Shown: piece after piece, positions 1-64,000 of the stretch
Layout: the number at the start of each line of letters is the position of its first letter
Numbering within the stretch: the stretch's first letter is position 1
Assembly: GCA_030429205.1 (NCBI GenBank)
Contig: JAUICZ010000001.1
Coordinates: 310,001-374,000, forward strand
Origin: Bacteroidia bacterium
GTDB taxonomy: Bacteria; Bacteroidota; Bacteroidia; Chitinophagales; Chitinophagaceae
Direction: 5' to 3'
DNA length: 64,000 bases
Notes under the pieces: model-generated
Databases searched by the model: none
What the model saw: the letters and a program-made list of their open reading frames with translations, nothing else
What the model was told of the DNA's origin: nothing
Made by a program: the position numbers and the translations under genes

Positions 1-476
1 TGGCTGGCTACTATTGCAGTTTTTGCATGATATTCTTTAATACGTTTAGTGATCACTTCTTCATTATCATCACTACGGCCTGATGTTGCTCCACGCTCTA
101 ATAAACGCTTTGTCAATTCATCTTCAGAAACCTGTAATGATAGGACAGTAGTAATACTGGTTTCTTTTAGCTGCAATAGCTTGTCTAGCGCAACCGCCTG
201 CTCTTTTGTACGAGGGAAACCATCGAAGATAAAACCACGTGCATCCGGAGTCGCATCTATTTTGCTGCTGATCATCCCTATCACAACTTCATCGGGCACT
301 AAAGAACCATTGTCCATATATTCTTTAGCTTCCAGACCAAGAGCTGTTTCATTTTTCACTTCAGAACGAAGTAAGTCTCCTGTAGAGATGTGCTCTACCT
401 TGTAACTATCTACTATTTTTTGAGACTGTGTACCTTTTCCACTACCCGGAGGTCCAAACAAAATCAAATTAAACAT
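1..476 (-). CDS. adk: Adenylate kinase, C-terminus cut by window edge
   Basis: Catalyses ATP + AMP = 2 ADP in the cytoplasm. The first 158 codons are present; the frame is open to the left edge. The product starts MFNLILFGPPGSGKGTQ, whose GPPGSGKGTQ is the Walker A/P-loop of adenylate kinases. It continues with HISTGDLLR (AMP-binding NMP domain) and GFIFDGFPRT (AMP-binding/core motif). After LERG comes ATSGRSDDN rather than a long zinc- or hydrogen-bonded LID insertion, so this is the short-LID type seen in Bacteroidota. The ATG at 474-476 is preceded by a TAnnTTTG box at 502-509, leaving a leader of about 20 nt. Family assignment is secure; the missing part is roughly the last 30 residues by comparison with the usual length of about 190. 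Confidence 0.95.
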   Translation of the reverse strand, partial: MFNLILFGPPGSGKGTQSQKIVDSYKVEHISTGDLLRSEVKNETALGLEAKEYMDNGSLVPDEVVIGMISSKIDATPDARGFIFDGFPRTKEQAVALDKLLQLKETSITTVLSLQVSEDELTKRLLERGATSGRSDDNEEVITKRIKEYHAKTAIVAS

Positions 477-501
477 ATATATAATTTCTTTTTAAACAAT
501 G

Positions 502-509
502 CAAAAATA
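502..509 (-). promoter_or_regulatory. Bacteroidota -7 box upstream of adk
   Basis: On the minus strand the sequence reads TATTTTTG, an exact match to the Bacteroidota housekeeping sigma -7 consensus TAnnTTTG. Initiation would be expected about 4 nt downstream, giving a leader of about 20 nt before the adk ATG. No experiment supports it; the match and position are the evidence. Confidence 0.5.
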
Positions 510-643
510 AGCATCCTGCCCGATAAGCAGTTATAAGTATTTCTTAATAAACAATAATCAGTTGGAAATTGAGGTTAGTTGTAGTGCACAAGATAATGCA
601 TTACACATAAAAATGCAGTGCTAAATAGCTCATTACCATATAC

Positions 644-1240
644 TCACCTCTTCTTTGCGCGCAAATATCCCTTTATCTGCTCATCAAATGCTAAATATTC
701 ACCAGGCGCAATGCCTTCAAGGTTTAGTTTGTCTACGCCATACCTAATCAATCTTAAAGTAGGAAAGCCCACTGCTGCCGTCATCTTTCTAACTTGTCTG
801 TTTTTACCTTCTGTTATCGTTAGTTGTATCCATGATGTTGGAATGTTAGCACGATATCTTATTGGTGGATTCCTTTCCCATACATCCGGTGCTGTTTCCA
901 TTTTCTCTGCTTTTGCAGGTAAGGTAAAATGCTCTTTACCATTATGCTTTATAACAACACCTTCTTCCAACTCTTTTATCGCGTCTTGTGTAATGTCTCC
1001 ATCTACCTGTACCCAATAAGTTCTTTTGTGTGCAAACTTTGGATCGGTCAATTCGTGATTTAAGTTTTTATCATTAGTAAGTAACAATAAACCTTCACTA
1101 TCATAGTCTAACCTGCCAACAGGGTAAATGTCTTTACTAATTCCTTTTAAGTAATTAGCTAATGTTTCCTTATCACCATCAGAAGAAAACTGAGAGAGCA
1201 CTTTAAACGGCTTATTAAAAACTATGTATTGAAAAGACAT
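644..1240 (-). CDS. 23S rRNA pseudouridine synthase, RluE/RsuA family
   Basis: Isomerises a specific uridine to pseudouridine in large-subunit rRNA (E. coli RluE modifies U2457) and acts in the cytoplasm. The 198-residue product starts directly with the catalytic domain (YIVFNKPFKVLSQF) and has no S4 RNA-binding domain, as in RluE. The catalytic motif GRLDYDSEGLLLLTND carries the nucleophilic Asp of the family. The C-terminal segment ITEGKNRQVRKM, followed by LIRYGVDKL, is the conserved RsuA-family signature. Length and order fit RluE better than RsuA, RluB or RluF. It stands alone between adk and batC on the same strand; no clear promoter box was found. The exact target uridine cannot be read from sequence, so no gene symbol is given. 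Confidence 0.9.
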   Translation of the reverse strand: MSFQYIVFNKPFKVLSQFSSDGDKETLANYLKGISKDIYPVGRLDYDSEGLLLLTNDKNLNHELTDPKFAHKRTYWVQVDGDITQDAIKELEEGVVIKHNGKEHFTLPAKAEKMETAPDVWERNPPIRYRANIPTSWIQLTITEGKNRQVRKMTAAVGFPTLRLIRYGVDKLNLEGIAPGEYLAFDEQIKGYLRAKKR

Positions 1241-1280
1241 TTTGAATAGAACTTTAAAAGAAATAGAAATCTATAAAAAG

Positions 1281-1343
1281 AAAAAGTCCGGATAGTTGTT
1301 AAACTTCCGGACTATTAGGATGGGTTAGTAAGCACAATCCTAA
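1281..1343 (-). terminator. Double hairpin with U-run downstream of batBC
   Basis: Reading the minus strand, a first inverted repeat (1337-1343 with 1315-1321, TTAGGAT) is followed by a second perfect 8-bp repeat AGTCCGGA (1306-1313 with 1285-1292, 13-nt loop), then a T-rich stretch (1270-1285). The second hairpin plus U-run fits an intrinsic terminator for the batB-batC transcript, which ends about 170 nt upstream. The first repeat may be an extra 3' UTR structure. Confidence 0.6.
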
Positions 1344-1479
1344 CACAATATTAAAAAGAAATTCTACTACTAAAAAAAATAATCAAAAGTTTTTTTCGAA
1401 AACTTCTAACAGAATGTTGATAACCTGTTGGCAACAACTAAGAAAAAACACTTAAAAACAACCACAACATTAAAGCAGG

Positions 1480-2262
1480 TTACCAGTCTTTTTCAACCTT
1501 TACCGGAACAGCTCTGCCTTTCTTCATTTTGTCTTGTAACTTTTTTTCTTCTTGTTGCAAAGCTTTCAACAGTTGCTCTGCCTGTTGCTCAGAAAGCTTG
1601 CTGGGCTTAGATTTTGGAGGTTGTTCTTTTTCTTTGTTTTGTTTTTGTTGATCTTGTTTGTTCTGCTTTTGCTGTTGTTCTTTATCCTTTTTGTTTTGCT
1701 GATCTTGTTGATTTTGCTTGTCTTTATTTTGATCTTTCTTATCCTTATTCTCGTCTTTATTTTTGTCCTTGTTCTGGTCTTTTTTATTTTGATCTTTTTT
1801 GTCTTGTTTGTTGTTCTTACCTCCACCACCTTGCTGTTTTTTCAGCATTTGTAATGCGTAAGACAAATTATATTTTGCCTGTGCATCTTGAGGATTTTTT
1901 CTTAGTGCCTCTTTATATGCTTCTACAGCCTCCTTGTATTTCTTTTCTTCTAAATAAGCATTACCAATGTTATAATGAGCAGCAGCTTGTTGCTCTTTTT
2001 CTGTAGCAGTTTTTGCAACACCTTCCATCAGCTTACGAGAACCTTTGTAATCTTTTTGCTGGTATTTAGCATTACCTAAATTGAACAAACCGGGAGCATA
2101 GTTAGGTTGTTTAGAAAGTGCTGACTGATACGCCTCCTGAGCTTCTTTATATTTACCCTGTTGGTATAACTCATTACCACTACGCACTTCTTTTTTAGGC
2201 TGTGCGTATGATACTACAACCACTAAAGACAATGAAACCGTTCCTATCCACCTGAACATCAT
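1480..2262 (-). CDS. batC: BatC-type TPR protein with charged low-complexity tail
   Basis: Periplasm-facing protein of the Bat (Bacteroides aerotolerance) set; its biochemical role is not established. The 260-residue product has an N-terminal signal or membrane segment (residues about 5-20, ending SYAQ). About three TPR units follow at residues 28-145, for example GNELYQQGKYKEAQEAYQSA and YNIGNAYLEEKKYKEAVEAY. A tail of about 70 residues is almost purely K, Q, N and D (KKDQNKDKNKDENKDKKDQ) and is followed by a short helical C-terminus. The start overlaps the batB stop (ATGA), so the two are translationally coupled. The tail is encoded by A-rich near-repetitive codons and probably varies in length between strains. 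The symbol rests on TPR architecture and position after batB. Confidence 0.8.
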   Translation of the reverse strand: MMFRWIGTVSLSLVVVVSYAQPKKEVRSGNELYQQGKYKEAQEAYQSALSKQPNYAPGLFNLGNAKYQQKDYKGSRKLMEGVAKTATEKEQQAAAHYNIGNAYLEEKKYKEAVEAYKEALRKNPQDAQAKYNLSYALQMLKKQQGGGGKNNKQDKKDQNKKDQNKDKNKDENKDKKDQNKDKQNQQDQQNKKDKEQQQKQNKQDQQKQNKEKEQPPKSKPSKLSEQQAEQLLKALQQEEKKLQDKMKKGRAVPVKVEKDW

Positions 2263-3269
2263 ACAGCCAAGTTTTTATCTTTTTTCTTTCTTCCCGGTAA
2301 TAACCACTCAACAACTAAAAGCATCAAACCAATACCTAAGAAGTACTGAAAATAACTGGAGAAATCTGTGAACACCACCGCACCTAAACTTTTTTGCTCC
2401 ATACCGTCTATCTCTCTAATCAACTTATCAGCAACGTTATTTGTATTCCTGAGTAGAGAATAAGAACCTCGACCTGCCGCTGCAATATCTCGCAAGGCAT
2501 CTTGATTCAAACGACTTATTACAGCATCTCCGTTATCATCCAGTTTAATAGATTGTGTTTCAGGGTCATAAATAGTAGTTCCTTGCGGAGAACCAATACC
2601 CACCGTATGTACTATTACACCAGCTTCCGCAGCTTCTCTTACTTTTTCAATAGCACTCTCATCATGATCCTCCCCATCTGATATTATAACCAGAGACTTA
2701 TACTTCTTTTCTTTCTGAGAGAACGACCTCATTGCCAGATCTACGGCATCACTGATTACGGTACCCTGTGTAGGTACTAAATCAGGATTTACATTTTCCA
2801 GCATCATCTTCATGGCACTGTAATCGATGGTCAATGGCACTTGTAAATATGAGCGACCTGCAAACACTACCAGCCCCACACGATCGTTACCCATTTTATC
2901 TATCATGCTTTGCACCAGTTGTTTGGCGCGGGTCAGTCTGTCCGGTTGTATATCTCGCGCCAACATACTCTTGCTCACATCCAAGGCTACAATAACATCC
3001 ACACCCTTACGCTGCACCTTTTCTGTTTTTGCACCCATCTGCAAATTTGCCCAACCTATAACTATTACTAGCAGTGCTAAAGAAAGCAGTACAAACCGTA
3101 GTGTATTACGACCAGGTATGAAGCCCAGAAGCTGCTTATTAATGAGCTGTTCATCGCCCAGACTCTTAAGCTTTTTCTTACGCCAATATACCATAGACAC
3201 AAATAGCGCTATGAGTATTGGTATAATACCCAGTGCCAATAAGTGTGATATGTGCTGAAAACGCATCAT
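2259..3269 (-). CDS. batB: BatB-like von Willebrand factor A membrane protein
   Basis: Inner-membrane protein with a periplasmic vWA domain. Bat proteins are linked to aerotolerance and envelope stress in Bacteroides and Leptospira, but the mechanism is unknown. Two membrane segments near the N-terminus (residues about 10-28 and 56-76) are followed by VDVIVALDVSKSMLARD, whose DxSxS is the MIDAS metal site. VGLVVFAGRSYLQVPLT and VIISDGEDHD complete the vWA core, and a last membrane helix (FLGIGLMLLVVEWLL) ends the protein. I place the start at the ATG at 3269. An upstream in-frame TTG at 3276-3278 lies inside a TAAATTTG promoter box and so cannot be translated from that promoter. It overlaps batC by 4 bp. 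A second vWA gene with the same architecture lies at 16909-17919. Confidence 0.9.
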   Translation of the reverse strand: MMRFQHISHLLALGIIPILIALFVSMVYWRKKKLKSLGDEQLINKQLLGFIPGRNTLRFVLLSLALLVIVIGWANLQMGAKTEKVQRKGVDVIVALDVSKSMLARDIQPDRLTRAKQLVQSMIDKMGNDRVGLVVFAGRSYLQVPLTIDYSAMKMMLENVNPDLVPTQGTVISDAVDLAMRSFSQKEKKYKSLVIISDGEDHDESAIEKVREAAEAGVIVHTVGIGSPQGTTIYDPETQSIKLDDNGDAVISRLNQDALRDIAAAGRGSYSLLRNTNNVADKLIREIDGMEQKSLGAVVFTDFSSYFQYFLGIGLMLLVVEWLLPGRKKKDKNLAV

Positions 3270-3275
3270 TGTATG

Positions 3276-3283
3276 CAAATTTA
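3276..3283 (-). promoter_or_regulatory. -7 box abutting batB start
   Basis: The minus strand reads TAAATTTG, an exact TAnnTTTG match that ends only 6 nt before the batB ATG. Initiation about 4 nt after the box would give a nearly leaderless transcript. The box also contains the TTG that would otherwise look like a start codon. Confidence 0.6.
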
Positions 3284-3375
3284 ACCCTGTCAGTAATTTA
3301 TGCTAAGAATAAATAATGATTTTTAATTTCTTTAACAGAGGTTGTTTCTGAACAGATATTTGAGTAGCAAAAATG

Positions 3376-3383
3376 TAGATTTG
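3376..3383 (+). promoter_or_regulatory. -7 box abutting pcrA start
   Basis: TAGATTTG matches TAnnTTTG exactly and ends 5 nt before the pcrA ATG at 3389. The predicted transcript would have a leader of 0-3 nt. Confidence 0.6.
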
Positions 3384-3388
3384 CATCT

Positions 3389-5689
3389 ATGCACAATTAT
3401 TTAGAGGGACTGAATGCAGAACAACGCATAGCAGTAGAACATATAGAGGGGCCATTGATGATAGTGGCAGGAGCAGGAAGCGGTAAAACTAAAGTATTAA
3501 CAACACGCATAGCACACCTAATGAATAAAGGTGTTGACGCTTTTAATATTCTGGCACTAACCTTTACCAATAAGGCCGCTGCCGAAATGAAAGAACGTAT
3601 TGAGCTGATACTGGGCAACCACGAAGCTCGTAATTTATATATAGGTACATTCCACTCTGTATTTGCACGCATACTCAGAGCAGAAGCCAATAAGCTGGGC
3701 TACCCGAATAACTTTACCATTTATGACACGGACGATGCAAAGAATGTCATAAAGGCGATTGTAAAAGAAATGCAGCTGGACGAGAAGCATTACAAGCCTG
3801 CATATGTATATAATCGTATTTCAGCAGCTAAAAACAGTCTGATTGACCCTGCAACTTATCTGCAAGACCACCATATACAACAAGAGGATGCCAGAAGCAG
3901 CCGCCCTGAAATAGGCCGTATATATGACCGTTATGCAAAGCGTTGTTTTAAAAACGGTGCTATGGACTTTGACGACCTTTTGTTCAAAATGTTTGTGCTG
4001 CTAACACATTTCCCTGAAGTATTGGCAAAATACCAGCATAAGTTCAAGTTCATTTTAATAGATGAGTATCAGGATACCAACCTGGCACAGTATCAAATCA
4101 TAAAAATGTTGGGCTCCGTACATGAGAACATTTGTGTGGTGGGTGATGATGCACAAAGTATTTACTCCTTCCGCGGAGCAACCGTTCAAAACATATTACA
4201 GTTTCAGGATGATTATGAAGATGTACAAGTCGTAAAACTGGAGCAGAATTACCGCAGTACGCAATCTATACTGAACGCAGCTAACGATATTATATCTAAT
4301 AACAGCAACCAAATACCTAAATCTCTCTGGACTGATAATAGTGAGGGTGAAAAAATTGTACTGGTACGCACACTTACTGATAATGATGAAGGACGCTTTG
4401 TAGCTGATGCAATTACAGAGATGAAGCTGCGCAAACATTATAACAATAAAGATTTTGCCCTTCTTTACCGTACCAATGCGCAAAGCCGCTCTTTTGAGGA
4501 AAGCTTGCGCAGGATGAACATACCTTGTAAGCTATATGGTGGTGTATCATTCTATCAACGTAAAGAGATCAAAGACCTTTTAGCTTATCTACGCATTATT
4601 GTAAATCCTCAAGATGAGGAGAACATGAAGCGTATTATTAACTATCCGGCGCGTGGTATTGGTAAAACCAGTATTGAAAGGCTACTGGTTTTTGCCAACG
4701 AACATGATATCACTTTCTGGGAAGCATTACATAAGCCTGCACAAGCAGGGCTCAACAATAGTGCATCATCTAAGATCGAGAATTTCGTAACGATGATCAA
4801 AAGCTTCCAGACACTTCTGGAAAAAGAGAATGCTTACGATGTAGCATTTACAGTAGGTAAACATACAGAGCTGGTTAAAGAATTGTATAACGATAAGTCT
4901 GTTGAAGGACTGGCTCGTTACGAGAATATACAAGAGTTACTCAACTCAATTAAAGAGTTTACAGAAACACCTGATGAAGATGGTGAGCTTCAGGACAAAT
5001 CATTAGGTAGTTACCTGCAACAGATCACCCTGCTTACAGATGCAGATAATGAAGATGATAAAGACGGCGATACCGTAAAACTAATGACAGTACACGCAGC
5101 TAAGGGGCTGGAGTTCCCTTGTGTATTTGTAGTGGGTATGGAAGAGAACCTGTTCCCCAGCTCTATGAGCTTATATGACAGAGAAGACCTGGAAGAAGAA
5201 CGCCGACTATTTTATGTAGCCACCACCAGAGCTAAAGAACGTTTATGGGTGACATTTGCCACCAGCCGTTATCGTTTCGGCCAGTTGGTACAAAATGAGC
5301 CTAGCCGCTTTATTGATGAGCTGCCCGAAAAATACTTAGACAGAACTTTTACAGGGCCCAGCGCCAGAGGCACAGGCTCTGTTGGAGCATTTGGCAATGT
5401 TGTAGGCCGCTCGTTTGAAAAGAAAACATCAAAAACTTCTTTGAAGCAAATAGCCGATAAGATGAACAAGCCTAAAGCGTCTAGCCATACTCCTTCTGCC
5501 GATTTTATGCCGGACAACCCACTAGATATTGAAGAAGGTATGGAGATCGAACACATCAAGTTCGGTTTTGGCTCAGTACAGAAATTAGAAGGTGGCGCAA
5601 ATAATAAAATAGCTACTATAGAATTTAAAGACGGGCATGGCATTAAGAAGATAATGTTAAACTATGCTAAAATCAGGATAGTACGCTGA
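3389..5689 (+). CDS. pcrA: UvrD/PcrA-type ATP-dependent DNA helicase
   Basis: Superfamily 1A 3'-5' DNA helicase acting in nucleotide excision repair, mismatch repair and replication-fork clearance. The 766-residue product has all SF1 motifs in order. Motif Q/I is GLNAEQ...AGAGSGKT (Lys33). Motif II is LIDEYQDTN and motif III is VVGDDAQSIYSFRGA. Motif IV is LEQNYRS, motif V is MTVHAAKGLEF and motif VI is RLFYVATTRAKERL. The C-terminal 45 residues (HIKFGFGSVQKLEGG...ATIEFKDGHGIKKI) form the Tudor-like domain that binds RNA polymerase in PcrA/UvrD. The length is normal and there is no frameshift. It is divergent from batB and has its own promoter box directly before the ATG. Confidence 0.96.
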   Translation: MHNYLEGLNAEQRIAVEHIEGPLMIVAGAGSGKTKVLTTRIAHLMNKGVDAFNILALTFTNKAAAEMKERIELILGNHEARNLYIGTFHSVFARILRAEANKLGYPNNFTIYDTDDAKNVIKAIVKEMQLDEKHYKPAYVYNRISAAKNSLIDPATYLQDHHIQQEDARSSRPEIGRIYDRYAKRCFKNGAMDFDDLLFKMFVLLTHFPEVLAKYQHKFKFILIDEYQDTNLAQYQIIKMLGSVHENICVVGDDAQSIYSFRGATVQNILQFQDDYEDVQVVKLEQNYRSTQSILNAANDIISNNSNQIPKSLWTDNSEGEKIVLVRTLTDNDEGRFVADAITEMKLRKHYNNKDFALLYRTNAQSRSFEESLRRMNIPCKLYGGVSFYQRKEIKDLLAYLRIIVNPQDEENMKRIINYPARGIGKTSIERLLVFANEHDITFWEALHKPAQAGLNNSASSKIENFVTMIKSFQTLLEKENAYDVAFTVGKHTELVKELYNDKSVEGLARYENIQELLNSIKEFTETPDEDGELQDKSLGSYLQQITLLTDADNEDDKDGDTVKLMTVHAAKGLEFPCVFVVGMEENLFPSSMSLYDREDLEEERRLFYVATTRAKERLWVTFATSRYRFGQLVQNEPSRFIDELPEKYLDRTFTGPSARGTGSVGAFGNVVGRSFEKKTSKTSLKQIADKMNKPKASSHTPSADFMPDNPLDIEEGMEIEHIKFGFGSVQKLEGGANNKIATIEFKDGHGIKKIMLNYAKIRIVR

Positions 5690-5755
5690 CAATTTTCCGG
5701 AGCTTTTATGGAATTTGTAGTGCGTATGCACCATAACACCAAAACCTTTTTGTTT

Positions 5756-7399
5756 ATGTTATATAGAAAACTATTGGTTGTTTGCGCACTATTGTTTGCA
5801 GGCACCACCGTACACAGTACACCCAAGCACAAAGTAGATATTAAAGAGGCCACTGTATTTCTTAGTGGTGCAGAGCTATACAGCACCGCTAAAATAAACA
5901 TACAGGCCGGCGAAAGTGAGGTCATCTTCACTAATGTAGCAGGCTACATTAACACAAACAGTTTAAATGTAGGTGTAAACAATGGTGTTGTAGTGCAGTC
6001 TGCCACGTTCCTAAAAGATTATTTACAAGAGGAAATTTTATCTCCACGAGCAAAAGAAATAAAAGATAGTATTGAGCTTTTGCAGGATAAACGCAACCTG
6101 AACAAGAATAAAATAACAACTGTAGATGAGCAAATAGCCATCATACAGAGCAACAGGAAAATTGGTGGTGAGTCTAAAGGGTTAAGCGCATCGGAGTTAC
6201 AACAGATGTTGTCACTCGTAAAAAACAACATGAATGCTCTGTTAGACGAGAAAACCAAGTACACAAACCTGGAGCACGACTTGGTAAAAAAAGTAAAATT
6301 ACTGGAACAACAACTAAGAGAAGAAAAGCAAAAAGGCTTTGTGCCGGGCGGACAAATAAAAGTGAAGTTTTATGCCAAACGCGCAACTACTTCTAATGTC
6401 ACAATCACATATTTGGTAAAAAATGCCGGCTGGACACCAACCTACGACATTCGGGTTGCGAACGTAAATGCACCTGTAGAACTAGGCTATAAAGCACATG
6501 TATATCAAAATAGTGGTATCAACTGGGATAAAATAAAACTTACACTATCAACAGGTAACCCAACACAGGGAGCACAAGCGCCTACACTTAGCCCCTGGCA
6601 TTTAGCTTTTTACACGCCAAGACCATACAGTTATGAAAACAAAGCAAATGTTTCTACCGCAGGAGCTAGAGGAGATGGAAACCGGTATGTAATTGATGGA
6701 GTACAAGTATATGGCGAAAGAGGTATTAATTTAGCAGACAAAGCCAAAGCACCGCAAAGCGATATCGGCAACTACGTCAACGTAAATAATAGCGGCGTGA
6801 ACACCGTGTTCGACATTGACCTGCCGTATACTATACCAAGCGATGGCAAGCAAGTGAATGTAGCTATTAAAACAGCTAAACTTAATGCGACGTACAGATA
6901 CTTTGCAGTACCTAAACTGGATAGAGATGCATTTTTACAAGCACGTATAACAGACTGGGAAGATCTGGACCTTTTACCTGCACAAACCAACATTTTTTAC
7001 GAAGGCACTTATGTAGGTCAAGGATATATAGACGTACGTAATGTAAAAGACACGTTTAACTTGTCTTTAGGTAGAGATAAAAAGGTTGTGGTACGCAGAG
7101 AGCTGGACAAAAAGATGTGCAGCGTAAAAACAATAGGTACAAACATTCGCGAGCAGTTTGAATACAAGATCAGCATACGCAATACTCGCAAAGAGAATAT
7201 TGAGTTAGTACTATTGGATCAGATTCCTGTAAGCAACGACAAGTCGATAGAAATAGATGACAAGAAGTATGATGGTGGTAGTTATAATGAAACCACAGGA
7301 GCAGTTGAGTGGAAGTTAAACCTGAAACCTGCTGAAGCTAAAGAAGTACGGATAGGCTACACAGTGAAATTTCCTAAGGGAAAGCAAATCAATTTATAA
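5756..7399 (+). CDS. MuiA family protein (DUF4140/DUF4139), secreted
   Basis: Member of the mucoidy-inhibitor-A family, whose molecular function is unknown. I start at the ATG at 5756 because it begins a clean signal peptide (MLYRKLLVVCALLFAGTTVHS); a second in-frame ATG at 5708 would add 16 residues. The mature N-terminal beta domain (VDIKEATVFLSGAELYST, DUF4140) leads into a coiled coil (about residues 95-200 of the 547). The C-terminal DUF4139 domain starts around YLVKNAGWTPTYDIRV and ends with RIGYTVKFPKGKQINL. Between the two DUF4139 halves is an extra segment with NRYVIDGVQVYGERG, resembling the plug-domain motif of SusC/TonB receptors. It follows pcrA by about 65 bp and ends at a strong bidirectional terminator. 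Confidence 0.85.
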   Translation: MLYRKLLVVCALLFAGTTVHSTPKHKVDIKEATVFLSGAELYSTAKINIQAGESEVIFTNVAGYINTNSLNVGVNNGVVVQSATFLKDYLQEEILSPRAKEIKDSIELLQDKRNLNKNKITTVDEQIAIIQSNRKIGGESKGLSASELQQMLSLVKNNMNALLDEKTKYTNLEHDLVKKVKLLEQQLREEKQKGFVPGGQIKVKFYAKRATTSNVTITYLVKNAGWTPTYDIRVANVNAPVELGYKAHVYQNSGINWDKIKLTLSTGNPTQGAQAPTLSPWHLAFYTPRPYSYENKANVSTAGARGDGNRYVIDGVQVYGERGINLADKAKAPQSDIGNYVNVNNSGVNTVFDIDLPYTIPSDGKQVNVAIKTAKLNATYRYFAVPKLDRDAFLQARITDWEDLDLLPAQTNIFYEGTYVGQGYIDVRNVKDTFNLSLGRDKKVVVRRELDKKMCSVKTIGTNIREQFEYKISIRNTRKENIELVLLDQIPVSNDKSIEIDDKKYDGGSYNETTGAVEWKLNLKPAEAKEVRIGYTVKFPKGKQINL

Positions 7400-7404
7400 G
7401 CAAC

Positions 7405-7437
7405 AAAAAACCCACTCTTTATCGAGTGGGTTTTTCT
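7405..7437. terminator. Bidirectional terminator with a stop codon in its loop
   Basis: An A-run, CCCACTC (7411-7417), the 6-nt loop TTTATC, GAGTGGG (7424-7430) and a T-run form a hairpin usable from both strands. The TAA stop of the minus-strand DUF4783 gene occupies 7419-7421 inside the loop, so that gene's last codons form one stem arm. Confidence 0.9.
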
Positions 7438-7832
7438 ATTTTTTCAAATCTTAACGCTTGTATTAAAAACTTATCATCGTGGAGTTTTATTTCAACATAC
7501 AGTTGATACATACCACTGGATGTCATTAGATCACCAATAGCATATTGTGCGTGGGTACCATTATTACCACCTTGTGCAACACTAAACTCCTGAACGACAT
7601 TCTTGTTAAAGAAGTCTTTCATCACTATCTGAGCTTGAGATGCACTGTAGCTGGCTTCATTATTATTGATAGTAATAGTTACATTCTTATCAAAATAACG
7701 CGCCATACCCGTCACATTACCACCCCTGATATAATGCACTACCTCTTGCAGCGGTTCCTGTGCCTGTGTGTTCACAGACCAGCATACACTGAACAATATG
7801 GTAATTAATACAAATTTGTAAATGTTCTTCAT
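7419..7832 (-). CDS. DUF4783 family secreted protein
   Basis: Small exported protein of a Bacteroidota-restricted family, probably with an NTF2-like alpha+beta cone fold; no function is known. The 137-residue product has a signal peptide (MKNIYKFVLITILFSVCWSVNTQAQ). Mature motifs are LQEVVHYIRGGNVTGMARYF, QAQIVMKDFFNKN and a terminal beta strand FLIQALRFEKIEK. I choose the ATG at 7832 over the in-frame TTG six bases upstream, because that TTG is the end of a GATTTTTG promoter-like box (7836-7843). This again predicts an almost leaderless message. It converges on the MuiA gene and shares its terminator. Confidence 0.85.
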   Translation of the reverse strand: MKNIYKFVLITILFSVCWSVNTQAQEPLQEVVHYIRGGNVTGMARYFDKNVTITINNNEASYSASQAQIVMKDFFNKNVVQEFSVAQGGNNGTHAQYAIGDLMTSSGMYQLYVEIKLHDDKFLIQALRFEKIEKPTR

Positions 7833-7835
7833 CGG

Positions 7836-7843
7836 CAAAAATC
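7836..7843 (-). promoter_or_regulatory. Near-consensus -7 box abutting the DUF4783 gene
   Basis: The minus strand reads GATTTTTG, one mismatch from TAnnTTTG, and ends 3 nt before the ATG at 7832. It fits the spacing seen at batB, pcrA and gpmI. Confidence 0.4.
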
Positions 7844-8045
7844 TCTCACCCGCTTTTAAGTAAGATTAAATACAGCAAAAAACTTGCCAAAACGTCCCTA
7901 CTTTAACGCTAATTTGGCAAATTAAACAAAATATATCATAAAACAGACACACATATAACATACCTATAACATGTAATTATTTATTAACCATTAGTTGATT
8001 TTGGACATATGAGTATTAACTGCAGAATTCTACGCAGGTAAATAC

Positions 8046-8053
8046 TAAATTTG
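8046..8053 (+). promoter_or_regulatory. -7 box abutting gpmI start
   Basis: TAAATTTG matches the TAnnTTTG consensus exactly and ends 4 nt before the gpmI ATG at 8058, so initiation would fall on or next to the A of the start codon. The 200 bases upstream (7844-8045) show no gene. Confidence 0.65.
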
Positions 8054-8057
8054 CGAC

Positions 8058-9584
8058 ATGTCTGATAAAACAATGCTGATCATTATGGACGGCTGGGGGC
8101 ATGGACAAGTGCCTGATGCTGATGCAATTAAAGCTGCAAATACTCCTTTTGTAGATAGTTTATATAACAAATACCCTAATACAGAGCTGATTACATGTGG
8201 AGAGGCAGTAGGGTTGCCCGACGGTCAAATGGGGAACTCTGAGGTAGGCCACCTGAATTTAGGTGCCGGTCGTATTGTTTATCAAGAGCTACAACGCATA
8301 CATCTTTCTATAAAAAATAATGAGATCGCTAAAAACGATGCATTATTAAATGCTTTCGCGGCAGCTAAGGAAGGTGGTAAAACGCTACACTTTATCGGAC
8401 TGGTTAGCGATGGTGGTGTACACTCGCATATAGATCACTTAAAAGCTTTATGCAACCTGGCAAAAGAGCAACATGTGCCGGATGTAGCCATACATGCCTT
8501 TACAGATGGAAGAGACACAGACCCTAAAAGTGGATTAGGCTATTTAACAGACTTGTTAGTTCATACAAAAACAACCGGGGCTAAACTGGCTTCTGTTTGT
8601 GGCAGATACTATGCTATGGACAGGGATAAACGTTGGGGGCGTGTAAAACTAGCGTACGATGCGCTAACTAAAGGTGTTGGTAGTAAAACTACTGATGCAT
8701 TGGCTGCACTAAAAGCATCTTACGAACAAGAGGTTACAGATGAGTTTGTAAAACCTATAATAGTTACCGATGAAAACGAAGAGCCATTGGCTACTATTAA
8801 AGACGGCGATGTGGTTATCTGCTTTAATTTCAGAACAGACAGGTGCAGAGAAATCACAATTGCATTGACACAACAGGATTTTCCAGAAGAAGAAATGCAC
8901 CATCTAAACCTACATTATGTTACGATGACGGAATATGACAAAACATATAAAAATGTACATGTCATTTTCCACAACGACAATTTAAAGAACACACTTGGAG
9001 AAGTACTCTCTACACAGGGTAAAAAACAAATACGCATTGCAGAAACAGAGAAGTACCCACATGTTACTTTCTTTTTCTCAGGAGGTCGAGAAAAAGAATT
9101 TGATGGAGAAAGGCGTCTAATGGCCGCGTCTCCTCAGGACGTGCCTACATACGACCTAAAGCCAGAAATGAGCGCATATCATATTACTAACCTTATACTG
9201 CCTGAAATAGAACAACAATCTGCTGATTTTATTTGCCTAAACTTTGCCAACACTGATATGGTAGGACACACCGGTGTTTGGGATGCTGCTATTAAAGCTG
9301 CAGAAACGGTAGATGATTGTGTATCGAAAATAATACCGCTAGCTTTAGAGAAAGGCTATACTATTCTTTTAACAGCAGATCATGGCAACTCAGATTATCT
9401 GGTAAACGAAGACGGTTCTCCTAATACGGCACATACACTCAATCCTGTTCCTTTGTTCTTGATATCTAATGATTACAAAGGGAATGTCCGCTCCGGTAAA
9501 TTAGGAGATATCGCACCAACAATACTTAAAATAATGGGGCTACCTATACCGGAAGAGATGACAGGAGATATTTTAGTGGATTAA
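8058..9584 (+). CDS. gpmI: 2,3-bisphosphoglycerate-independent phosphoglycerate mutase
   Basis: Interconverts 3- and 2-phosphoglycerate in glycolysis and gluconeogenesis; a Mn-dependent cytoplasmic enzyme of the alkaline phosphatase superfamily. The 508-residue length is typical. LIIMDGWGHG supplies the first metal-binding Asp (D11). PDGQMGNSEVGHLNLGAG carries the phosphorylated catalytic Ser61. FTDGRDTDP and GRYYAMDRDKRW are substrate-domain motifs. FANTDMVGHTG and LLTADHGNSD provide the remaining Asp and His metal ligands. No residue is missing. Its TAA stop overlaps the stop of the convergent EnvC-like gene through the shared palindrome TTAA, with no hairpin between them. Confidence 0.97.
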   Translation: MSDKTMLIIMDGWGHGQVPDADAIKAANTPFVDSLYNKYPNTELITCGEAVGLPDGQMGNSEVGHLNLGAGRIVYQELQRIHLSIKNNEIAKNDALLNAFAAAKEGGKTLHFIGLVSDGGVHSHIDHLKALCNLAKEQHVPDVAIHAFTDGRDTDPKSGLGYLTDLLVHTKTTGAKLASVCGRYYAMDRDKRWGRVKLAYDALTKGVGSKTTDALAALKASYEQEVTDEFVKPIIVTDENEEPLATIKDGDVVICFNFRTDRCREITIALTQQDFPEEEMHHLNLHYVTMTEYDKTYKNVHVIFHNDNLKNTLGEVLSTQGKKQIRIAETEKYPHVTFFFSGGREKEFDGERRLMAASPQDVPTYDLKPEMSAYHITNLILPEIEQQSADFICLNFANTDMVGHTGVWDAAIKAAETVDDCVSKIIPLALEKGYTILLTADHGNSDYLVNEDGSPNTAHTLNPVPLFLISNDYKGNVRSGKLGDIAPTILKIMGLPIPEEMTGDILVD

Positions 9585-10942
9585 TGAGCGATCCATAGCT
9601 CAGGGTCAACCTTTGTACCGCTTATCCAAATCTGGAAGTTCAACACAGCTTCGCCATCGTCATTGCTGGCTACAGTACCTATGGTTTGTTTTGTTGTTAC
9701 CTTTTGATCAGACTCTACAACAACTTTTCCAAGGTTTTTGTAAAGGGTAAAGTACTGCCCATGATTTATAAGCACATTCCACGTACTGCCATCCATGGTA
9801 AACACTTTAGACACTGTACCTTCAAAACAGGCACGCACATTAGCGCCTCTGTTCGTCCTAATGTCAATACCATAGTTTTCCAGAGTCACCTTTTCTGCAA
9901 TAGGATGCTTGTACCTACCGAACGGTAATGAAATAAAGCCTTTCTCAACAGGCCATGGTAACTTTCCTTTATTACTTTCAAAATTCTTAGACAACTCTGC
10001 CGCTCTGGGTGTTAACCCATAATTGTACTTTATCTCCGCCGGTTCTGCTTTTATCGGCTTTGGCGGTTCTACCTTTACTACTACATTGCTGTTATTACCT
10101 TCGGCTTCTTTTTCTTTATTTTTTTCTGCTTCTGCAAGCAAGCGTTTACGTTCCTCTTCTAATCTTCTTTTCTCTTCTGCTTCTCTGCGCTTACGCTCTT
10201 CTTCCGCTTTTTTACGAGCGATCTCCATTTCTTTTCTAATGATCTCTGCAACGGCTTTATCTATCTCCTCTGCCTTACGCTGGTTTTTTCTGATGGTAGC
10301 CGTCAGCTCTTTTTCTCTACCCTTCAATTCCTGAACAACTGAATTCGTTTTATTTCTATCCTCTTCAATTGCCGTTTTTTGCTTTTGTTCTGTAACCAAT
10401 AACTTATCCTTGGTAGCCTTTTCTGTATTCAAGCTGGCAATCTCGTTCAACAACTGTAGTTGTGTTTTCTTGATTTGCGCAGCCTGATCTTTACGATAAT
10501 CGCGATAACGTTTCAAGTATTTTAGCCTGCGCACAGCTTCATTAAAATCATCGGAAGAGAACAAAAACGCAAGCATATCATATGAACTGCGGCTTTTATA
10601 AGCATAACGTATCGACTGCGCATAACGTGTCTTAAGCACATCCAGATTGCCTTTTAACCTTTCTATTTCTTTATTAGAACGATTAATGCTACCGCCTATC
10701 TGGCTAATCTCTTCATTAATAGTATTAATGAGCCGCTGCCTGCTATTAAGCTGTGTTTGCAATGCACGAAGCTGGCCCATTGTAGCACGAGTGTCTTTTT
10801 GTGTATTGGCCAATTGTTCTTCTGCCTGTGCAATAGATTTAAGAATATACTGCCTGCGCTTCTCCAGCTCTGCCCTGTTGGGTTGTTGGGCCTGCGAAAC
10901 GAAACTAATAGCTATAAGTATTGCAATGGCAAGTTGGCGCAT
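9581..10942 (-). CDS. EnvC-like coiled coil plus degenerate LytM (M23) domain
   Basis: Likely periplasmic activator of peptidoglycan amidases at division, by analogy with E. coli EnvC. The 453-residue product has a signal peptide (MRQLAIAILIAISFVSQAQ), a coiled coil from about residue 20 to 270 with a K/E/R-rich helix, and a C-terminal M23/LytM domain from about 330. The zinc ligands are lost: the usual HxGID is NYGID, and the usual HLHFE is VLNFQ. It should therefore be non-catalytic, as in EnvC. I start at the ATG at 10942. The in-frame TTG at 10969 belongs to a TATTTTTG promoter box, and an AGGAG stretch about 12 nt before the ATG is a rare good Shine-Dalgarno site in this window. Confidence 0.88.
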   Translation of the reverse strand: MRQLAIAILIAISFVSQAQQPNRAELEKRRQYILKSIAQAEEQLANTQKDTRATMGQLRALQTQLNSRQRLINTINEEISQIGGSINRSNKEIERLKGNLDVLKTRYAQSIRYAYKSRSSYDMLAFLFSSDDFNEAVRRLKYLKRYRDYRKDQAAQIKKTQLQLLNEIASLNTEKATKDKLLVTEQKQKTAIEEDRNKTNSVVQELKGREKELTATIRKNQRKAEEIDKAVAEIIRKEMEIARKKAEEERKRREAEEKRRLEEERKRLLAEAEKNKEKEAEGNNSNVVVKVEPPKPIKAEPAEIKYNYGLTPRAAELSKNFESNKGKLPWPVEKGFISLPFGRYKHPIAEKVTLENYGIDIRTNRGANVRACFEGTVSKVFTMDGSTWNVLINHGQYFTLYKNLGKVVVESDQKVTTKQTIGTVASNDDGEAVLNFQIWISGTKVDPELWIAH

Positions 10943-10966
10943 GAAATAGACTCTCCTCTTGATGGG

Positions 10967-10974
10967 CAAAAATA
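10967..10974 (-). promoter_or_regulatory. -7 box of the envC-like gene
   Basis: The minus strand reads TATTTTTG (exact TAnnTTTG). The predicted leader is about 20 nt and carries AGGAG before the ATG at 10942. This is one of the few starts here that looks Shine-Dalgarno driven. Confidence 0.55.
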
Positions 10975-11078
10975 ACTAAATATCATACCCATCAATTATT
11001 TGTAGCCTGAATTTAGCTTTCATTTATCAATATTTTATAGAAAATGCCGACGGTTATTAGTTTCTTTGTCACTTAAAA

Positions 11079-11086
11079 TAAATTTA
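11079..11086 (+). promoter_or_regulatory. Near-consensus -7 box touching yicC start
   Basis: TAAATTTA (one mismatch to TAnnTTTG) ends 1 nt before the ATG at 11088. With standard spacing the transcript would start inside the first codons. The later in-frame ATG at 11100 (MTGFGRA) is then the alternative start. Confidence 0.35.
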
Positions 11087-11087
11087 C

Positions 11088-11963
11088 ATGCTGTATTCGA
11101 TGACAGGGTTTGGGCGAGCAGAAGCCCAGGTGAACGGGAAACAAGTGGTAGCAGAAATAAAATCTTTGAACGGGAAACAGTTTGAGGTGTTGACCAAATT
11201 ACCTCCAATTTTACGTTCTTATGAGCTGGACATCCGCAATGCACTCAATAAAAAACTTTTCAGAGGCAGTATTGATCTGACGGTTAGTATAAAGCAAGAA
11301 GGTGCCAGTAAACCCATGTCTGTAAATACAGAGTTGGCTGCTTTCTATTACAACAGCATGTCGCAAATAGCCGACAAACTAAATATAGAGCAAGACAATG
11401 TACTTTCTACCATCATGCGAATGCCCGAAGTGGTAGCCCCTGATCAGGAAGTATTGCCGGAAGAAGAGTGGGAACAGGTAAGCAATGTGATCAACAATGC
11501 AGCTGAAGCATTAATGAAACATCGCAAGAGAGAAGGAGAAGCGCTGTATAAAGACTTAAACCTACGCATTAACAACATAGAAAGCTTATTACAAGATATA
11601 GCTCCATTAGAAGCAGCAAGATCTGAAAAGGTAAGAGCTCGTGTCAACCAATCTATGAACGATTTCATTGCTAAAGAAAAAGTTGATCAAAACAGGTTTG
11701 AGCAGGAAATGATCTACTACTTGGAACGTATGGATTTTTCTGAAGAAAAAACAAGGTTACAACAACACTGTAAATACTTTCACGAGACAATTTCAAGCGA
11801 TGGAACTACTAAGGGTAAACGCATAGGTTTCATTATGCAAGAGGTAGGTAGAGAAATCAATACATTGGGGGCAAAGGCTAACGATGCTGATATACAGCAA
11901 ATCGTCATCAATATGAAAGACGAGTTGGAAAAAGCTAAAGAGCAGGTACTGAATATTTTATAA
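11088..11963 (+). CDS. yicC: YicC family endoribonuclease
   Basis: Cytoplasmic RNase of the YicC/YloC family; E. coli YicC is an endoribonuclease involved in sRNA turnover. The 291-residue product has the family N-terminus YSMTGFGRAEAQVNGK followed by VAEIKSLNGKQFEV. The C-terminal DUF1732 block includes FEQEMIYYLERMDFSEEKTRL, GKRIGFIMQEVGREINTLG and IVINMKDELEKAKEQVLNI. The length matches the family. It is followed after 22 bp by gldH on the same strand, so the two are probably co-transcribed. If the near-consensus promoter box directly upstream is real, translation may begin at the internal ATG at 11100. Confidence 0.93.
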   Translation: MLYSMTGFGRAEAQVNGKQVVAEIKSLNGKQFEVLTKLPPILRSYELDIRNALNKKLFRGSIDLTVSIKQEGASKPMSVNTELAAFYYNSMSQIADKLNIEQDNVLSTIMRMPEVVAPDQEVLPEEEWEQVSNVINNAAEALMKHRKREGEALYKDLNLRINNIESLLQDIAPLEAARSEKVRARVNQSMNDFIAKEKVDQNRFEQEMIYYLERMDFSEEKTRLQQHCKYFHETISSDGTTKGKRIGFIMQEVGREINTLGAKANDADIQQIVINMKDELEKAKEQVLNIL

Positions 11964-11985
11964 AACAAACAGAGCAGCTCTATAC

Positions 11986-12474
11986 ATGCAGCAAAGTATT
12001 AAAATAGTCTTAGGTTTTTGTTTGATCATCTTGATGGCAGGTTGTTTATCATCGCCCTACTATCAAAAGCAATACCCCATTCCTCATAACGAATGGGCAT
12101 ACAACAATACGCCTTCTTTCAAGTTTGATGTTACAGATACCAATGCCTTATACAATATATACTTCCTGATGCGTCATACAGATGCATACCCTTACTCAAA
12201 CATATGGCTGATAGTAAAAACCAAAGAACCGGGTGATACTACTTTTGAAAGAACACGTATTGAGATACCTATGGCAGAACCATCCGGCAAATGGCTGGGC
12301 CGTGGTATGGGTGGTATATGGGAGCACCGCATGCCAATATCCAACGAAGGCGACACGGTTATGCTGCGCAAATTAGGCACATGGGAAATAGAATTGGAGC
12401 AAAATATGCGTATGAACCCACTGCCGGAAGTTTTACAAGTAGGGATACGTGTTGAGAAGAAGCCAAAACCTTAA
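11986..12474 (+). CDS. gldH: Gliding motility lipoprotein GldH
   Basis: Outer-membrane or periplasmic lipoprotein needed for gliding in Flavobacterium johnsoniae, where Gld proteins support the type IX secretion/gliding machinery. The 162-residue product has a lipoprotein signal ending at the lipobox LMAGC (Cys about residue 20). The mature part shows the family pattern: an N-terminal WAYNN segment, then FDVTDTNALYNIYFLMRHTDAYPYSNIWL and LGRGMGGIWEHRMPI. Length and pattern fit GldH, and its position after yicC adds support. Together with a T9SS sorting domain at 32.6 kb it suggests a gliding or T9SS-competent cell. Confidence 0.88.
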   Translation: MQQSIKIVLGFCLIILMAGCLSSPYYQKQYPIPHNEWAYNNTPSFKFDVTDTNALYNIYFLMRHTDAYPYSNIWLIVKTKEPGDTTFERTRIEIPMAEPSGKWLGRGMGGIWEHRMPISNEGDTVMLRKLGTWEIELEQNMRMNPLPEVLQVGIRVEKKPKP

Positions 12475-12479
12475 CTTTA

Positions 12480-12504
12480 TGGTGTAACATAACTTATTAC
12501 ACCA
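12480..12504 (+). repeat. Perfect inverted repeat just before the histidine kinase start
   Basis: TGGTGTAA (12480-12487) and TTACACCA (12497-12504) form a perfect 8-bp inverted repeat with a 9-nt centre, ending 1 nt before the kinase ATG. It has no U-run, so it could be a protein operator or an mRNA hairpin that gates translation. Confidence 0.5.
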
Positions 12505-12505
12505 A

Positions 12506-13474
12506 ATGCGCTTATTTACCACCGCACACATCTTACTATTTTTATATGTAGTTTCTGCAATACTGTTTTGGGGGTACAGCCTTGAGAACAATAGCCAAAC
12601 TATATATCAGCTAGAGTACAAATCTCTACAGGCAGAAGTTGATAGCGCTGCCAGCCCCGGCACTTTTAACGGACGTTTAGAGTCTATTAAGAATAAACGA
12701 GATACCCGCACTAAACAATATATTGGCGAGGGTAGTACTTTTTTACTGGTAATCATCATTGGTGCTGCCGTCGTTTATACCTCTTTCAGACGAAGTATCA
12801 GATTATCAAAACAACAGAACAACTTTATGCTGTCTGTTACGCACGAGCTCAAATCTCCTATAGCAGCTATGAAGCTGAACTTACAAACTCTGGAACGACA
12901 TAAATTAGACGAAGAGAAAAAAGGCCTGCTCGTCAACAGGTGTGTTAAAGAAGCTAATAGACTTAATGACCTTTGTAATAACATGCTTTTTGCATCGCAA
13001 ATGGAAGGACGCCAATACAAACCTGCCAAAGAGAAACTTAGCTTGTCAGATTTAGTAAATGATAGCCTTCATGATTATGCTTCCAGCTATCCAAACAGAT
13101 TTGTAGTAAAAGAAATGGATACCGTTTCAATAACAGGAGATAAAGTTTCTTTGCAGATGGCGGTTAATAACCTATTGGAAAATGCTATTAAGTATACCCC
13201 TGCAGAGAAGCCTGTTACAGTTTCCTTAGTAGAAAATGGCAACCAGGTTATATTATCCATTGCTGATGAGGGACATGGTATACCTGAAGATGAAAAGCCT
13301 AAGATTTTTAACAAGTTCTATCGTGTAGGTAATGAAGAAACCAGAAAATCGAAAGGCACAGGACTAGGACTATACCTCACTTCTAAGATTGTGAAACAAC
13401 ACAGAGGTAAAATTTCAGTAAAAGATAATGAGCCACAAGGTGCGGTGTTTGAAATCGCATTGCCTGTTGCTTAA
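12506..13474 (+). CDS. Membrane sensor histidine kinase
   Basis: Two-component sensor kinase with 322 residues. Membrane helices at about 7-24 and 78-94 flank a short periplasmic loop of about 55 residues, too small for a known ligand domain. The HisKA segment [17 protein letters not shown] carries the phospho-acceptor His113. N box: [13 protein letters not shown]1: [21 protein letters not shown] (split). G2: GTGLGLYL. All catalytic boxes are intact. No response regulator gene is next to it, so it is an orphan in this window. It follows gldH by 31 bp with an inverted repeat in the gap, and its TAA overlaps the stop of rnhB on the other strand. The signal sensed cannot be inferred. Confidence 0.92.
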
Positions 13475-14058
13475 TTCGGTACTTCTTTCCACTTGAACGT
13501 TTTCCTGTGATATGGAGAACTGCCATGTACCATTAATTGTTTACGGTGTGCTATGGTTCCGTACCCCTTGTTCTTATCCCAGCTATATTGCGGATACTTT
13601 TTATGCAGCATCAGCATATACTCATCTCTATGGGTTTTTGCCAGTATACTGGCAGCAGCAATAGACATATACTTTCCATCTCCTTTAACTATACACTGAT
13701 GCGGTATTCCTAAATAAGCGGGAAAACGGTTACCGTCTATCAACAATAATTCAGGACGTACTTCCAGATGATCAATCGCTATATGCATGGCTTTAAAAGA
13801 GGCTTTCAGAATATTGATCTCGTCAATTTCCTCATGTGTACACATAGCTACATGCCACGCCAACGCTTCTTTTTCAATAATCACTCTCAACTCATCTCTC
13901 TGGGTTTCAGAAAGCTGTTTACTGTCATTCAGCAATTCATTAGAAAAACCTTCCGGCAAAATTACTGCTGCCGCACATACAGGTCCTGCCAGGCAACCGC
14001 GGCCTGCCTCGTCGCAACCTGCTTCAACTAATCCTTTTTGAAAATAACTGGCTAACAT
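13471..14058 (-). CDS. rnhB: Ribonuclease HII
   Basis: Cleaves the RNA strand of RNA-DNA hybrids and single ribonucleotides in DNA; cytoplasmic. The 195-residue product opens with [20 protein letters not shown], which contains the DEAGRG active site (Asp16 and Glu17) and the GR(G)xxAGP substrate loop. LLIDGNRF and [11 protein letters not shown] provide the later conserved Asp and SILAKTxRD motifs of RNase HII. The C-terminal [13 protein letters not shown] is also family-typical. The start ATG at 14058 is unambiguous. It is convergent with the histidine kinase and shares a 4-base TTAA stop overlap. Confidence 0.96.
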
Positions 14059-14081
14059 AAACGTACAAGATACATAGAAAC

Positions 14082-14112
14082 AAAAAAAGCCACCCTAATA
14101 GGGTAGCTTTTT
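14082..14112 (-). terminator. Terminator of the 14.1-15.0 kb lipoprotein gene
   Basis: AGCCACCCT (14088-14096), the loop AAT and AGGGTAGCT (14100-14108) pair fully on the minus-strand transcript through one G-U pair. They are followed there by a run of seven U. It sits 20 nt after the stop of the lipoprotein gene. Confidence 0.8.
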
Positions 14113-14133
14113 AAAACATTCTTTATGACCATA

Positions 14134-14955
14134 TTATTCAGCAGGTAGTGGCTCTTCTGTAGCCAAAGTAAACTCACGTGTCACTTTGGTCATAGATCCT
14201 TCTATTGGATTGCCATCTTTATCAACGAGTGTCAATGTAATTTCCGGAGTCCCGGTAGGGATATGATGTAGGAAATAGGCTTTCCAATCTGTAATTACCA
14301 TAGTGGTATCTACATTATTGCCTTTGATATGTGCCAATACATGGTTACCGTCAGCACCAATTTCAGTATTCCACGGGAAGAAATCAAACAACAACTTATC
14401 AGTATTCGCAGCACCTACATATTGCCCTTTCGGTCTGCTGTAGAACAGCATAGGTGTCGTTGGGTCATCCAGCTTTTCCACCTTACCATCTTCAGTAACT
14501 TTGAAATGATAAAGAATAGAAGCGCCTTCGCTTTTTACGCTTTCGTGATATGAACGTGATAAAAATGCTAACAAGTAATGCTCTGTATTCTTTTCAAGTA
14601 CTACCTGATGATGCGGTTCATATAATGCAGCATATGGCTGATTATCTAAAATAAAGTGTATATGCTGTCCTTTCGCAGAATTAGCACACATTTTCACATC
14701 TGCATCCGCAGTTTGGCTCATTAATTCATAATTCTCAACACTAAAGTTGAATCCTACATTTACTTTACCATCCTCTTCAAGTGCCGTAACAGATTGCACA
14801 GATAATTTTGCTCCATCATATTCAGGCGAGCCTACAGCCTCTGACAACTCTACCGGAGTTTGCTTTATTACTGTTTCTTCTTCCTTTTCTGCATTGTCAG
14901 CACACGCTGCAAATAATAACACTGTTCCTAAAGTCAAATATTTTACGTATCTCAT
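14134..14955 (-). CDS. Lipoprotein of unknown function
   Basis: No family recognised. The 273-residue product has a short lipoprotein signal (MRYVKYLTLGTVLLFAACADN) with lipobox LFAAC at about residues 14-18, so it should be anchored to the outer or inner membrane. The mature part is rich in beta strands and acidic residues and contains GQHIHFILDNQPYAALYEPH and YHFKVTEDGKVEKLDD. His-containing GQHIHFILDNQP resembles small metal-binding beta-sandwich proteins, but I would not assign a function from that. A TAGTTTTG promoter box lies about 30 nt upstream, and a terminator follows. It is divergent from the DUF58-BatA operon. Confidence 0.75.
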   Translation of the reverse strand: MRYVKYLTLGTVLLFAACADNAEKEEETVIKQTPVELSEAVGSPEYDGAKLSVQSVTALEEDGKVNVGFNFSVENYELMSQTADADVKMCANSAKGQHIHFILDNQPYAALYEPHHQVVLEKNTEHYLLAFLSRSYHESVKSEGASILYHFKVTEDGKVEKLDDPTTPMLFYSRPKGQYVGAANTDKLLFDFFPWNTEIGADGNHVLAHIKGNNVDTTMVITDWKAYFLHHIPTGTPEITLTLVDKDGNPIEGSMTKVTREFTLATEEPLPAE

Positions 14956-14983
14956 AATGGTTGTATTTTGTAGCTATATATAG

Positions 14984-14991
14984 CAAAACTA
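14984..14991 (-). promoter_or_regulatory. -7 box of the lipoprotein gene
   Basis: The minus strand reads TAGTTTTG (exact TAnnTTTG), 29 nt before the ATG at 14955. It is divergent from the DUF58 promoter at 15070. Confidence 0.5.
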
Positions 14992-15069
14992 AGACTATAA
15001 GGCGAGGGGAACAGTTATTTTTCACAAAAATTTTAGTTTTTACCCCGGGCATATAAATTACTGAACTGT

Positions 15070-15077
15070 TACATTTG
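15070..15077 (+). promoter_or_regulatory. -7 box of the DUF58-BatA operon
   Basis: TACATTTG (exact TAnnTTTG) ends 14 nt before the ATG at 15092. A promoter here means the operon starts with DUF58; the moxR gene that usually precedes DUF58 is absent from this position. Confidence 0.55.
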
Positions 15078-15091
15078 TTGGTCGATATATT

Positions 15092-15961
15092 ATGATGACT
15101 ACATCAGAAATATTAAAACGTGTAAGACGTATAGAGATCAAGACTAAAGGCTTGAGCAATCACATCTTTGCAGGAGAGTACCACTCTGCCTTTAAAGGAC
15201 GTGGTATGTCCTTCAGCGAAGTGCGCGAATACCAACATGGCGATGATGTAAAGAATATTGACTGGAATGTGACCGCACGTTTCTCTACGCCATTTGTAAA
15301 GGTTTTTGAGGAAGAACGTGAGTTAATATTAATGTTGCTGGTGGATGTGAGCGGAAGTTCTTTGTTCGGCACGACAGAAAGACTAAAAAGGGACTTGATC
15401 ACAGAAATAAGTGCTGTACTATCTTTCGCTGCAGCTACTAATAACGACAAGGTTGGTGTTATTTTCTTTAGCGATAAAGTAGAAAAATTCATTCCGCCTA
15501 AAAAAGGACGTTCTCACATTCTACGTATCATTCGCGAATTGATCGCCTTAGAACCTAACCAAACAGGCGGAACCAATGTAGCATGCGCTTTAGAGTACCT
15601 TAATCAGGTACAAAAGAAAAGAGCAATTACTTTTTGTATTAGCGATTTCATCAGCGAACCTTACGAGAAGCCATTGCAACTGGCTGCGCGCAGGCACGAT
15701 ATGGTAGGTATACAGGTTTTCGATAAACATGACAGAGATTTGCCCGATGCAGGTTTGATACAAGTAGAAGATGCTGAAACAAAAGACACTGTATGGCTGG
15801 ACACCAGCGACAGAAGTGTGAGAGCAAACTATATACACAAGTTCGAAGAGCAAAAAAAATACTGTATACAGTCTTTTAGGAAAAGTGGGGCGTCGCTATT
15901 AAGTGTACGAACTGATCAGGATTATGTAAAATCTTTACAAGGTTTCTTTAAAGCAAGATAA
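15092..15961 (+). CDS. DUF58 domain protein (vWA-like partner of MoxR ATPases)
   Basis: Cytoplasmic protein with a vWA-like fold, normally encoded between a moxR AAA+ ATPase gene and bat genes. The 289-residue product contains the DUF58 signature: GEYHSAFKGRGMSFSEVREY followed by GDDVKNIDWNVTARF. Next comes a degenerate vWA stretch LMLLVDVSGSSLFGT, whose DVSGSS keeps a MIDAS-like DxSxS, and VIFFSDKVEKFIPP. ATG triplets at 15092 and 15095 are equivalent starts. It is followed with no gap by the BatD-like gene. The usual upstream moxR is missing here, so its ATPase partner must be encoded elsewhere or the complex differs. Confidence 0.9.
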   Translation: MMTTSEILKRVRRIEIKTKGLSNHIFAGEYHSAFKGRGMSFSEVREYQHGDDVKNIDWNVTARFSTPFVKVFEEERELILMLLVDVSGSSLFGTTERLKRDLITEISAVLSFAAATNNDKVGVIFFSDKVEKFIPPKKGRSHILRIIRELIALEPNQTGGTNVACALEYLNQVQKKRAITFCISDFISEPYEKPLQLAARRHDMVGIQVFDKHDRDLPDAGLIQVEDAETKDTVWLDTSDRSVRANYIHKFEEQKKYCIQSFRKSGASLLSVRTDQDYVKSLQGFFKAR

Positions 15962-16912
15962 ATGAATTGTAAACACATTACATATCGTTTATTGATACTG
16001 CCGATACTATTGTTTTCGGTTTATGTTCACGCACAATCAGAAGTATCGGCTAAGGTAGATGCAAAAAAAATTGCAATAGGCGATCAGGTAAAACTCTTCA
16101 TTGAGGCAAAACCGGATGCCGACGAACAGCTGGTTTGGGCTACACTACCTGACACATTCAATAACCTGGAAGTTGTTGAAAAGGGTAAGATCGATACCGT
16201 AAATACCAATGGTATCATTACGTATAAACAAAAGCTGTTAGTCACAGGTTGGGATTCCGGAATGTTCCAAATACCATCATTTGAGTTTACAGCTAACCCT
16301 AAGCAAGGCACCCCTTACAAAATAGCCACTGATAGTTTTGACATTTTGGTACAAACCATCCCTGTTGATACCACCAAACCATTTAAGCCCATTGTAGATA
16401 TAATGGAAGTAGAAATGACATGGGAAGACTATCTGTGGTACATTGTAGGCGCAATTGTCGCTATCGGGCTTATTATATTCTTGATATACTACTTTAAAAA
16501 GAATAAAGGCAATAAAAAACCTGTACTAAAACCTAAGGGACCTACAGAAACACCTAACCAAGAAGCTCTTAGACTACTAAACGAACTGGCAGAAAAACAA
16601 CTTTGGCAAAACGACAAGATAAAAGAGTATTATGTGGAATTAACTGGTATTCTACGTAACTATATTGAAGCGCGTTTTAAAACCTCTGTAATGGAGCTTA
16701 CTTCTGACGAGTTACTAGAGGTCATTAGCAGAAACAGCAAAATGGCAGTGCACAGAGAGCAGTTAGCAACAGTATTACGCATTGCCGACATGGCGAAGTT
16801 TGCAAAAGCAAAACCTTTGCCACAAGAACATACTGATGCTTTTGACAAGACAAAAGATTTTGTGCTAAATACTAAACCTGTAGAAATAGATAACACCAAA
16901 AAGCAAGCATGA
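15962..16912 (+). CDS. BatD-like membrane protein, short form
   Basis: 316 residues with a signal peptide (ending VYVHAQ at about residue 26). A beta-rich N-terminal domain (VSAKVDAKKIAIGDQVKLFI) resembles the oxygen-tolerance BatD repeat. One membrane helix (about 158-178, WYIVGAIVAIGLIIFLIYYF) is followed by a cytoplasmic helical domain with LLNELAEKQLWQNDKIKEYY and LTGILRNYIEARF, a pattern shared with DUF4381 proteins of MoxR-vWA operons. Full BatD proteins are about 550-600 residues and have more beta repeats, so this is a reduced version. It overlaps batA by 4 bp (ATGA). The role is inferred from position: a scaffold between the cytoplasmic DUF58 protein and the periplasmic vWA protein. 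Confidence 0.75.
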   Translation: MNCKHITYRLLILPILLFSVYVHAQSEVSAKVDAKKIAIGDQVKLFIEAKPDADEQLVWATLPDTFNNLEVVEKGKIDTVNTNGIITYKQKLLVTGWDSGMFQIPSFEFTANPKQGTPYKIATDSFDILVQTIPVDTTKPFKPIVDIMEVEMTWEDYLWYIVGAIVAIGLIIFLIYYFKKNKGNKKPVLKPKGPTETPNQEALRLLNELAEKQLWQNDKIKEYYVELTGILRNYIEARFKTSVMELTSDELLEVISRNSKMAVHREQLATVLRIADMAKFAKAKPLPQEHTDAFDKTKDFVLNTKPVEIDNTKKQA

Positions 16913-17919
16913 GCAAATACTTAGACTTTGAACATATGAGCTTTTTGCATCCCTGGTTTTTCGGGTTGTTATTATTGGTTCCTGTTATGATATGGTGGCA
17001 CTACCGAAAGAAAAATCATGACAGACCTGCTATTCGACTTACAACTCTTTCAGGGATAAAAGAAGTAAAGCCTTCGTGGAAGGTCGTATTACGCCCTATA
17101 TTATTCTGGTTCAGAGTTATCTCATTAATATTACTTATTGTAGCATTAGCTCGTCCGCAATCCAGCAGTGTTACCGAATCAATTGACAGCGAAGGTATCG
17201 ACATTGTAATGTCTATAGATGTATCCGGCAGTATGTTGGCACAAGATTTAAAACCCAACCGCATACAAGCTGCTAAAAAGGTAGCAGAAGATTTTATTGA
17301 CCAACGCCCTACAGACAGAGTTGGATTAGTAATTTTTGCCGGAGAGAGCTTTACGCAAGTGCCAATCACCATCGACCATAATGTATTGAAGGAACAGCTA
17401 AATAAAATTAAAAGTGGTGTATTGGTAGATGGTACCGCCATTGGTATGGGGTTAGCTACGGGCGTAAACCGTTTACGCGCTTCTAAGGCAAAGAGCCGTG
17501 TATTGATATTATTGACCGACGGTGTGAACAACACTGGGCTGATAGACCCCAGTACGGCATTAGAAATAGCGAAGCGTTACAATGTGCGTGTATATACAAT
17601 TGGTGTGGGTAGCAAAGGGCAAGCCCCCTACCCTGTACAAACACCTTTTGGCACACAAACTCAAATGATGCCGGTACAGATTGACGAAGCATTGCTCAAG
17701 AAAATAGCTACTGAAACAGGCGGTAAATATTACCGTGCAACCAGCAACACTTCTCTTAAGGAGGTTTATAAAGAAATTGACCAGCTAGAGAAAACTAAAA
17801 TAGAGGTAAGCAGTTATAAGCAATACGCAGAACTCTTCCACCCATTTGCATTACTGGCAATTATATTGTTGGTATTAGAAATGGGATTGAGGTACACCGT
17901 ATTTAAGAGTGTGACATAA
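16909..17919 (+). CDS. batA: BatA-like vWA membrane protein
   Basis: Inner-membrane protein of 336 residues with a large vWA domain. N-terminal helices lie at about 12-30 and 60-80, and a C-terminal helix (FALLAIILLVLEMGL) follows the vWA domain. The MIDAS motif is DIVMSIDVSGSMLAQD (DxSxS), followed by VGLVIFAGESFTQVPIT and LILLTDGVNN, which supplies the last Asp. The family is tied to oxygen and envelope stress tolerance; the ligand is unknown. Length and architecture match BatB at 2.3-3.3 kb, and this copy is called BatA from its place after DUF58. Its stop directly abuts the stop of the glycosyltransferase gene on the other strand. Confidence 0.88.
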   Translation: MSKYLDFEHMSFLHPWFFGLLLLVPVMIWWHYRKKNHDRPAIRLTTLSGIKEVKPSWKVVLRPILFWFRVISLILLIVALARPQSSSVTESIDSEGIDIVMSIDVSGSMLAQDLKPNRIQAAKKVAEDFIDQRPTDRVGLVIFAGESFTQVPITIDHNVLKEQLNKIKSGVLVDGTAIGMGLATGVNRLRASKAKSRVLILLTDGVNNTGLIDPSTALEIAKRYNVRVYTIGVGSKGQAPYPVQTPFGTQTQMMPVQIDEALLKKIATETGGKYYRATSNTSLKEVYKEIDQLEKTKIEVSSYKQYAELFHPFALLAIILLVLEMGLRYTVFKSVT

Positions 17920-18870
17920 CTACAGCCCTAAATCTTTTTCTACTAAGTAATTATTACGGTCTGCTGCCGATCGAGAAACAAGCTCCCCTAAAAAACCGGC
18001 TAAGAAGAATTGTGTACCCAGTACCATAGTTACGAGCGACACATAAAAACCGATACGATTGGTCAACCCATAATCAGCTCCTTGAATTGCACGTTGTACT
18101 ACCAACCAAACTACTATACAAAAACCTATCAGGAACATTAGTGTACCCAGCGAACCAAAAAGGTGCATAGGCTTTTTGCCAAATTTGCTGATGAACTGAA
18201 CAGACAGCAAGTCTAAAAAGCCATTGATAAAACGTTCCCAGCCAAATTTAGATTCACCATATTTACGCGGTCGGTGTTGTACAACCTTTTCACCTATACG
18301 TCTGAAGCCTGCAGCCTTTGCCAATACCGGTATAAAACGGTGCATTTCTCCATACACCTCAATACTCTTCACTACATTTTTCCGGTAAGCCTTTAAACCG
18401 CAGTTCATATCATGCAGCTTAATACCTGATATACTCCGGTTAACGGCATTATATAATTTCGAAGGGAGATTTTTTGTAAAAGCGTTATCGTAACGCACCT
18501 TTTTCCAACCACTTACCAAATCAAACCCATCGGTCATTACCATACGGTACATCTCCGGCACTTCATCAGGGCTATCCTGCAGGTCAGCATCCATCGTAAA
18601 TATTACATTACCTTGTGCCGCACGAAAGCCTTCATTTAAAGCAGCGCTTTTACCATAGTTTCTCTGAAACTTTATTCCTTTAATATTAGAATTACCAGCT
18701 ACCAGTTGCTCAATAACATTCCAGCTGTTATCAGTGCTGCCATCATCTACCATGATCACCTCATAAGCATAACCATGCTCTGCACACATTTTCTCTATCC
18801 ACTCTGCCAGCTCCGGCAAAGACTCTTCTTCATTAAATAATGGTATGACAATACTGATATCTATCTGCAT
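17920..18870 (-). CDS. Family 2 glycosyltransferase with C-terminal membrane helices
   Basis: Probably transfers a sugar from a nucleotide donor to polyprenyl phosphate at the inner membrane, as in the DPM1/ArnC/GtrB group. The 316-residue product has the GT2 start ISIVIPLFNEEESLPEL, VIMVDDGSTDNSW and the metal-binding FTMDADLQDSPDEVPEM. Two membrane helices follow at about 232-252 and 266-290, as in GtrB-like enzymes. It is last in a five-gene operon with pyrC-like and DUF4199 genes, separated by 3 bp from the gene before it. The sugar is not predictable. In Bacteroidota this gene often sits next to dihydroorotase and DUF4199 genes, which fits here. Confidence 0.9.
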   Translation of the reverse strand: MQIDISIVIPLFNEEESLPELAEWIEKMCAEHGYAYEVIMVDDGSTDNSWNVIEQLVAGNSNIKGIKFQRNYGKSAALNEGFRAAQGNVIFTMDADLQDSPDEVPEMYRMVMTDGFDLVSGWKKVRYDNAFTKNLPSKLYNAVNRSISGIKLHDMNCGLKAYRKNVVKSIEVYGEMHRFIPVLAKAAGFRRIGEKVVQHRPRKYGESKFGWERFINGFLDLLSVQFISKFGKKPMHLFGSLGTLMFLIGFCIVVWLVVQRAIQGADYGLTNRIGFYVSLVTMVLGTQFFLAGFLGELVSRSAADRNNYLVEKDLGL

Positions 18871-18873
18871 ACT

Positions 18874-19380
18874 TTATCCTTGTGTTTCTATCTTCTTTTT
18901 CTTAGCTATACCTGCTCCTATTAGTGAGAACAAAGCCCCCGAAAACAGAATCAAAAAAGTTTGACCACTTAATGTAAATAAAACAAAGTTTTCTCTTACC
19001 GGTTTATAACGTTCCTCCAGAACTTCTTTCGAAAAGCCTTCTTTTGTACCCTGCTCCATCATAAACGATAGCACCTTTTCTTGGGAATCCGGAAAAACCC
19101 ACTGCAAAGCAATTGCACCCCATATAACATTCAGCAATAGAACTACAGCTGTCATCTTAAAACCGCTACTAAACACCTGACCAAACATCACATTGTTTTG
19201 ATTTTTGTCAGAAAAGGCCTTCGCATTTAATATTACTCCTCCCAGAAAAAAAAGGTGTACAATATACTTGGCCGCAGACACTTCAGTAGAAAAAGCCAAA
19301 TCTGTCAGTTGCAATATTACACTGACAATAATCATAACCAAAGAGGTGATAAGCCCGTATATAAAATGTGTTTGTTTCAC
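18874..19380 (-). CDS. DUF4199 membrane protein
   Basis: 168-residue inner-membrane protein with about four helices: IYGLITSLVMIIVSVILQL (about 9-27), a second at 41-58, a third around 76-95 and a last one at 130-160 (LFTLSGQTFLILFSGALFSL). The region between helices 3 and 4 is polar and may be periplasmic. It belongs to the Bacteroidota family DUF4199, of unknown function. Seven bases separate it from a second, longer DUF4199 gene upstream, suggesting a tandem duplication that has diverged, or a hetero-oligomer. It precedes the GT2 gene by 3 bp. Confidence 0.8.
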   Translation of the reverse strand: MKQTHFIYGLITSLVMIIVSVILQLTDLAFSTEVSAAKYIVHLFFLGGVILNAKAFSDKNQNNVMFGQVFSSGFKMTAVVLLLNVIWGAIALQWVFPDSQEKVLSFMMEQGTKEGFSKEVLEERYKPVRENFVLFTLSGQTFLILFSGALFSLIGAGIAKKKKIETQG

Positions 19381-19387
19381 TTGCAGA

Positions 19388-19936
19388 TTAATCTAAATGA
19401 GCGGGTTTATCCTTCTTTACTATTGCGGCGATAATAAAGCCAAAAATGCTGTAAAAAATAATAGATAGGGCAAAACCCATTGCCTGACCAGAAAAGCTTT
19501 TTTGTCTTTCAATTTGTTCTTCGGCCCGTTCTATAGCTTCATTTGTAACTTTTTCATTTCCAAAACTACTAGCAAGCTCTATCGACATTGCTTTACTTTT
19601 CTCATAATATTCCGGATCTATAAAATTGGTATAGATAATAGAATAAACCTGAGATATAACGATCATAATGAGTATGCTGACAAATATTCCTTGAAAAGCT
19701 TGTTTAAAGTTGATAAAGCCACCCATGGCCTTTCTTTGCTGTACCCCCATAACACCCAACAGTATCATACAAACAGCAAATGTTACAAACATTAACCCAA
19801 ATGCTCCCCAAGGTCTTGCACTAGACATTAAGAACATTGAGTAGATAGTAAAAATGAATATTTGTACTATACCAATTACAACACCCCACCTTAATGGTAT
19901 AGTAAACTTGTTGAAATTATTATTTGTATCGTTCAT
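19388..19936 (-). CDS. DUF4199 membrane protein, paralogue of its neighbour
   Basis: 182-residue inner-membrane protein with four helices (about 17-35, 46-64, 80-102, 152-172). Shared traits with the next gene are the spacing of helices 1-3, the polar stretch before the last helix (EKSKAMSIELASSFGNEKV) and a Lys-rich C-terminus. The family is restricted to Bacteroidota and has no assigned function. It starts 4 bp after the dihydroorotase-like gene, so it is certainly in the same operon. A role in membrane lipid or glycan handling is only a guess from the glycosyltransferase further down. Confidence 0.8.
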   Translation of the reverse strand: MNDTNNNFNKFTIPLRWGVVIGIVQIFIFTIYSMFLMSSARPWGAFGLMFVTFAVCMILLGVMGVQQRKAMGGFINFKQAFQGIFVSILIMIVISQVYSIIYTNFIDPEYYEKSKAMSIELASSFGNEKVTNEAIERAEEQIERQKSFSGQAMGFALSIIFYSIFGFIIAAIVKKDKPAHLD

Positions 19937-19940
19937 TTTA

Positions 19941-21239
19941 CTAATGGTTTATGTTCACTTGATTGTTATTAATAACTCCTACGACCTTGCCACTTAGCTC
20001 CTTACCTATAAATGGATTGTTTTTCGATGCGGAGTGCATTTTATTACAAACAGTTGTTCCTTTCGACGTAAACAATGTTAGCCCTGCACTATAGCCCTTT
20101 TCTACTCCGTTTACAGACAAGTTAAATAATGTGCGAGGTTTGTTTGCAAAAGCTTCTACAATTGTATTTAACTCAACTTTATCGTTTACTGAAGAAAGAA
20201 CAATATTAAATGCCAACTCTTGAATGTTCATGCCATAAGCAGCATACTCAAACTCTTTGGCTTTGGCATCCCACTCGTGCGGCCTGTGGTGCGAGGCGAT
20301 ACAATCTATAGTACCGTCTTTTAGTCCCTTTATCAGTGCCTGTCTGTCTTTCTCACTACGTATTGGTGGCGACACTTTATACATGCTACTATACGCAGCC
20401 AGATCTTCATCTGTTAGTGCCAGATGATAAGGTGTAACCGAACAAGAGATATTTAGTTTTTCTCTTTTAGCTTTCCTGATCATATCTAAACCAGCAGCTG
20501 ACGAAACCCCGCTTATATGCAGTTGAGAACCAGTATATTTTAATAATTGTATATCTCTGTTTATTATAATTGTTTCTGCTTCTACTGGGATACCCGGCAT
20601 CCCTAAATGAGTAGACATTTTTCCTTCGTGCATCAATCCGCCCGATGTAATAGACGCATCTTCGGGTATTTGTATCAGCACTCCATTGAATGCTTTTACA
20701 TACTCTAATGCCTTGAGCATTAGGTTTGCATTTTGTATCGGGCTCCACCCATCTGTAAATGCAATTGCACCATGTGCATGCATATCCATCATTTCAGCCA
20801 GGGCTTGCCCCTCAATATTATGCGATATGCTACCCGTGGCTTGCAAGCTTACAGTATTGCCTGCAGCTTTTTTCAGCACAAACTCTACCAGAGATTTTGT
20901 ACTGATACCGGGATTTGTATTCGGAGCAAGTAAGACATCCGTAAATCCGCCCGCTGCTGCAGCTTTCAGCCCACTGCTAATAGTTTCTTTCTGCTCATAG
21001 CCAGGCTCGCAGTAATCTGCTAATACATCTACCCAACCTTGACTGATAAGTAAAGGGCCTTCTCCTTGAGGGCACTGATATACCTTTTTCTTATCTATTT
21101 CAATAGAGCTATCAAAAGATCTCTTAGACGCTGTAGCTATCTTATTGATAGTACCGTCTTTAATAACAATATCAACAAGTTTGTTATGAAACTCTGACGC
21201 GGGATCAATTACCTTAGCCTGTCGGATGTGCACTTGCAT
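19941..21239 (-). CDS. Dihydroorotase-like protein lacking catalytic residues
   Basis: 432-residue member of the class I dihydroorotase/amidohydrolase fold. Active enzymes have a metal-binding HxH in a DxHVHLREPG context; here the same place reads DVLADYCEPG (residues 71-80), so both His are gone. The late catalytic motif TDHAPH reads ASHHRPH, so the Asp is also replaced. The fold motifs GGFTDVLLAPNTNPGIST and VSPPIRSEKDRQALIKGL are intact, and the frame is undamaged, so the gene is under selection. Catalytically inactive dihydroorotase homologues (PyrC') act as structural partners of aspartate carbamoyltransferase; that is the leading hypothesis. Annotation pipelines would likely call it pyrC. 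It lies in an operon with BatA-N, DUF4199 and GT2 genes. Confidence 0.85.
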   Translation of the reverse strand: MQVHIRQAKVIDPASEFHNKLVDIVIKDGTINKIATASKRSFDSSIEIDKKKVYQCPQGEGPLLISQGWVDVLADYCEPGYEQKETISSGLKAAAAGGFTDVLLAPNTNPGISTKSLVEFVLKKAAGNTVSLQATGSISHNIEGQALAEMMDMHAHGAIAFTDGWSPIQNANLMLKALEYVKAFNGVLIQIPEDASITSGGLMHEGKMSTHLGMPGIPVEAETIIINRDIQLLKYTGSQLHISGVSSAAGLDMIRKAKREKLNISCSVTPYHLALTDEDLAAYSSMYKVSPPIRSEKDRQALIKGLKDGTIDCIASHHRPHEWDAKAKEFEYAAYGMNIQELAFNIVLSSVNDKVELNTIVEAFANKPRTLFNLSVNGVEKGYSAGLTLFTSKGTTVCNKMHSASKNNPFIGKELSGKVVGVINNNQVNINH

Positions 21240-21242
21240 TGG

Positions 21243-23285
21243 CTATTCAGTAGCAGCAGTTGGTTTGCGAAGACTGGTTGTCAAAAGGCATGTTTCGACA
21301 ACCAGCATTATCAAAGCGAAAATAACACAAACTTTCCAAAGCGGGAAACTACCCCACCTGTTGTAAGCTCCTGTTGTACCAATCGTTTCAGGATTAACGA
21401 TCTGTATTTCATCCGCAGACCATAACCTGCTAATATCTGCAGGATCTATAATATCTAGATGAGACTCTGCTCTATTGGTATTAACTGCTATAATAGTGGT
21501 ATCTCCTTTTTGTGATGCCAAAGCATAAAAACCTGCATTTTTCACTACTTCGTCTACAAAAACATTTAACCCGGCACCTTTTGTTCGTTGAGGAGGAATC
21601 GCGTCTGTATGACCATCAATCAAGTGCACCATATCTCTCTCACCAGCATTTGTTAACGATAAGTAAGCCGGCTGTCCATCACCTAAACTCAATGCGTACA
21701 CATTACCGCCTGTTGATTGTATGGCCATTTGATATAGAAAAGGAGCAAAAAAGTAGCTGGATGGAAAATCTCCATCTTGCAACCCAATACCTGTCGTTGA
21801 TAAATACAGTTCCCCACCCTGCAAACTAAATTGTGTAAACATAGGGTCTCCGTCTCTGTAGCTGATTATAGACTGTTGGTTAGCCGACAACCCTGCCTCT
21901 ATTACGTAGTGCCAATTGGTAGCAGGCAATTGTACATTTTCCGGCACCTCTTCAAACAAATCTCTGATCAGTGCATTTCCACGCTGCAATAGTGTAGCTG
22001 TTTCGGCAGAGGTATCGCATTTTAAAAGCTTTATATCTGCAATTTCTGACAAACCTGTATTGATAGCAGAAGTATTAGAAACCTTCGATGGGAAGATGCA
22101 AACGGTTTGACCTCTTTTAATTGCATCACGGATTTTAGCACCTAAAGCTTTATTGATAGCGGTGCAACCATTTATAAGAATCAAGCTATACTCATTCCAG
22201 TTTTCTTGAGGGGTGTTTATACTTGCATTTTGCAGCTTAAACCCGTTGTACGCCCTGAAGGCAGCTTGTATGTATGGGCTAGGGCTTCCGCCATTCAAAC
22301 AGAGCACAGACAGGTTTGGCGCGCTACGTGCTGTAATCCTGAATGTATCGTCAAACTTTGTGGCTATATCATCTACTACCAGTTCAATTTTCTGCCATGC
22401 TGCGTCATTTACTCTAAAACTCAATGTATCTATACGATCATTCGCTCCATTGAAATTAAGTGTGGCTGCCGACTTTACCTGTCCATTTACTTTAAGATTT
22501 AATACAATATCTTGCTCCGGCTGAGTTCCATACACCTTTGTGCGAACCACTAGCTCATTACTTTCCCCTATATGCAGAACAGGCTGAGATAAGTATGCTG
22601 TATCTATATATACATTATATCGGCTTTCAGGTTGTAATGGTACTATAAACAGGTTTACATGTTCCAGTAAACTTTTATCAGGTGGCGATGAAAAAGCTGT
22701 TTGCTGCACATCTGAGTAACAATACAGGTCTGCATCTGCAATACTTTCTGATTGTCTGATACTCTGCAGGTATGATAATACCTGCAGCGCTTTTTTCGAC
22801 TTATCTGAAATAGTAACTTTTGAAAGCTCTTCTAAAAACTTGTCAGCAGCAAGAGGGCGGTAACTAACCGGCTTGTCGTTGGTGAGTAATACAAACTTAG
22901 TACCGGGAGCAGCTTGAATAACCTGCCTTCTGGCAGCAGCTTTCGCAATGTCCAAGAGTGGTTGCGCCCCCTTTTTCAAAGACATACTACCAGAATTATC
23001 AACATAAATCGCCTGCAAATGCTTTTCAGTGGTCAATACATCTTCTCCTGAGAAAAAAGGTTGAGCAAATGCCAGTATCAGGCTCGCTAAGAATAATAGC
23101 CTTAACGCCAACAACCATTTATACCTTAACTGCGATGACTTTTGTGAGCGTAATTGAATATCCTTAAGAAACCTGGTATGGGGGAAATACACTGTTTTAT
23201 ACCTGCGTAGGTTAAACAGATGTATCACTACAGGAATTGCCAAAGCCAATCCGGCTATTAAAAACAAAGGATATATAAAGCCCAC
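21243..23285 (-). CDS. BatA-N-terminal-domain membrane protein
   Basis: 680-residue membrane protein. The first 90 residues are the BatA N-terminal double-membrane domain: IYPLFLIAGLALAIPVVIHL, FNLRRYKTVYFPHTRFL, then WLLALRLLFLASLILAFAQP. A vWA-like region follows (AIYVDNSGSMSLKKG, a DxSxS pattern), then a long beta-rich periplasmic part, and a C-terminal helix (LWKVCVIFALIMLVVETCLL). I start at the GTG at 23285. The in-frame TTG at 23291 is the end of a TATATTTG promoter box, and the product then begins MGFIYPLF, as family members do. It heads the operon with the pseudo-dihydroorotase, 3 bp downstream. The function is unknown; the architecture suggests an envelope sensor or scaffold. Confidence 0.85.
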   Translation of the reverse strand: MGFIYPLFLIAGLALAIPVVIHLFNLRRYKTVYFPHTRFLKDIQLRSQKSSQLRYKWLLALRLLFLASLILAFAQPFFSGEDVLTTEKHLQAIYVDNSGSMSLKKGAQPLLDIAKAAARRQVIQAAPGTKFVLLTNDKPVSYRPLAADKFLEELSKVTISDKSKKALQVLSYLQSIRQSESIADADLYCYSDVQQTAFSSPPDKSLLEHVNLFIVPLQPESRYNVYIDTAYLSQPVLHIGESNELVVRTKVYGTQPEQDIVLNLKVNGQVKSAATLNFNGANDRIDTLSFRVNDAAWQKIELVVDDIATKFDDTFRITARSAPNLSVLCLNGGSPSPYIQAAFRAYNGFKLQNASINTPQENWNEYSLILINGCTAINKALGAKIRDAIKRGQTVCIFPSKVSNTSAINTGLSEIADIKLLKCDTSAETATLLQRGNALIRDLFEEVPENVQLPATNWHYVIEAGLSANQQSIISYRDGDPMFTQFSLQGGELYLSTTGIGLQDGDFPSSYFFAPFLYQMAIQSTGGNVYALSLGDGQPAYLSLTNAGERDMVHLIDGHTDAIPPQRTKGAGLNVFVDEVVKNAGFYALASQKGDTTIIAVNTNRAESHLDIIDPADISRLWSADEIQIVNPETIGTTGAYNRWGSFPLWKVCVIFALIMLVVETCLLTTSLRKPTAATE

Positions 23286-23288
23286 AAC

Positions 23289-23296
23289 CAAATATA
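23289..23296 (-). promoter_or_regulatory. -7 box abutting the BatA-N gene
   Basis: The minus strand reads TATATTTG (exact TAnnTTTG), ending 3 nt before the GTG start at 23285. The expected initiation point is at the start codon itself. Confidence 0.6.
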
Positions 23297-23442
23297 AGTT
23301 TAATACACTGATATAGCGAATAGTAGAAAGCTAATGATTTGTAAAACATTATGCTGTAACCTATTGTTTTACTTACTACACCTACTATTAATCATGAGCT
23401 AATAATTATGACAGAATAAAAATAAAATCGTATATTATAGTC

Positions 23443-23733
23443 ATGCAGGAAGCCGCAGTAATAATAGAAAAGTTAAAAGGGGTTAAGACATCCCTTAAAC
23501 GCAGGTATGGTGTTACAGATATAGCCCTGTTTGGTGCATACAGCACAGGTGAAGCTCAAGCAAATAGTGATGTAGACCTATTAGTAACAATTGACAAACC
23601 GATCGGGATACGCTTTGTAGACCTTGAAGAAGAGCTATCTACCTTACTGGGCAAGCCTGTAGACCTTACCCAAAAGAAAGGTATTGAACAAAAATACCTA
23701 AAGTCTATACGCAAAGAGCTGATACATGTTTAA
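23443..23733 (+). CDS. MNT-type nucleotidyltransferase, orphan antitoxin-like
   Basis: 96-residue minimal nucleotidyltransferase of the MntA type. In MNT-HEPN pairs the MNT protein AMPylates and silences a HEPN RNase toxin. The core motif is normally GS-x10-DxD; here LFGAYSTGEAQANSDVDLLV has the DVD pair but Ala in place of the Ser, so activity is uncertain. RFVDLEEELSTLLGKPVDLT and the C-terminal IRKELIHV are typical of the family. No HEPN gene follows. Instead an ATG overlapping its end (23728) opens a frame of only 14 codons (MFNHLLTDIRRHIS) before a stop, which may be a toxin-gene remnant. A TonB receptor gene begins 92 bp downstream. Confidence 0.82.
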   Translation: MQEAAVIIEKLKGVKTSLKRRYGVTDIALFGAYSTGEAQANSDVDLLVTIDKPIGIRFVDLEEELSTLLGKPVDLTQKKGIEQKYLKSIRKELIHV

Positions 23734-23809
23734 CCATCTGCTCACAGATATTCGCCGACATATTTCATAAGTTCACCGATATAAAGTTCTGTCATAGTAT
23801 TGTCTGACG

Positions 23810-23817
23810 TACATTTG
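23810..23817 (+). promoter_or_regulatory. -7 box of the TonB receptor gene
   Basis: TACATTTG (exact TAnnTTTG) ends 7 nt before the ATG at 23825, so the leader would be about 4 nt. Confidence 0.6.
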
Positions 23818-23824
23818 CAACATA

Positions 23825-25984
23825 ATGTTAGCAGCTATGCGATTTTTTATTTTGGCCCTCATTTCAGCATTTTGGATTACGGGTGTTTCCGCACAATCAA
23901 CTATTAGCGGTACTATTACTACTAAAGCTGGCGAACCTATTAAGGGCGCAAGTGTTTATTTGTTGAACACAATAGATGGCAGTACAACAGACAGCACAGG
24001 TGCCTTCACGTTCACAACTGAAGAAACTGGGGCACAAACTATTGTTGCCGAACATCCTGACCATCAAAATGCAGGTACACCTATTACTATTAATGGTGAC
24101 ATCTCTGGCGTTACTTTAAAAATGAGCAGAGGTGTAGTACGTATGGATGCCGTTACAGTTACAGCAGGTTCTTTTGAAGCATCGGGAAGTAAAGCCACTA
24201 TACTCAACTCACTGGATATTGTAACAACTGCCGGAGCGCGTGCGGATGTGGTACAAGCTATACAGACATTGCCCGGCACACAAAAACAAGGCGACCAGAC
24301 AGGTTTGTTTGTACGTGGCGGCGATGCGAGCGAATCTGCAGTGTTAATAGATGGGCTAGTTGCTCAAAATGCTTTTTTAAGTACAGCACCCGGCGTTGCA
24401 GCACGCAGCAGGTTTGGTCCATTTCAATTCAAAGGCATCTCGTTCAGCAGTGGTGGATACAGCGCCAGATACGGACAGGCGTTATCTTCGGTTTTAGAAT
24501 TAAACAGTAACGATCAACCTGATAAAAGTACTGTAAACTTAGGTGTGAATATGGCAGGAGTATACGCCTCTGCATCAAAATTGTTTGACAAAACCAGTAT
24601 TGAAGCTACAGCGTCTTACAACAACTTAACACCATTCTACGGTATTGCAGAAACCAACTTCGATTTTTACGATGTGCCAAAAGGCGGGGGTGGATCTACA
24701 AAATTCACCTTCAAACCAAATGAGCACGGCATATTCAAAGCCTTTATCACATACCAGCAATTTCAAAACGGAACTAGAGTACCCGACCCGGCAGACCTAA
24801 CTCAGAAATTAAATTTCGGACTAAAGAACAGATATGTTACCGGTGGCGCATCATACAAACAAACTTGGAAATCTAAATGGGGACTATATGTTGCCAGTAT
24901 GTATAGTTATAATCAAGACGATATCAACTTCAACAACACTCCGGTTGTTAATAACGACGATAGAGCTCAAATAAGGCTGGAAGGGAAACACTACACCAGT
25001 AGCAGGCTTACCATATTACTAGGTACAGAAGTCCAGTATTTCAATTACCATCAAAAATTTGCAGTCTTTGAAAACGACTTCAAAGAAAACCAAACAGCTG
25101 GTTATACAGAGGTAGACTGGACACCAGTCTATTGGCTGGCTCTTAAACCTGGAGTTCGTTTTGAATATAGCTCTCTTATTGCCAGTAGCAATATATCTCC
25201 ACGCTTTGCCGCAGCCATCAGAGCAGGCGAAAATGGACAAATCTCTTTGGCAAGTGGTATCTTCTATCAGATAGCAGAACCTCAATATTATTTACTAGGT
25301 CACCGCCCCGGTTTTCAGCAATCTATACATTACATAGCCAACTATCAATACTCTAAAAATGACCGCACATTACGTATAGAAGGGTACTATAAAGATTACA
25401 ACCAACTTGTACGCGAACGTTTGGCAAACGGCACTTTCGACCCTAATAACTTTCGAGTGCCGGTTGGGTTTGTTGATAATTCAGGATATGGATATGCGCA
25501 AGGAGCAGAGTTATTCTGGAGGGACAAGAAAAGTGTAAAGAATGGAGACTACTGGATCTCTTACAGCTATATTGATACACGTAGGTTATACAAGAACTAT
25601 ATTTCTGAAGCACAACCAAACTTTATTGCAACACACAACCTGAGTGTCGTAACAAAGTACTTTATCCCGAAGTTGCAAACCCAGTTTAACATGACATACA
25701 GCTACGCTAGTGGTCGCCCTTATTACGACCCTGCTAACCCTGTGTTCATGGCAGACCGTGCACCTGATTACCATAACTTGAGTTTGACAGTTAACTACCT
25801 GAGATCATTCGGGAAGTGGTTCTCTGTAATATATGCAGGGGTTGATAACATTACTAACAACAAAAACATATTCGGATATAGATTTACAAACGGCACTCGT
25901 ACACCCATTGTACCCGCCATATACAGATCTGTATTTGTAGGTATCAACTTTTCTTTAACTGCATTTGATGTAGATGAACTTTAA
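23825..25984 (+). CDS. TonB-dependent outer-membrane receptor
   Basis: 719-residue outer-membrane transporter, energised by TonB. A signal peptide (ending GVSAQ at about residue 24) precedes a carboxypeptidase-regulatory-like domain (about 25-100: STISGTITTKAGEPIKGASV). The plug domain has GDQTGLFVRGGDASESAVLIDG. The remainder is a beta-barrel with alternating aromatic strands, for example SARYGQALSSVLELNS, closing with FVGINFSLTAFDVDEL. It has no SusD partner, and the single-subunit layout resembles siderophore or metal receptors rather than SusC. The next gene starts 20 bp after its stop and encodes a small secreted protein, so the two may be co-expressed. The substrate is unknown. Confidence 0.92.
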   Translation: MLAAMRFFILALISAFWITGVSAQSTISGTITTKAGEPIKGASVYLLNTIDGSTTDSTGAFTFTTEETGAQTIVAEHPDHQNAGTPITINGDISGVTLKMSRGVVRMDAVTVTAGSFEASGSKATILNSLDIVTTAGARADVVQAIQTLPGTQKQGDQTGLFVRGGDASESAVLIDGLVAQNAFLSTAPGVAARSRFGPFQFKGISFSSGGYSARYGQALSSVLELNSNDQPDKSTVNLGVNMAGVYASASKLFDKTSIEATASYNNLTPFYGIAETNFDFYDVPKGGGGSTKFTFKPNEHGIFKAFITYQQFQNGTRVPDPADLTQKLNFGLKNRYVTGGASYKQTWKSKWGLYVASMYSYNQDDINFNNTPVVNNDDRAQIRLEGKHYTSSRLTILLGTEVQYFNYHQKFAVFENDFKENQTAGYTEVDWTPVYWLALKPGVRFEYSSLIASSNISPRFAAAIRAGENGQISLASGIFYQIAEPQYYLLGHRPGFQQSIHYIANYQYSKNDRTLRIEGYYKDYNQLVRERLANGTFDPNNFRVPVGFVDNSGYGYAQGAELFWRDKKSVKNGDYWISYSYIDTRRLYKNYISEAQPNFIATHNLSVVTKYFIPKLQTQFNMTYSYASGRPYYDPANPVFMADRAPDYHNLSLTVNYLRSFGKWFSVIYAGVDNITNNKNIFGYRFTNGTRTPIVPAIYRSVFVGINFSLTAFDVDEL

Positions 25985-26003
25985 ACTTAAAACACGAATA
26001 AAC

Positions 26004-26702
26004 ATGTTACGTAATTTACTATTAGCAACTATTGTTGGTTTAATGAGCTTCTCGGCGCAAGCTCAAGACATGAATGTTGCACTAAAAAAGACTTTTCTGG
26101 CATTTGACAGCACCAGAGATCTAGACAAAAAAATTGCCGGCAGCAATAAAATGGCCTTAATCACCAAAAAGTGGAATGACGAGTGGGTAACCCACTATTA
26201 CAACTCATACTGTAAAGCTCAGTTGTCTTACATAGAAAAAGACCCCACTAAAAGAGATGCATATGTTGATGAAGCAGAAACAGAACTTGAGGAGGCTATC
26301 AACCTGCTAGGTAAAGAAGATGATGAAATATTTGTGATGAAGGCAATGTTAGCACAAGCACGTATGTCTGTAGATGGCAGAAACCGTTGGCAGAAATATG
26401 GAAAAATATTTGAAGAAAACCTTCAAAAAGCGAAAGAGATCAACGAAGAAAACCCACGTATTTATTACATGAAAGGGACTAGTGTATTCTTTACCCCTAA
26501 AATGTTTGGTGGTGGCGCTAAGAATGCTATGGAATATTTTGAGCGTGCTGACACCTTTTTTGAAAACGAAAACGATAGCGACATGAAAGAACCCTTCTGG
26601 GGCAAGCATGCCAACAAGTATTTTATATCGCAGTGTAAAGAAGCTCTTGCAAAAGACAAGAAGGATAAAAAAATTGATGAAGAAGAGAGCGAAGAAGGTT
26701 AA
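26004..26702 (+). CDS. Secreted TPR-like protein of unknown function
   Basis: 232-residue exported protein. I start at the ATG at 26004 because it begins a clean signal peptide (MLRNLLLATIVGLMSFSAQAQ); an in-frame ATG at 25974 would overlap the receptor gene and put a charged extension in front. The mature part is helical with TPR-like spacing (ETELEEAINLLGKEDDEIFVM, split; FEENLQKAKEINEENPRIYY; AMEYFERADTFFENEN). The C-terminus is very acidic/lysine-rich (DKKDKKIDEEESEEG). It follows the TonB receptor and ends at a strong terminator, so it is probably a periplasmic accessory of that receptor. No family name can be given with confidence. Confidence 0.75.
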   Translation: MLRNLLLATIVGLMSFSAQAQDMNVALKKTFLAFDSTRDLDKKIAGSNKMALITKKWNDEWVTHYYNSYCKAQLSYIEKDPTKRDAYVDEAETELEEAINLLGKEDDEIFVMKAMLAQARMSVDGRNRWQKYGKIFEENLQKAKEINEENPRIYYMKGTSVFFTPKMFGGGAKNAMEYFERADTFFENENDSDMKEPFWGKHANKYFISQCKEALAKDKKDKKIDEEESEEG

Positions 26703-26728
26703 CCGTTTTTAACACTCCCATAATAAGT

Positions 26729-26759
26729 AAGGCCTTGCAGATCACTGCAGGGCCTTTTT
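26729..26759 (+). terminator. Terminator of the TonB receptor operon
   Basis: AAGGCCTTGCAG (26729-26740), the 4-nt loop ATCA, then CTGCAGGGCCTT pairs over 12 positions with one G-U pair and ends in five T. Strong intrinsic terminator 27 nt after the stop at 26702. Confidence 0.9.
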
Positions 26760-26870
26760 AAATATTTGTATATCAATGTATTATAATCAGTTTAACATAG
26801 CTTTTAGAACTTTTTCGGGTTACAATTGTTGTTTCATTGTATCCACTAACATAGACTAAACTGAAATATT

Positions 26871-27671
26871 ATGAAGAACAGTAAGATTATAACGACGACG
26901 ATTCTAATGTTGGCAACATCAATTTTCTTTTTTGCTTGTAAGAAAGAAAGTTCGAACTCAAACGTTCAGCCAACAACACAAAAAGCAAAAGTAAACTTTC
27001 ACTTAACAGACGCACCGGCAGATTATGATGCATTATATATAGATATACAAAGAATTGAAATTACTATGGAAGGGGCTGCGAAAACAGAGGTTGACATTTT
27101 CAGACCTGGTGTATATAATTTATTAACTCTAAAAAACGGTGTAGATACTTTACTCGCCCAAGCTGAGTTACAAACCGGTAAAATAAGTCAGATAAGGCTA
27201 ATACTTGGCTCCAATAACTCAATAGTTGTAGATGGTAGCACCTACGCATTAAATACGCCGTCTGCCCAACAAAGCGGATTTAAGCTAAACCTTAACCAAG
27301 AGTTGAAGGCTGGTGGGGCTTATGATATTTGGTTAGATTTTGATGCAGGTAGTTCTGTTGTTGCTACAGGAAGCGGCAAGTATAATTTAAAACCAACAGT
27401 TAAAGCATTTGCTGCAGAAACAAATGGCCGAATTAAAGGTTATGTATTACCCGGCAGTGCATTAGTAACTGTTTATGCCACAAACGGAGTTGATACATAT
27501 ACAGCCATACCAAATGCTGATGGCTTCTATATGTTCCAAGGACTGGAAGAAGGTACTTACCAGATTACTCTTGACGCATCTGTTGCGCTATTTGCGGACC
27601 TTACCATTAATGATGTACAAGTAACATATGGCCAAACAACAGATCTTGGCACAAAGACTTTGATAAAATAA
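26871..27671 (+). CDS. DUF4382 lipoprotein
   Basis: 266-residue lipoprotein with signal and lipobox SIFFFAC (Cys at about residue 23), then KKESSNSN. The DUF4382 domain covers about residues 43-180: KVNFHLTDAPADYDALYIDI, QRIEIT, NLLTLKNGVDTLLAQAELQ, QIRLILGSNNSIVVDG and WLDFDAGSSVVATGSGKY. A small C-terminal beta domain (GYVLPGSALVTVYATNGVDT) looks like a carboxypeptidase-regulatory-like sandwich. DUF4382 is widespread in Bacteroidota and has no known function; the lipid anchor places it on the envelope. It is a single-gene unit bounded by terminators at 26729 and 27694. Confidence 0.85.
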   Translation: MKNSKIITTTILMLATSIFFFACKKESSNSNVQPTTQKAKVNFHLTDAPADYDALYIDIQRIEITMEGAAKTEVDIFRPGVYNLLTLKNGVDTLLAQAELQTGKISQIRLILGSNNSIVVDGSTYALNTPSAQQSGFKLNLNQELKAGGAYDIWLDFDAGSSVVATGSGKYNLKPTVKAFAAETNGRIKGYVLPGSALVTVYATNGVDTYTAIPNADGFYMFQGLEEGTYQITLDASVALFADLTINDVQVTYGQTTDLGTKTLIK

Positions 27672-27693
27672 TAGTGGGTTTTGCATAACGAGG

Positions 27694-27729
27694 AAAGCGT
27701 GAAACAGTAAATACTGTTTCACGCTTTTT
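27694..27729 (+). terminator. Long perfect terminator hairpin after the DUF4382 gene
   Basis: A perfect 16-bp stem (AAAGCGTGAAACAGTA at 27694-27709 and its complement at 27712-27727) with a 2-nt central spacer is followed by a T-run. It is unusually long and stable for this window. Confidence 0.92.
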
Positions 27730-27817
27730 CTTATTAATACTTATTGGATTTCAAACACTTCTTAAACCTATCATTTATGCTTATTTTCCAGTCTGTTACT
27801 ATTAATACAAATAGTCC

Positions 27818-30103
27818 ATGCACCAAAAGTTATCTAAACTTCCATACATAGTTTGTTATTTATGCGCCATTGTTGTAGGCATTAAACAGTTAAGAGAGCC
27901 TGACATCTGGTGGCAATTATTAAGCGGGAGATGGATGTTAGAGAATAATGCCGTTACTCGTACAGATATGCTCTCTTATACAGTAGAAGGCACACAATGG
28001 ACCAATGTAAAGTGGTTATATGAAGTTTTAGCGGCCAGTCTTGAAAGAGGGCTAGGACCACACGCGGTAATGCTGTTGCAAATAATAGTAAATGTCCTGA
28101 TCGTTTACCTGCTGATAAGAGTTTTAAAAAAATTCACAGAACATATAAATGCGCACACATCTACCTTTTTTACAGTAACGTCTGTTATTGCTTTACTAGC
28201 TGTTTCTGAATTCAGGATGGCAGGACGCCCCGAAATGATCTCTCATTTAATGACCGCCATGTATATGTTTATTATATGGACGGCACCCAAATTTTCATGG
28301 AAACGACTTGTATGGCTAGTACCATTACAATGCATATGGGCAAACATGCATGAAGGCTATCCTGTCGGGATGGTTATTATTGGCTTATATGTTGCCGGCA
28401 CTCTAATTGCATATCTTAAAGATAAGAGCACTGAGCACTTGCAGGCTGTTAAGCAATCATCACTAATAATGGCTGGCGCAGCAATAGCCATCCTCATCAA
28501 CCCCAACACTATCACGTTATGGACACAGCCTTTTGAAATATTCAGACAATTAAAGGCAAACCAGTATACAACAGAACTATTCTCTTTTACAGAAGTCGAG
28601 TACTGGACCTTCCAGGCAAAAGTGCATGTAACAATGCTTTCCGCTGTATTGTTATTCTGGGCATACAGACTATTTGTTGATAAAAAAGAATTTAAACTCA
28701 CCCCAAAACTTATAGGCTACCTATTATCTATACCTCTATTTGGCTACTTATCATTATCTGCGAACAGAAACATTCCATTTGCTCAAATAGTGATGTTCCC
28801 ATCAGTACCTGTTATTTGTGTATGGCTAATTGAGACACTAAAAATCCAACAAAAAAAATGGTATCAACAAGTTTCAAAAAGAACAGTTTTTGTCAGTATT
28901 GCCTTAGCTGCTATATTCTATACATCTATTGCCAGCAATGCTTATTACAAGTATACCAATTCGCCAAATAGATATGGCATACACATTACTACGCTACATA
29001 ATGCTACAAGTGCCGCAGATTTTATAAGAACTCATAACATAAAAGGACCTGCATTCTCTGACTACTTTGTCTCATCATACTTATTGTGGGACCTTTATCC
29101 ACAATTCAAGTCGTATATAGATTTACGAGACCTTGACATATTCAATGAAGATTTCTTTCAAGAGTACATAGATTTATATGGCAACCCTAAAAAATTCTAT
29201 GAGAAAGACAGCATCTATAAATTCAACTACATTGTATTGAGTACGTCTCAGTTAAGATCGTTACAGCAAACACTGTATTGGGAGCAGGGTTTCAATGTTG
29301 TGTATGTTGACCCTGTAGCTGTGATATTCTTAAGAGAATCTGAAGAGAATGATGCGCTCAATAAAAATGTTGCTGCGCAAAGACTATTCACATGGCCTCA
29401 ACAACCCAGCGACCCCGAGTGGGCAGAAGGTATTACCAAATTATTCAACCCTGCTGTAGAATACACTGAAGAGCAGGAACGCTTTGCGCCATTGTATGCG
29501 GGGCTGTTTTACAACAGTGTAAGAAACACCAAAATGGCTGTAAGGCTTTTACAGCCAGCAGTAGAAGGCGCGCTAAGTAACAATGCAAAAGCGCTATCTA
29601 CATTAGGTTATAGTTTTTTGGAGTACCAACAGTTTGCAAAAAGCGATAAGGAGTCAGAACGAAAAATAGACAGTGCATTCTTTTTATTTGACAGAGCATT
29701 AGAAATCGACCCTAACCTTACCAGTGCGCATATAGGCATCGCATCATTCTTTATCATACGTAATAACTATAGAGACGCGAAAGCACACTTAGAAACATGC
29801 TTAAAGCTGGATAGCAAAAATGATTTTGCACACTATTTATATGGACTTTCATGCAGAAGTTTATGGCAGGCCTCTAATAGCGAGCAAGAATTAGAAAATG
29901 TTATCTCAGGAATGGAAAATGCTCTTGAAATAAACGATGCAAATGTAAAAGCATATTTATATCTGGCAGAAGCATATTGGTACAAAGGAGAGAAAGAAAC
30001 ATCTCGTGAATACATGCGCAAGGCTATCGATTCTAAAACGTATTGGGTTGCTCAGGAAAAAGAACTTTTGCAAACTATGCAGGGACTTACAGGTGTACAG
30101 TAA
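27818..30103 (+). CDS. Polytopic GT-C-like membrane protein with C-terminal TPRs
   Basis: 761-residue membrane protein. The N-terminal 380 residues hold about ten helices. The first loop (REPDIWWQLLSGRWMLENN, then WTNVKWLYEV) has the acidic DxWW/DxWx pattern found in GT-C-type polyprenyl-linked mannosyl/arabinosyl transferases. A soluble part follows with DLRDLDIFNEDFFQEYIDLY, and residues about 560-755 form TPR-like helices (FLFDRALEIDPNLTSAHIGI, HLETCLKLDSKNDFAHYLYG). The GT-C assignment is by motif and topology, not by a full match, so the donor and acceptor are unknown. Its stop lies 2 bp from the stop of the convergent gene, inside a perfect 15-bp inverted repeat. Confidence 0.75.
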   Translation: MHQKLSKLPYIVCYLCAIVVGIKQLREPDIWWQLLSGRWMLENNAVTRTDMLSYTVEGTQWTNVKWLYEVLAASLERGLGPHAVMLLQIIVNVLIVYLLIRVLKKFTEHINAHTSTFFTVTSVIALLAVSEFRMAGRPEMISHLMTAMYMFIIWTAPKFSWKRLVWLVPLQCIWANMHEGYPVGMVIIGLYVAGTLIAYLKDKSTEHLQAVKQSSLIMAGAAIAILINPNTITLWTQPFEIFRQLKANQYTTELFSFTEVEYWTFQAKVHVTMLSAVLLFWAYRLFVDKKEFKLTPKLIGYLLSIPLFGYLSLSANRNIPFAQIVMFPSVPVICVWLIETLKIQQKKWYQQVSKRTVFVSIALAAIFYTSIASNAYYKYTNSPNRYGIHITTLHNATSAADFIRTHNIKGPAFSDYFVSSYLLWDLYPQFKSYIDLRDLDIFNEDFFQEYIDLYGNPKKFYEKDSIYKFNYIVLSTSQLRSLQQTLYWEQGFNVVYVDPVAVIFLRESEENDALNKNVAAQRLFTWPQQPSDPEWAEGITKLFNPAVEYTEEQERFAPLYAGLFYNSVRNTKMAVRLLQPAVEGALSNNAKALSTLGYSFLEYQQFAKSDKESERKIDSAFFLFDRALEIDPNLTSAHIGIASFFIIRNNYRDAKAHLETCLKLDSKNDFAHYLYGLSCRSLWQASNSEQELENVISGMENALEINDANVKAYLYLAEAYWYKGEKETSREYMRKAIDSKTYWVAQEKELLQTMQGLTGVQ

Positions 30104-30130
30104 GCTTAAAATAACTTTAAGCTTACTGTA
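30096..30130. repeat. 15-bp perfect inverted repeat joining two convergent gene ends
   Basis: TACAGTAAGCTTAAA (30096-30110) and TTTAAGCTTACTGTA (30116-30130) surround the 5-nt loop ATAAC. The repeat includes the TAA of the forward gene (30101-30103) and the last codons and stop of the reverse gene (30106-30108). There is no U-run, so it is terminator-like but not a classic intrinsic terminator. Confidence 0.8.
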
Positions 30131-31263
30131 AGGCCCGGCCACACGTAGTTGTCTTGCCCTTTACGTACCAGTAAAAATATTTCAGGCGTGATTCTCACTG
30201 AAGGTGAAAGGCTGTAGTTCCAAAATATTTTATACCCTTCGTGCGGCTCTAAAGAGGGGTGATCTGTCAACATATAGCTAAAACCCAATGAGGTTTCATA
30301 TACAGGTATCCAAGTGTTCTTTCTATCAATGAACGTACCCAGTTCTGCATTAATAAATGCCAGGCTATAGTAGTTATATACAGAAGCAGAAATTCTTTCG
30401 AACTGTGGCATAGTGGATATTGAAACTCTTACATAGTCGTGCTTACCGGGAGCTGTCCTCCATTTATATGAACCTCCAACTTCTAGAAATGGCGATAAAT
30501 TATTTCTAAATACAGATGCACCAATATAATAGGTTACATCAAACCCTTTAAGAATCCCTCCTCTGTTTTTTACACTTAGCTTTTCTTTACCATCTATAGC
30601 TGCAGCAGTATAGTTGATAGCAATACTATGATACCATGTATCTTCCCTGTTCCATTTACTGCGTTTTTGTTCCACTGCTTTATCCAGCGCAGAGGCTACT
30701 TCTTCTACCAGTTGCTCATTTTTTGAAATACTGCTGATGTCTTCTATATCCTTCAATACAAATGTGTACAACAGCAATGCTTTTTCCACCTGCCCTTCTT
30801 GATCTTTTTGCACCTCATAGGTTTTTAAAATACGTATAGTATCCATACCCAATTTTAGTGGGGCTTGTTGGTCGTAATTAATAATTAGCATATCTGTGCC
30901 ATCATTATGTTCTCTTATTCTTACCGACAATGGCCTGTTTTTTATCGGAGCATGAATATCTATTCTTTTAGACGTGAGTGTACTTTTAAATGAATCGGAG
31001 ACTTTCGCTACGGTACTACCTGCAATATCAAAAATTGTGTTCAGTGCTTCTTTTTCAGGCCAATAGCTCATCTTGTAAAAGTCAACCAGCAAGAAGTTAT
31101 CATCAGGTAAGTCCACTTTTATATGATGGTTATGATATGCTTTATTCAGCTCGAACAATTCTCTTTTCAACTGTTCTTCATTCTTTACAGGGCGCCTGTT
31201 TTGCGCTACAGAATTAGCACTGAAAATCAATAAGATTGCGAGTATATATAATAGCTTTTGCAT
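30106..31263 (-). CDS. Exported protein, third gene of the first ECF sigma operon
   Basis: 385-residue protein with a signal peptide (ending NSVAQ at about residue 21). The middle is helical and charged (VEEVASALDKAVEQKRSKW). The C-terminal third alternates aromatic and polar residues as in outer-membrane strands: VTYYIGASVFRNNLSPFLEV, INAELGTFIDRKNTWIPVY, ending VWPGLTVSLKLF, whose terminal Phe is typical of barrel proteins. No named family was recognised. It starts 2 bp after the anti-sigma-like gene and ends in the 15-bp inverted repeat. The gene order sigma, membrane protein, outer-membrane protein is repeated at 48.0-50.1 kb. Confidence 0.72.
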   Translation of the reverse strand: MQKLLYILAILLIFSANSVAQNRRPVKNEEQLKRELFELNKAYHNHHIKVDLPDDNFLLVDFYKMSYWPEKEALNTIFDIAGSTVAKVSDSFKSTLTSKRIDIHAPIKNRPLSVRIREHNDGTDMLIINYDQQAPLKLGMDTIRILKTYEVQKDQEGQVEKALLLYTFVLKDIEDISSISKNEQLVEEVASALDKAVEQKRSKWNREDTWYHSIAINYTAAAIDGKEKLSVKNRGGILKGFDVTYYIGASVFRNNLSPFLEVGGSYKWRTAPGKHDYVRVSISTMPQFERISASVYNYYSLAFINAELGTFIDRKNTWIPVYETSLGFSYMLTDHPSLEPHEGYKIFWNYSLSPSVRITPEIFLLVRKGQDNYVWPGLTVSLKLF

Positions 31264-31265
31264 GA

Positions 31266-31943
31266 TTACTTAGATTTTTTAAACCCGTGAAAAATAGATG
31301 ATGCATGCTGGTTGCTTGCAGGCAATCGCTCTGCGGATATTTGCAATGCAAACCCAGACCTCACTTTCGCAGAAGGGTCACTTTGATACAAGGCCGTATT
31401 ACGATCTTCATTCTCAATATCCAGCAAGTGCACAGGCTTCACTTTCTTTACAGGAGCTTTTGCAATTACAGTTTTTTCTTCAGTCAGGGTCTCTGTCACT
31501 ATAGCAGGCGCCTGATCTTTCTTCTTAACAGGTTGCGCTACTTCTTTTTGTTGCGCCACTACTACCTGCTGTTTTTGTACCGGCTGAAGCGGAGCTGCAA
31601 CAGGTTGCACTACAGGCACTTCTACTTCTTTAGTAACATACACCGTATCCGTTTTTACAATAACTTGTGGTGCTACAGGTTTATTTGCTATTGTTACTTG
31701 TTGTTCTGCTTGTTTATCATCATTATTAAGAATTGTTGTTATAGCCACACTACCTATTAAAACGCCGGCAACTACTGCTGCTGCATGTGTCCACCATACA
31801 GGCACAACTCGTCTTTTCTTTTTGGCAGGAAGTTTTTCAGACAACTCATCCCAGGCTTGGTCTTTATCAAAACCAGGCAGCACATCATGCAAACTTGCAT
31901 TCTCCATTTTATCATTCATCATCTTTTCAAAATCTGTACCCAT
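31266..31943 (-). CDS. Single-pass membrane protein, putative anti-sigma factor
   Basis: 225-residue protein with a cytoplasmic N-terminus (MGTDFEKMMNDKMENASLHD) ending at KKKRRV. One membrane helix follows (about 51-71, WTHAAAVVAGVLIGSVAITT). The periplasmic tail is rich in V, P, Q and K: EVEVPVVQPVAAPLQPVQKQ and similar. Topology and position directly after an ECF sigma gene (2 bp) fit an anti-sigma factor, although no zinc-binding ASD motif (HxxxCxxC) is present. The tail is low-complexity and could span the periplasm to the outer-membrane protein encoded next. The anti-sigma role is inference. Confidence 0.7.
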   Translation of the reverse strand: MGTDFEKMMNDKMENASLHDVLPGFDKDQAWDELSEKLPAKKKRRVVPVWWTHAAAVVAGVLIGSVAITTILNNDDKQAEQQVTIANKPVAPQVIVKTDTVYVTKEVEVPVVQPVAAPLQPVQKQQVVVAQQKEVAQPVKKKDQAPAIVTETLTEEKTVIAKAPVKKVKPVHLLDIENEDRNTALYQSDPSAKVRSGFALQISAERLPASNQHASSIFHGFKKSK

Positions 31944-31945
31944 GA

Positions 31946-32512
31946 TCAGTTGTTTTTACTGTGATCTAAAATTGTTTTCTGTAACAAGGCCTTTGCTTTA
32001 TGTAACTGAGATTTAGAAGTATTATCTGATATATTCATCAAGACTCCAATTTCCTTATGCGTCATGCCTTCAAAAGTGTACAGGTTAAATATTGTCCTGT
32101 ACCCGTCAGGCAAACTATGTATCAAAGCCATCAGTTCTTTCACACTCATCCTGCCTATTGCATCATTATCCAGAGCCACATCGCTTGCATAATCCAGTTC
32201 GTTTGCTCCTGCCAGTATGTTATCTTTCTTTCTTAAGAACATCAGGCATTGGTTGATCATTATTTTCTTCATCCAAGCTTTCAAACTTCCATCTCCTCTG
32301 TATTCAAACTTTTGCAAATTCTTAAAACAGTTACAAAACCCGTCCATCATTACTTCTCTGGCATCTTCTGCATTGGGGATGTACCTAAGGCACGTCAGCA
32401 TCATAAAATCGATATATTTATCGTAGAGCTGCCTTTGTGCAATACGTTCCCCGTCAATGCAAGATGCAATGAGTTCTTGCTCGTTTATTGTATGTGTAGT
32501 GCGTAGTGTCAA
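31946..32512 (-). CDS. ECF RNA polymerase sigma factor
   Basis: 188-residue sigma-70 family ECF factor. Region 2 contains ERIAQRQLYDKYIDFMML, PNAEDAREVMMDGFCNCFKN and WMKKIMINQCLMFLRKK. Region 4 contains IHSLPDGYRTIFNLYTFEGM, followed by THKEIGVLMNISDNTSKSQL with its helix-turn-helix. The start codon appears to be TTG at 32510-32512, since the next ATG would delete part of region 2. A TATATTAG box close upstream may give a very short leader. Further upstream (32563-32612) is an ECF-type promoter element that is also found in front of the T9SS gene. It is first of three co-directional genes separated by 2-bp gaps. Confidence 0.92.
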   Translation of the reverse strand: MTLRTTHTINEQELIASCIDGERIAQRQLYDKYIDFMMLTCLRYIPNAEDAREVMMDGFCNCFKNLQKFEYRGDGSLKAWMKKIMINQCLMFLRKKDNILAGANELDYASDVALDNDAIGRMSVKELMALIHSLPDGYRTIFNLYTFEGMTHKEIGVLMNISDNTSKSQLHKAKALLQKTILDHSKNN

Positions 32513-32562
32513 GCGAGTGCTAATATAATCTGTCAGGTTTAGATACCCCTTGCCTTATTCAT

Positions 32563-32612
32563 ATAAATGCAGGATATGCAAAAAGGGTTGCCCGACTCAA
32601 AATATTTTTTTG
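32563..32612 (-). promoter_or_regulatory. Candidate autoregulated ECF promoter element, copy 1
   Basis: On the minus strand an AT-rich block is followed by CGGGCAACCC (32594-32585), an 11-nt spacer and CCTGCATTTAT (32573-32563). In ECF terms this is GCAAC, 16 nt, GCATTTAT. The same 50 bases recur ungapped at 33685-33734 with about 40 identities. It lies upstream of the ECF sigma gene. Confidence 0.65.
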
Positions 32613-32630
32613 CAGGACAACCTCGCACTA

Positions 32631-33611
32631 CTACATTTTGTAAAACCTAAACGCTTTTGTCATGCCGCCAATATTTACTTGCAGCATATAAAGACCTGGT
32701 TGTAAATCACTTACATTAATAGCTTTGCTTTTGCCATTTATATCACCTTTCTTACCTATCAATGCTCCGTTCATACTAACAATGCGATATACTCCTTTAG
32801 CTGGTTGCCCCAAATTAATATTCAGCGTAGCTTGAGTTTGTGTTGGATACACTACAACATCGCTCATAACCTCATATTCACTTACGGATAAGGTTAAGTT
32901 ATTAAACACATAAACGGTACTGTCTGCAGGGTAGCTGTCTAAAACTCCTCCAAAGTAGCCAAAGCTGATGCTATCTATTACAGGGTTGGCAGCCGCTCCT
33001 CTTAAAGAGTATATAATACCGGTAGACTCTTGATAGTTAAATTCGCGCGCATAACCTATTAAAGGGCCATTACCAAAGTAGAAATAATCCGTAGGATGAG
33101 TTATGCGAGAGGAACCGAAATGGATCTCGAATTTGCTATCTGCCTCATATAGCCAGAATTGCACATTAATATAGTCATTTAGCGTACCATAGAGTGACAG
33201 CTCATCATAAAAACCTGCATTAGTTATCTCAATCTTGCATATTCTGTTACCCGGTGCTCCCTCCACTTTATAGCTAACAGGGGATAACGATGTATTACTA
33301 TCTGCACCACGATCAATTAAGTCTATACCAAGACAAACAATACCATTTATGACCTCTTCTGTAGTATCATGAGATATTAGTGATTCTGGCTGCAAGTAAA
33401 AAACATCATTTTCAATGCCGTTCATCGTGTATTTAAAACCCAATGGTATTTTATATACAGCATCATCCCAAACAGTACCATTATTCAAACTAATAGCATT
33501 TTCAAGAGGCCTATATACATCTGTTTTAGTAGACACTGTATAGGGTGCCTGCGCTGTAGCATTTGTTGTTACAATTAGTATCAGAGCGAGTAACGTGAGT
33601 ATATTTTTCAT
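32631..33611 (-). CDS. Secreted protein with type IX secretion sorting domain
   Basis: 326-residue exported protein. A Sec signal peptide (MKNILTLLALILIVTTNATAQ) is followed by a beta-rich domain of about 220 residues with NNGTVWDDAVYKIPLGFKYT and WLYEADSKFEIHFGSSRI. The C-terminal 75 residues form a T9SS type A sorting domain: VVYPTQTQATLNINLG, YRIVSMNGALIG, LQPGLYMLQVNIGG, AFRFYKM. The cargo would be exported across the outer membrane and released or anchored. The catalytic nature of the domain is not evident. The ECF-type element at 33685-33734 lies about 75 nt upstream, so its expression is probably tied to the sigma factor encoded downstream. Confidence 0.85.
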   Translation of the reverse strand: MKNILTLLALILIVTTNATAQAPYTVSTKTDVYRPLENAISLNNGTVWDDAVYKIPLGFKYTMNGIENDVFYLQPESLISHDTTEEVINGIVCLGIDLIDRGADSNTSLSPVSYKVEGAPGNRICKIEITNAGFYDELSLYGTLNDYINVQFWLYEADSKFEIHFGSSRITHPTDYFYFGNGPLIGYAREFNYQESTGIIYSLRGAAANPVIDSISFGYFGGVLDSYPADSTVYVFNNLTLSVSEYEVMSDVVVYPTQTQATLNINLGQPAKGVYRIVSMNGALIGKKGDINGKSKAINVSDLQPGLYMLQVNIGGMTKAFRFYKM

Positions 33612-33684
33612 TTTTAACTGATTTTAGTAGTGTTAGATATTTCTGCTTGCGCGCTTTTAGCAGTTTTCCTGATTGCTTTATTTA

Positions 33685-33734
33685 ATAAATGCAGGTAGAA
33701 GAAAAAGGGTTGCCCGGTTTCAAATATTTTTTTG
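33685..33734 (-). promoter_or_regulatory. Candidate ECF promoter element, copy 2
   Basis: On the minus strand the element has CGGGCAACCC (33716-33707), an 11-nt spacer and CCTGCATTTAT (33695-33685). It aligns without gaps to copy 1 at 32563-32612: 11/11 in the -10 block, 10/10 in the -35 block and about 14/18 in the upstream AT block. It sits upstream of the T9SS cargo gene. Confidence 0.65.
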
Positions 33735-33738
33735 AATT

Positions 33739-33772
33739 GCAAAAGCCCCTGTTTTATAGCAGGGGCTTTTGC
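33739..33772 (-). terminator. Terminator of the 34-36 kb TonB receptor gene
   Basis: GCAAAAGCCCCTG (33739-33751) and CAGGGGCTTTTGC (33760-33772) form a perfect 13-bp stem around an 8-nt loop, 17 nt after the receptor stop. The T-run is short (four). Confidence 0.8.
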
Positions 33773-33788
33773 ATGTATGTTTAGTCAA

Positions 33789-36230
33789 TTAAAATGCTAT
33801 AATAAATCCGATTGTAGGTATGATAACGGGATCACTTTCTTTTATAACATATGGTATTGCATTACTTCCGTCAGAGCGTACAGGTTGGCCATCGGTAGTA
33901 GCAAAAGCTGAGTTATCATCCGTTCTCTGAAAAGTGTATTGCGGGTACTGAGGTTGTACACCACCGTATACATTTGTTACATCCAAATACAGGTCTAATG
34001 CCCAATTTTTAAAATTCCATTTTTTATCTAACCTTATGTCTAATGCATGGAATGCACCCAAACGCAGATCATTAAACCTGTTGTAGTTGAGCGTACCTAC
34101 TCCTGTCGACAAATAATTTTGTTGAGATGCAGCATCGTCAAACGGTGTATACGGGGCACCACCTTGATAACGAAACTTAACGCCTAGTTCAATATTGCGT
34201 TTGAACTTATATCCTCCAATCAGCGATAGTAAATGCCTGTTGTCCCAAGATGCGGGTTCGTATATGCCATTGGCGTTTGTAAACTCACTAATAAAATAGG
34301 TATATGATAGAATGGCAAAAAAGTTCTTTGTCAGTTTACGTTGAAACTGAAACTCAACACCATAGCTTCTACCCTGCCCTGTAGACGATACCGGCTCATT
34401 CCCTAAAACGTTAAAGTTGCCTCCTTTGTTAGCCAGTGATATGCTGTCAATCAGTGAGACTGGATAGTTATCATATACTTTATAAAAACCTTCGAGCGTA
34501 AAGCGAATATCACGTTTAGGCAAAAATTCAAAACCTACTACGATGTGATCGCTCTGTATGTATTTACTATTCTTACTAACATACACCCCTCCACTTTGAA
34601 ACCCTAAAATGGTGTAAGGCGGAATTTTGTAATAGCGAGCTACAGAAGTATTAAACTTCAGATTCTCGACCAGCAATAACGAAGTAGCCAGGCGTGGCGA
34701 TATGGTTTCGCCTAAATTATTTCCGCCTGTAGTAAACGTATTACCATCTGTACGGAGACCTAATGAAACGCTTAGCCTTTCTTTAAAAAGCTTTGTAGCG
34801 GCCTGCATAAAAGCTCCATACCTATAAAAGTTAATATCAGATGCTCCTTGTACAATAACAGAAGGTTGAACAAGCAGCCCGTTTTGATCTCTTATCTCTG
34901 AACGAACACGAGTATAATAGTCATTAGTATACTCATCGTACTGTGCCATTACACCAACACTGAAGTTCCATAAGCCATAATACTTATTCAGCTCAAACCT
35001 TGTTTTAGTCTCACTTTCCTGAGAACGTATCTTTAATATTCGCTCTGTCTCTTTAGGATTTTGGTTGTCTTCGAACTGGTCCAGCTCGTTATTCAACATG
35101 TTTCTGCTGAATGTCCAGTTCCAAAAACCATTTTTGACCAGTTTCTTCAAACCATACCCGTTGGTATAATTCCACTGGTTGATGGTAGGGTTACTTTTAA
35201 TGGTATATATATTTTCCGGGGTAAGTTCATCAGGCGTAATAAAACTGAAGTTATCTATAGCGCCTATACCCAACGTATAAAAGGTGAGCTTTTTATTGAT
35301 CTTATAGTCTATCTTATATTGAAAATCCCAATAAGATGGTTGAATTGGTATTTGCAATGCCTTAAACAGCAACTGTAAATAAGACCTTCTGCCAGATGCC
35401 ATAAATGTCACCTTATCTTTCTTAATAGGTCCATCAACAGTATACGCTAGCTCTGTCGCGCTTAATCTTACGTTATGCTGCACCTTATCCGGGTTGGCGC
35501 TACGTTGCTTTAGTTGCAACACGCCTGAAAGCGGATTATCGTACTTAGCAGAAAAAGCGGAAGTATATAAATTCACCTCATTAATGAATGAGATATTTAC
35601 GATACCTGTTGGACCTCCGGCACTACCCTGTGTAGCAAAATGGTTAATCACCGGCACCTCTATACCGTCCAGATAATATACATTTTCATTAGGTGCTCCA
35701 CCACGGATGACCAAGTCGTTTCTATATCCACCAACAGAGCCCGAGGTGCCTCCCACACCGGGGAATGCCTGAATAACACGAGAAACATCGAAATTTCCGC
35801 CGGGGTTACTCTTTATCTCCTGCGCGGACATGGTTTGAATAGATAAAGGTGTTTCAGCGTTTTTTTGGAATGGGTTACTGCGTACTACTGCTGTTGAAAG
35901 TTCTATACTATTTTTCTCCAGTTCTATATCCAATACTTCAGCATTACCTGTAGTCACTACAACATTGTATAATGTAATTTCTTTGTAATCGATAGATTTT
36001 ACTCTGATGTTGTATGTTTTGGGTGGTACATTCTCAATCCTGAAATTCCCGTCTATATCACTCACTGTACCCATGTCTGTATCAATTAACGAAATACTGA
36101 CACTGATTACAGGTTCTTGCGTTTTCTTATCTTTTACAGTACCGGTAATAGTGCCTCTGGGACCAAGTTTTTGCCCGTATACAATACCATTTAGCAGTAC
36201 CAATGATATCAAAACAGCTAACTTCTTCAT
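33789..36230 (-). CDS. TonB-dependent outer-membrane receptor with regulatory-like domain
   Basis: 813-residue receptor. A signal peptide (MKKLAVLISLVLLNGIVYGQ) is followed by a carboxypeptidase-regulatory-like domain (GTITGTVKDKKTQEPVISVS, TYNIRVKSIDYKEITLYNVV). The plug carries SGSVGGYRNDLVIRGGAPNE and VYYLDGIEVPVINHF. The barrel runs to the C-terminus, which ends in Phe (IIPTIGFIIAF). It lacks a SusD neighbour and is not SusC-sized. It is a single-gene unit with its own terminator. The substrate is unknown; the receptor is close to the ECF/T9SS genes, but no ECF-type element was seen in front of it. Confidence 0.92.
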   Translation of the reverse strand: MKKLAVLISLVLLNGIVYGQKLGPRGTITGTVKDKKTQEPVISVSISLIDTDMGTVSDIDGNFRIENVPPKTYNIRVKSIDYKEITLYNVVVTTGNAEVLDIELEKNSIELSTAVVRSNPFQKNAETPLSIQTMSAQEIKSNPGGNFDVSRVIQAFPGVGGTSGSVGGYRNDLVIRGGAPNENVYYLDGIEVPVINHFATQGSAGGPTGIVNISFINEVNLYTSAFSAKYDNPLSGVLQLKQRSANPDKVQHNVRLSATELAYTVDGPIKKDKVTFMASGRRSYLQLLFKALQIPIQPSYWDFQYKIDYKINKKLTFYTLGIGAIDNFSFITPDELTPENIYTIKSNPTINQWNYTNGYGLKKLVKNGFWNWTFSRNMLNNELDQFEDNQNPKETERILKIRSQESETKTRFELNKYYGLWNFSVGVMAQYDEYTNDYYTRVRSEIRDQNGLLVQPSVIVQGASDINFYRYGAFMQAATKLFKERLSVSLGLRTDGNTFTTGGNNLGETISPRLATSLLLVENLKFNTSVARYYKIPPYTILGFQSGGVYVSKNSKYIQSDHIVVGFEFLPKRDIRFTLEGFYKVYDNYPVSLIDSISLANKGGNFNVLGNEPVSSTGQGRSYGVEFQFQRKLTKNFFAILSYTYFISEFTNANGIYEPASWDNRHLLSLIGGYKFKRNIELGVKFRYQGGAPYTPFDDAASQQNYLSTGVGTLNYNRFNDLRLGAFHALDIRLDKKWNFKNWALDLYLDVTNVYGGVQPQYPQYTFQRTDDNSAFATTDGQPVRSDGSNAIPYVIKESDPVIIPTIGFIIAF

Positions 36231-36293
36231 ATGACAACAATATGTATAAAGACAAATAAATCTATAAAATGTTCAACAACAAAAGGAAAAGCT

Positions 36294-37202
36294 TTAGAAA
36301 CTCTCGTTTCGCACCGGCACACCTAAGCGTTTGAAGTGTTCTATTAAAGTCAGCCATTTTTTTGTTGTAAGTGTACTTGCAGGATAGCTCTTACTCTTAT
36401 AATCATAAGTAATCACTCTAACGCAGTAAGGAGACTGAACACTTGTTGTTTCAATAACCAACTCTTTTATATCACTAATATCATAATGCTTATGAATCCA
36501 AAAACGATAGTGGTTTTTTATAATAATGTATGAAGAGCATACCTGTATATAGTGGAAGTTATACGTAATTGCAGGAATCATAAATACCGCACACAAACCC
36601 ATGATTAATTCTGTAAAAACATCTTGGCTAACACGCAAAATAAAGATGGCCGTAAACAACATGAATAAAAAAAAGACACTTAAAAGATTCGCGAAAACAT
36701 TGCCTTTATACGTTTCTAAGAATTCTTCTGTTTCATGAATTTGATTTATCCTTGGGGGCTCACTAGATCCTTTTACGGTTGACAGCACTCGCTTCAGCTC
36801 CCATAAATTAATGTACATATCATCGTGTAAATACTTTCTTGTTCCATCTTTAAATTTTAAGTACATCCCTTCAAGAACTCTACTCGATAGAAATAATTTG
36901 ACCGGATATTTGCCATGTAAGTGTAATTCTTCAATATCATCAAAGCTATATGTTTTGCTGCCAAAGAATATCCTATTACCCTTTATTCGGATTGTTGGTA
37001 CACCTCTTACAATACTAGCTATCGCATATACCTCGAACAACATTAGAACAATGAGAAACAGAATTGCCTTATAGTTGATGTCAGGCAGGTCATTAAAAAA
37101 CCACATCAACATTAATACTCCAAACGATATGCAGAATATTGATACTATTACCAATGTTAGATAAAACTGTATCCAGTGCCTTTTTATTTTTAATGTATTC
37201 AT
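36294..37202 (-). CDS. Membrane protein of unknown function
   Basis: 302-residue protein with four membrane helices in two hairpins: FYLTLVIVSIFCISFGVLML (about 14-33) and ILFLIVLMLFEVYAIASIV (about 44-62), then LLSVFFLFMLFTAIFILRV and LIMGLCAVFMIPAITYNF. After each pair lies a small beta-rich domain: RIKGNRIFFGSKTYSFDDIE and ELVIETTSVQSPYCVRVITY. The repeat of a helix hairpin followed by a PH-like beta domain suggests an internal duplication. I do not recognise a family. It stands between a TonB receptor gene and the divergent dgt gene. Confidence 0.65.
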   Translation of the reverse strand: MNTLKIKRHWIQFYLTLVIVSIFCISFGVLMLMWFFNDLPDINYKAILFLIVLMLFEVYAIASIVRGVPTIRIKGNRIFFGSKTYSFDDIEELHLHGKYPVKLFLSSRVLEGMYLKFKDGTRKYLHDDMYINLWELKRVLSTVKGSSEPPRINQIHETEEFLETYKGNVFANLLSVFFLFMLFTAIFILRVSQDVFTELIMGLCAVFMIPAITYNFHYIQVCSSYIIIKNHYRFWIHKHYDISDIKELVIETTSVQSPYCVRVITYDYKSKSYPASTLTTKKWLTLIEHFKRLGVPVRNESF

Positions 37203-37250
37203 ATACCTAACACTAAAATAGATTATATATCATTTACCATGTAATTATTA

Positions 37251-37258
37251 CATATTTG
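37251..37258 (+). promoter_or_regulatory. Near-consensus -7 box abutting dgt
   Basis: CATATTTG differs from TAnnTTTG at one position and ends 4 nt before the ATG at 37263, the same spacing as at gpmI. Confidence 0.4.
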
Positions 37259-37262
37259 CATC

Positions 37263-38654
37263 ATGAAATGGCAAAGCCTGTATAGCACAAGAAGAACAGG
37301 AGACCCTGTTCGAAAAGCAAACAATCCTGATCAGGTACGTACATCTTTTCAAAGAGATTACGACAGGTTAATTTTTTCTTCCGCCTTTCGAAGGTTACAG
37401 AATAAAACACAGGTATTTCCGTTGCCACGGGCGGTTTTTGTACATAACAGGCTTACTCATAGTCTTGAGGTAGCGTCAGTAGGCAGGTCTTTAGGAAAAT
37501 CTGTTGGCGATGCTATTGCCGAAAAATATGCCAACGAGTCGCAAGAGTTTATAGACTTCTATCGGTATGAGCTCTCATCGGTAATAGCAGCAGCTTGTTT
37601 AGCCCACGACATTGGCAACCCTCCTTTCGGACACTCGGGTGAAGATGCAATTCGTACGTTTTTCCGCGAGTTAGACATTGACACAAAAACTGCGATCCAT
37701 GAACGACTAACAGAAAAACAGCTAAAAGATTTTGAATTATTTGAAGGCAACTCCAATGCCTTAAGAATACTCACCAATAATTTTAATGAAGACGAACAAG
37801 GTGGTTATAAACTAACTTACACCACCCTTGCATCTATTGTTAAGTACCCATGTGCTTCTTACGAAGGCTTTAATAAAGCTAACGGGCTTATAGCAACTCG
37901 CAAATCAGGATACTTCAATAACGAAACAGGTATTTACAAAGACATTGCAGACACACTGAGCATCCCCAAAAAAGAAGGTTTCGAAACAGTATACGCACGA
38001 CACCCCTTTGTATATCTTACAGAGGCTGCTGATGATATTTGTTACCGCATCATCGATATGGAGGATGCCCACAGGCTGGATATTGTAAGTCTGGAAGAAA
38101 TAGAAGTACTGTTTTTACCATTTTTTGATGAGCCTGACGGATACAATAGTGCTGACTATATCCGCAAAAAAGTAGACAGTTTAAGGGATGCGAATCAGAA
38201 AGTACAATACATACGTGCACGATGGATAGGCATAATGACAGATATGCTTGCAAAAGCATTTATTGAACATGAAGAGGATCTGCTAACCGGCAATTTGCAA
38301 AAAGACCTCTTAAGTTGCCTGCCCGACAAACAACTACAACTCATTAAAGCAATTAACGATTTTTCTTTCAAGCATATTTATAATTATAAATCAGTTGTAG
38401 AGATTGAAATTGCAGGTTACAATGTAATTGGAGGATTATTGCAAGAGTTAATGCAGGCCATTTTGCATCCTGAAAAGAGTAAATCATTTAAGCTATTGCA
38501 ACTAATACCTCAACAGTTCACTATTAGTAACAATAAAGAAAAACTATACGACGATATCATGTCTGTGGTCGATTTTATATCAGGCATGACAGACCTTTAC
38601 GCTATAGATCTCTACCGTAAAATAACAGGTATCAACATCCCCGAAATTAGATAA
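37263..38654 (+). CDS. dgt: Deoxyguanosinetriphosphate triphosphohydrolase (dGTPase)
   Basis: HD-domain phosphohydrolase that splits dGTP (or other dNTPs) into deoxynucleoside and triphosphate, controlling dNTP pools. The 463-residue product has the opening RTSFQRDYDRLIFSSAFRRL and the first HD ligand in FVHNRLTHSLEVASVGRSLG. CLAHDIGNPPFGHSGEDA carries the HD pair, and YLTEAADDICYRIIDMEDAH carries the last Asp. The length fits the Dgt family. A near-consensus promoter box sits right before the start. Its last base is shared with the queA start (TAATG), so the two are translationally coupled. Confidence 0.94.
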   Translation: MKWQSLYSTRRTGDPVRKANNPDQVRTSFQRDYDRLIFSSAFRRLQNKTQVFPLPRAVFVHNRLTHSLEVASVGRSLGKSVGDAIAEKYANESQEFIDFYRYELSSVIAAACLAHDIGNPPFGHSGEDAIRTFFRELDIDTKTAIHERLTEKQLKDFELFEGNSNALRILTNNFNEDEQGGYKLTYTTLASIVKYPCASYEGFNKANGLIATRKSGYFNNETGIYKDIADTLSIPKKEGFETVYARHPFVYLTEAADDICYRIIDMEDAHRLDIVSLEEIEVLFLPFFDEPDGYNSADYIRKKVDSLRDANQKVQYIRARWIGIMTDMLAKAFIEHEEDLLTGNLQKDLLSCLPDKQLQLIKAINDFSFKHIYNYKSVVEIEIAGYNVIGGLLQELMQAILHPEKSKSFKLLQLIPQQFTISNNKEKLYDDIMSVVDFISGMTDLYAIDLYRKITGINIPEIR

Positions 38655-39862
38655 TGCACCCGGCAGATATAAAAATAGAAGAGTACAGTTATGAGCTACC
38701 CAACGAGCGTATTGCAAAATATCCGCTGGCAGAAAGAGATGCGTCGAAGTTGTTGATATATAAAGACGAAGCAATATCAGAAAGCAATTATCGCAATATA
38801 TCAGAACATATTCCGGGAAATACTTTGATGGTGTTTAACCAAACCAAAGTAGTACAGGCACGTTTGAAATTTCAGAAAGAAACAGGTGGTGTAATAGAGG
38901 TTTTTTGCCTAGAACCTCATGAACAGTATCCCGACGTACAAACAGCCATGCAGAAGACTCATAAAGTTTGGTGGAACTGTATTGTGGGTGGTGCCAGTAA
39001 ATGGAAACACGGCTTAGTACTGAAACAATTGATCAATGACTTTGCCCTTAGTGCAATGATCGTTGAGCGTAATGATGGTAGCTTTACTATTGAACTGGAA
39101 TGGGGTAACGAAAAAAGCTTCGCTGAGGTTCTGCACCTGGCGGGAAAAGTTCCATTACCTCCATACCTCCATCGCGATGCAGAGCAATCTGACGAAGAAC
39201 GTTATCAAACTGTCTATGCCAAAAACGAAGGTAGTGTAGCGGCTCCAACAGCGGGATTACATTTTACAGATGAGGTTTTAACCAGCCTAAAACAAAAAAA
39301 CATAGAAACTGCTTTTGTAGACCTGCATGTAGGTGCAGGCACTTTTATGCCGGTAAAATCTGAAACTATTGAAGGGCACACTATGCATGCTGAATGGATC
39401 AGTGCGGATGTTGCCTTTCTGCAAAAACTGATCGAATATTCTGACAAATCTGTAGTAGCCGTAGGCACTACTACTATGCGCACACTAGAAAGTTTGTATT
39501 GGATAGGTGTTAAACTTCATAACAACGTCAGTATAAATTTTGATGGATATGCTGTTACGCAATGGGAACCATATGAGCTATCAGCTGCAATTGATATAAC
39601 TACCTCTATAAATGCCATTTTGCAGTATTTGTCTCACAACAACTTAAGTAGGTTAACCACACGCACACAAATACTCATTGCACCACCATATAAACCTCAA
39701 ATAATCAAAGGACTGGTTACTAACTTCCATCAGCCTAACAGTACACTTCTGCTGCTTGTAGCATCTATAACGGGTAATAGCTGGAAAGAGATATATCAAC
39801 ATGCATTAGACACTAACTATCGTTTTTTAAGCTATGGAGATGGTTGTCTGCTGTGGATTTAG
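38654..39862 (+). CDS. queA: S-adenosylmethionine:tRNA ribosyltransferase-isomerase
   Basis: Adds the epoxycyclopentane precursor of queuosine to tRNA using the ribosyl group of SAM. The 402-residue product is longer than the usual 340-360 but keeps family motifs. These are YELPNERIAKYPLAERDASK, VFNQTKVVQARL, HLAGKVPLPPYLHR, YQTVYAKNEGSVAAPTAGLH and FVDLHVGAGTFMPV, plus the C-terminal LVTNFHQPNSTLLLLVASI. The extra length comes from insertions around residues 90-140 and 275-310, as in other Bacteroidota versions. It is coupled to dgt by a TAATG overlap, an unusual partnership that is probably just operon packing. Confidence 0.93.
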   Translation: MHPADIKIEEYSYELPNERIAKYPLAERDASKLLIYKDEAISESNYRNISEHIPGNTLMVFNQTKVVQARLKFQKETGGVIEVFCLEPHEQYPDVQTAMQKTHKVWWNCIVGGASKWKHGLVLKQLINDFALSAMIVERNDGSFTIELEWGNEKSFAEVLHLAGKVPLPPYLHRDAEQSDEERYQTVYAKNEGSVAAPTAGLHFTDEVLTSLKQKNIETAFVDLHVGAGTFMPVKSETIEGHTMHAEWISADVAFLQKLIEYSDKSVVAVGTTTMRTLESLYWIGVKLHNNVSINFDGYAVTQWEPYELSAAIDITTSINAILQYLSHNNLSRLTTRTQILIAPPYKPQIIKGLVTNFHQPNSTLLLLVASITGNSWKEIYQHALDTNYRFLSYGDGCLLWI

Positions 39863-39944
39863 TTACAGAACAAGTTTTACGACAACATTAATAAATCATT
39901 ACATCTACTGAAAACATAATGTATTTAGTAGTTTTGACGCAACA

Positions 39945-39952
39945 AAATTTTG
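39945..39952 (+). promoter_or_regulatory. Near-consensus -7 box abutting nadC
   Basis: AAATTTTG has one mismatch to TAnnTTTG and ends 3 nt before the GTG at 39956. An exact TAGTTTTG also lies upstream (about 39928-39935). Confidence 0.4.
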
Positions 39953-39955
39953 CAA

Positions 39956-40798
39956 GTGAATACAAAAGAGTTTATTGCTGCAGCGCTTGATGAAGATATA
40001 AAAGATGGTGACCATTCTACCCTTGCATGTATCTTACCTGATGCAAAAGGGAAGGCAGTACTTAAAATAAAAGAAGACGGCATTATAGCAGGCATAGACC
40101 TTGCTCAAGATATTTTCTACTATTTGGAACCCGGAGCAGATTTTACCATATACAAAAATGACGGCGATAAGGTAGAGAAGGGTGAAATAGCTTTTGAAGT
40201 TGCCGCTAAAGTGCATACTATCTTGCAAGCAGAACGCTTGGCACTAAACTGTATGCAACGCATGAGCGGCATTGCAACTCTTGCTCACCAATATGCAGAC
40301 AAAATAAAAAGTTACGAAACAAAAGTGCTAGATACCAGAAAAACCACTCCACTCTTTAGAGCTCACGAAAAAGAAGCAGTACGCATTGGTGGTGGATATA
40401 ATCATCGTATGGGATTATACGATATGATTATGTTGAAAGACAATCATATTGATTTTTGTGGCGGTATAGAAAAAGCGATTGACAGGACAAATGAATATCT
40501 GAAAGCTAACGGACTGAACCTAAAAATAGAAATAGAAACTAGAAGTTTGGATGATGTTCATAGAGTACTCAATCATGGAGGAGTGCACCGTATAATGCTG
40601 GATAACTATACCCCAGAGGAATTAGAAAAAGCAATTGAACTTATTAACGGTAAATATGAAACAGAAGCTTCGGGGGGTATTAATTTGCAAACGATTGAAG
40701 CGTATGCACGTACCGGGGTAGACTTTATTTCAGTTGGGGCGATCATTCACCATGCTACCAGTATGGATCTAAGCTTGAAAGCGCAAATAGACTCATGA
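39956..40798 (+). CDS. nadC: Nicotinate-nucleotide pyrophosphorylase (carboxylating)
   Basis: Quinolinate phosphoribosyltransferase of de novo NAD synthesis. I start at the GTG at 39956 (280 residues); the in-frame TTG at 39950 lies inside a promoter-like AAATTTTG box. Motifs: ALDEDIKDGDHSTLACILPD, AERLALNCMQRMSGIATLAH, KVLDTRKTTPLFRAHEKEAV, IGGGYNHRMGLYDMIMLKDN, EIETRSLDD, and the terminal EASGGINLQTIEAYARTGVD and ISVGAIIHH. These include the phosphate-binding Lys/Arg residues of the family. It overlaps the following lipid-kinase gene by 4 bp (ATGA). No nadA or nadB gene is nearby. Confidence 0.95.
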   Translation: MNTKEFIAAALDEDIKDGDHSTLACILPDAKGKAVLKIKEDGIIAGIDLAQDIFYYLEPGADFTIYKNDGDKVEKGEIAFEVAAKVHTILQAERLALNCMQRMSGIATLAHQYADKIKSYETKVLDTRKTTPLFRAHEKEAVRIGGGYNHRMGLYDMIMLKDNHIDFCGGIEKAIDRTNEYLKANGLNLKIEIETRSLDDVHRVLNHGGVHRIMLDNYTPEELEKAIELINGKYETEASGGINLQTIEAYARTGVDFISVGAIIHHATSMDLSLKAQIDS

Positions 40799-41670
40799 AA
40801 AAGCACCTGATATTCATCATCAACAAAAAGTCAGGCGTTGACAGACAAAAGGCCATAAAAGATGCCATTGATTACAAGCTGGACTTTGACCAGTTCACCT
40901 ACGAAATACAATACACAGAATATGCTAAACACGGCATTAAACTGGCAAAAGAAGCTGCAAACAAAGGAGCTTATGCAGTTGTTGCGGTAGGAGGTGACGG
41001 TTCGGTAAATGATATAGTAACCGGACTCTTAGGAACAGGAACTGCATTGGCAATAATACCTAAAGGCAGCGGTAATGGGCTGGCACACAGCATGAAAATC
41101 CCGCTAAAGGTAGACGCTGCTATTGATGTAATAAACAAAGGCAACACTATAATGATGGATATTGGCTATGCCAATGATCAACCTTTTGTGAGTAATGCCG
41201 GTGTTGCATTTGTAGCGTTGATCTCTCAAAAATTTGCAGGCAGTAAACGCAGAGGCTTACTAAAATATGCTCAACTGGTCACCAGCCACATGGTAACTTA
41301 TAAAGAGCTGGATTGGGAGATCATTATTGATGGAGAAAAGATCAACCAGAAATCATTCATCATCAGTGTGGCTAATGGCAAACATTTTGGCTACAACTTC
41401 CAAATTGCACCAGATGCCAGCTGGACAGATGGCCTATTTGATGTAGTAATTGTAAAGAAGTTCAATAAGCTGTTTGGAACGGGGTTGGTATTACGTACCA
41501 TGAACGGTACTATCACCAAAAGCTCAAAAGTATTACACTATAGAGCGAAAGAAGTAATTGTAAGGCATCCTGAACTGAACCTGATGCAAACAGATGGTGA
41601 TGCACATGAGTGTAACGGAGAAGTAGTTTTCCGTTTAGACTCCGCAAAACAAAAAGTAATTGTTCCATAA
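40795..41670 (+). CDS. Diacylglycerol/lipid kinase family protein
   Basis: 291-residue soluble lipid kinase of the DagK/YegS/BmrU family, which phosphorylates a lipid alcohol using ATP at the membrane surface. The N-terminus HLIFIINKKSGVDRQ is the nucleotide-binding start. VVAVGGDGSVNDIVTGLLG is the GGDGS motif, and ALAIIPKGSGNGLAHSMKIP is the second conserved block. C-terminal IAPDASWTDGLFDVVIV and QTDGDAHECNGEVVF are typical. It overlaps nadC by 4 bp and the pentapeptide gene by 1 bp (TAATG), forming a three-gene operon. The lipid substrate cannot be read from sequence. Confidence 0.9.
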   Translation: MKKHLIFIINKKSGVDRQKAIKDAIDYKLDFDQFTYEIQYTEYAKHGIKLAKEAANKGAYAVVAVGGDGSVNDIVTGLLGTGTALAIIPKGSGNGLAHSMKIPLKVDAAIDVINKGNTIMMDIGYANDQPFVSNAGVAFVALISQKFAGSKRRGLLKYAQLVTSHMVTYKELDWEIIIDGEKINQKSFIISVANGKHFGYNFQIAPDASWTDGLFDVVIVKKFNKLFGTGLVLRTMNGTITKSSKVLHYRAKEVIVRHPELNLMQTDGDAHECNGEVVFRLDSAKQKVIVP

Positions 41671-42245
41671 TGGAAGATGTATACAAAAGCTCAGAGTCAT
41701 TCGAGAATATAGACTTTACTGAAGATGGTTTCCCTAAGGGAGAGTATGATAATTGTAGTTTCTCTAACTGCCAGTTTCATGAAGCAGACCTGTCATCCTG
41801 CCTTTTCCTGGATTGTGATTTTACAGGCTGCAACTTAAGTATGGCTAAACTAAAGGATACTGCTTTCAGGGATGTGAGCTTTAACGGATGTAAAATGCTG
41901 GGACTCCAGTTTACTGATTGTAATACATTTAGTGTACTATTCCATTTTGACGATTGTCAACTAGACCATTCTTCTTTCTATAAACTCAGCATCAATAAAA
42001 CAGTTTTCAAAAATTCTTCTTTAGAAAGTGTAGACTTTACAGATACTGATTTGAGTAATGCTATGTTTGAGAACAGCAACCTGCTGAATGCCATGTTTGA
42101 CGCAACAAACCTAACAGGTGCAGACTTCTACTCTGCTTATAACTACAGCATAGATCCGGACAAAAATCAAATCAGCAAGGCCCGTTTTTCTCAAACAGGC
42201 ATACACGGACTACTTGATAAATACAATATAAGTATAGAACCTTAA
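41670..42245 (+). CDS. Pentapeptide-repeat protein
   Basis: 191-residue protein made almost entirely of A(D/N)LxF-type pentapeptide repeats, predicted to form a right-handed quadrilateral beta-helix. Repeats run from about residue 12 to 155, for example CSFSNCQFHEADLSSCLFLD and CDFTGCNLSMAKLKDTAFRD, then VDFTDTDLSNAMFENSNLLN. A non-repeat C-terminus (IDPDKNQISKARFSQTGIHG, then LLDKYNI) is conserved in this Bacteroidota branch. Proteins of this shape include DNA mimics that protect gyrase (Qnr, MfpA), but I see no Qnr-specific loops, so no resistance role is claimed. It is last in an operon with nadC and the lipid kinase and ends at a strong terminator. Confidence 0.88.
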   Translation: MEDVYKSSESFENIDFTEDGFPKGEYDNCSFSNCQFHEADLSSCLFLDCDFTGCNLSMAKLKDTAFRDVSFNGCKMLGLQFTDCNTFSVLFHFDDCQLDHSSFYKLSINKTVFKNSSLESVDFTDTDLSNAMFENSNLLNAMFDATNLTGADFYSAYNYSIDPDKNQISKARFSQTGIHGLLDKYNISIEP

Positions 42246-42251
42246 GACAAT

Positions 42252-42277
42252 AAAAAAGGGGCAGCTGCCCCTTTTTT
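42252..42277. terminator. Bidirectional perfect palindromic terminator
   Basis: Six A, GGGGCAGCTGCCCC and six T form a perfect 26-bp palindrome (42252-42277) between the pentapeptide gene (+) and the carbonic anhydrase gene (-). It should stop transcription from both sides. Confidence 0.92.
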
Positions 42278-42296
42278 AAATAACTAACATATCCGA

Positions 42297-42941
42297 TTAA
42301 CCATTCGGTGTAATGTCATATATTTCTTTAATGTTGTTCAATGTTTCTTCAAAATCAACATTCAAGTCTTTCAATAAGCCGGTTTTCAGGTCGAACACCC
42401 AACCGTGCACCACGGGAAAGTTATTAGCAGCATATTGCTGTTGCACTTCTGCTGTTTTAATGACATTGATGCATTGCTCCTGAACATTTAATTCAACCAA
42501 CCTGTTATAACGATCATGCTCATTTGCAATACTATCAAGCTCGTCTCTGTGCATGCGATATACATCACGAATGTTACGCAACCATGGATTTAAGATACCA
42601 AGGTCTTGCGACGTCATTGCAGCTTTCACACCGCCACAATTATAGTGTCCGCATACAATGATATGCTTTACTTTAAGGTGTACTACAGAATAGTTGATCA
42701 CAGACATTACATTCAAGTCTGTATTTACAACCATATTGGCCACATTTCTATGAACAAATACATCTCCCGGCTCCAACCCCATTACCTGGTTTGCAGGAAC
42801 ACGGCTATCGGAGCAGCCTATATAAAGATAATCAGGTTGCTGCCCTTCAGCTAATTTGTCAAAAAAATCAGCGTCTGAGCCTTTCATTTCCTCTACCCAC
42901 TGCTTATTATTTTCAAATACTTGTTCGTATGATGCAGCCAT
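42297..42941 (-). CDS. Beta-class carbonic anhydrase
   Basis: Zinc enzyme interconverting CO2 and bicarbonate in the cytoplasm. The 214-residue product has the zinc ligands in order: Cys43 and Asp45 with Arg47 in IGCSDSRVPANQ, and His99 and Cys102 in VCGHYNCGGVKAA. GDVFVHRNVANMV is the conserved dimer-interface block. No residue is missing. The length matches the E. coli Can group. A TATTATTG sequence (one mismatch to the promoter consensus) lies about 30 nt upstream of the ATG at 42941. It is a single-gene unit between two terminator regions. Confidence 0.94.
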   Translation of the reverse strand: MAASYEQVFENNKQWVEEMKGSDADFFDKLAEGQQPDYLYIGCSDSRVPANQVMGLEPGDVFVHRNVANMVVNTDLNVMSVINYSVVHLKVKHIIVCGHYNCGGVKAAMTSQDLGILNPWLRNIRDVYRMHRDELDSIANEHDRYNRLVELNVQEQCINVIKTAEVQQQYAANNFPVVHGWVFDLKTGLLKDLNVDFEETLNNIKEIYDITPNG

Positions 42942-43067
42942 GTTAGTTCAGTTTTAGTTGATTGCAATAATAGTTAATATCCCCTTTGTATCCAGAATAT
43001 AATGATAAAGGTTTCTAAAACTATATATATCGTGTAATTTTACGGCTCGAAAAACAAAATTTAGATT

Positions 43068-44075
43068 ATGAAACTGGTAACCTACTCAAAAGCAGGTAAG
43101 GAGCAATTAGCTTTTTTGGTGAATGATATGCTGTACGATATGAATGCAGTGAACGACAGATTGCCTGACAACATGAAAGAGATGTTAGACAACTGGGAAA
43201 CATTGGTAGATACAGCGCGTCAGGCTGAAGATGACATCAAAAGCGGCAAGAGCAATGTAGAAGGTATACCTTTTGATGCTAATAATGTTTTGGCACCTGT
43301 GCCACATCCTACTTCTTGCCGCGACGGATACGCATTCCGCCAACATGTGGCTGCTGCGCGCCGTAACCGTAAGGTGGATATGATACCTGAATTCGACCAG
43401 TTCCCAATATGGTATTTCACTAATCACAATGCGATTCAAGGTCCCGGCGATATCGTATGTATGCCGGATCACTTCAACAAACTAGATTTTGAACTGGAAG
43501 CAGCAGTAGTATTAGGTAAGAAAGGTCGCAACATCAAAGCCGAAGAGGCAGACAACTATATTGCAGGCTATATGATCATGAATGATATGAGTGCCCGCCT
43601 GATGCAAATGGAAGAGATGAAGCTAAATCTTGGACCTGCAAAAGGTAAAGACTTTAGCACTGTCATAGGTCCAATAATGGTAACGCCTGATGAGTTAGAA
43701 AAATCGCGCATACCTGCGAAAGAAGGACATACCGGTAATAACTATGATCTGAAAATGAAATGCTGGGTGAATGGCGAGTTATTAAGCGAAGGCAGTATGG
43801 GAGACATGGACTGGACTTTTGCTGAAATCATTGAGCGTTGTGCTTATGGTTCTGATGTTTTACCGGGTGATGTTATCGGTAGCGGTACTGTAGGTACAGG
43901 TTGTTTGCTTGAGTTGAATGGTACAGGTTTATTAAACGACCCCAACTATCAGGTACAATGGCTACAGCCCGGTGATGTAGTAGAAATGGAGATTGAAGGC
44001 CTAGGCAGATTGAAAAATACTATTGTAAAAGAAGATACAGACTTTAGTTTGTTAGCTATTAAGAAAAACTTATAG
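43068..44075 (+). CDS. Fumarylacetoacetate hydrolase family protein
   Basis: 335-residue C-C bond hydrolase of the FAH superfamily. The N-terminal domain (KLVTYSKAGKEQLAFLVND) leads to CRDGYAFRQHVAAARRNR. The catalytic domain has PIWYFTNHNAIQGPGDIVCM, then FELEAAVVLGKKGRNI with the metal-binding Glu residues, and YMIMNDMSARLMQMEEMKLN. The C-terminal GSGTVGTGCLLELNGTG and WLQPGDVVEMEIEGLGRLKN are family-typical. The substrate could be fumarylacetoacetate (tyrosine catabolism) or an acylpyruvate; no hmgA, hppD or maiA gene is in the window, so fahA is not claimed. A strong terminator follows. Confidence 0.9.
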   Translation: MKLVTYSKAGKEQLAFLVNDMLYDMNAVNDRLPDNMKEMLDNWETLVDTARQAEDDIKSGKSNVEGIPFDANNVLAPVPHPTSCRDGYAFRQHVAAARRNRKVDMIPEFDQFPIWYFTNHNAIQGPGDIVCMPDHFNKLDFELEAAVVLGKKGRNIKAEEADNYIAGYMIMNDMSARLMQMEEMKLNLGPAKGKDFSTVIGPIMVTPDELEKSRIPAKEGHTGNNYDLKMKCWVNGELLSEGSMGDMDWTFAEIIERCAYGSDVLPGDVIGSGTVGTGCLLELNGTGLLNDPNYQVQWLQPGDVVEMEIEGLGRLKNTIVKEDTDFSLLAIKKNL

Positions 44076-44090
44076 CAAAGAAATAATGGT

Positions 44091-44117
44091 AAAAAGGCGG
44101 GCATAGCCCGCCTTTTT
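44091..44117 (+). terminator. Terminator of the FAH-family gene
   Basis: AAAAAGGCGGGC (44091-44102), the 3-nt loop ATA and GCCCGCCTTTTT (44106-44117) form a 12-bp perfect stem ending in five T. Confidence 0.92.
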
Positions 44118-44179
44118 ATTTGCATGACTAAAGAAGTAAACCCAAAATATTATCTTCAAAGGCTCAACCAATAAATGCT

Positions 44180-44584
44180 ATGTATTACAAAGAAGCAGTA
44201 TTATGTATACTATTTGCAATGGCAGAAGCTGACGGCAATGTCAGCGCAGAAGAAATGAGTGAGATACTGACTATGAAAGAAGCCTTCAACGGATACAGTG
44301 AACATAATATTGTCGCATTGTTCGATGAGTACCGTCAAAGGTTTTCCGATAAATCTTTTACAGAGATCTCTAATGTAATGGTATCTCAAATTCCTGAAGA
44401 GTTATTTATGGGCACGCTGTCTATAATGGCTGATATTGCAGTGGTCGACTTTGATGTAAACTTGAAAGAAGGATCTCTTATCAGCATTGTTGCTAATGCA
44501 ATGGGCATTACCGATGTTGCAGTAAAAACACTCTTACTAGCTTCATTATCAAAAAAGCTAATGTTAACCGCCAGTCAGCAATAG
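44180..44584 (+). CDS. TerB-like small cytoplasmic protein
   Basis: 134-residue all-helical protein resembling the TerB/DjlA helical domain. The two acidic TerB-type motifs are present: MAEADGNVSAEEMSEI near the N-terminus and MADIAVVDFDVNLKEGSLIS in the second half, followed by IVANAMGITD. In TerB, such acidic clusters bind metal. No other ter gene is nearby, so tellurite resistance is not implied. A 60-bp gap and the terminator at 44091 separate it from the FAH-family gene, so it has its own promoter, which I could not identify. Confidence 0.7.
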   Translation: MYYKEAVLCILFAMAEADGNVSAEEMSEILTMKEAFNGYSEHNIVALFDEYRQRFSDKSFTEISNVMVSQIPEELFMGTLSIMADIAVVDFDVNLKEGSLISIVANAMGITDVAVKTLLLASLSKKLMLTASQQ

Positions 44585-44656
44585 TATAAGCCTGCCTTAT
44601 AATTGTATCAACATTAGTTTGAATTATTTCATCATGCATTCCCTTATCTTTATAGT

Positions 44657-45619
44657 ATGATGAGCAGAAAAAAATTCATTAAAGGTTCGGCAATAATCGG
44701 TGCCAGTATAGCTATGCCTTCTTTGGTATTAGGACAATCGGGCATGTATTCTTCTAAAACCAATCGAAAAATATACCGCATACTAAACTCTGACAGAGTA
44801 AACGTAGGCACCCTGCCTGTAATGAGAGCTTTTGCAGGCAATCATTTAGATCATGTTTCGCCGTTTGTACTTTTTGATGAGTTTGGCCCTGTAGATATCA
44901 CACCGGGGCAAGATGCATTGCGAGTAAATGCTCATCCGCATGCAGGTGTCATCCCTACTACTTATTTCTTATCGGGCGAAGGGCACCATAAAGACAGCTT
45001 GAATTATGATTTTCAAATTGGCACAGGAGAGTTCATGATGTTCAGTTCCGGTAAAGGAGCCATACACATGGAAGAGTCTGGTAACAAACTAAAAGAAAAA
45101 GGTGGTAACCTACACGGCTTCCAGATATGGTTGAACATGCCTGCGCAACATAAATACGATGACCCGACAACCGTTGTGTTTAACGATAAACACATGCCTA
45201 CTATGGTAAAAGAGAACTTTACCGCCAAAATAGTTCTAGGCGAACTGATGGGGTTCCAGTCTGAAGTAAAAACATTTACACCTACATTCTACTATTATAT
45301 CAAACTGAACAAACAAGCACGTCTGGATATTCCTGTTGACCCGACACACAATGCTTTTTTGTATCATGTTAGCGGTAAATTGGAGATAGAAGACCAAAAC
45401 GAAATGAAACCCAACCAGCTCGCACTGTATAAACGTGGTGGCAATAATATTAATCTATACAGCGAAGAAGGGGCAGAAGTATTTGTAATGGGCGGACAGC
45501 CACTAAACGAACCTGTATTTGCTTATGGGCCTTTTGTTATGAATAATGAAGAGCAGATAAGACGTGCTTACTCTGATTATATGTCAGGTAAAATGGGCAA
45601 CCCCGATGAGGTAAACTAA
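44657..45619 (+). CDS. Pirin family bicupin with exported, Tat-like N-terminus
   Basis: 320-residue bicupin. Most pirins are cytoplasmic, but this one begins MMSRKKFIKGSAIIGASIAM followed by PSLVLGQ, which looks like a Tat-type signal with Arg-Lys instead of the twin Arg. The cupin metal site is preserved in NAHPHAGVIPTTYFLSGEGH, with HKDS further on and GKGAIHMEES (His and Glu). GFQIWLNMPAQHK is the usual pirin link. The second cupin is degenerate. Its TAA overlaps by 4 bp the TAG of the convergent amidohydrolase gene, with no terminator in between. Some pirins are quercetin dioxygenases; the substrate here is unknown. Confidence 0.85.
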   Translation: MMSRKKFIKGSAIIGASIAMPSLVLGQSGMYSSKTNRKIYRILNSDRVNVGTLPVMRAFAGNHLDHVSPFVLFDEFGPVDITPGQDALRVNAHPHAGVIPTTYFLSGEGHHKDSLNYDFQIGTGEFMMFSSGKGAIHMEESGNKLKEKGGNLHGFQIWLNMPAQHKYDDPTTVVFNDKHMPTMVKENFTAKIVLGELMGFQSEVKTFTPTFYYYIKLNKQARLDIPVDPTHNAFLYHVSGKLEIEDQNEMKPNQLALYKRGGNNINLYSEEGAEVFVMGGQPLNEPVFAYGPFVMNNEEQIRRAYSDYMSGKMGNPDEVN

Positions 45620-46770
45620 GCGATCACCTCAATCACTGCATTTTCATCTAAACTGCTTATATGTACTAATCCGCATTTTTTGCCGAGTTCTATACTGCCA
45701 ATAATACCATCCATTTGCAAGGCTTTTGCACCGTTAAAAGTTGCCCATCTCAAAAGGCTTTCCCAATCTATATCAGCGTAATGCTTTTTAATAGCTTGCA
45801 ACTCTGCCAATACAGACAACTGATGATTTGAAGAAAGACTATCAGTACCTATACATATAGTATCGCAGTTATCCATCATCATAGGAATATTAGGCAGGGT
45901 ATTCTCTATATATAAATTAGCATTGGGGCATAAACACCAGTAAACATTTGGCAGATGGTCTTGTGCAAATTCAATATCAATAAAAGAGGTAAACGTATTA
46001 TGCACAAATATTACAGGATGATTACTACTTATCCATGGCAGGTAGGTTTGTAAAGATGATTTTCCTGACGGGGTAAAAAAACTGTCATCCAGATTAAAGG
46101 TTTTCTTTAGTTCAACAATACTCCCCGCTTTATCTTCGTAGTATTCGTTTTCTCCCTGTGTCTCCTGATTATGGATACTTAACAATGTACTTTCTTCAAA
46201 AGTATCTACAAGTTCAAACAACTGTTTTGATACAGAATATGGAGCATGGGGCACTACGGATTGTCGCAATGTTCTTTCTTCTTGCTCCTGGGCAGTAAAC
46301 GAGTGGTATACGGCCATAGAGTAGTCGAATTGTTTTTGGGGGGTCGGAGTAAACCCATAGGTTTCTACAAAGCTGTGGAAATGCATTTTATTTTGCACCC
46401 TCAAGTCCAGCGTGTCTGAAGTATTGGCTATATCTCCAACCGCTACAATACCGTTGTCCTGCATTTGTTTGAATGCGGTATGTCTTGCTTCTACCTTTTG
46501 CTCTTCAGTATAATTATCTCTTTTGTGTACTATCTGCGTTACAAATGGCACTAAACCTGTGTGCTCCGGCACCGCACCTTTTAGATGAGAAAGCTCTAAA
46601 TGGCAATGCGCATTTACAAACCCCGGACATATTACACCATCATAGTATTGCACATTATCTGTAACATCATTTAAAACTGCCTTGATGGTTCCGTCATCCG
46701 CTACATCTATAACTGTGCCTTCCGGCAACCACTTTATTCCATTATGAATTTTTGCCGCGGATACCAGCAT
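45616..46770 (-). CDS. Amidohydrolase (cytosine-deaminase/TRZ-ATZ type)
   Basis: 384-residue metal-dependent amidohydrolase. The HxH metal site is GFVNAHCHLELSHLKG. VVPHAPYSVSKQL holds a third His, LLSIHNQETQGENEYY the His/Glu pair, and CIGTDSLSSNHQLSVL the catalytic Asp (GTDS). All metal-binding residues are present, in contrast to the dihydroorotase-like protein at 20 kb. NAHxHLELS occurs in aminofutalosine-deaminase-like enzymes as well as in other deaminases, so a menaquinone-pathway role is possible but unproven. It overlaps the rluB-like gene by one base (TAATG), and its stop overlaps that of the pirin gene. Confidence 0.88.
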   Translation of the reverse strand: MLVSAAKIHNGIKWLPEGTVIDVADDGTIKAVLNDVTDNVQYYDGVICPGFVNAHCHLELSHLKGAVPEHTGLVPFVTQIVHKRDNYTEEQKVEARHTAFKQMQDNGIVAVGDIANTSDTLDLRVQNKMHFHSFVETYGFTPTPQKQFDYSMAVYHSFTAQEQEERTLRQSVVPHAPYSVSKQLFELVDTFEESTLLSIHNQETQGENEYYEDKAGSIVELKKTFNLDDSFFTPSGKSSLQTYLPWISSNHPVIFVHNTFTSFIDIEFAQDHLPNVYWCLCPNANLYIENTLPNIPMMMDNCDTICIGTDSLSSNHQLSVLAELQAIKKHYADIDWESLLRWATFNGAKALQMDGIIGSIELGKKCGLVHISSLDENAVIEVIA

Positions 46771-47888
46771 TAGTTTTTAAAATGTTTCAGGGTTATCACT
46801 TCTTTAGACGTTAGTTCGCGCCATTTACCACGCGGAATATTCTTTTTGGTTAACCCTGCATACATGACCCTATCCAGTTTGTCAACGGTATAACCCAAGT
46901 GTTCAAATATGCGGCGAACGATCCTGTTCCTCCCACTATGTATCTCAATACCTATTTCATTCTTCTTTTCAAGATATGCCAGTGCATCTACTTTAATCTT
47001 TCCATCTTCAAGAGTCAATCCTTTTACAATTTCATCAAAGTGTGCATCTGTCAAAGGTTTATCCAAAGTAACCTGATATACTTTCTTTATGTTGTATTTG
47101 GGATGCGATAGCTTCTGCGCCAACTCTCCGTCATTGGTCAATAATAATAGTCCTGTAGTATTCCTGTCTAAACGTCCCACAGGATATACTCTAAGTGCCT
47201 TCACCCCCTTCAACAAGTCCATAACTGTTTTTCTTCCCTTTGGATCGGCTGTGGTGGTAATGTGATTCTTAGGCTTATTTAAAAGAATATAAATCAGGTC
47301 TTTTTGAGAATGAAGCACTTTATCATTATACGCCACCTTATCCTTTGACTGAACTTTATAGCCCGGCTGCAACTCTACCTTACCATTCACCTTTATTTTA
47401 CCTTCTTTCACCAGCTCTGCTGCATCTCTACGGCTACAAATACCACAATGGGCAATAAACTTATTCAATGGCATTTCCTCTGGCTTCGGAGCCTCTACTT
47501 CTTCTACATACCTGCTTCTGAATGGTCTTTTTTCGCCATCACTATCATCAAACCTCCTACGTTGGTTATCATTCCTTCCCCTTGTATTTCCTGAGCCTGA
47601 CCTTCTACGGTCATCATCTCGCGTATATCTTTTAGACGGACGGCTTTCGTTATTGTCAGCATCAAACCTCCTACGAGGGCTATCATTCCTACCTCGAGTA
47701 TTTTCCGACCCCGGCCTTCTGTTATCTCCATCTCTGGAATACCTTTTAGACGGGCGACCTTCGTCATTATCAGCATTTCTGCTACCGTACTTTTTCTGCT
47801 CGTCAAGCCCGTTAAAGCCGGGTTTCCCTTTTCTGGCGGGGCCAGCATTCCCTTTCCTTCTACTACCAGATGATCTGTCTGTACTCAT
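46770..47888 (-). CDS. RluB-type 23S rRNA pseudouridine synthase with Arg-rich extension
   Basis: 372 residues. The N-terminal 125 residues are disordered and rich in R, D, N, G and S, with a 38-residue tandem repeat (residues 39-77 and 77-115, each holding RPSKRY, NTRGRND and RRRFD). An S4 RNA-binding domain follows (MPLNKFIAHCGICSRRDAAE, LVKEGKIKVNG). The catalytic domain has VGRLDRNTTGLLLLTNDGEL with the nucleophilic Asp and ends IHSGRNRIVRRIFEHLGY. E. coli RluB modifies U2605; the same target is likely but not certain. The Arg-rich tail may add RNA affinity. It shares one base with the amidohydrolase start. Confidence 0.92.
   Translation of the reverse strand: MSTDRSSGSRRKGNAGPARKGKPGFNGLDEQKKYGSRNADNDEGRPSKRYSRDGDNRRPGSENTRGRNDSPRRRFDADNNESRPSKRYTRDDDRRRSGSGNTRGRNDNQRRRFDDSDGEKRPFRSRYVEEVEAPKPEEMPLNKFIAHCGICSRRDAAELVKEGKIKVNGKVELQPGYKVQSKDKVAYNDKVLHSQKDLIYILLNKPKNHITTTADPKGRKTVMDLLKGVKALRVYPVGRLDRNTTGLLLLTNDGELAQKLSHPKYNIKKVYQVTLDKPLTDAHFDEIVKGLTLEDGKIKVDALAYLEKKNEIGIEIHSGRNRIVRRIFEHLGYTVDKLDRVMYAGLTKKNIPRGKWRELTSKEVITLKHFKN
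47544..47774 (-). repeat. Tandem 114-bp coding repeat in the rluB-like gene
   Basis: Residues 39-76 and 77-114 of the pseudouridine synthase are two imperfect copies of a 38-residue unit. Shared blocks are RPSKRY, DDRRR or DNRRP, NTRGRND and RRRFD. Two copies suggest slippage or unequal recombination, and copy number may vary between strains. Confidence 0.75.
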
Positions 47889-47958
47889 ATTAACATTAAT
47901 GAAACATCAAAGGTACAATCTTTGTGTACCAATGTTCATAAAATAAATCATTTGAATT

Positions 47959-47990
47959 TGTAACTTTTTTTAATCCTCCGCGATATACTA
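47959..47990 (+). promoter_or_regulatory. Candidate autoregulated ECF promoter of the second sigma gene
   Basis: TTGTAAC ends at 47964, then 16 nt, then CGATATAC (47981-47988), 6 nt before the ATG at 47995. The G-n-AAC block, the 16-nt spacer and the T-rich stretch right after AAC match the layout of the elements at 32563 and 33685. Confidence 0.5.
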
Positions 47991-47994
47991 CTGA

Positions 47995-48477
47995 ATGGAG
48001 CTAAACGACTACAACACTTGCGTACAAGAGTGGGCTGATGCACTTTTTCGCTTTGCCTGTAAATCTACAGGTAATGAGGAGGACGCAAGGGATGTAGTTC
48101 AGAACAGCTTCGCAGTTCTTTGGCAAAAAAGAGAGAATGTAGTACCGGCAAAAGCAAAGGCATTTTTGTTTCAGGTAGCGTATAACCAGTCTATAGACTT
48201 ATACCGTAAACAAAGCAGGGTGCATTACACGGAAAGTCAACCCGACACCGGATATACTCAATCTGGAGAAAGCGACCTTAAGAAAGTACTCGACAGGGCA
48301 CTATCTAAGCTGGACGAACAATCTAGAGCGTTGGTATTACTAAAAGACTATGAAGGGTATAAGTACGATGAGATAGCACAAATAACAGATTTATCGCCTG
48401 CGCAGGTAAAAGTATATCTGCATCGTGCCCGGAAAACGTTGAAGAACTATTTAGTAAGTGTAGAAAACATTATTTAA
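47995..48477 (+). CDS. ECF RNA polymerase sigma factor, second copy
   Basis: 160-residue ECF sigma factor. Region 2: WADALFRFACKSTGNEEDAR, DVVQNSFAVLWQKRENV, AFLFQVAYNQSIDLYRKQSR. Region 4: ALSKLDEQSRALVLLKDYEG, YKYDEIAQITDLSPAQVKVY, LHRARKTLKNYL. It is only distantly similar to the factor at 31.9 kb. A promoter-like GTAAC-16-CGATATAC lies immediately upstream, as expected for autoregulation. It is followed after 4 bp by a single-pass membrane protein and then by an outer-membrane protein. Confidence 0.92.
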   Translation: MELNDYNTCVQEWADALFRFACKSTGNEEDARDVVQNSFAVLWQKRENVVPAKAKAFLFQVAYNQSIDLYRKQSRVHYTESQPDTGYTQSGESDLKKVLDRALSKLDEQSRALVLLKDYEGYKYDEIAQITDLSPAQVKVYLHRARKTLKNYLVSVENII

Positions 48478-48481
48478 AAAC

Positions 48482-49285
48482 ATGGCTATGGTGAACAAGG
48501 AAAACTACGAAGAGTACATGATGCTATATGCAGACAGAGAGCTGAACGAAGCTGAAGAAAAAGCTTTACTGGCCTATGTATTAAAGCACCCTGAATTGGA
48601 CGCGGAACTGAATGCCTATACGGCTACACAGTTGCAGCCCGATAACACCCTGGTGTTTGAAAATAAAGAGGAGCTGTTGCAAAAACCTGCTAAACGTATA
48701 GCCTTGGTTCGTAACTGGAAGTTTTATGCCGCTGCCGCATGTGCATTATTACTGTTCGGAACGTTCTTCTTTCAGACAGAAAGCACTACTACAAACTCAC
48801 CAATAGCACAAACAACAAAAACTATCACCCCTAAAGAAATTATTAAAGAAAATGCACCCAAAGAGCAACCACAAAAGAAGCTCTATTCAAAGCAACCTAT
48901 AAAAACTATCGCTATGGAAACAAAAAAAGTACAGCCTGTCAGCCAGCCAAAAGCAGTAAAGCAAGAGGCAAAACATCAGCAGGAAACATTACTGGCACTC
49001 AATACTTTGAATACATCAGCAGATTTCGAAGTAAGGTCTCAGCCTATAAGCATCAGCGAGGTTGCTGTACCTGAAATAGAGCCGGTAATGCCTGAGGAGC
49101 AAAATATCGGCAGCAAAAAGCTTGCGGTAAACACACCTTTAACTGACGCTACAAAAGGCTTACAGCAAATCGAAAATATATTTAACGATAAGCTGATGGC
49201 AGCAAAGCAGGTAAAAGAACAAATAGAAGATACTGAGGTTCGATTCCTCATTGGTAAAAAACAATTATTCGCAGTAAGACTATAA
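48482..49285 (+). CDS. Single-pass membrane protein, putative anti-sigma factor
   Basis: 267-residue protein. The cytoplasmic N-terminus (NKENYEEYMMLYADRELNEA, EEKALLAYVLKHPELDAELN) has the look of an anti-sigma zinc-finger-like helical domain without the cysteines. One membrane helix follows (about 78-96, FYAAAACALLLFGTFFF). The periplasmic part is low-complexity (TTTNSPIAQTTKTITPKEII, KKVQPVSQPKAVKQEAK) and ends in a helix. Topology and position fit an anti-sigma factor for the gene before it. ATG triplets at 48482 and 48488 are both usable starts. The layout is the same as the 31266-31943 gene product. Confidence 0.72.
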   Translation: MAMVNKENYEEYMMLYADRELNEAEEKALLAYVLKHPELDAELNAYTATQLQPDNTLVFENKEELLQKPAKRIALVRNWKFYAAAACALLLFGTFFFQTESTTTNSPIAQTTKTITPKEIIKENAPKEQPQKKLYSKQPIKTIAMETKKVQPVSQPKAVKQEAKHQQETLLALNTLNTSADFEVRSQPISISEVAVPEIEPVMPEEQNIGSKKLAVNTPLTDATKGLQQIENIFNDKLMAAKQVKEQIEDTEVRFLIGKKQLFAVRL

Positions 49286-49296
49286 AACAAGTAATT

Positions 49297-50118
49297 ATGT
49301 ATATAAGATTAACAACCACATTTCTAGCGGCAATTCTGTTATTGAATATGAATGCAACCGCACAGGATAAGGATAACGACAAACCTAAACACACTAAAAC
49401 ATTGAGTGTAGGTTCTAACGGTATTACAGTTGAAAAAGATGAGGTAAAAACTAAAGAAAGTAAAATCACCTTAAAGTTTGGTGCAGTAGACCTTGGCTTG
49501 AACTCTTTGCAGGACAAAACCGATTACAACTCTGCCGCGGCTAAAGCCTTTCTGAATGTACCGGACAAGTTCCGCAACGAAAGCCTATTTGATCTACGCA
49601 CAGGCAAATCTTGGAATGTTAATGTTTGGCCTGTCTTACTAGGATGGACCCCTCTCTGCAACGATAAACAACAAATTGTAATTGGTACTGGTGTTGGTAT
49701 ACAGATGTATAACTTCCGCTTCAACAAAAATATTACTTATATAAACGAAGTAACTCCGGAAGTCTATATAGACACTGTCAGGTCCTTCACTAAAAACAAG
49801 CTTACAGTATCATATTTGAGCATTCCTTTGATGCTTAACTTCAAAACTAAAGCTGGTAGTAAAACTTGGATTGTTTATGGAGTAGGTGTCACCGGTGGTT
49901 ATAGAATAGCTTCTCGTAACAAGCAAGTAACCTTAGAAGATGGCAAACAGAAAAATAACAACAAATATAACCTGAACGACTTTAACGCCTGTGTTACAGC
50001 AGAGTTTGGGCTAGACGACTACTTCAGGCTATTTGCCAGTTATCAACTTACGCCATTGCACGAAAATGCACTAGTACAACATCCTTTATCAATAGGCATA
50101 CGTTTTGGCGGTATATAA
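49297..50118 (+). CDS. Outer-membrane beta-barrel-like protein, third gene of the second ECF module
   Basis: 273-residue protein with a signal peptide (ending MNATAQ at about residue 22). A polar linker (KDNDKPKHTKTLSVGSNGIT) leads into a small barrel with alternating strands: VNVWPVLLGWTPLC, QQIVIGTGVGIQMYNFRF, LTVSYLSIPLMLNFKT, IVYGVGVTGGYRIASRNK and the end PLSIGIRFGGI. It resembles the porin-family/PorT-like eight-strand fold, which I infer from pattern only. It starts 11 bp after the anti-sigma-like gene and ends at a terminator. It may be the envelope component sensed by, or controlled by, the sigma/anti-sigma pair. Confidence 0.75.
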   Translation: MYIRLTTTFLAAILLLNMNATAQDKDNDKPKHTKTLSVGSNGITVEKDEVKTKESKITLKFGAVDLGLNSLQDKTDYNSAAAKAFLNVPDKFRNESLFDLRTGKSWNVNVWPVLLGWTPLCNDKQQIVIGTGVGIQMYNFRFNKNITYINEVTPEVYIDTVRSFTKNKLTVSYLSIPLMLNFKTKAGSKTWIVYGVGVTGGYRIASRNKQVTLEDGKQKNNNKYNLNDFNACVTAEFGLDDYFRLFASYQLTPLHENALVQHPLSIGIRFGGI

Positions 50119-50120
50119 AA

Positions 50121-50155
50121 AATAAAGAGGCGGTGTAAAACACCGCCTCTTTATT
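50121..50155. terminator. Bidirectional terminator
   Basis: AATAAAGAGGCGGTG (50121-50135), the loop TAAAA and CACCGCCTCTTTATT (50141-50155) form a perfect 15-bp stem between the ECF module (+) and the CCC-motif gene (-). Confidence 0.92.
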
Positions 50156-50533
50156 TTATTGAGTTCCGAATAATTCTTCCATCCTTTGCTGCATAACTTC
50201 CTCGTTTTGCATATTCTCTATTCCGATGGTCATAACCGCCCAAACCATTATCAGTATAAAAATGACAGAAAGTAATATGCTGAATATTGCACATATTCTG
50301 CCGGCATTCAAATTCTTATAAGAGGCCTCCTTATACCGCTCAGGTTCAAGCTTATAGCGTTTCATATCTTTGGCGGCCAATATCAATGCGATAATACCAA
50401 ATATCAATCCCCCACCGTAGCAGCAACAGGTTATAATACCAATAATACCCAAAACTAAAGCTGCAGTTGCGTTGGGTAAATTCACCTTATTTTGCTGGCC
50501 AAAATCGTGCTGTTCGTAACTATAATCAGTCAT
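50156..50533 (-). CDS. CCC-motif membrane protein (DUF4190-like)
   Basis: 125-residue membrane protein with two helices: ATAALVLGIIGIITCCCYGG (about 24-43) continuing to LIFGIIALILAA, and ICAIFSILLSVIFILIMVWA (about 81-100). The cysteine cluster CCCYGGG in the first helix defines the CCC-motif/DUF4190-like group common in Bacteroidota. The N-terminus (YSYEQHDFGQQNKVNLPNA) is short and cytoplasmic. It overlaps the DUF2752 gene upstream by 4 bp (ATGA); DUF2752 and CCC-motif genes are commonly paired. The function is unknown. Confidence 0.82.
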   Translation of the reverse strand: MTDYSYEQHDFGQQNKVNLPNATAALVLGIIGIITCCCYGGGLIFGIIALILAAKDMKRYKLEPERYKEASYKNLNAGRICAIFSILLSVIFILIMVWAVMTIGIENMQNEEVMQQRMEELFGTQ

Positions 50534-50826
50534 AATAATTGCAAGTTGATAATTTTATAAGTGTAATTAATTAATATAGTTAAAGCAGTAATTACATAGC
50601 TATACATTAATATAGTAGCTCCATGCTTAATACTGAAAAGCAAATGTGCAACTAATAAACATATTGTGACTACTACAAAAATACCCGGTGGATATATTTG
50701 CCATGCGGCAGAAATATCGCCATGCAATATGGCCCAAACAGACCTCTGCAAGCCGCATCCGGGGCAGTCTATAAGCATCAGCTTTTTAGACGGACAAGCC
50801 AACATAAAATGTTCTGTGTAGCTCAT
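50530..50826 (-). CDS. DUF2752 membrane protein
   Basis: 98-residue protein with the DUF2752 signature CPSKKLMLIDCPGCGLQRSV, in which the CPGCGLQR block holds two conserved Cys. AWQIYPPGIF follows, and then two membrane helices (VVVTICLLVAHLLFSIKH, and TILMYSYVITALTILINYTY). The family is small, membrane-bound and without assigned function; the Cys pair suggests metal or thiol chemistry. It is coupled to the CCC-motif gene by a 4-bp overlap and starts 20 bp after the Hpt gene. Confidence 0.85.
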   Translation of the reverse strand: MSYTEHFMLACPSKKLMLIDCPGCGLQRSVWAILHGDISAAWQIYPPGIFVVVTICLLVAHLLFSIKHGATILMYSYVITALTILINYTYKIINLQLL

Positions 50827-50846
50827 ATTTATAATAAAATATCAAC

Positions 50847-51212
50847 CTACTCCGAAGGTCTATTTTTTTCTATTTCTGCATTTATGATCGGTTCTGCCTC
50901 ATTAAAAGTTTCTAATATCAATTCAAAAACTTCTCTTATCCTGTCTAAACCCTTCTCCTCTCTGCCCAGTGTCTCTATCTCTAACAGGCGCTCGTACATA
51001 TCTGTGATTTTCACAATACTTACACTGGATTTTAAGGCATGTGCTTGTTTTGATGCCTCTTGCAAGTCTTTACCTTCACCAACAAGGTTTTTAAGATTAT
51101 TTAAACCCGGAGGTACTGTATCCATAAAAATGCTCAAAACATCATATTTATACTTAGGGTCACCGTCAGAAAGCTCTTCTAAAAAACTAAAGTCAACCAA
51201 ATTCTTACTCAT
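50847..51212 (-). CDS. Stand-alone Hpt (histidine phosphotransfer) protein
   Basis: 121-residue cytoplasmic four-helix protein for phosphorelay. The phospho-acceptor is in QAHALKSSVSIV (HxLKxS). The second half ends with FELILETFNEAEPIINAEIE. I start at the ATG at 51212 (MSKNLVDFSFLEEL); an in-frame ATG at 51278 would extend the protein through the promoter box TACTTTTG at 51231-51238. No kinase or receiver is adjacent. The orphan histidine kinase at 12.5 kb lacks a receiver domain, so a link would need a third protein. It is first in a three-gene run with the DUF2752 and CCC-motif genes. Confidence 0.85.
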   Translation of the reverse strand: MSKNLVDFSFLEELSDGDPKYKYDVLSIFMDTVPPGLNNLKNLVGEGKDLQEASKQAHALKSSVSIVKITDMYERLLEIETLGREEKGLDRIREVFELILETFNEAEPIINAEIEKNRPSE

Positions 51213-51230
51213 ATCGTATATGTTGTTAAG

Positions 51231-51238
51231 CAAAAGTA
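51231..51238 (-). promoter_or_regulatory. -7 box of the Hpt operon
   Basis: The minus strand reads TACTTTTG (exact TAnnTTTG), ending 18 nt before the ATG at 51212. It argues against the longer reading frame that starts at 51278. Confidence 0.5.
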
Positions 51239-51403
51239 AAAAATATGGCACGGTATTTTCGGTATATGAATTTACCATTAAGTATAATAATAAAAATTTG
51301 TCTTAAAGCATCTAAACGACTGATTATCAACAACTAAAAGAACACTATCCATCACAAAAAAGCTAGCTGGCTACAGTTTTTACAAGTATTAGTGCTTTTT
51401 TAT

Positions 51404-51411
51404 TAGTTTTG
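51404..51411 (+). promoter_or_regulatory. -7 box of the polysaccharide dehydratase gene
   Basis: TAGTTTTG (exact TAnnTTTG) lies 90 nt upstream of the ATG at 51501, giving by far the longest leader predicted in this window. The leader contains two inverted repeats. The rest of 51239-51500 holds no gene. Confidence 0.5.
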
Positions 51412-51431
51412 ACATGAGTAAGAGAGAGAGC

Positions 51432-51476
51432 TAAAACAAGTTTTACCGTGTATAGTTCTTAATTGCAACTATATAC
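51432..51476 (+). repeat. Two leader hairpins before the dehydratase gene
   Basis: TAAAAC (51432-51437) pairs with GTTTTA (51440-51445). GTGTATAGTT (51448-51457) pairs with AACTATATAC (51467-51476) through one G-U pair and a 9-nt loop. Neither has a U-run. They lie within the predicted 5' UTR. Confidence 0.45.
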
Positions 51477-51500
51477 ATATCTAGGTTAAGCTACATACAT

Positions 51501-53435
51501 ATGCACTACAAAATACGCATTCTACCTCGCTGGTTCATCTTCCTTCTAGATCTGTCTTGTATTCTACTGTGTATATTCTTTTCATTCATACTCAGGTTCA
51601 ACTTCAATCTGGAAGAAGTAGCAAAATATGATATGTCATTCATATTGCTTACTGCTCTGGCTTTGAATGGTGTTTTGTTCTATCTACTAAAAAGTTATTC
51701 TGGAATTATCCGCTATACTAATATTGAAGATACCTTCAGGCTGTTGATAGTTAACTCAATTGCAGCCATATTCTACTTCTCTATCAACTTTGCAATCACA
51801 TTCTTTGCGCCCAAAGTCAATCTTTTCCCTACATCAGTTGTAGTCATCAACTTCTTCATCACCAACTTTGTATTGATTACATACAGGCTATTAGTACGTT
51901 ACACTTTTAACTACTACAAAGCCACACAAAAAGAAACTAATAAAATAAAAGCTGTTGTATTTGACACCGGAGAATATGGCTTAGAAACTAAAAAGGTAAT
52001 CAACAACTTCCCTAGCAGTAATATTAATGTTGTAGCATTCATTGATGATGTTCTAAGCAAATTGGGAAAGTTGATGGAAAACATTCCTATCTACAGTACT
52101 CACGAGAATAGCTTCAAAAAATTGAAGGAAGATGGTGTTGAGCTACTCATTATAGCGAACACAGATATTAATAAGGAAAAGCTGGTATCACTCGTAGATA
52201 CTAGCTTAAAATATGGTATTAAAGTACAGCAAATACCACCTATTAACGAGTGGATACACGGAGAACTGGATGCACCACAACTAAAAGATATTAAGATAGA
52301 AGACCTGCTTGAAAGGGAGGTTATACAGATACATAACGACAAAATACACTTTGAACTAAAAGGTAAACGCATATTGGTTACAGGAGCTGCCGGATCTATT
52401 GGTAGCGAGTTAGTTCGTCAATTGATCAATTATAAGCCTTCTCTGATTATTCTTTGCGATAAGGCAGAGACACCAATGCACGACCTGTATTTAGAGATAT
52501 CTGAGAACTTCAAAACTGCTACTGTAAAATCATATCTGGGAGATATTACAGATGCAATACGTATGGAACACTTATTTGAGGTATATAATCCTGAAGTTGT
52601 TTTCCATGCTGCCGCATATAAGCACGTACCATTGATGGAAGAAAATCCGTCGATTGCAGTGTTGAACAACGTATCGGGAACAAAGAACTTAGCCGAGCTG
52701 GCTGTTTCATATAAGGTAGAAAAGTTTGTAATGGTATCAACAGATAAAGCTGTTAACCCGACAAACATAATGGGAGCAACCAAACGTATAGCCGAAATAT
52801 ATACTCAAAGCTTTTTCAAAGACCTTATTAAGACGCACGAGCAAAGCAAGTCAAACCCGGTACCAACCAAATTCGTTACTACTCGTTTTGGTAATGTATT
52901 AGGCTCTAATGGCTCTGTTATACCAAGATTCAAAAAGCAGCTGGATAAAGGCGGGCCGATAACAGTGACTCATCCGGAAATCACACGTTACTTTATGACA
53001 ATACCTGAAGCCTGTCAGCTTGTAATTGAAGCTGGTGTAATGGGTCAGGGTAGTGAGATATTCGTGTTTGACATGGGCAAACCGGTTAAGATCATAGATC
53101 TGGCCAAAAGGATTATTAAACTTGCAGGTAAAGAACCCGGTGTAGATATCAAAATAGAGTTTACAGGATTAAGGCCGGGCGAGAAACTATACGAAGAGTT
53201 GTTAAGCAATTCTGAAAATGTGCTACCAACTTATCATGATAAAATTATGATAGCAAAGGTTGCAGAGTATGATTACGAAGTTGTAAAAGCTAAAGTTGAA
53301 AAACTTATTGCCAGTGCAAGGCAGCACTATACATTAGAAACTGTTGGCTTAATTAAAGATCTTGTTCCTGAATACATCAGCAACAACACTGCTTTTCAAA
53401 CCAACAGTAAGAAAGATAAGAACTTAAAGAATTAA
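51501..53435 (+). CDS. Membrane-bound nucleotide-sugar 4,6-dehydratase (PglF/FlaA1/CapD type)
   Basis: 644 residues. Four N-terminal membrane helices (about 11-30, 46-64, 80-100, 110-130) precede a Rossmann-like CoA-binding domain (AVVFDTGEYGLETKKVINNF). The catalytic SDR domain starts at about 289 with GKRILVTGAAGSIGSELVRQ. FHAAAYKHVPLMEENP and STDKAVNPTNIMGATKRIAE carry the TDK/MxxxK catalytic residues of the PglF group, which replace the usual Ser-Tyr-Lys. It probably converts UDP-GlcNAc to the 4-keto-6-deoxy sugar, the first step to an amino-deoxy sugar of the surface glycan. It faces the minus-strand polysaccharide operon and has its own promoter. Confidence 0.92.
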   Translation: MHYKIRILPRWFIFLLDLSCILLCIFFSFILRFNFNLEEVAKYDMSFILLTALALNGVLFYLLKSYSGIIRYTNIEDTFRLLIVNSIAAIFYFSINFAITFFAPKVNLFPTSVVVINFFITNFVLITYRLLVRYTFNYYKATQKETNKIKAVVFDTGEYGLETKKVINNFPSSNINVVAFIDDVLSKLGKLMENIPIYSTHENSFKKLKEDGVELLIIANTDINKEKLVSLVDTSLKYGIKVQQIPPINEWIHGELDAPQLKDIKIEDLLEREVIQIHNDKIHFELKGKRILVTGAAGSIGSELVRQLINYKPSLIILCDKAETPMHDLYLEISENFKTATVKSYLGDITDAIRMEHLFEVYNPEVVFHAAAYKHVPLMEENPSIAVLNNVSGTKNLAELAVSYKVEKFVMVSTDKAVNPTNIMGATKRIAEIYTQSFFKDLIKTHEQSKSNPVPTKFVTTRFGNVLGSNGSVIPRFKKQLDKGGPITVTHPEITRYFMTIPEACQLVIEAGVMGQGSEIFVFDMGKPVKIIDLAKRIIKLAGKEPGVDIKIEFTGLRPGEKLYEELLSNSENVLPTYHDKIMIAKVAEYDYEVVKAKVEKLIASARQHYTLETVGLIKDLVPEYISNNTAFQTNSKKDKNLKN

Positions 53436-53454
53436 GAGAAATAAATACGATTAG

Positions 53455-53489
53455 AAAAATAGCTGTACAACTATTGTGCAGCTATTTTT
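53455..53489. terminator. Bidirectional terminator with the opposing stop codon in its loop
   Basis: AAAAATAGCTGTACAA (53455-53470) pairs with TTGTGCAGCTATTTTT (53474-53489), with one mismatch that becomes G-U in the RNA. The 3-nt loop CTA (53471-53473) is the TAG stop of the minus-strand sugar transferase, whose last codons form one stem arm. Confidence 0.9.
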
Positions 53490-54061
53490 TTGATCGTTAA
53501 TGCGATAATGCGAAAGTAGTTACCTATGGTGGGATCAGTAATAAAGACTGTATTGAGTCTAATCTTTTCAGGCATTATGTGGTTAATGTAATACTGTTCA
53601 GGCTCTTGCTGACCTGCAAGAATATCATTCTCGCTAATAAACTTTATAGATGCTATGTCAGTAATACCAGGACGTACTTTCAGTATTTCTTTTTGCTCCT
53701 TACTATACAAGCTAACATATTTCGGAACTTCCGGTCTTGGACCCACAATGCTCATTTCTCCTGAAAGAACGTTGAAGAGCTGAGGTAGTTCGTCTAACTT
53801 GTACTTTCTCAACCAGCGTCCAAATTTTGTGATTCGTGTGTCTGTACAGCCGTATGTAAGCAGGTCTTTTTTATCTGCCCCGATGCACATAGTACGGAAC
53901 TTATATAGGTAAAATTCAGTACCGTTCACCCCTACCCTTTTTTGTTTATAAAACACATTACCCTTAGAGTCTAACTTAACTCTTATGGCAATGTAAATCA
54001 AAAGGGGGCTCAGGACTATTATTCCTAAAATTGATATTACCAGATCTAGCAACCGTTTCAT
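53471..54061 (-). CDS. Initiating sugar-phosphate transferase (PglC-like)
   Basis: 196-residue bacterial sugar transferase with a single N-terminal membrane segment (LVISILGIIVLSPLLIYIAI), as in monotopic PglC-type phosphoglycosyl transferases. Motifs: FYKQKRVGVNG, YLYKFRTMCIGADKKDL, GRWLRKYKLDELPQLFNVLS (the catalytic Asp-Glu) and MSIVGPRPEVP. It should load the first sugar-phosphate onto undecaprenyl phosphate, starting repeat-unit synthesis. It is the last gene of the operon and overlaps the aminotransferase by 4 bp. Its stop sits in a terminator loop. Confidence 0.92.
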   Translation of the reverse strand: MKRLLDLVISILGIIVLSPLLIYIAIRVKLDSKGNVFYKQKRVGVNGTEFYLYKFRTMCIGADKKDLLTYGCTDTRITKFGRWLRKYKLDELPQLFNVLSGEMSIVGPRPEVPKYVSLYSKEQKEILKVRPGITDIASIKFISENDILAGQQEPEQYYINHIMPEKIRLNTVFITDPTIGNYFRIIALTIKKIAAQ

Positions 54062-55275
54062 GAAACTACTTCAATGTACGCATTTTCTACTTGTTCTTCT
54101 ACATACTTACATTCCTCATCTGTTAGCTGCACATATATAGGCAAAGAAATTTCACATGCATAATTCTTGTACGTATTGGGGTAGTCTTCAATATTATACC
54201 CACGCTCTTTGAATACGGTAAGCATTGGCAAGGGTATAAAGTGAACATTAGCACTCACACCTCTATCCATTATCTTCTGTATAATAGCATCACGTTGTTC
54301 TTCTGTAATATCCTTTATGCGTAACGGATATAAGTAATGAGAAGAGGCGGCTGTCTTAGTTTTACCATCGGGTATTATCGCCCATCCTTTATCGCTGAAG
54401 AAGTTGCTATAATGGTTATAAACTCTTTGCCTCTGCGGTAATAAGTAACTATGGTACTTTTGCAACTGTACTAAACCAATCGCAGCACATACGTCAGGCA
54501 AATTAGCTTTTAAACCATCAGACACAATATCGTATCGCCAGCTGCCAATACGTTTTTTTGCAAATGCATCTCTATCCTGCCCACTCATCGAATTTACTTT
54601 CAACCACCTATAAGTTTCTGTGTTATCCAATGGCTCAGGTAAACTCAAACATATTATCCCTCCCTCAGCAGTAGTAACATTTTTCACGCTGTGCATAGAT
54701 ATAATAGATACATCTGCAAATTGCACTGCCGGTCTGTTATTATATACAGCTCCTATAGAGTGTGCCGCATCTGCTATTAATACAGGGCGTCCAAACTGTT
54801 CCTGCACATCACTTGTTGCATTAAAGTTATTGTGTACTTCATCTGCTCCTATCACTTTATTCAAAGCATCGTAATCGCAAGGCCAACCGCCCATATCAAC
54901 AGCTAAAACAGCTTTTGTATTCGGCGTAATCGCTTTTTTTACTTCTTCAGGGTCAATGGTAAAATCATCTTTCACGTCTACCATTACAGGGGTACCACCA
55001 GCGTGTAATACACTTAATGCTGTTGCCGCATATGTATATGCAGGCAAAATCACTTCATCTCCTTTTGTAATACCTAGCCATTTAAATACCAATGCAGCTC
55101 CTGAAGACCAAGAGTTAACACATACTGTTTTTTCCAGTCCAAAAACTTTTGCAGAAAGCTCTTCTAAAGCTCTTACTTTCGGTCCTGTAGTAATCCATCC
55201 CGACCTGAGTGTTTCTGTAACCTCTGCAATAATATCTTCGTCAATATAGGGTGGCGCAAAATCTATCTTCCGCAT
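54058..55275 (-). CDS. DegT/DnrJ/EryC1 nucleotide-sugar aminotransferase
   Basis: 405-residue PLP-dependent aminotransferase that would install an amino group on the keto sugar made by the facing dehydratase. Motifs: VNSWSSGAALVFKWLGI, YTYAATALSVLHAGGTPVMV, VLIADAAHSIGA (Asp and His near PLP) and SMHSVKNVTTAEGGIICL, where the Lys should bind PLP. The C-terminal VSANVHFIPLPMLTVFKERG is typical of GDP-perosamine/UDP-4-amino synthase relatives. It starts 2 bp after the Gfo/Idh gene and overlaps the sugar transferase by 4 bp. The product sugar is not fixed by sequence. Confidence 0.92.
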   Translation of the reverse strand: MRKIDFAPPYIDEDIIAEVTETLRSGWITTGPKVRALEELSAKVFGLEKTVCVNSWSSGAALVFKWLGITKGDEVILPAYTYAATALSVLHAGGTPVMVDVKDDFTIDPEEVKKAITPNTKAVLAVDMGGWPCDYDALNKVIGADEVHNNFNATSDVQEQFGRPVLIADAAHSIGAVYNNRPAVQFADVSIISMHSVKNVTTAEGGIICLSLPEPLDNTETYRWLKVNSMSGQDRDAFAKKRIGSWRYDIVSDGLKANLPDVCAAIGLVQLQKYHSYLLPQRQRVYNHYSNFFSDKGWAIIPDGKTKTAASSHYLYPLRIKDITEEQRDAIIQKIMDRGVSANVHFIPLPMLTVFKERGYNIEDYPNTYKNYACEISLPIYVQLTDEECKYVEEQVENAYIEVVS

Positions 55276-55277
55276 TA

Positions 55278-56291
55278 TTATTTTTTTAGGGCGTATATCT
55301 GCTCTATAATATTAACTATTTTTTTCCCTTCATGTACACTGGTAGCTACTTCTCTATCTCCGGAAAGTACATCAACAACATTTTGTATTACATACCAATG
55401 ATTAGCTTTAGCACCTGTATAACCGGCAATGCTTAACCCTGTGTTATTAATTTCCTCCAGTGCACTGTTATCTTTCATATGGCAATATTCTACCTCCTGC
55501 ATATACTGCCCTCCGAGTTTTACAGTTCCATGCTCTCCAATAACTATCATACTACTCTCCATATTTTTGTCCCAAATAGATGTTGAGTAGTTCAATGTGC
55601 CTGCACCTCCATTCACAAATCCAAAGCTGATAATAGCAGAATCCTCAAATTCTATACTTCCTTTGTGATTATAATTATCAAATTTTGCATGAATTTCTTC
55701 AACATCACCAAAAAGCCAATATAATAAATCTATGTAATGACTGAATTGGGTATATAGTGTACCACCGTCAACTTCGGCAGTACCATGCCATGTTTTGCCA
55801 TTATAGTAGCGTTCATCTCTGTTCCAGAAACAATTCATGTGTACCTGATAAATATCTCCCAGTGCCTTTGAGTCCAGCAACTGTTTCAACCACTGTACAG
55901 GTGCTGAATATCGGTTCTGCATGACACAAAACACTTTTTTATTGTGTTTATCAGCAGCCTCAATAATACGGTTACAATCTTCTGTAGAGAGTGCTATAGG
56001 CTTTTCAATTACAACGTGTATGCCTGCTAACAATGCTTCAACCGCTTGGTTTGCATGCAGTGAATTTGGTGTAGCAATACAAATCACATCTACTTCAATT
56101 GTTGATGCGATAAGATCAGTTAAAGAACTGAAGCTTGGCTCTTCATATTTTTCAATAGCGGTTTCTTCCACATCAACTACAGCAGATAGCACACAATCAT
56201 CATGCGCTTTTATCATATCTGCATGACGCTTACCAATATGCCCTAAGCCAACTACAGCACACTTTATTTTATTTTTTTTCGATTCAGTCAA
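55278..56291 (-). CDS. Gfo/Idh/MocA family nucleotide-sugar oxidoreductase
   Basis: 337-residue NAD(P)-dependent sugar dehydrogenase/reductase. Motifs: KCAVVGLGHIGKRHADMI (Rossmann GxGxxG), VICIATPNSLHANQAVEALL and the family catalytic block HVVIEKPIALSTEDCNRI (EKP). YTQFSHYIDLLYWLFGDVEE carries the catalytic-site His. It resembles WbpB-like oxidases that make 3-keto sugars for aminotransferases such as its 2-bp-downstream neighbour. That pairing is a reasonable guess at a 3-amino sugar acid pathway, not a proof. It lies 2 bp downstream of the methyltransferase gene. Confidence 0.9.
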   Translation of the reverse strand: MTESKKNKIKCAVVGLGHIGKRHADMIKAHDDCVLSAVVDVEETAIEKYEEPSFSSLTDLIASTIEVDVICIATPNSLHANQAVEALLAGIHVVIEKPIALSTEDCNRIIEAADKHNKKVFCVMQNRYSAPVQWLKQLLDSKALGDIYQVHMNCFWNRDERYYNGKTWHGTAEVDGGTLYTQFSHYIDLLYWLFGDVEEIHAKFDNYNHKGSIEFEDSAIISFGFVNGGAGTLNYSTSIWDKNMESSMIVIGEHGTVKLGGQYMQEVEYCHMKDNSALEEINNTGLSIAGYTGAKANHWYVIQNVVDVLSGDREVATSVHEGKKIVNIIEQIYALKK

Positions 56292-56293
56292 TC

Positions 56294-56953
56294 TTAAGTT
56301 TTCTGAGCTGCCACAAAAGCTATGTACTTCATATCAGGTGGCAAAAAATTCAATACTCTGTTTAAACTATGCGAGAACTTATTTATCACATTGCTCGAAA
56401 AAGAGCTGGGTAAAATAGCAAATGTTTTGATTTGTAGTATGTTATAGCCATCGAATAGTTCTGACAACTCCTCATATTCTATATATCTCCAGCCCTTGTT
56501 CTTATTATTGATATGCCTTACCCCCCTAGTAACAATATTACCTTGCAAGTTTTCAGCTGACAAAAAAACTCCTTTGTGCCTCAACATACTTCGTATATGT
56601 GCAACAGCTTTCTTTTGTACGGTGAAGTTTCGAGTAGCGGCATCCTGCCTATCTTCCTTTAGCCCTCCTATTACCGACTTCGCCAGTATTATATCATACA
56701 TTTCATCAGGCTCGTCATTCACTACATCCAGTTTTTTATAACTTATTTTATCTGCTACATGATACTTTCTATGCAATGTCTGCGCCTGTTCTGTATTATC
56801 AACAATATCAGTACATGTAACATGATAGCCTAGTAATGCCAGCCACAAAGAGAGCCCACCATTACGCTCTCCGATTGTTAGCACCTTTGCCGTTTTGGGG
56901 AACTCTTGGATAATAGGTAGCCAGTACTCTATAAGTTGCGCCCAGTTGAGCAC
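56294..56953 (-). CDS. Class I SAM-dependent methyltransferase
   Basis: 219 residues from a GTG at 56953. The SAM-binding motif is AKVLTIGERNGGLSLWLALL followed by GYHVTCTDIVDN; the motif I glycines are GERNGG. The second half (AVAHIRSMLRHKGVFLSAEN) is the usual sheet after the catalytic site. In-frame codons continue upstream to a stop inside wecB, encoding QVPVQDIIEWDVLNW without ATG, GTG or TTG before the chosen GTG. A non-standard ATT at 56990-56992, overlapping the wecB stop, could be the real start. It probably methylates a sugar or lipid-linked glycan. It lies between wecB and the Gfo/Idh gene in the operon. Confidence 0.82.
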   Translation of the reverse strand: MLNWAQLIEYWLPIIQEFPKTAKVLTIGERNGGLSLWLALLGYHVTCTDIVDNTEQAQTLHRKYHVADKISYKKLDVVNDEPDEMYDIILAKSVIGGLKEDRQDAATRNFTVQKKAVAHIRSMLRHKGVFLSAENLQGNIVTRGVRHINNKNKGWRYIEYEELSELFDGYNILQIKTFAILPSSFSSNVINKFSHSLNRVLNFLPPDMKYIAFVAAQKT

Positions 56954-56987
56954 ATCCCATTCAATAATATCCTGTACGGGTACTTGT

Positions 56988-58106
56988 TTAATCTTTAAGC
57001 GGTGGTTGGTTATTGTGTTGATCTATACTTAAAAGAGCTTTTACGATGCGCTGTGCCGTTTTGCCATCCCAAAGGTCAGGTATTCCTCCCGGCTTCCACT
57101 CTCCTTTCAGTACTCGTTCCAGTGCCAGCTCCAGTTTTTCAAGATCATTACCAATTATCTCGTTCGTGCCAATAGTAACCGTTTCCGGACGTTCTGTACT
57201 ATCCCTTAAGGTTATGCAAGGCACTCCCATTACTGTTGTTTCTTCTTGTATACCTCCTGAGTCTGTAACAACTGCCATACAATCTCTAACCAGATAATTA
57301 AAGCTTAAGTAGTTCATGGGGTCAGTAACAAACAATCGTGGGTGCGAGTAATTCATACCGTCAATTACCTTTTTAGTACGCGGGTGTGCCGGTAAAATAA
57401 CAGTATGACCGTATGTGTTTTTCAGTACTGCCTCAAGCGTATTTTTTAGTTTATTGGCATTATCTACATTACTAGGCCTGTGCAATGTCAACACTATCGA
57501 CTTTGTTATATCAATACCCTCTTCCTCGATAAATAGGGGTGCTACAAACTTGTCTTTATTTTGCAACAAGCTATCTATCATAATATTACCTACATAATGT
57601 ACCCTGGATGCGCTCACTCCTGAACGCATCAGATTTTCATTAGCGGTTTCTGTAGGCGTAAAAAAATAATCTGCAATTGAGTCTGTAACTATACGATTTA
57701 CCTCTTCAGGCATATGTATATCAAAAGAACGTATTCCTGCTTCTATATGTGCTACCTCTGTATGTAGTTTCTTAGCGACAATGCTGCAAGCCATGGTAGA
57801 ATTCACATCTCCTACAACTATTACCAGGTCACTCGGGTATTCAATCAGCTCTTTTTCAAAACCAATCATAATATTGGCCGTTTGCTCAGCATGTGTGCCA
57901 GAACCAGACTCAAGATTTACATCCGGCAACGGAATACCCAACTCGTCAAAAAACACCCTACTTAAATTATCATCATAGTGTTGCCCTGTATGTACTAACC
58001 TATAGCTGATGCCAACACCCTGTTGTATCACCTGTCCTATTTCTTTAATTAGCGGTGCTATCTTCAAGAAATTAGGTCTTGCTCCTGCTACTATAGTTAA
58101 CTTCAT
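56988..58106 (-). CDS. wecB: UDP-N-acetylglucosamine 2-epimerase (non-hydrolysing)
   Basis: Interconverts UDP-GlcNAc and UDP-ManNAc, or a related epimer, in the cytoplasm. The 372-residue product has GARPNFLKIAPLIKEI, HTGQHYDDNLSRVFF, AHIEAGIRSFDIHMPEEVNR, TLHRPSNVDN and VTDSGGIQEETTVMGVPCIT. The last holds the His/Glu environment of the active site. The length and motifs match WecB/MnaA. The next sequence steps in ManNAc or 2,3-diamino sugar pathways are encoded around it. It is immediately downstream (no gap) of the glycosyltransferase gene. Confidence 0.94.
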   Translation of the reverse strand: MKLTIVAGARPNFLKIAPLIKEIGQVIQQGVGISYRLVHTGQHYDDNLSRVFFDELGIPLPDVNLESGSGTHAEQTANIMIGFEKELIEYPSDLVIVVGDVNSTMACSIVAKKLHTEVAHIEAGIRSFDIHMPEEVNRIVTDSIADYFFTPTETANENLMRSGVSASRVHYVGNIMIDSLLQNKDKFVAPLFIEEEGIDITKSIVLTLHRPSNVDNANKLKNTLEAVLKNTYGHTVILPAHPRTKKVIDGMNYSHPRLFVTDPMNYLSFNYLVRDCMAVVTDSGGIQEETTVMGVPCITLRDSTERPETVTIGTNEIIGNDLEKLELALERVLKGEWKPGGIPDLWDGKTAQRIVKALLSIDQHNNQPPLKD

Positions 58107-59306
58107 TTATTCTTCTCTTGTCAAAAACTTGTCGAGCGTATCTATTTGAATAGCTCTGTTGAATACCTCATCAGCCGCCTTGATACAATGTGTGCGAATC
58201 TCATTCAAGCTCTGTGCATCCATTTCTGATACTTTCAATATTGTATCCTGTATCTGCTGATGATCTGACGGCACACATACCCACCCTGTATTGTGCTCCT
58301 TTATAATTCGTTCTCCTTCACCCCCACCTGAAAATATGATTGGTAAGCCGGCAGCCATCGCTTCATATATCTTAGAAGGCACTGCTCCGTATATAGGTGT
58401 CACCAAAGGTATCAATGTTACATCGTACTGCGCAATTATTCTCGGTATCTCAGCCCTGCCAACAGCAGAGTGCAAATATATATTACAGTCAGGGTTTTGT
58501 GTTAAGTATTCTAATAACTCCTGTTTTTGAGACCCATCACCATATATATGCAACTCAGCATTCGCCGATGCAAAACTCACATGCTTACATAAATCTGCTA
58601 CTCCTTGCGCTATACCCAACAAGCCTGCATATACAATTTTCAGCTTCCCCTCTCTTTCCTTATTAGTAATTCTGTTACCCTCAAAACGCTCCGTATCAAC
58701 TCCATTTCTAAAAAGAAGCGTCTTTTTACTACCAGCTTCATTGAGCCTGTCTGTAATTTCAAAAGACTGCCCCATACAAGCATAAGACTGCTTATATAAA
58801 TACCTTTCCAGCTTCTCGAGTTGCTTATACATATACCCTTCAGAAATAGCCCCTAGCCTTAATGCAGACAAAGGCCAGATGTCAGACACATTCAGTATAT
58901 GTTTTGCTCCTGATCGTTTGGCTAACCATAGTCCCGTCAAACCTACTGTTAACGGCGGCGACTCTGTGATAACATAGTCAGGGTTAAACTTTCTCACTGC
59001 TCTGGTTGAGAATAAAGCAGTGAAACTAAAAGACAACATACTGATGATGCGTGGTATCGCCTTTTTAGAATGCGATGCATAAAGTGTATATCGCTTTAGC
59101 TCTATGCCATTTATCTCGTCCTTCATGCTCCACTTCCCTCTATAACCTTCAAAAACTTTTCCTTTTGGATAGTTCGGCATAGCAGTTATCACTAATACTT
59201 GCCAGCCTCTTTTCTGAAGAGCTAATAGAGTCTCGTACAAACGCGATTGTGGCGCACCCATTTCAGGGGGAAAGTATTTCGTCAGTAATACCAGTCTTTT
59301 ATTCAC
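58107..59306 (-). CDS. Glycosyltransferase family 4 (WbuB-like)
   Basis: 399-residue GT-B glycosyltransferase. The N-terminal LTKYFPPEMGAPQSRLYETL and ITAMPNYPKGKVFEGYRGKW are typical of the WbuB/fucosaminyl transferase group. TESPPLTVGLTGLWLAKRSG follows, then the donor-binding half with KIVYAGLLGIAQGVADLCKH and VPSKIYEAMAAGLPIIFSGG (the E-x7-E-like region). It most likely adds the second sugar onto the lipid-linked first sugar. It starts inside the end of the CapK-like gene (8-bp overlap) and runs straight into wecB. Confidence 0.9.
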   Translation of the reverse strand: MNKRLVLLTKYFPPEMGAPQSRLYETLLALQKRGWQVLVITAMPNYPKGKVFEGYRGKWSMKDEINGIELKRYTLYASHSKKAIPRIISMLSFSFTALFSTRAVRKFNPDYVITESPPLTVGLTGLWLAKRSGAKHILNVSDIWPLSALRLGAISEGYMYKQLEKLERYLYKQSYACMGQSFEITDRLNEAGSKKTLLFRNGVDTERFEGNRITNKEREGKLKIVYAGLLGIAQGVADLCKHVSFASANAELHIYGDGSQKQELLEYLTQNPDCNIYLHSAVGRAEIPRIIAQYDVTLIPLVTPIYGAVPSKIYEAMAAGLPIIFSGGGEGERIIKEHNTGWVCVPSDHQQIQDTILKVSEMDAQSLNEIRTHCIKAADEVFNRAIQIDTLDKFLTREE

Positions 59307-60576
59307 TAATCTCTGAATAGAAATGTTTCAGTTTGCCCGACTCGGGACGTTGAATATGTTTTACCTGATGAACGACGACTTCAACATCTGCCGACAGGTA
59401 ATCACGAGTTTTGTTTTTCAGTAACTCTTGCTCAGCATCACTTAAACTTCTGGCAGCCACTACATCAAATTCAAATTTATTGATCGCAGTCTGCCTGATG
59501 ATAAACTCTTTCAGTACATCTGTTTGTTCCAGCACGCTACGTGCTACATAATAGAAGCTCAACCCTGCGGCCTTTCTTCCATTTGGCAGAAGCACTGTAT
59601 CGTTTGTCCTGCCGGTTAATTCTTTTACATAACGATATCCGTTTTCATCTCTATCTGTTATCGTACCCATATCACCAGTAGCATAACGGATCATTGGCAT
59701 TGCCGTATTAAAAAGTGATGTTACAACAATCTGCCCGTCTACCACTTCTGTATATAGTGTATCATCATTCAGCAACCAGCCATTATCAGTATCAAAAGCC
59801 ACAATACAAGCTTCAGACAACCCATATTCCCTGACAATAGGGACTCCAAAACCTTGTTCCATTACTTTTTTATCCTCTACGCTACAGGTTTCAGAAGTAC
59901 AAATGCACAGTTTTAACGAGGAGCAAACATCTTTCAGTACAACATTCCGTGCAATTAAATAACGAGCAAACATCACTAATGCACTGGTATACCCATACAG
60001 GTATTCAAATCGCTTACGCTCAAATCGTTCAAGGTATCTTTGAAGCACTTCGTCTGACAGGTCGAATACATTGAATCTTTCCCTGTTCATCAACTTGTCT
60101 TTCAACAGCTCTTTCTTGTTAGCTGCAAACTCTTTAGGCATTCCGTAAAACCTCGCTTGCTTAGACTGTAAATCGACACCCCATTGTTGATAGCATCTCT
60201 CAACATAAGCCCATGTCATAGCATGAGTAAGCTTGTCTTTAGCAAATGAAAAAGGTGTTCCTGTAGAGCCTGAAGTACTTCCTTTATAGCATTTTTTCAG
60301 ATCAATATTTTTGGGCACTAATTCTGAAAGAGGCTTTTGTAAATCTGCTTTTGTAATGATGGGAATATCTTCCCAACGCTCCGGCATAGCTCCACCTATA
60401 AAATCTCTGTAAAAACCATTCCATTTGTAATGATAGAGCAACATATTCCATTGCTTATTTTCCTGCCAGGCATCTCTCCCATCAGCACTTCTCGATTGAA
60501 ACTTTTTCAGCAACCCTTTCGCCTCACCAATCGGATAGCCTTTTACTGATAAAATTTTTTCAAAAAAATTAGCCAT
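59299..60576 (-). CDS. PaaK/CapK-like AMP-forming ligase in a polysaccharide locus
   Basis: 425-residue adenylate-forming enzyme of the phenylacetate-CoA-ligase family. Core motifs: YKGSTSGSTGTPFSF (the P-loop-like A3 motif), REYGLSEACIVAF, YATGDMGTITDRD and ELTGRTNDTVLLPNGRKAAG. These bind ATP and acyl-adenylate. Members in capsule loci (CapK) are believed to help attach an acyl or amino-acid substituent to the glycan, but no carrier protein is encoded nearby. It overlaps the GT4 genes on both sides by 8 bp, so it is fixed in this operon. Its acyl substrate is unknown. Confidence 0.88.
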   Translation of the reverse strand: MANFFEKILSVKGYPIGEAKGLLKKFQSRSADGRDAWQENKQWNMLLYHYKWNGFYRDFIGGAMPERWEDIPIITKADLQKPLSELVPKNIDLKKCYKGSTSGSTGTPFSFAKDKLTHAMTWAYVERCYQQWGVDLQSKQARFYGMPKEFAANKKELLKDKLMNRERFNVFDLSDEVLQRYLERFERKRFEYLYGYTSALVMFARYLIARNVVLKDVCSSLKLCICTSETCSVEDKKVMEQGFGVPIVREYGLSEACIVAFDTDNGWLLNDDTLYTEVVDGQIVVTSLFNTAMPMIRYATGDMGTITDRDENGYRYVKELTGRTNDTVLLPNGRKAAGLSFYYVARSVLEQTDVLKEFIIRQTAINKFEFDVVAARSLSDAEQELLKNKTRDYLSADVEVVVHQVKHIQRPESGKLKHFYSEISE

Positions 60577-61597
60577 TAAGCGACAAGAACAATTTATTCC
60601 ATTTTTGTTTTACCACTTGCCAATCATACTGCTCAACAAAGTGGCGTGCGTTACTACTTATCTCTTTTGCTTTATCAATATCCTTTAGCAATGAAACAAT
60701 TACTCTACTCATTCCTTCAACATCATTCTTCTCAACCAACAAACCATTCTCACCATCTTGTATCAGGTAAGGCAAGCCACCCACATTTGTTGAAACAACA
60801 GGCAAACCTAAAGCCATAGCTTCCAATACGCTAATCGGGACATTATCATAGTTGGTCGTATTGATGAATATATCTGCTTCTTCTGATAACCTTATCCATT
60901 CTGCCTTAGATAGCTTATCTGTAAACGCTACATTCAAATTTTTTTGTTGGGCTGTTTCGATACACTGTATCATACTCCCGTCTTTATCCGGGCCAACCAT
61001 TGTTAATCTTGCATCCGGATATTGTTTGTTTAACTCCTCCAATACTTTTATCGCCATCAGCGGATTATATATCTCATCAAACGAGCGTACCCATAACAGC
61101 TTAGGGAACAATTCTTCTCGAACCTTAAACGGGTAATGTTTTAGAATAACATTGTTCTCAATAAGTAAAGTATCATAACCCGCTGCCTCTACATGCTTTT
61201 TTAAGTACGCCGATAAAACTAAATTAGCATAACTGTCGCCCAATAACATTCGGCACATGTTTTCAGACTGTTTAAGCCTTTCCGGCATATTACCTCCACG
61301 CAGTATAGGTATATATTTAACCCTAACTCGTTTACACATCCAAGCACTCAACCATGCAAAGTAAAATGCGGTAGTGCTGTACGTATCTATCAACACCACA
61401 TCTGCTGTTTTCCTGTACTTAATAATTACAGACAACATATTCAGTAAGCGCAACACCTTATTCCTTCGTTCGCCTCCATACACTACATCATACCCCTCTT
61501 GTGCCAACAAGGGGCCCAAGGTGTCGATACCTGTTGGCGTATTACCAAACGCTGCCAACTTATTACCTATATATAGTATTTTAAGCTTGTTGCCCAC
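60569..61597 (-). CDS. Glycosyltransferase family 4
   Basis: 342-residue GT-B glycosyltransferase. The acceptor half begins KILYIGNKLAAFGNTPTGID, and the donor half has RLTMVGPDKDGSMIQCIETA and DIFINTTNYDNVPISVLEAM. ALGLPVVSTNVGGLPYLIQD completes the conserved nucleotide-sugar site. Its start lies 17 bp inside the end of the O-antigen ligase/polymerase gene, so translation is coupled. The sugar is unknown. This gene and the two other GT4 genes give at least three transferases after the initiating PglC-like enzyme, which would fit a tetrasaccharide or larger repeat. Confidence 0.9.
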   Translation of the reverse strand: MGNKLKILYIGNKLAAFGNTPTGIDTLGPLLAQEGYDVVYGGERRNKVLRLLNMLSVIIKYRKTADVVLIDTYSTTAFYFAWLSAWMCKRVRVKYIPILRGGNMPERLKQSENMCRMLLGDSYANLVLSAYLKKHVEAAGYDTLLIENNVILKHYPFKVREELFPKLLWVRSFDEIYNPLMAIKVLEELNKQYPDARLTMVGPDKDGSMIQCIETAQQKNLNVAFTDKLSKAEWIRLSEEADIFINTTNYDNVPISVLEAMALGLPVVSTNVGGLPYLIQDGENGLLVEKNDVEGMSRVIVSLLKDIDKAKEISSNARHFVEQYDWQVVKQKWNKLFLSLNG

Positions 61598-62954
61598 GTT
61601 TCTTTTTTGCTATTACAAATACAGGGATGGATGCCAATGCATAACAAACAGCCATTGTATTAGTTCTGGTAGCTGAATGAGAGCTGGTGAGGATGGCCAT
61701 ACAAAACAAAGCACCATTCACTCCCATCCACAACCTATATCGTTGTTTGGATAACCAATACAAAGGGAATAGTATTAATACCAACGCAGCCAACGCACCA
61801 CCAATACCGTGCTCACTTAATAACCTTGTCACTTCGGTATGTGCAGCGGAATCTGCTGGCGCACCGTATAGCGAACGCAAATCTTTAGCACCACCCGGCC
61901 CTACACCAAATAATGGGTATTGTTTAAAGATGATCCAGTCTGCCTGAATTAAAGAGCTTCTACCAGATGTTACTTTGTTCCATGTTTTCTCTTGCCTGCC
62001 AGTAGCAGTGGCAACAGTTTCTCCCCGATACCTCTGCGTCAACATATGATTTGTTAGGTCATCTACTTTTTGAAAAACCAGTAACCCCACCACCAAGAAC
62101 GCTATCATAATAGCAGAGTAGCGAATAAATGTTTTTCTGTTGGCTGTCATAGCGAAACCTACTACAACCAATACACATGCTATGGCGGCAAATACACCAC
62201 CTCTGGAGAAAGTAAGGAAGCTCCTGAAAAACAAATACCCTATTAACAGATAGCTGATCCATTTTATAGATACAACAGGCCTCTTTAAAAACAATAGCAA
62301 CATAGTAAATAGTATACCCAACCCCAAAACAGTAGCAACTTGGTTGGTACCACCTGCGGCCGTTTTAAAGTTCGCCCCCAATGTAAAATTCACCCCCGCT
62401 AACGACGGGCTTTTGTAGATCATATAAGCCACTACAAACACAATAGGCATTACTCCATATTGAATTGTCTTTGCAAATCGTTCAACATCCCAACGTTCTC
62501 TGGCAACTAACATCAGCAGTGCTCCCAACTCTAATAACGATAATATATTGAATACCCATTGTTCCCTGTCAAAACTAGCAACGTTCACTATCAGGCTGGG
62601 GATAATCAAAATGAGTAACAACTCACCAACTTTAAATAACGGTTTTTGCCGACCATTTTTTTGTTGGTATATAAATAACCCTACAATAGCCAGCAGTAAA
62701 TAATACTTACCTATCTCATCTACCATTACCGCACCCCGCACCATCCTCGACCACACCTCTAGCATTGGCGATGCCGCAATACAATACCATATCCAATCTT
62801 GCCTGCCTTTTATCATTGCCGCCAGCGTAGCCAGAAATACACCTCCCCAAACAGTAGTTACCACCCACGGCATATAACATGCCGCCACACCGGTTACAAT
62901 AAGTGCAACAGCCTGTATAATAGTTACTCCTTTATATTTAAACCGGGGCATCAA
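61581..62954 (-). CDS. O-antigen ligase/polymerase family membrane protein (Wzy/WaaL type)
   Basis: 457-residue inner-membrane protein with about eleven helices, for example VTIIQAVALIVTGVAACYMP and VNGALFCMAILTSSH. A large periplasmic loop between the last helices contains YPLFGVGPGGAKDLRSLYGA, the PLFGxGPG signature of O-antigen ligase/polymerase proteins, followed by HTEVTRLLSEHGIGGALAAL (His and Glu). Wzy and WaaL cannot be told apart by these motifs. It is overlapped by the GT4 genes on either side (17 bp each). Confidence 0.9.
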   Translation of the reverse strand: MMPRFKYKGVTIIQAVALIVTGVAACYMPWVVTTVWGGVFLATLAAMIKGRQDWIWYCIAASPMLEVWSRMVRGAVMVDEIGKYYLLLAIVGLFIYQQKNGRQKPLFKVGELLLILIIPSLIVNVASFDREQWVFNILSLLELGALLMLVARERWDVERFAKTIQYGVMPIVFVVAYMIYKSPSLAGVNFTLGANFKTAAGGTNQVATVLGLGILFTMLLLFLKRPVVSIKWISYLLIGYLFFRSFLTFSRGGVFAAIACVLVVVGFAMTANRKTFIRYSAIMIAFLVVGLLVFQKVDDLTNHMLTQRYRGETVATATGRQEKTWNKVTSGRSSLIQADWIIFKQYPLFGVGPGGAKDLRSLYGAPADSAAHTEVTRLLSEHGIGGALAALVLILFPLYWLSKQRYRLWMGVNGALFCMAILTSSHSATRTNTMAVCYALASIPVFVIAKKKRGQQA

Positions 62955-64000
62955 TTTCGTATATCTGTGCCATGCGGCTTTTAAATCGTTTGTATGTAAA
63001 TAAACGACTCATCTTAACAGCCTCTGTACTTACATGTTTAAGATCTGTGCACGCTGCTACTCTGTTTAGTGTTTTCAAAATATTTTCAGGACTATTACTA
63101 TCCATCAAAAAACCGTTCTTGCCGTCTTTTACTTTTTTAGTAATTGCAGATAATGATGTCGTCACAGGGATGCATCCAAATGCAGATGCTTCTGCCACAA
63201 CTTTAGGGAAGCTCTCAGAGCTACTAGGCAATATCAATACATGAGCGTCTTTGTACTGCTTATTCAATTCAGTTCTGCTCATATATCCTAAAACCTTGAC
63301 CTTTACTCTGTTAACATTTTCAGCTTGCTTTACCACTTCATTATGCAATCTCCCTCCGCCTGCAATAGTCAGGCTTTCAATCTTGCTACTTAGCTCATTG
63401 CTACTTAATGCTTGTAACAATTCCAGAATCCCTTTTGTGGGTATTAGATTGCCTACAAATAACAGTTTCAGGCTTTGAGAAAAAATTTTCTCTTCAGTAG
63501 CTTCGTTCATGGCTGTCAGTTCGTTCTCGTACATACATGGGTTTTCCATGTCGTGCACATTGGCAGACTCTTCCTCATTCTTACCACTAATGACTACTTT
63601 AATATTAGGCTTGCGAACTCTTTTGAGTAAACTACGCTGCACCCTGTATGTAAATGGAATATTTCTGTCCGTCCATTCACCGGCATACTTGTGTGCGTAT
63701 ACCCGTTTATTATCCAGCAAGGACAACACAATCATCACCCATGCCGGATGCGATGGAGCTCGAGTATGTACATGTGTAGCCTGTCTTAAATATTTGAGTA
63801 TGCGTAGCAAGATGACGGGGTAAGCGAACAACACGTAGAGTACATTCACCCAACCACTACGACTAACACATGGCAACATTTCTGCCTTTATCTTATCATT
63901 GTCAATAGTGGTCATAGACCGCTTATTGGTGAGCGATCTGGCACCTAACCATATGATCTCATCAAACATATCCGATATAACATTCAACTCGCGCAATACC
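62938..64000 (-). CDS. Glycosyltransferase family 4, N-terminus cut by window edge
   Basis: At least 353 residues; the frame is open to the right edge, so the start lies outside. The visible part has the acceptor half (YPVILLRILKYLRQATHVHT, RAPSHPAWVMIVLSLLDNKR) and the donor half with LLFVGNLIPTKGILELLQAL. HVLILPSSSESFPKVVAEAS and AFGCIPVTTSLSAITKKVKD form the nucleotide-sugar site. The in-frame TTG at 63996 is not a convincing start. It overlaps the O-antigen polymerase gene by 17 bp and is the first operon gene visible here; the operon promoter must be further right. Confidence 0.88.
   Translation of the reverse strand, partial: VLRELNVISDMFDEIIWLGARSLTNKRSMTTIDNDKIKAEMLPCVSRSGWVNVLYVLFAYPVILLRILKYLRQATHVHTRAPSHPAWVMIVLSLLDNKRVYAHKYAGEWTDRNIPFTYRVQRSLLKRVRKPNIKVVISGKNEEESANVHDMENPCMYENELTAMNEATEEKIFSQSLKLLFVGNLIPTKGILELLQALSSNELSSKIESLTIAGGGRLHNEVVKQAENVNRVKVKVLGYMSRTELNKQYKDAHVLILPSSSESFPKVVAEASAFGCIPVTTSLSAITKKVKDGKNGFLMDSNSPENILKTLNRVAACTDLKHVSTEAVKMSRLFTYKRFKSRMAQIYEIDAPV

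Follow-up and report, generated by a model that had tools for sequence, protein, structure and literature searches.

The locus and its duplicated element

The window, that is, the whole stretch of 64,000 nucleotides that was analysed, carries an ECF sigma factor gene on its minus strand. Read in that direction, a TonB-dependent receptor gene is followed by a hairpin, a putative promoter (promoter 2), a gene for a secreted cargo protein, another putative promoter (promoter 1), the sigma gene and two further genes encoding proteins of 225 and 385 aa:

33789..36230, minus strand: upstream TonB-dependent receptor gene; CarbopepD_reg and Plug domains above cut-off
33738..33773, no strand assigned: strong hairpin of 16 pairs with a loop of 4 nt, separating promoter 2 from the TonB-receptor gene
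33685..33734, minus strand: putative promoter 2 (cargo gene), 44.7 bits with a model built without the window copies; A/T block about 33722-33733, GGCAACC 33708-33714, TGCATTTAT 33685-33693
32631..33611, minus strand: secreted cargo gene, 326 aa, with a T9SS type A sorting domain at residues 254-325
32563..32612, minus strand: putative promoter 1 (sigma operon), 45.8 bits with the same model; A/T block 32599-32611, GGCAACC 32586-32592, TGCATTTAT 32563-32571
31946..32512, minus strand: ECF sigma factor gene, 188 aa with an assumed TTG start; Pfam Sigma70_r2 and r4_2
31266..31943, minus strand: anti-sigma-like gene, 225 aa, with one hydrophobic segment from about residue 45 and an N-terminal DKDQAW motif
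30106..31263, minus strand: third cassette gene, 385 aa, with a signal-peptide-like start

The sigma factor comprises sigma-70 regions 2 and 4 only, as indicated by matches to PF04542, PF08281 and TIGR02937 above their cut-offs, and its PDB relatives are SigW, SigH and sigma-E. The sigma gene and the two genes behind it are separated by gaps of 2 nt and therefore probably constitute one operon. The 225-aa protein, like the first downstream protein at related loci, is termed anti-sigma-like on account of its position and topology; it matches no Pfam family up to E 0.1 and no NCBIfam family. The 385-aa protein is probably exported, and its sole NCBIfam match has the appearance of chance (17.5 bits against a cut-off of 468). 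The sorting domain of the cargo protein is recognized by both TIGR04183 (33.9 bits, cut-off 23) and PF18962 (34 bits, cut-off 27), and the signal peptide by eye only. Predicted structures of the cargo and 385-aa proteins, with mean pLDDT values of 43.6 and 35.5, were of too low a quality to serve in a search by fold. The hairpin is near-palindromic and was listed on the plus strand by a terminator scan.

Ahead of the sigma gene and of the cargo gene stand two copies of one 50-bp element. A first-pass annotation had described them as a duplicated promoter of the ECF type with a 16-nt spacing, and its coordinates, the extent of the match and the spacing are all correct. Aligned without gaps, 32563-32612 and 33685-33734 are identical at exactly 40 of 50 positions, and the gap between GCAACC and CATTTAT is 16 nt in both copies. 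The agreement is concentrated at the motif positions: the two variable spacers are identical at just 6 of 16 positions, and outside the 50-bp segments hardly any similarity is detectable. The end of the -10 box is 51 nt away from the assumed sigma start (TTG, 32512) and 74 nt away from the cargo ATG (33611). When the best same-strand match of 50-mers was taken at every window offset, one further offset besides that of the promoter pair reached 38 or more identities. The second ungapped 40/50 self-match of the window, 47544/47658, is located in the repetitive N-terminal region, rich in Arg and Ser, of a 372-aa coding frame, which looks pseudouridine synthase-like by eye.

The element is rare. 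Allowing up to three mismatches, CGGGCAACCC-N11-CCTGCATTTAT matches twice in the window and not once in 100 dinucleotide shuffles. The form lacking the first C, GGGCAACCC-N11-CCTGCATTTAT, was searched with the same tolerance over the genome (12 contigs, 3,641,557 bases, or 3.64 Mb) and was recovered at the two promoter copies and nowhere else; the reversed pattern gave no match genome-wide. A looser pattern, again with up to three mismatches, yielded 14 sites, two without mismatch, one with two and 11 with three, and the 12 sites other than the window copies score at most 14.9 bits on the promoter model, against 45.8 and 44.7. The third genome site (C6:42290, 14.9 bits) falls within a 430-aa open frame and was rejected. 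Scanning the window itself with the model placed the third-best site at 9.2 bits. The two elements are very probably ECF promoters.

Conservation alongside the sigma gene

In a sample of 294 genomes from the family (Chitinophagaceae), relatives of the sigma factor were sought with a profile made from nine sigma proteins, and 80 neighbourhoods were taken, best profile scores first, the selection being made by protein score alone. One of them (L215) was left out, as its sigma frame is broken by a stop; the remaining 79 and the window locus make up 80 loci. A cut at a profile score of 204 bits, chosen after the scores had been seen, divides these into 67 clade loci, which come from 57 of the 294 sampled genomes, and 13 weaker ones.

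Of the 67 clade loci, 56 have the core CAACC-N16-CAT in the 250 nt ahead of the sigma gene, compared with a mean of 0.28 and a maximum of 3 in 200 shuffles; 2 of the 13 weaker loci also have it (58/80 when no cut is applied). Variants of the pattern give similar counts among the clade loci: 58/67 for CAAC-N16-GCAT and 52/67 for the strict form [GTA][GAC]CAACC-N15-[GA]CAT[TA][TCA]. Spacing and placement are equally characteristic: other spacings from 8 to 26 between CAACC and CAT occur in 0–4 of the 67 loci, and the core was found in none of them on the reverse strand or in the gene body. A promoter model of 54 positions was built from 51 promoters, the window copies being excluded. With leave-one-out scoring, 63 of the 67 clade loci exceed 13 bits, a mark set after the scores had been seen and with each round dropping a single row, one row pair being 98% alike; 20 shuffles per locus peak at 5.3 bits. 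Apart from that pair, most of the 52 promoters are too divergent to count as near-copies, with a median pairwise identity of 43% over 90 nt.

The conserved unit is composed of three parts at fixed spacing: an A/T block, GGCAACC and GCATTTAT. In the logo of the 52 promoters the A/T block, AAAATTTTT-like, extends from -18 to -9 before the motif; it is followed by CAGGCAACC, by TT at the next-but-one positions and then by GCATTTAT. The A/T content is 92% at -16 to -9, as against 61% further upstream. The autoregulation proposed in the first-pass annotation gains from this conservation, a promoter of the sigma's own type being retained ahead of the sigma gene, and self-activation is well supported as an inference.

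Four of the 67 clade loci (L199, L206, L208 and L218) are devoid of a good site; L199 and L208 may represent a spacing variant of 15 nt, one base shorter, with a GCATTTAG box discerned by eye. Among the weaker relatives 4 of 13 score above 20 bits, and therefore the -35 part at least is more widely shared. The upstream regions of two other ECF genes of the genome were checked. The next-best paralogue of the sigma (C4:1216505) has no site upstream, the best score being -6.2 bits. A second ECF sigma gene in the window (47995-48477, plus strand, 160 aa) has no copy of the promoter in its own upstream region, since no further window site rises above 9.2 bits. Loci such as L015, L016, L020, L023 and L025 hold what we take by eye to be a different ECF sigma group, directly behind an rdgB-like (Ham1-type) gene, and this group is without the promoter motif. 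The stop-interrupted sigma gene of the omitted neighbourhood (G131:C18:284871-285374) belongs to the group, and a promoter-like site with three mismatches is still found upstream of it.

The promoter usually stands ahead of a cassette made up of the sigma gene, a gene for a one-helix anti-sigma-like protein and a gene for a protein of about 380 aa that is probably exported. The order sigma, first downstream gene and gene of 340–430 aa is observed at 45 of the 67 loci, the window included. A first downstream frame was called at 64 of the 67 loci; a simple hydropathy count places a hydrophobic segment in 61 of these 64 proteins, and in 60 of the 61 the segment starts at residue 37–72. Loci with the promoter include L036, from a Bacteroidetes MAG, and L037, from a Chitinophagaceae MAG, the latter with the whole three-gene cassette. 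An alignment of 24 anti-sigma-like members displays an invariant Trp in the N-terminal part; searches with these 24 returned no known anti-sigma family and two single weak Pfam matches, and none of 45 aligned members of the roughly 380-aa family matched Pfam. Profile searches of the PDB brought up no convincing relative for either of the unnamed families (best E 0.55 and 0.012). The two partner genes, which bear no family name, are candidates for the sensor and the brake of the sigma factor.

Predicted second targets

The extended pattern, which includes the A/T block and allows up to three mismatches, was run over 57 genomes, namely 56 with a clade locus together with G131 (G299 was left out). 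It returned 73 matches, against 4 for the reversed pattern; 53 are directly upstream of a sigma gene of the group and 20 are elsewhere. As the pattern recovers 52 of the 67 known sigma promoters, the resulting target lists are incomplete. Seven second sites score at least 30 bits and stand ahead of a gene start:

this genome: T9SS cargo gene, 44.7 bits
G117: trypsin-fold protease, 42.5 bits; its T9SS domain match is below the cut-off (20.4 against 27)
G124: peroxiredoxin, then a T9SS cargo gene, 36.8 bits
G113: DUF1573 protein, 35.9 bits
G004: DUF5686/carboxypeptidase-regulatory protein, 35.5 bits
G234: another DUF5686/carboxypeptidase-regulatory family protein, 33.0 bits
G153: small hydrophobic protein, 32.1 bits

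The six sites outside this genome overlap open frames of 80–1004 aa on either strand, which were judged by eye to be spurious or to begin too far upstream. By eye, five of the seven targets look exported; they do not belong to one family, and no secretion-machine gene is present among the second targets examined. A weaker site in G124 (13.8 bits) lies ahead of an esterase with a T9SS domain. With second targets varying from one genome to the next, the group offers a compact example of a sigma factor gaining new ones.

A number of non-sigma matches were set aside. Those of G312, G172:C9, G094:C45, G076:C28 and G076:C7:39040 (32.3 bits) are inside open frames, and the match of G199 is near-identical to that of G312; G146, G278:C1:1498452, G113:C22, G203 and G218 have no site above 8 bits; G278:C1:4730851 (20.8 bits) and G269:C8 (16.1 bits) were excluded from the count. 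Two simpler patterns gave mostly background and were not used for targets: without the A/T block and with three mismatches, 843 matches against 346 reversed in the 57 genomes; as exact GCAACC-N16-CATTTAT, 32 against 17 in 59 relatives, the 32 including five known sites (four sigma promoters and promoter 2).

In this genome the regulon looks very small, the cargo promoter being the only other full-strength site found. The small regulon with a T9SS cargo gene that had been proposed on first inspection is thus upheld as an inference, and with just two predicted promoters its function is directly testable. A general link to type IX secretion does not emerge: a cargo gene is among the predicted targets here, but in relatives such second targets are scarce and heterogeneous. 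The genome contains at least 150 T9SS sorting-domain matches (150 of 187 candidates scored), so that one cargo target says little for a T9SS-specific role, and an enrichment of T9SS proteins among the targets is at most suggestive. A same-strand gene upstream of the sigma was called at 33 of the 66 other clade loci; the identities are mixed and two of the 33 products have a T9SS sorting domain. At two of the 33 loci the same-strand gene directly upstream of the sigma is GldN, a gliding/T9SS part.

A putative self-activating circuit and known systems

In our judgement, the ECF sigma factor of 31946-32512 very probably uses both elements as promoters, driving its own operon and the cargo gene. 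The sigma would read a three-part site: GGCAACC would serve as the -35 and GCATTTAT as the -10, the distance from GCAACC to CAT being fixed at 16 nt, and an A/T block would lie about 9–18 nt further upstream. Promoter 1 would express the sigma factor, the anti-sigma-like membrane protein and the probably exported protein of about 380 aa, a positive feedback that the anti-sigma would restrain. Promoter 2 would serve the T9SS cargo gene; as the scan listed no terminator between the cargo gene and the sigma gene, its transcripts may also continue into the sigma operon.

Two other explanations bear on the repeat and on its reader. The repeat might have arisen when the cargo gene was recently inserted or duplicated in tandem, in which case the second copy would be a passenger devoid of regulatory meaning. 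The repeats do flank the cargo gene, and each copy resembles the other (40/50) more than it does any of 51 further sigma promoters (best values 36 and 37); moreover, in the 1.5 kb examined at the locus of G004, whose sigma is the nearest relative and sister in the tree (support 97/85), no cargo homologue is present. We regard this scenario as very unlikely: identity is confined to the motif positions, fading in the spacers and beyond the 50 bp, and a passenger is not expected to retain just those positions that are conserved in 51 other promoters. Elsewhere the motif is absent ahead of cargo homologues: of eight upstream regions, including four from the sister genomes G001 and G003, none scores above -10.8 bits, although one (L112) says little, with 111 of its 345 letters masked as N. 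A second cargo-like gene of this genome has no promoter site either (best -5.5 bits), and no close copy of the sigma is present in G001–G003. Because the spacers match so poorly, G004 has no nearby cargo homologue and cargo homologues elsewhere have no motif, the cargo promoter has the look of an element gained in this lineage and maintained by selection, and not of a recent repeat.

The elements might also be genuine ECF promoters that are read by another ECF factor of the genome, or by several, the neighbouring sigma being merely one target. The window holds another ECF gene at 47995-48477, the genome has 17 first-look candidates, and the GCAACC-type -35 found upstream of some more distant ECF genes, with 4 of 13 above 20 bits, makes cross-recognition by another ECF factor possible. 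This reading is nevertheless unlikely: the motif accompanies this sigma group at 63 of 67 loci, and neither the paralogue C4:1216505 nor the second ECF gene of the window has it upstream. Recognition by the neighbouring sigma, and hence self-activation, is the reading that we prefer.

Autoregulated operons of an ECF sigma and its anti-sigma, of the sigma-E and SigW type, are a known kind; the promoter type and the cassette described here look like a new version of it. A description of this ECF group was not found in the open-licence literature, and a base-by-base promoter definition is now given. The likeness to sigma-E and SigW operons includes a sigma gene followed by a gene for a one-helix membrane protein, an AAC-containing -35, a fixed spacing and a promoter ahead of the sigma's own operon. 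The common ECF -10 is of the CGTC type, whereas the -10 here is GCATTTAT and the conserved unit also takes in the A/T block; in addition, no Pfam family is matched by either the anti-sigma candidate or the third gene. In FecI/FecR/FecA surface signalling an ECF factor, a membrane anti-sigma and an outer-membrane protein form one circuit. The first-pass annotation had invoked surface signalling, and a circuit of the Fec type is not borne out: the anti-sigma candidate has no FecR domain (Pfam up to E 0.1), no STN domain was found up to E 0.1 in the adjacent TonB receptor (33789-36230), and the third cassette gene, at about 380 aa, is too short for a TonB receptor. A link to surface signalling is a guess, the partners of the sigma here being two unnamed families.

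Promoters termed SM6 in Flavobacterium psychrophilum are ascribed to ECF factors including one sigma/anti-sigma pair; they have a CGT box at -10 and cover several T9SS component genes (PMC9723704). The likeness lies in ECF-ascribed promoters with a sigma/anti-sigma pair and genes tied to T9SS, and the difference in the -10, which here is GCATTTAT and not a CGT box, and in the several T9SS component genes that SM6 covers. In Porphyromonas gingivalis the ECF factor SigP, together with PorXY and PorA, is tied to type IX secretion; it acts on secretion-machine genes, is bound by PorX and has the proposed motif C(T)AAA(G/C/T)A(T)A(C)T(A/G)A (PMC4800418, PMC7712824), and a figure legend has it raising its own gene (PMC7712824). 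Like the circuit predicted here, that of SigP comprises an ECF factor raising its own gene and a T9SS-type surface protein. Differences are apparent in the published SigP motif, which bears no resemblance by eye to the promoter described here, in the targets, no secretion-machine gene being among the second targets examined, and in the binding of SigP by PorX. A closed loop is conceivable, in which the sigma would raise the T9SS cargo along with its own operon, while the cargo at the surface would report back through the protein of about 380 aa and the one-helix anti-sigma and so control the sigma. We hold this to be unlikely; if true, the PorA-SigP idea would gain a new counterpart that is based on an anti-sigma and relies on two unnamed protein families accompanying the sigma in many related genomes.
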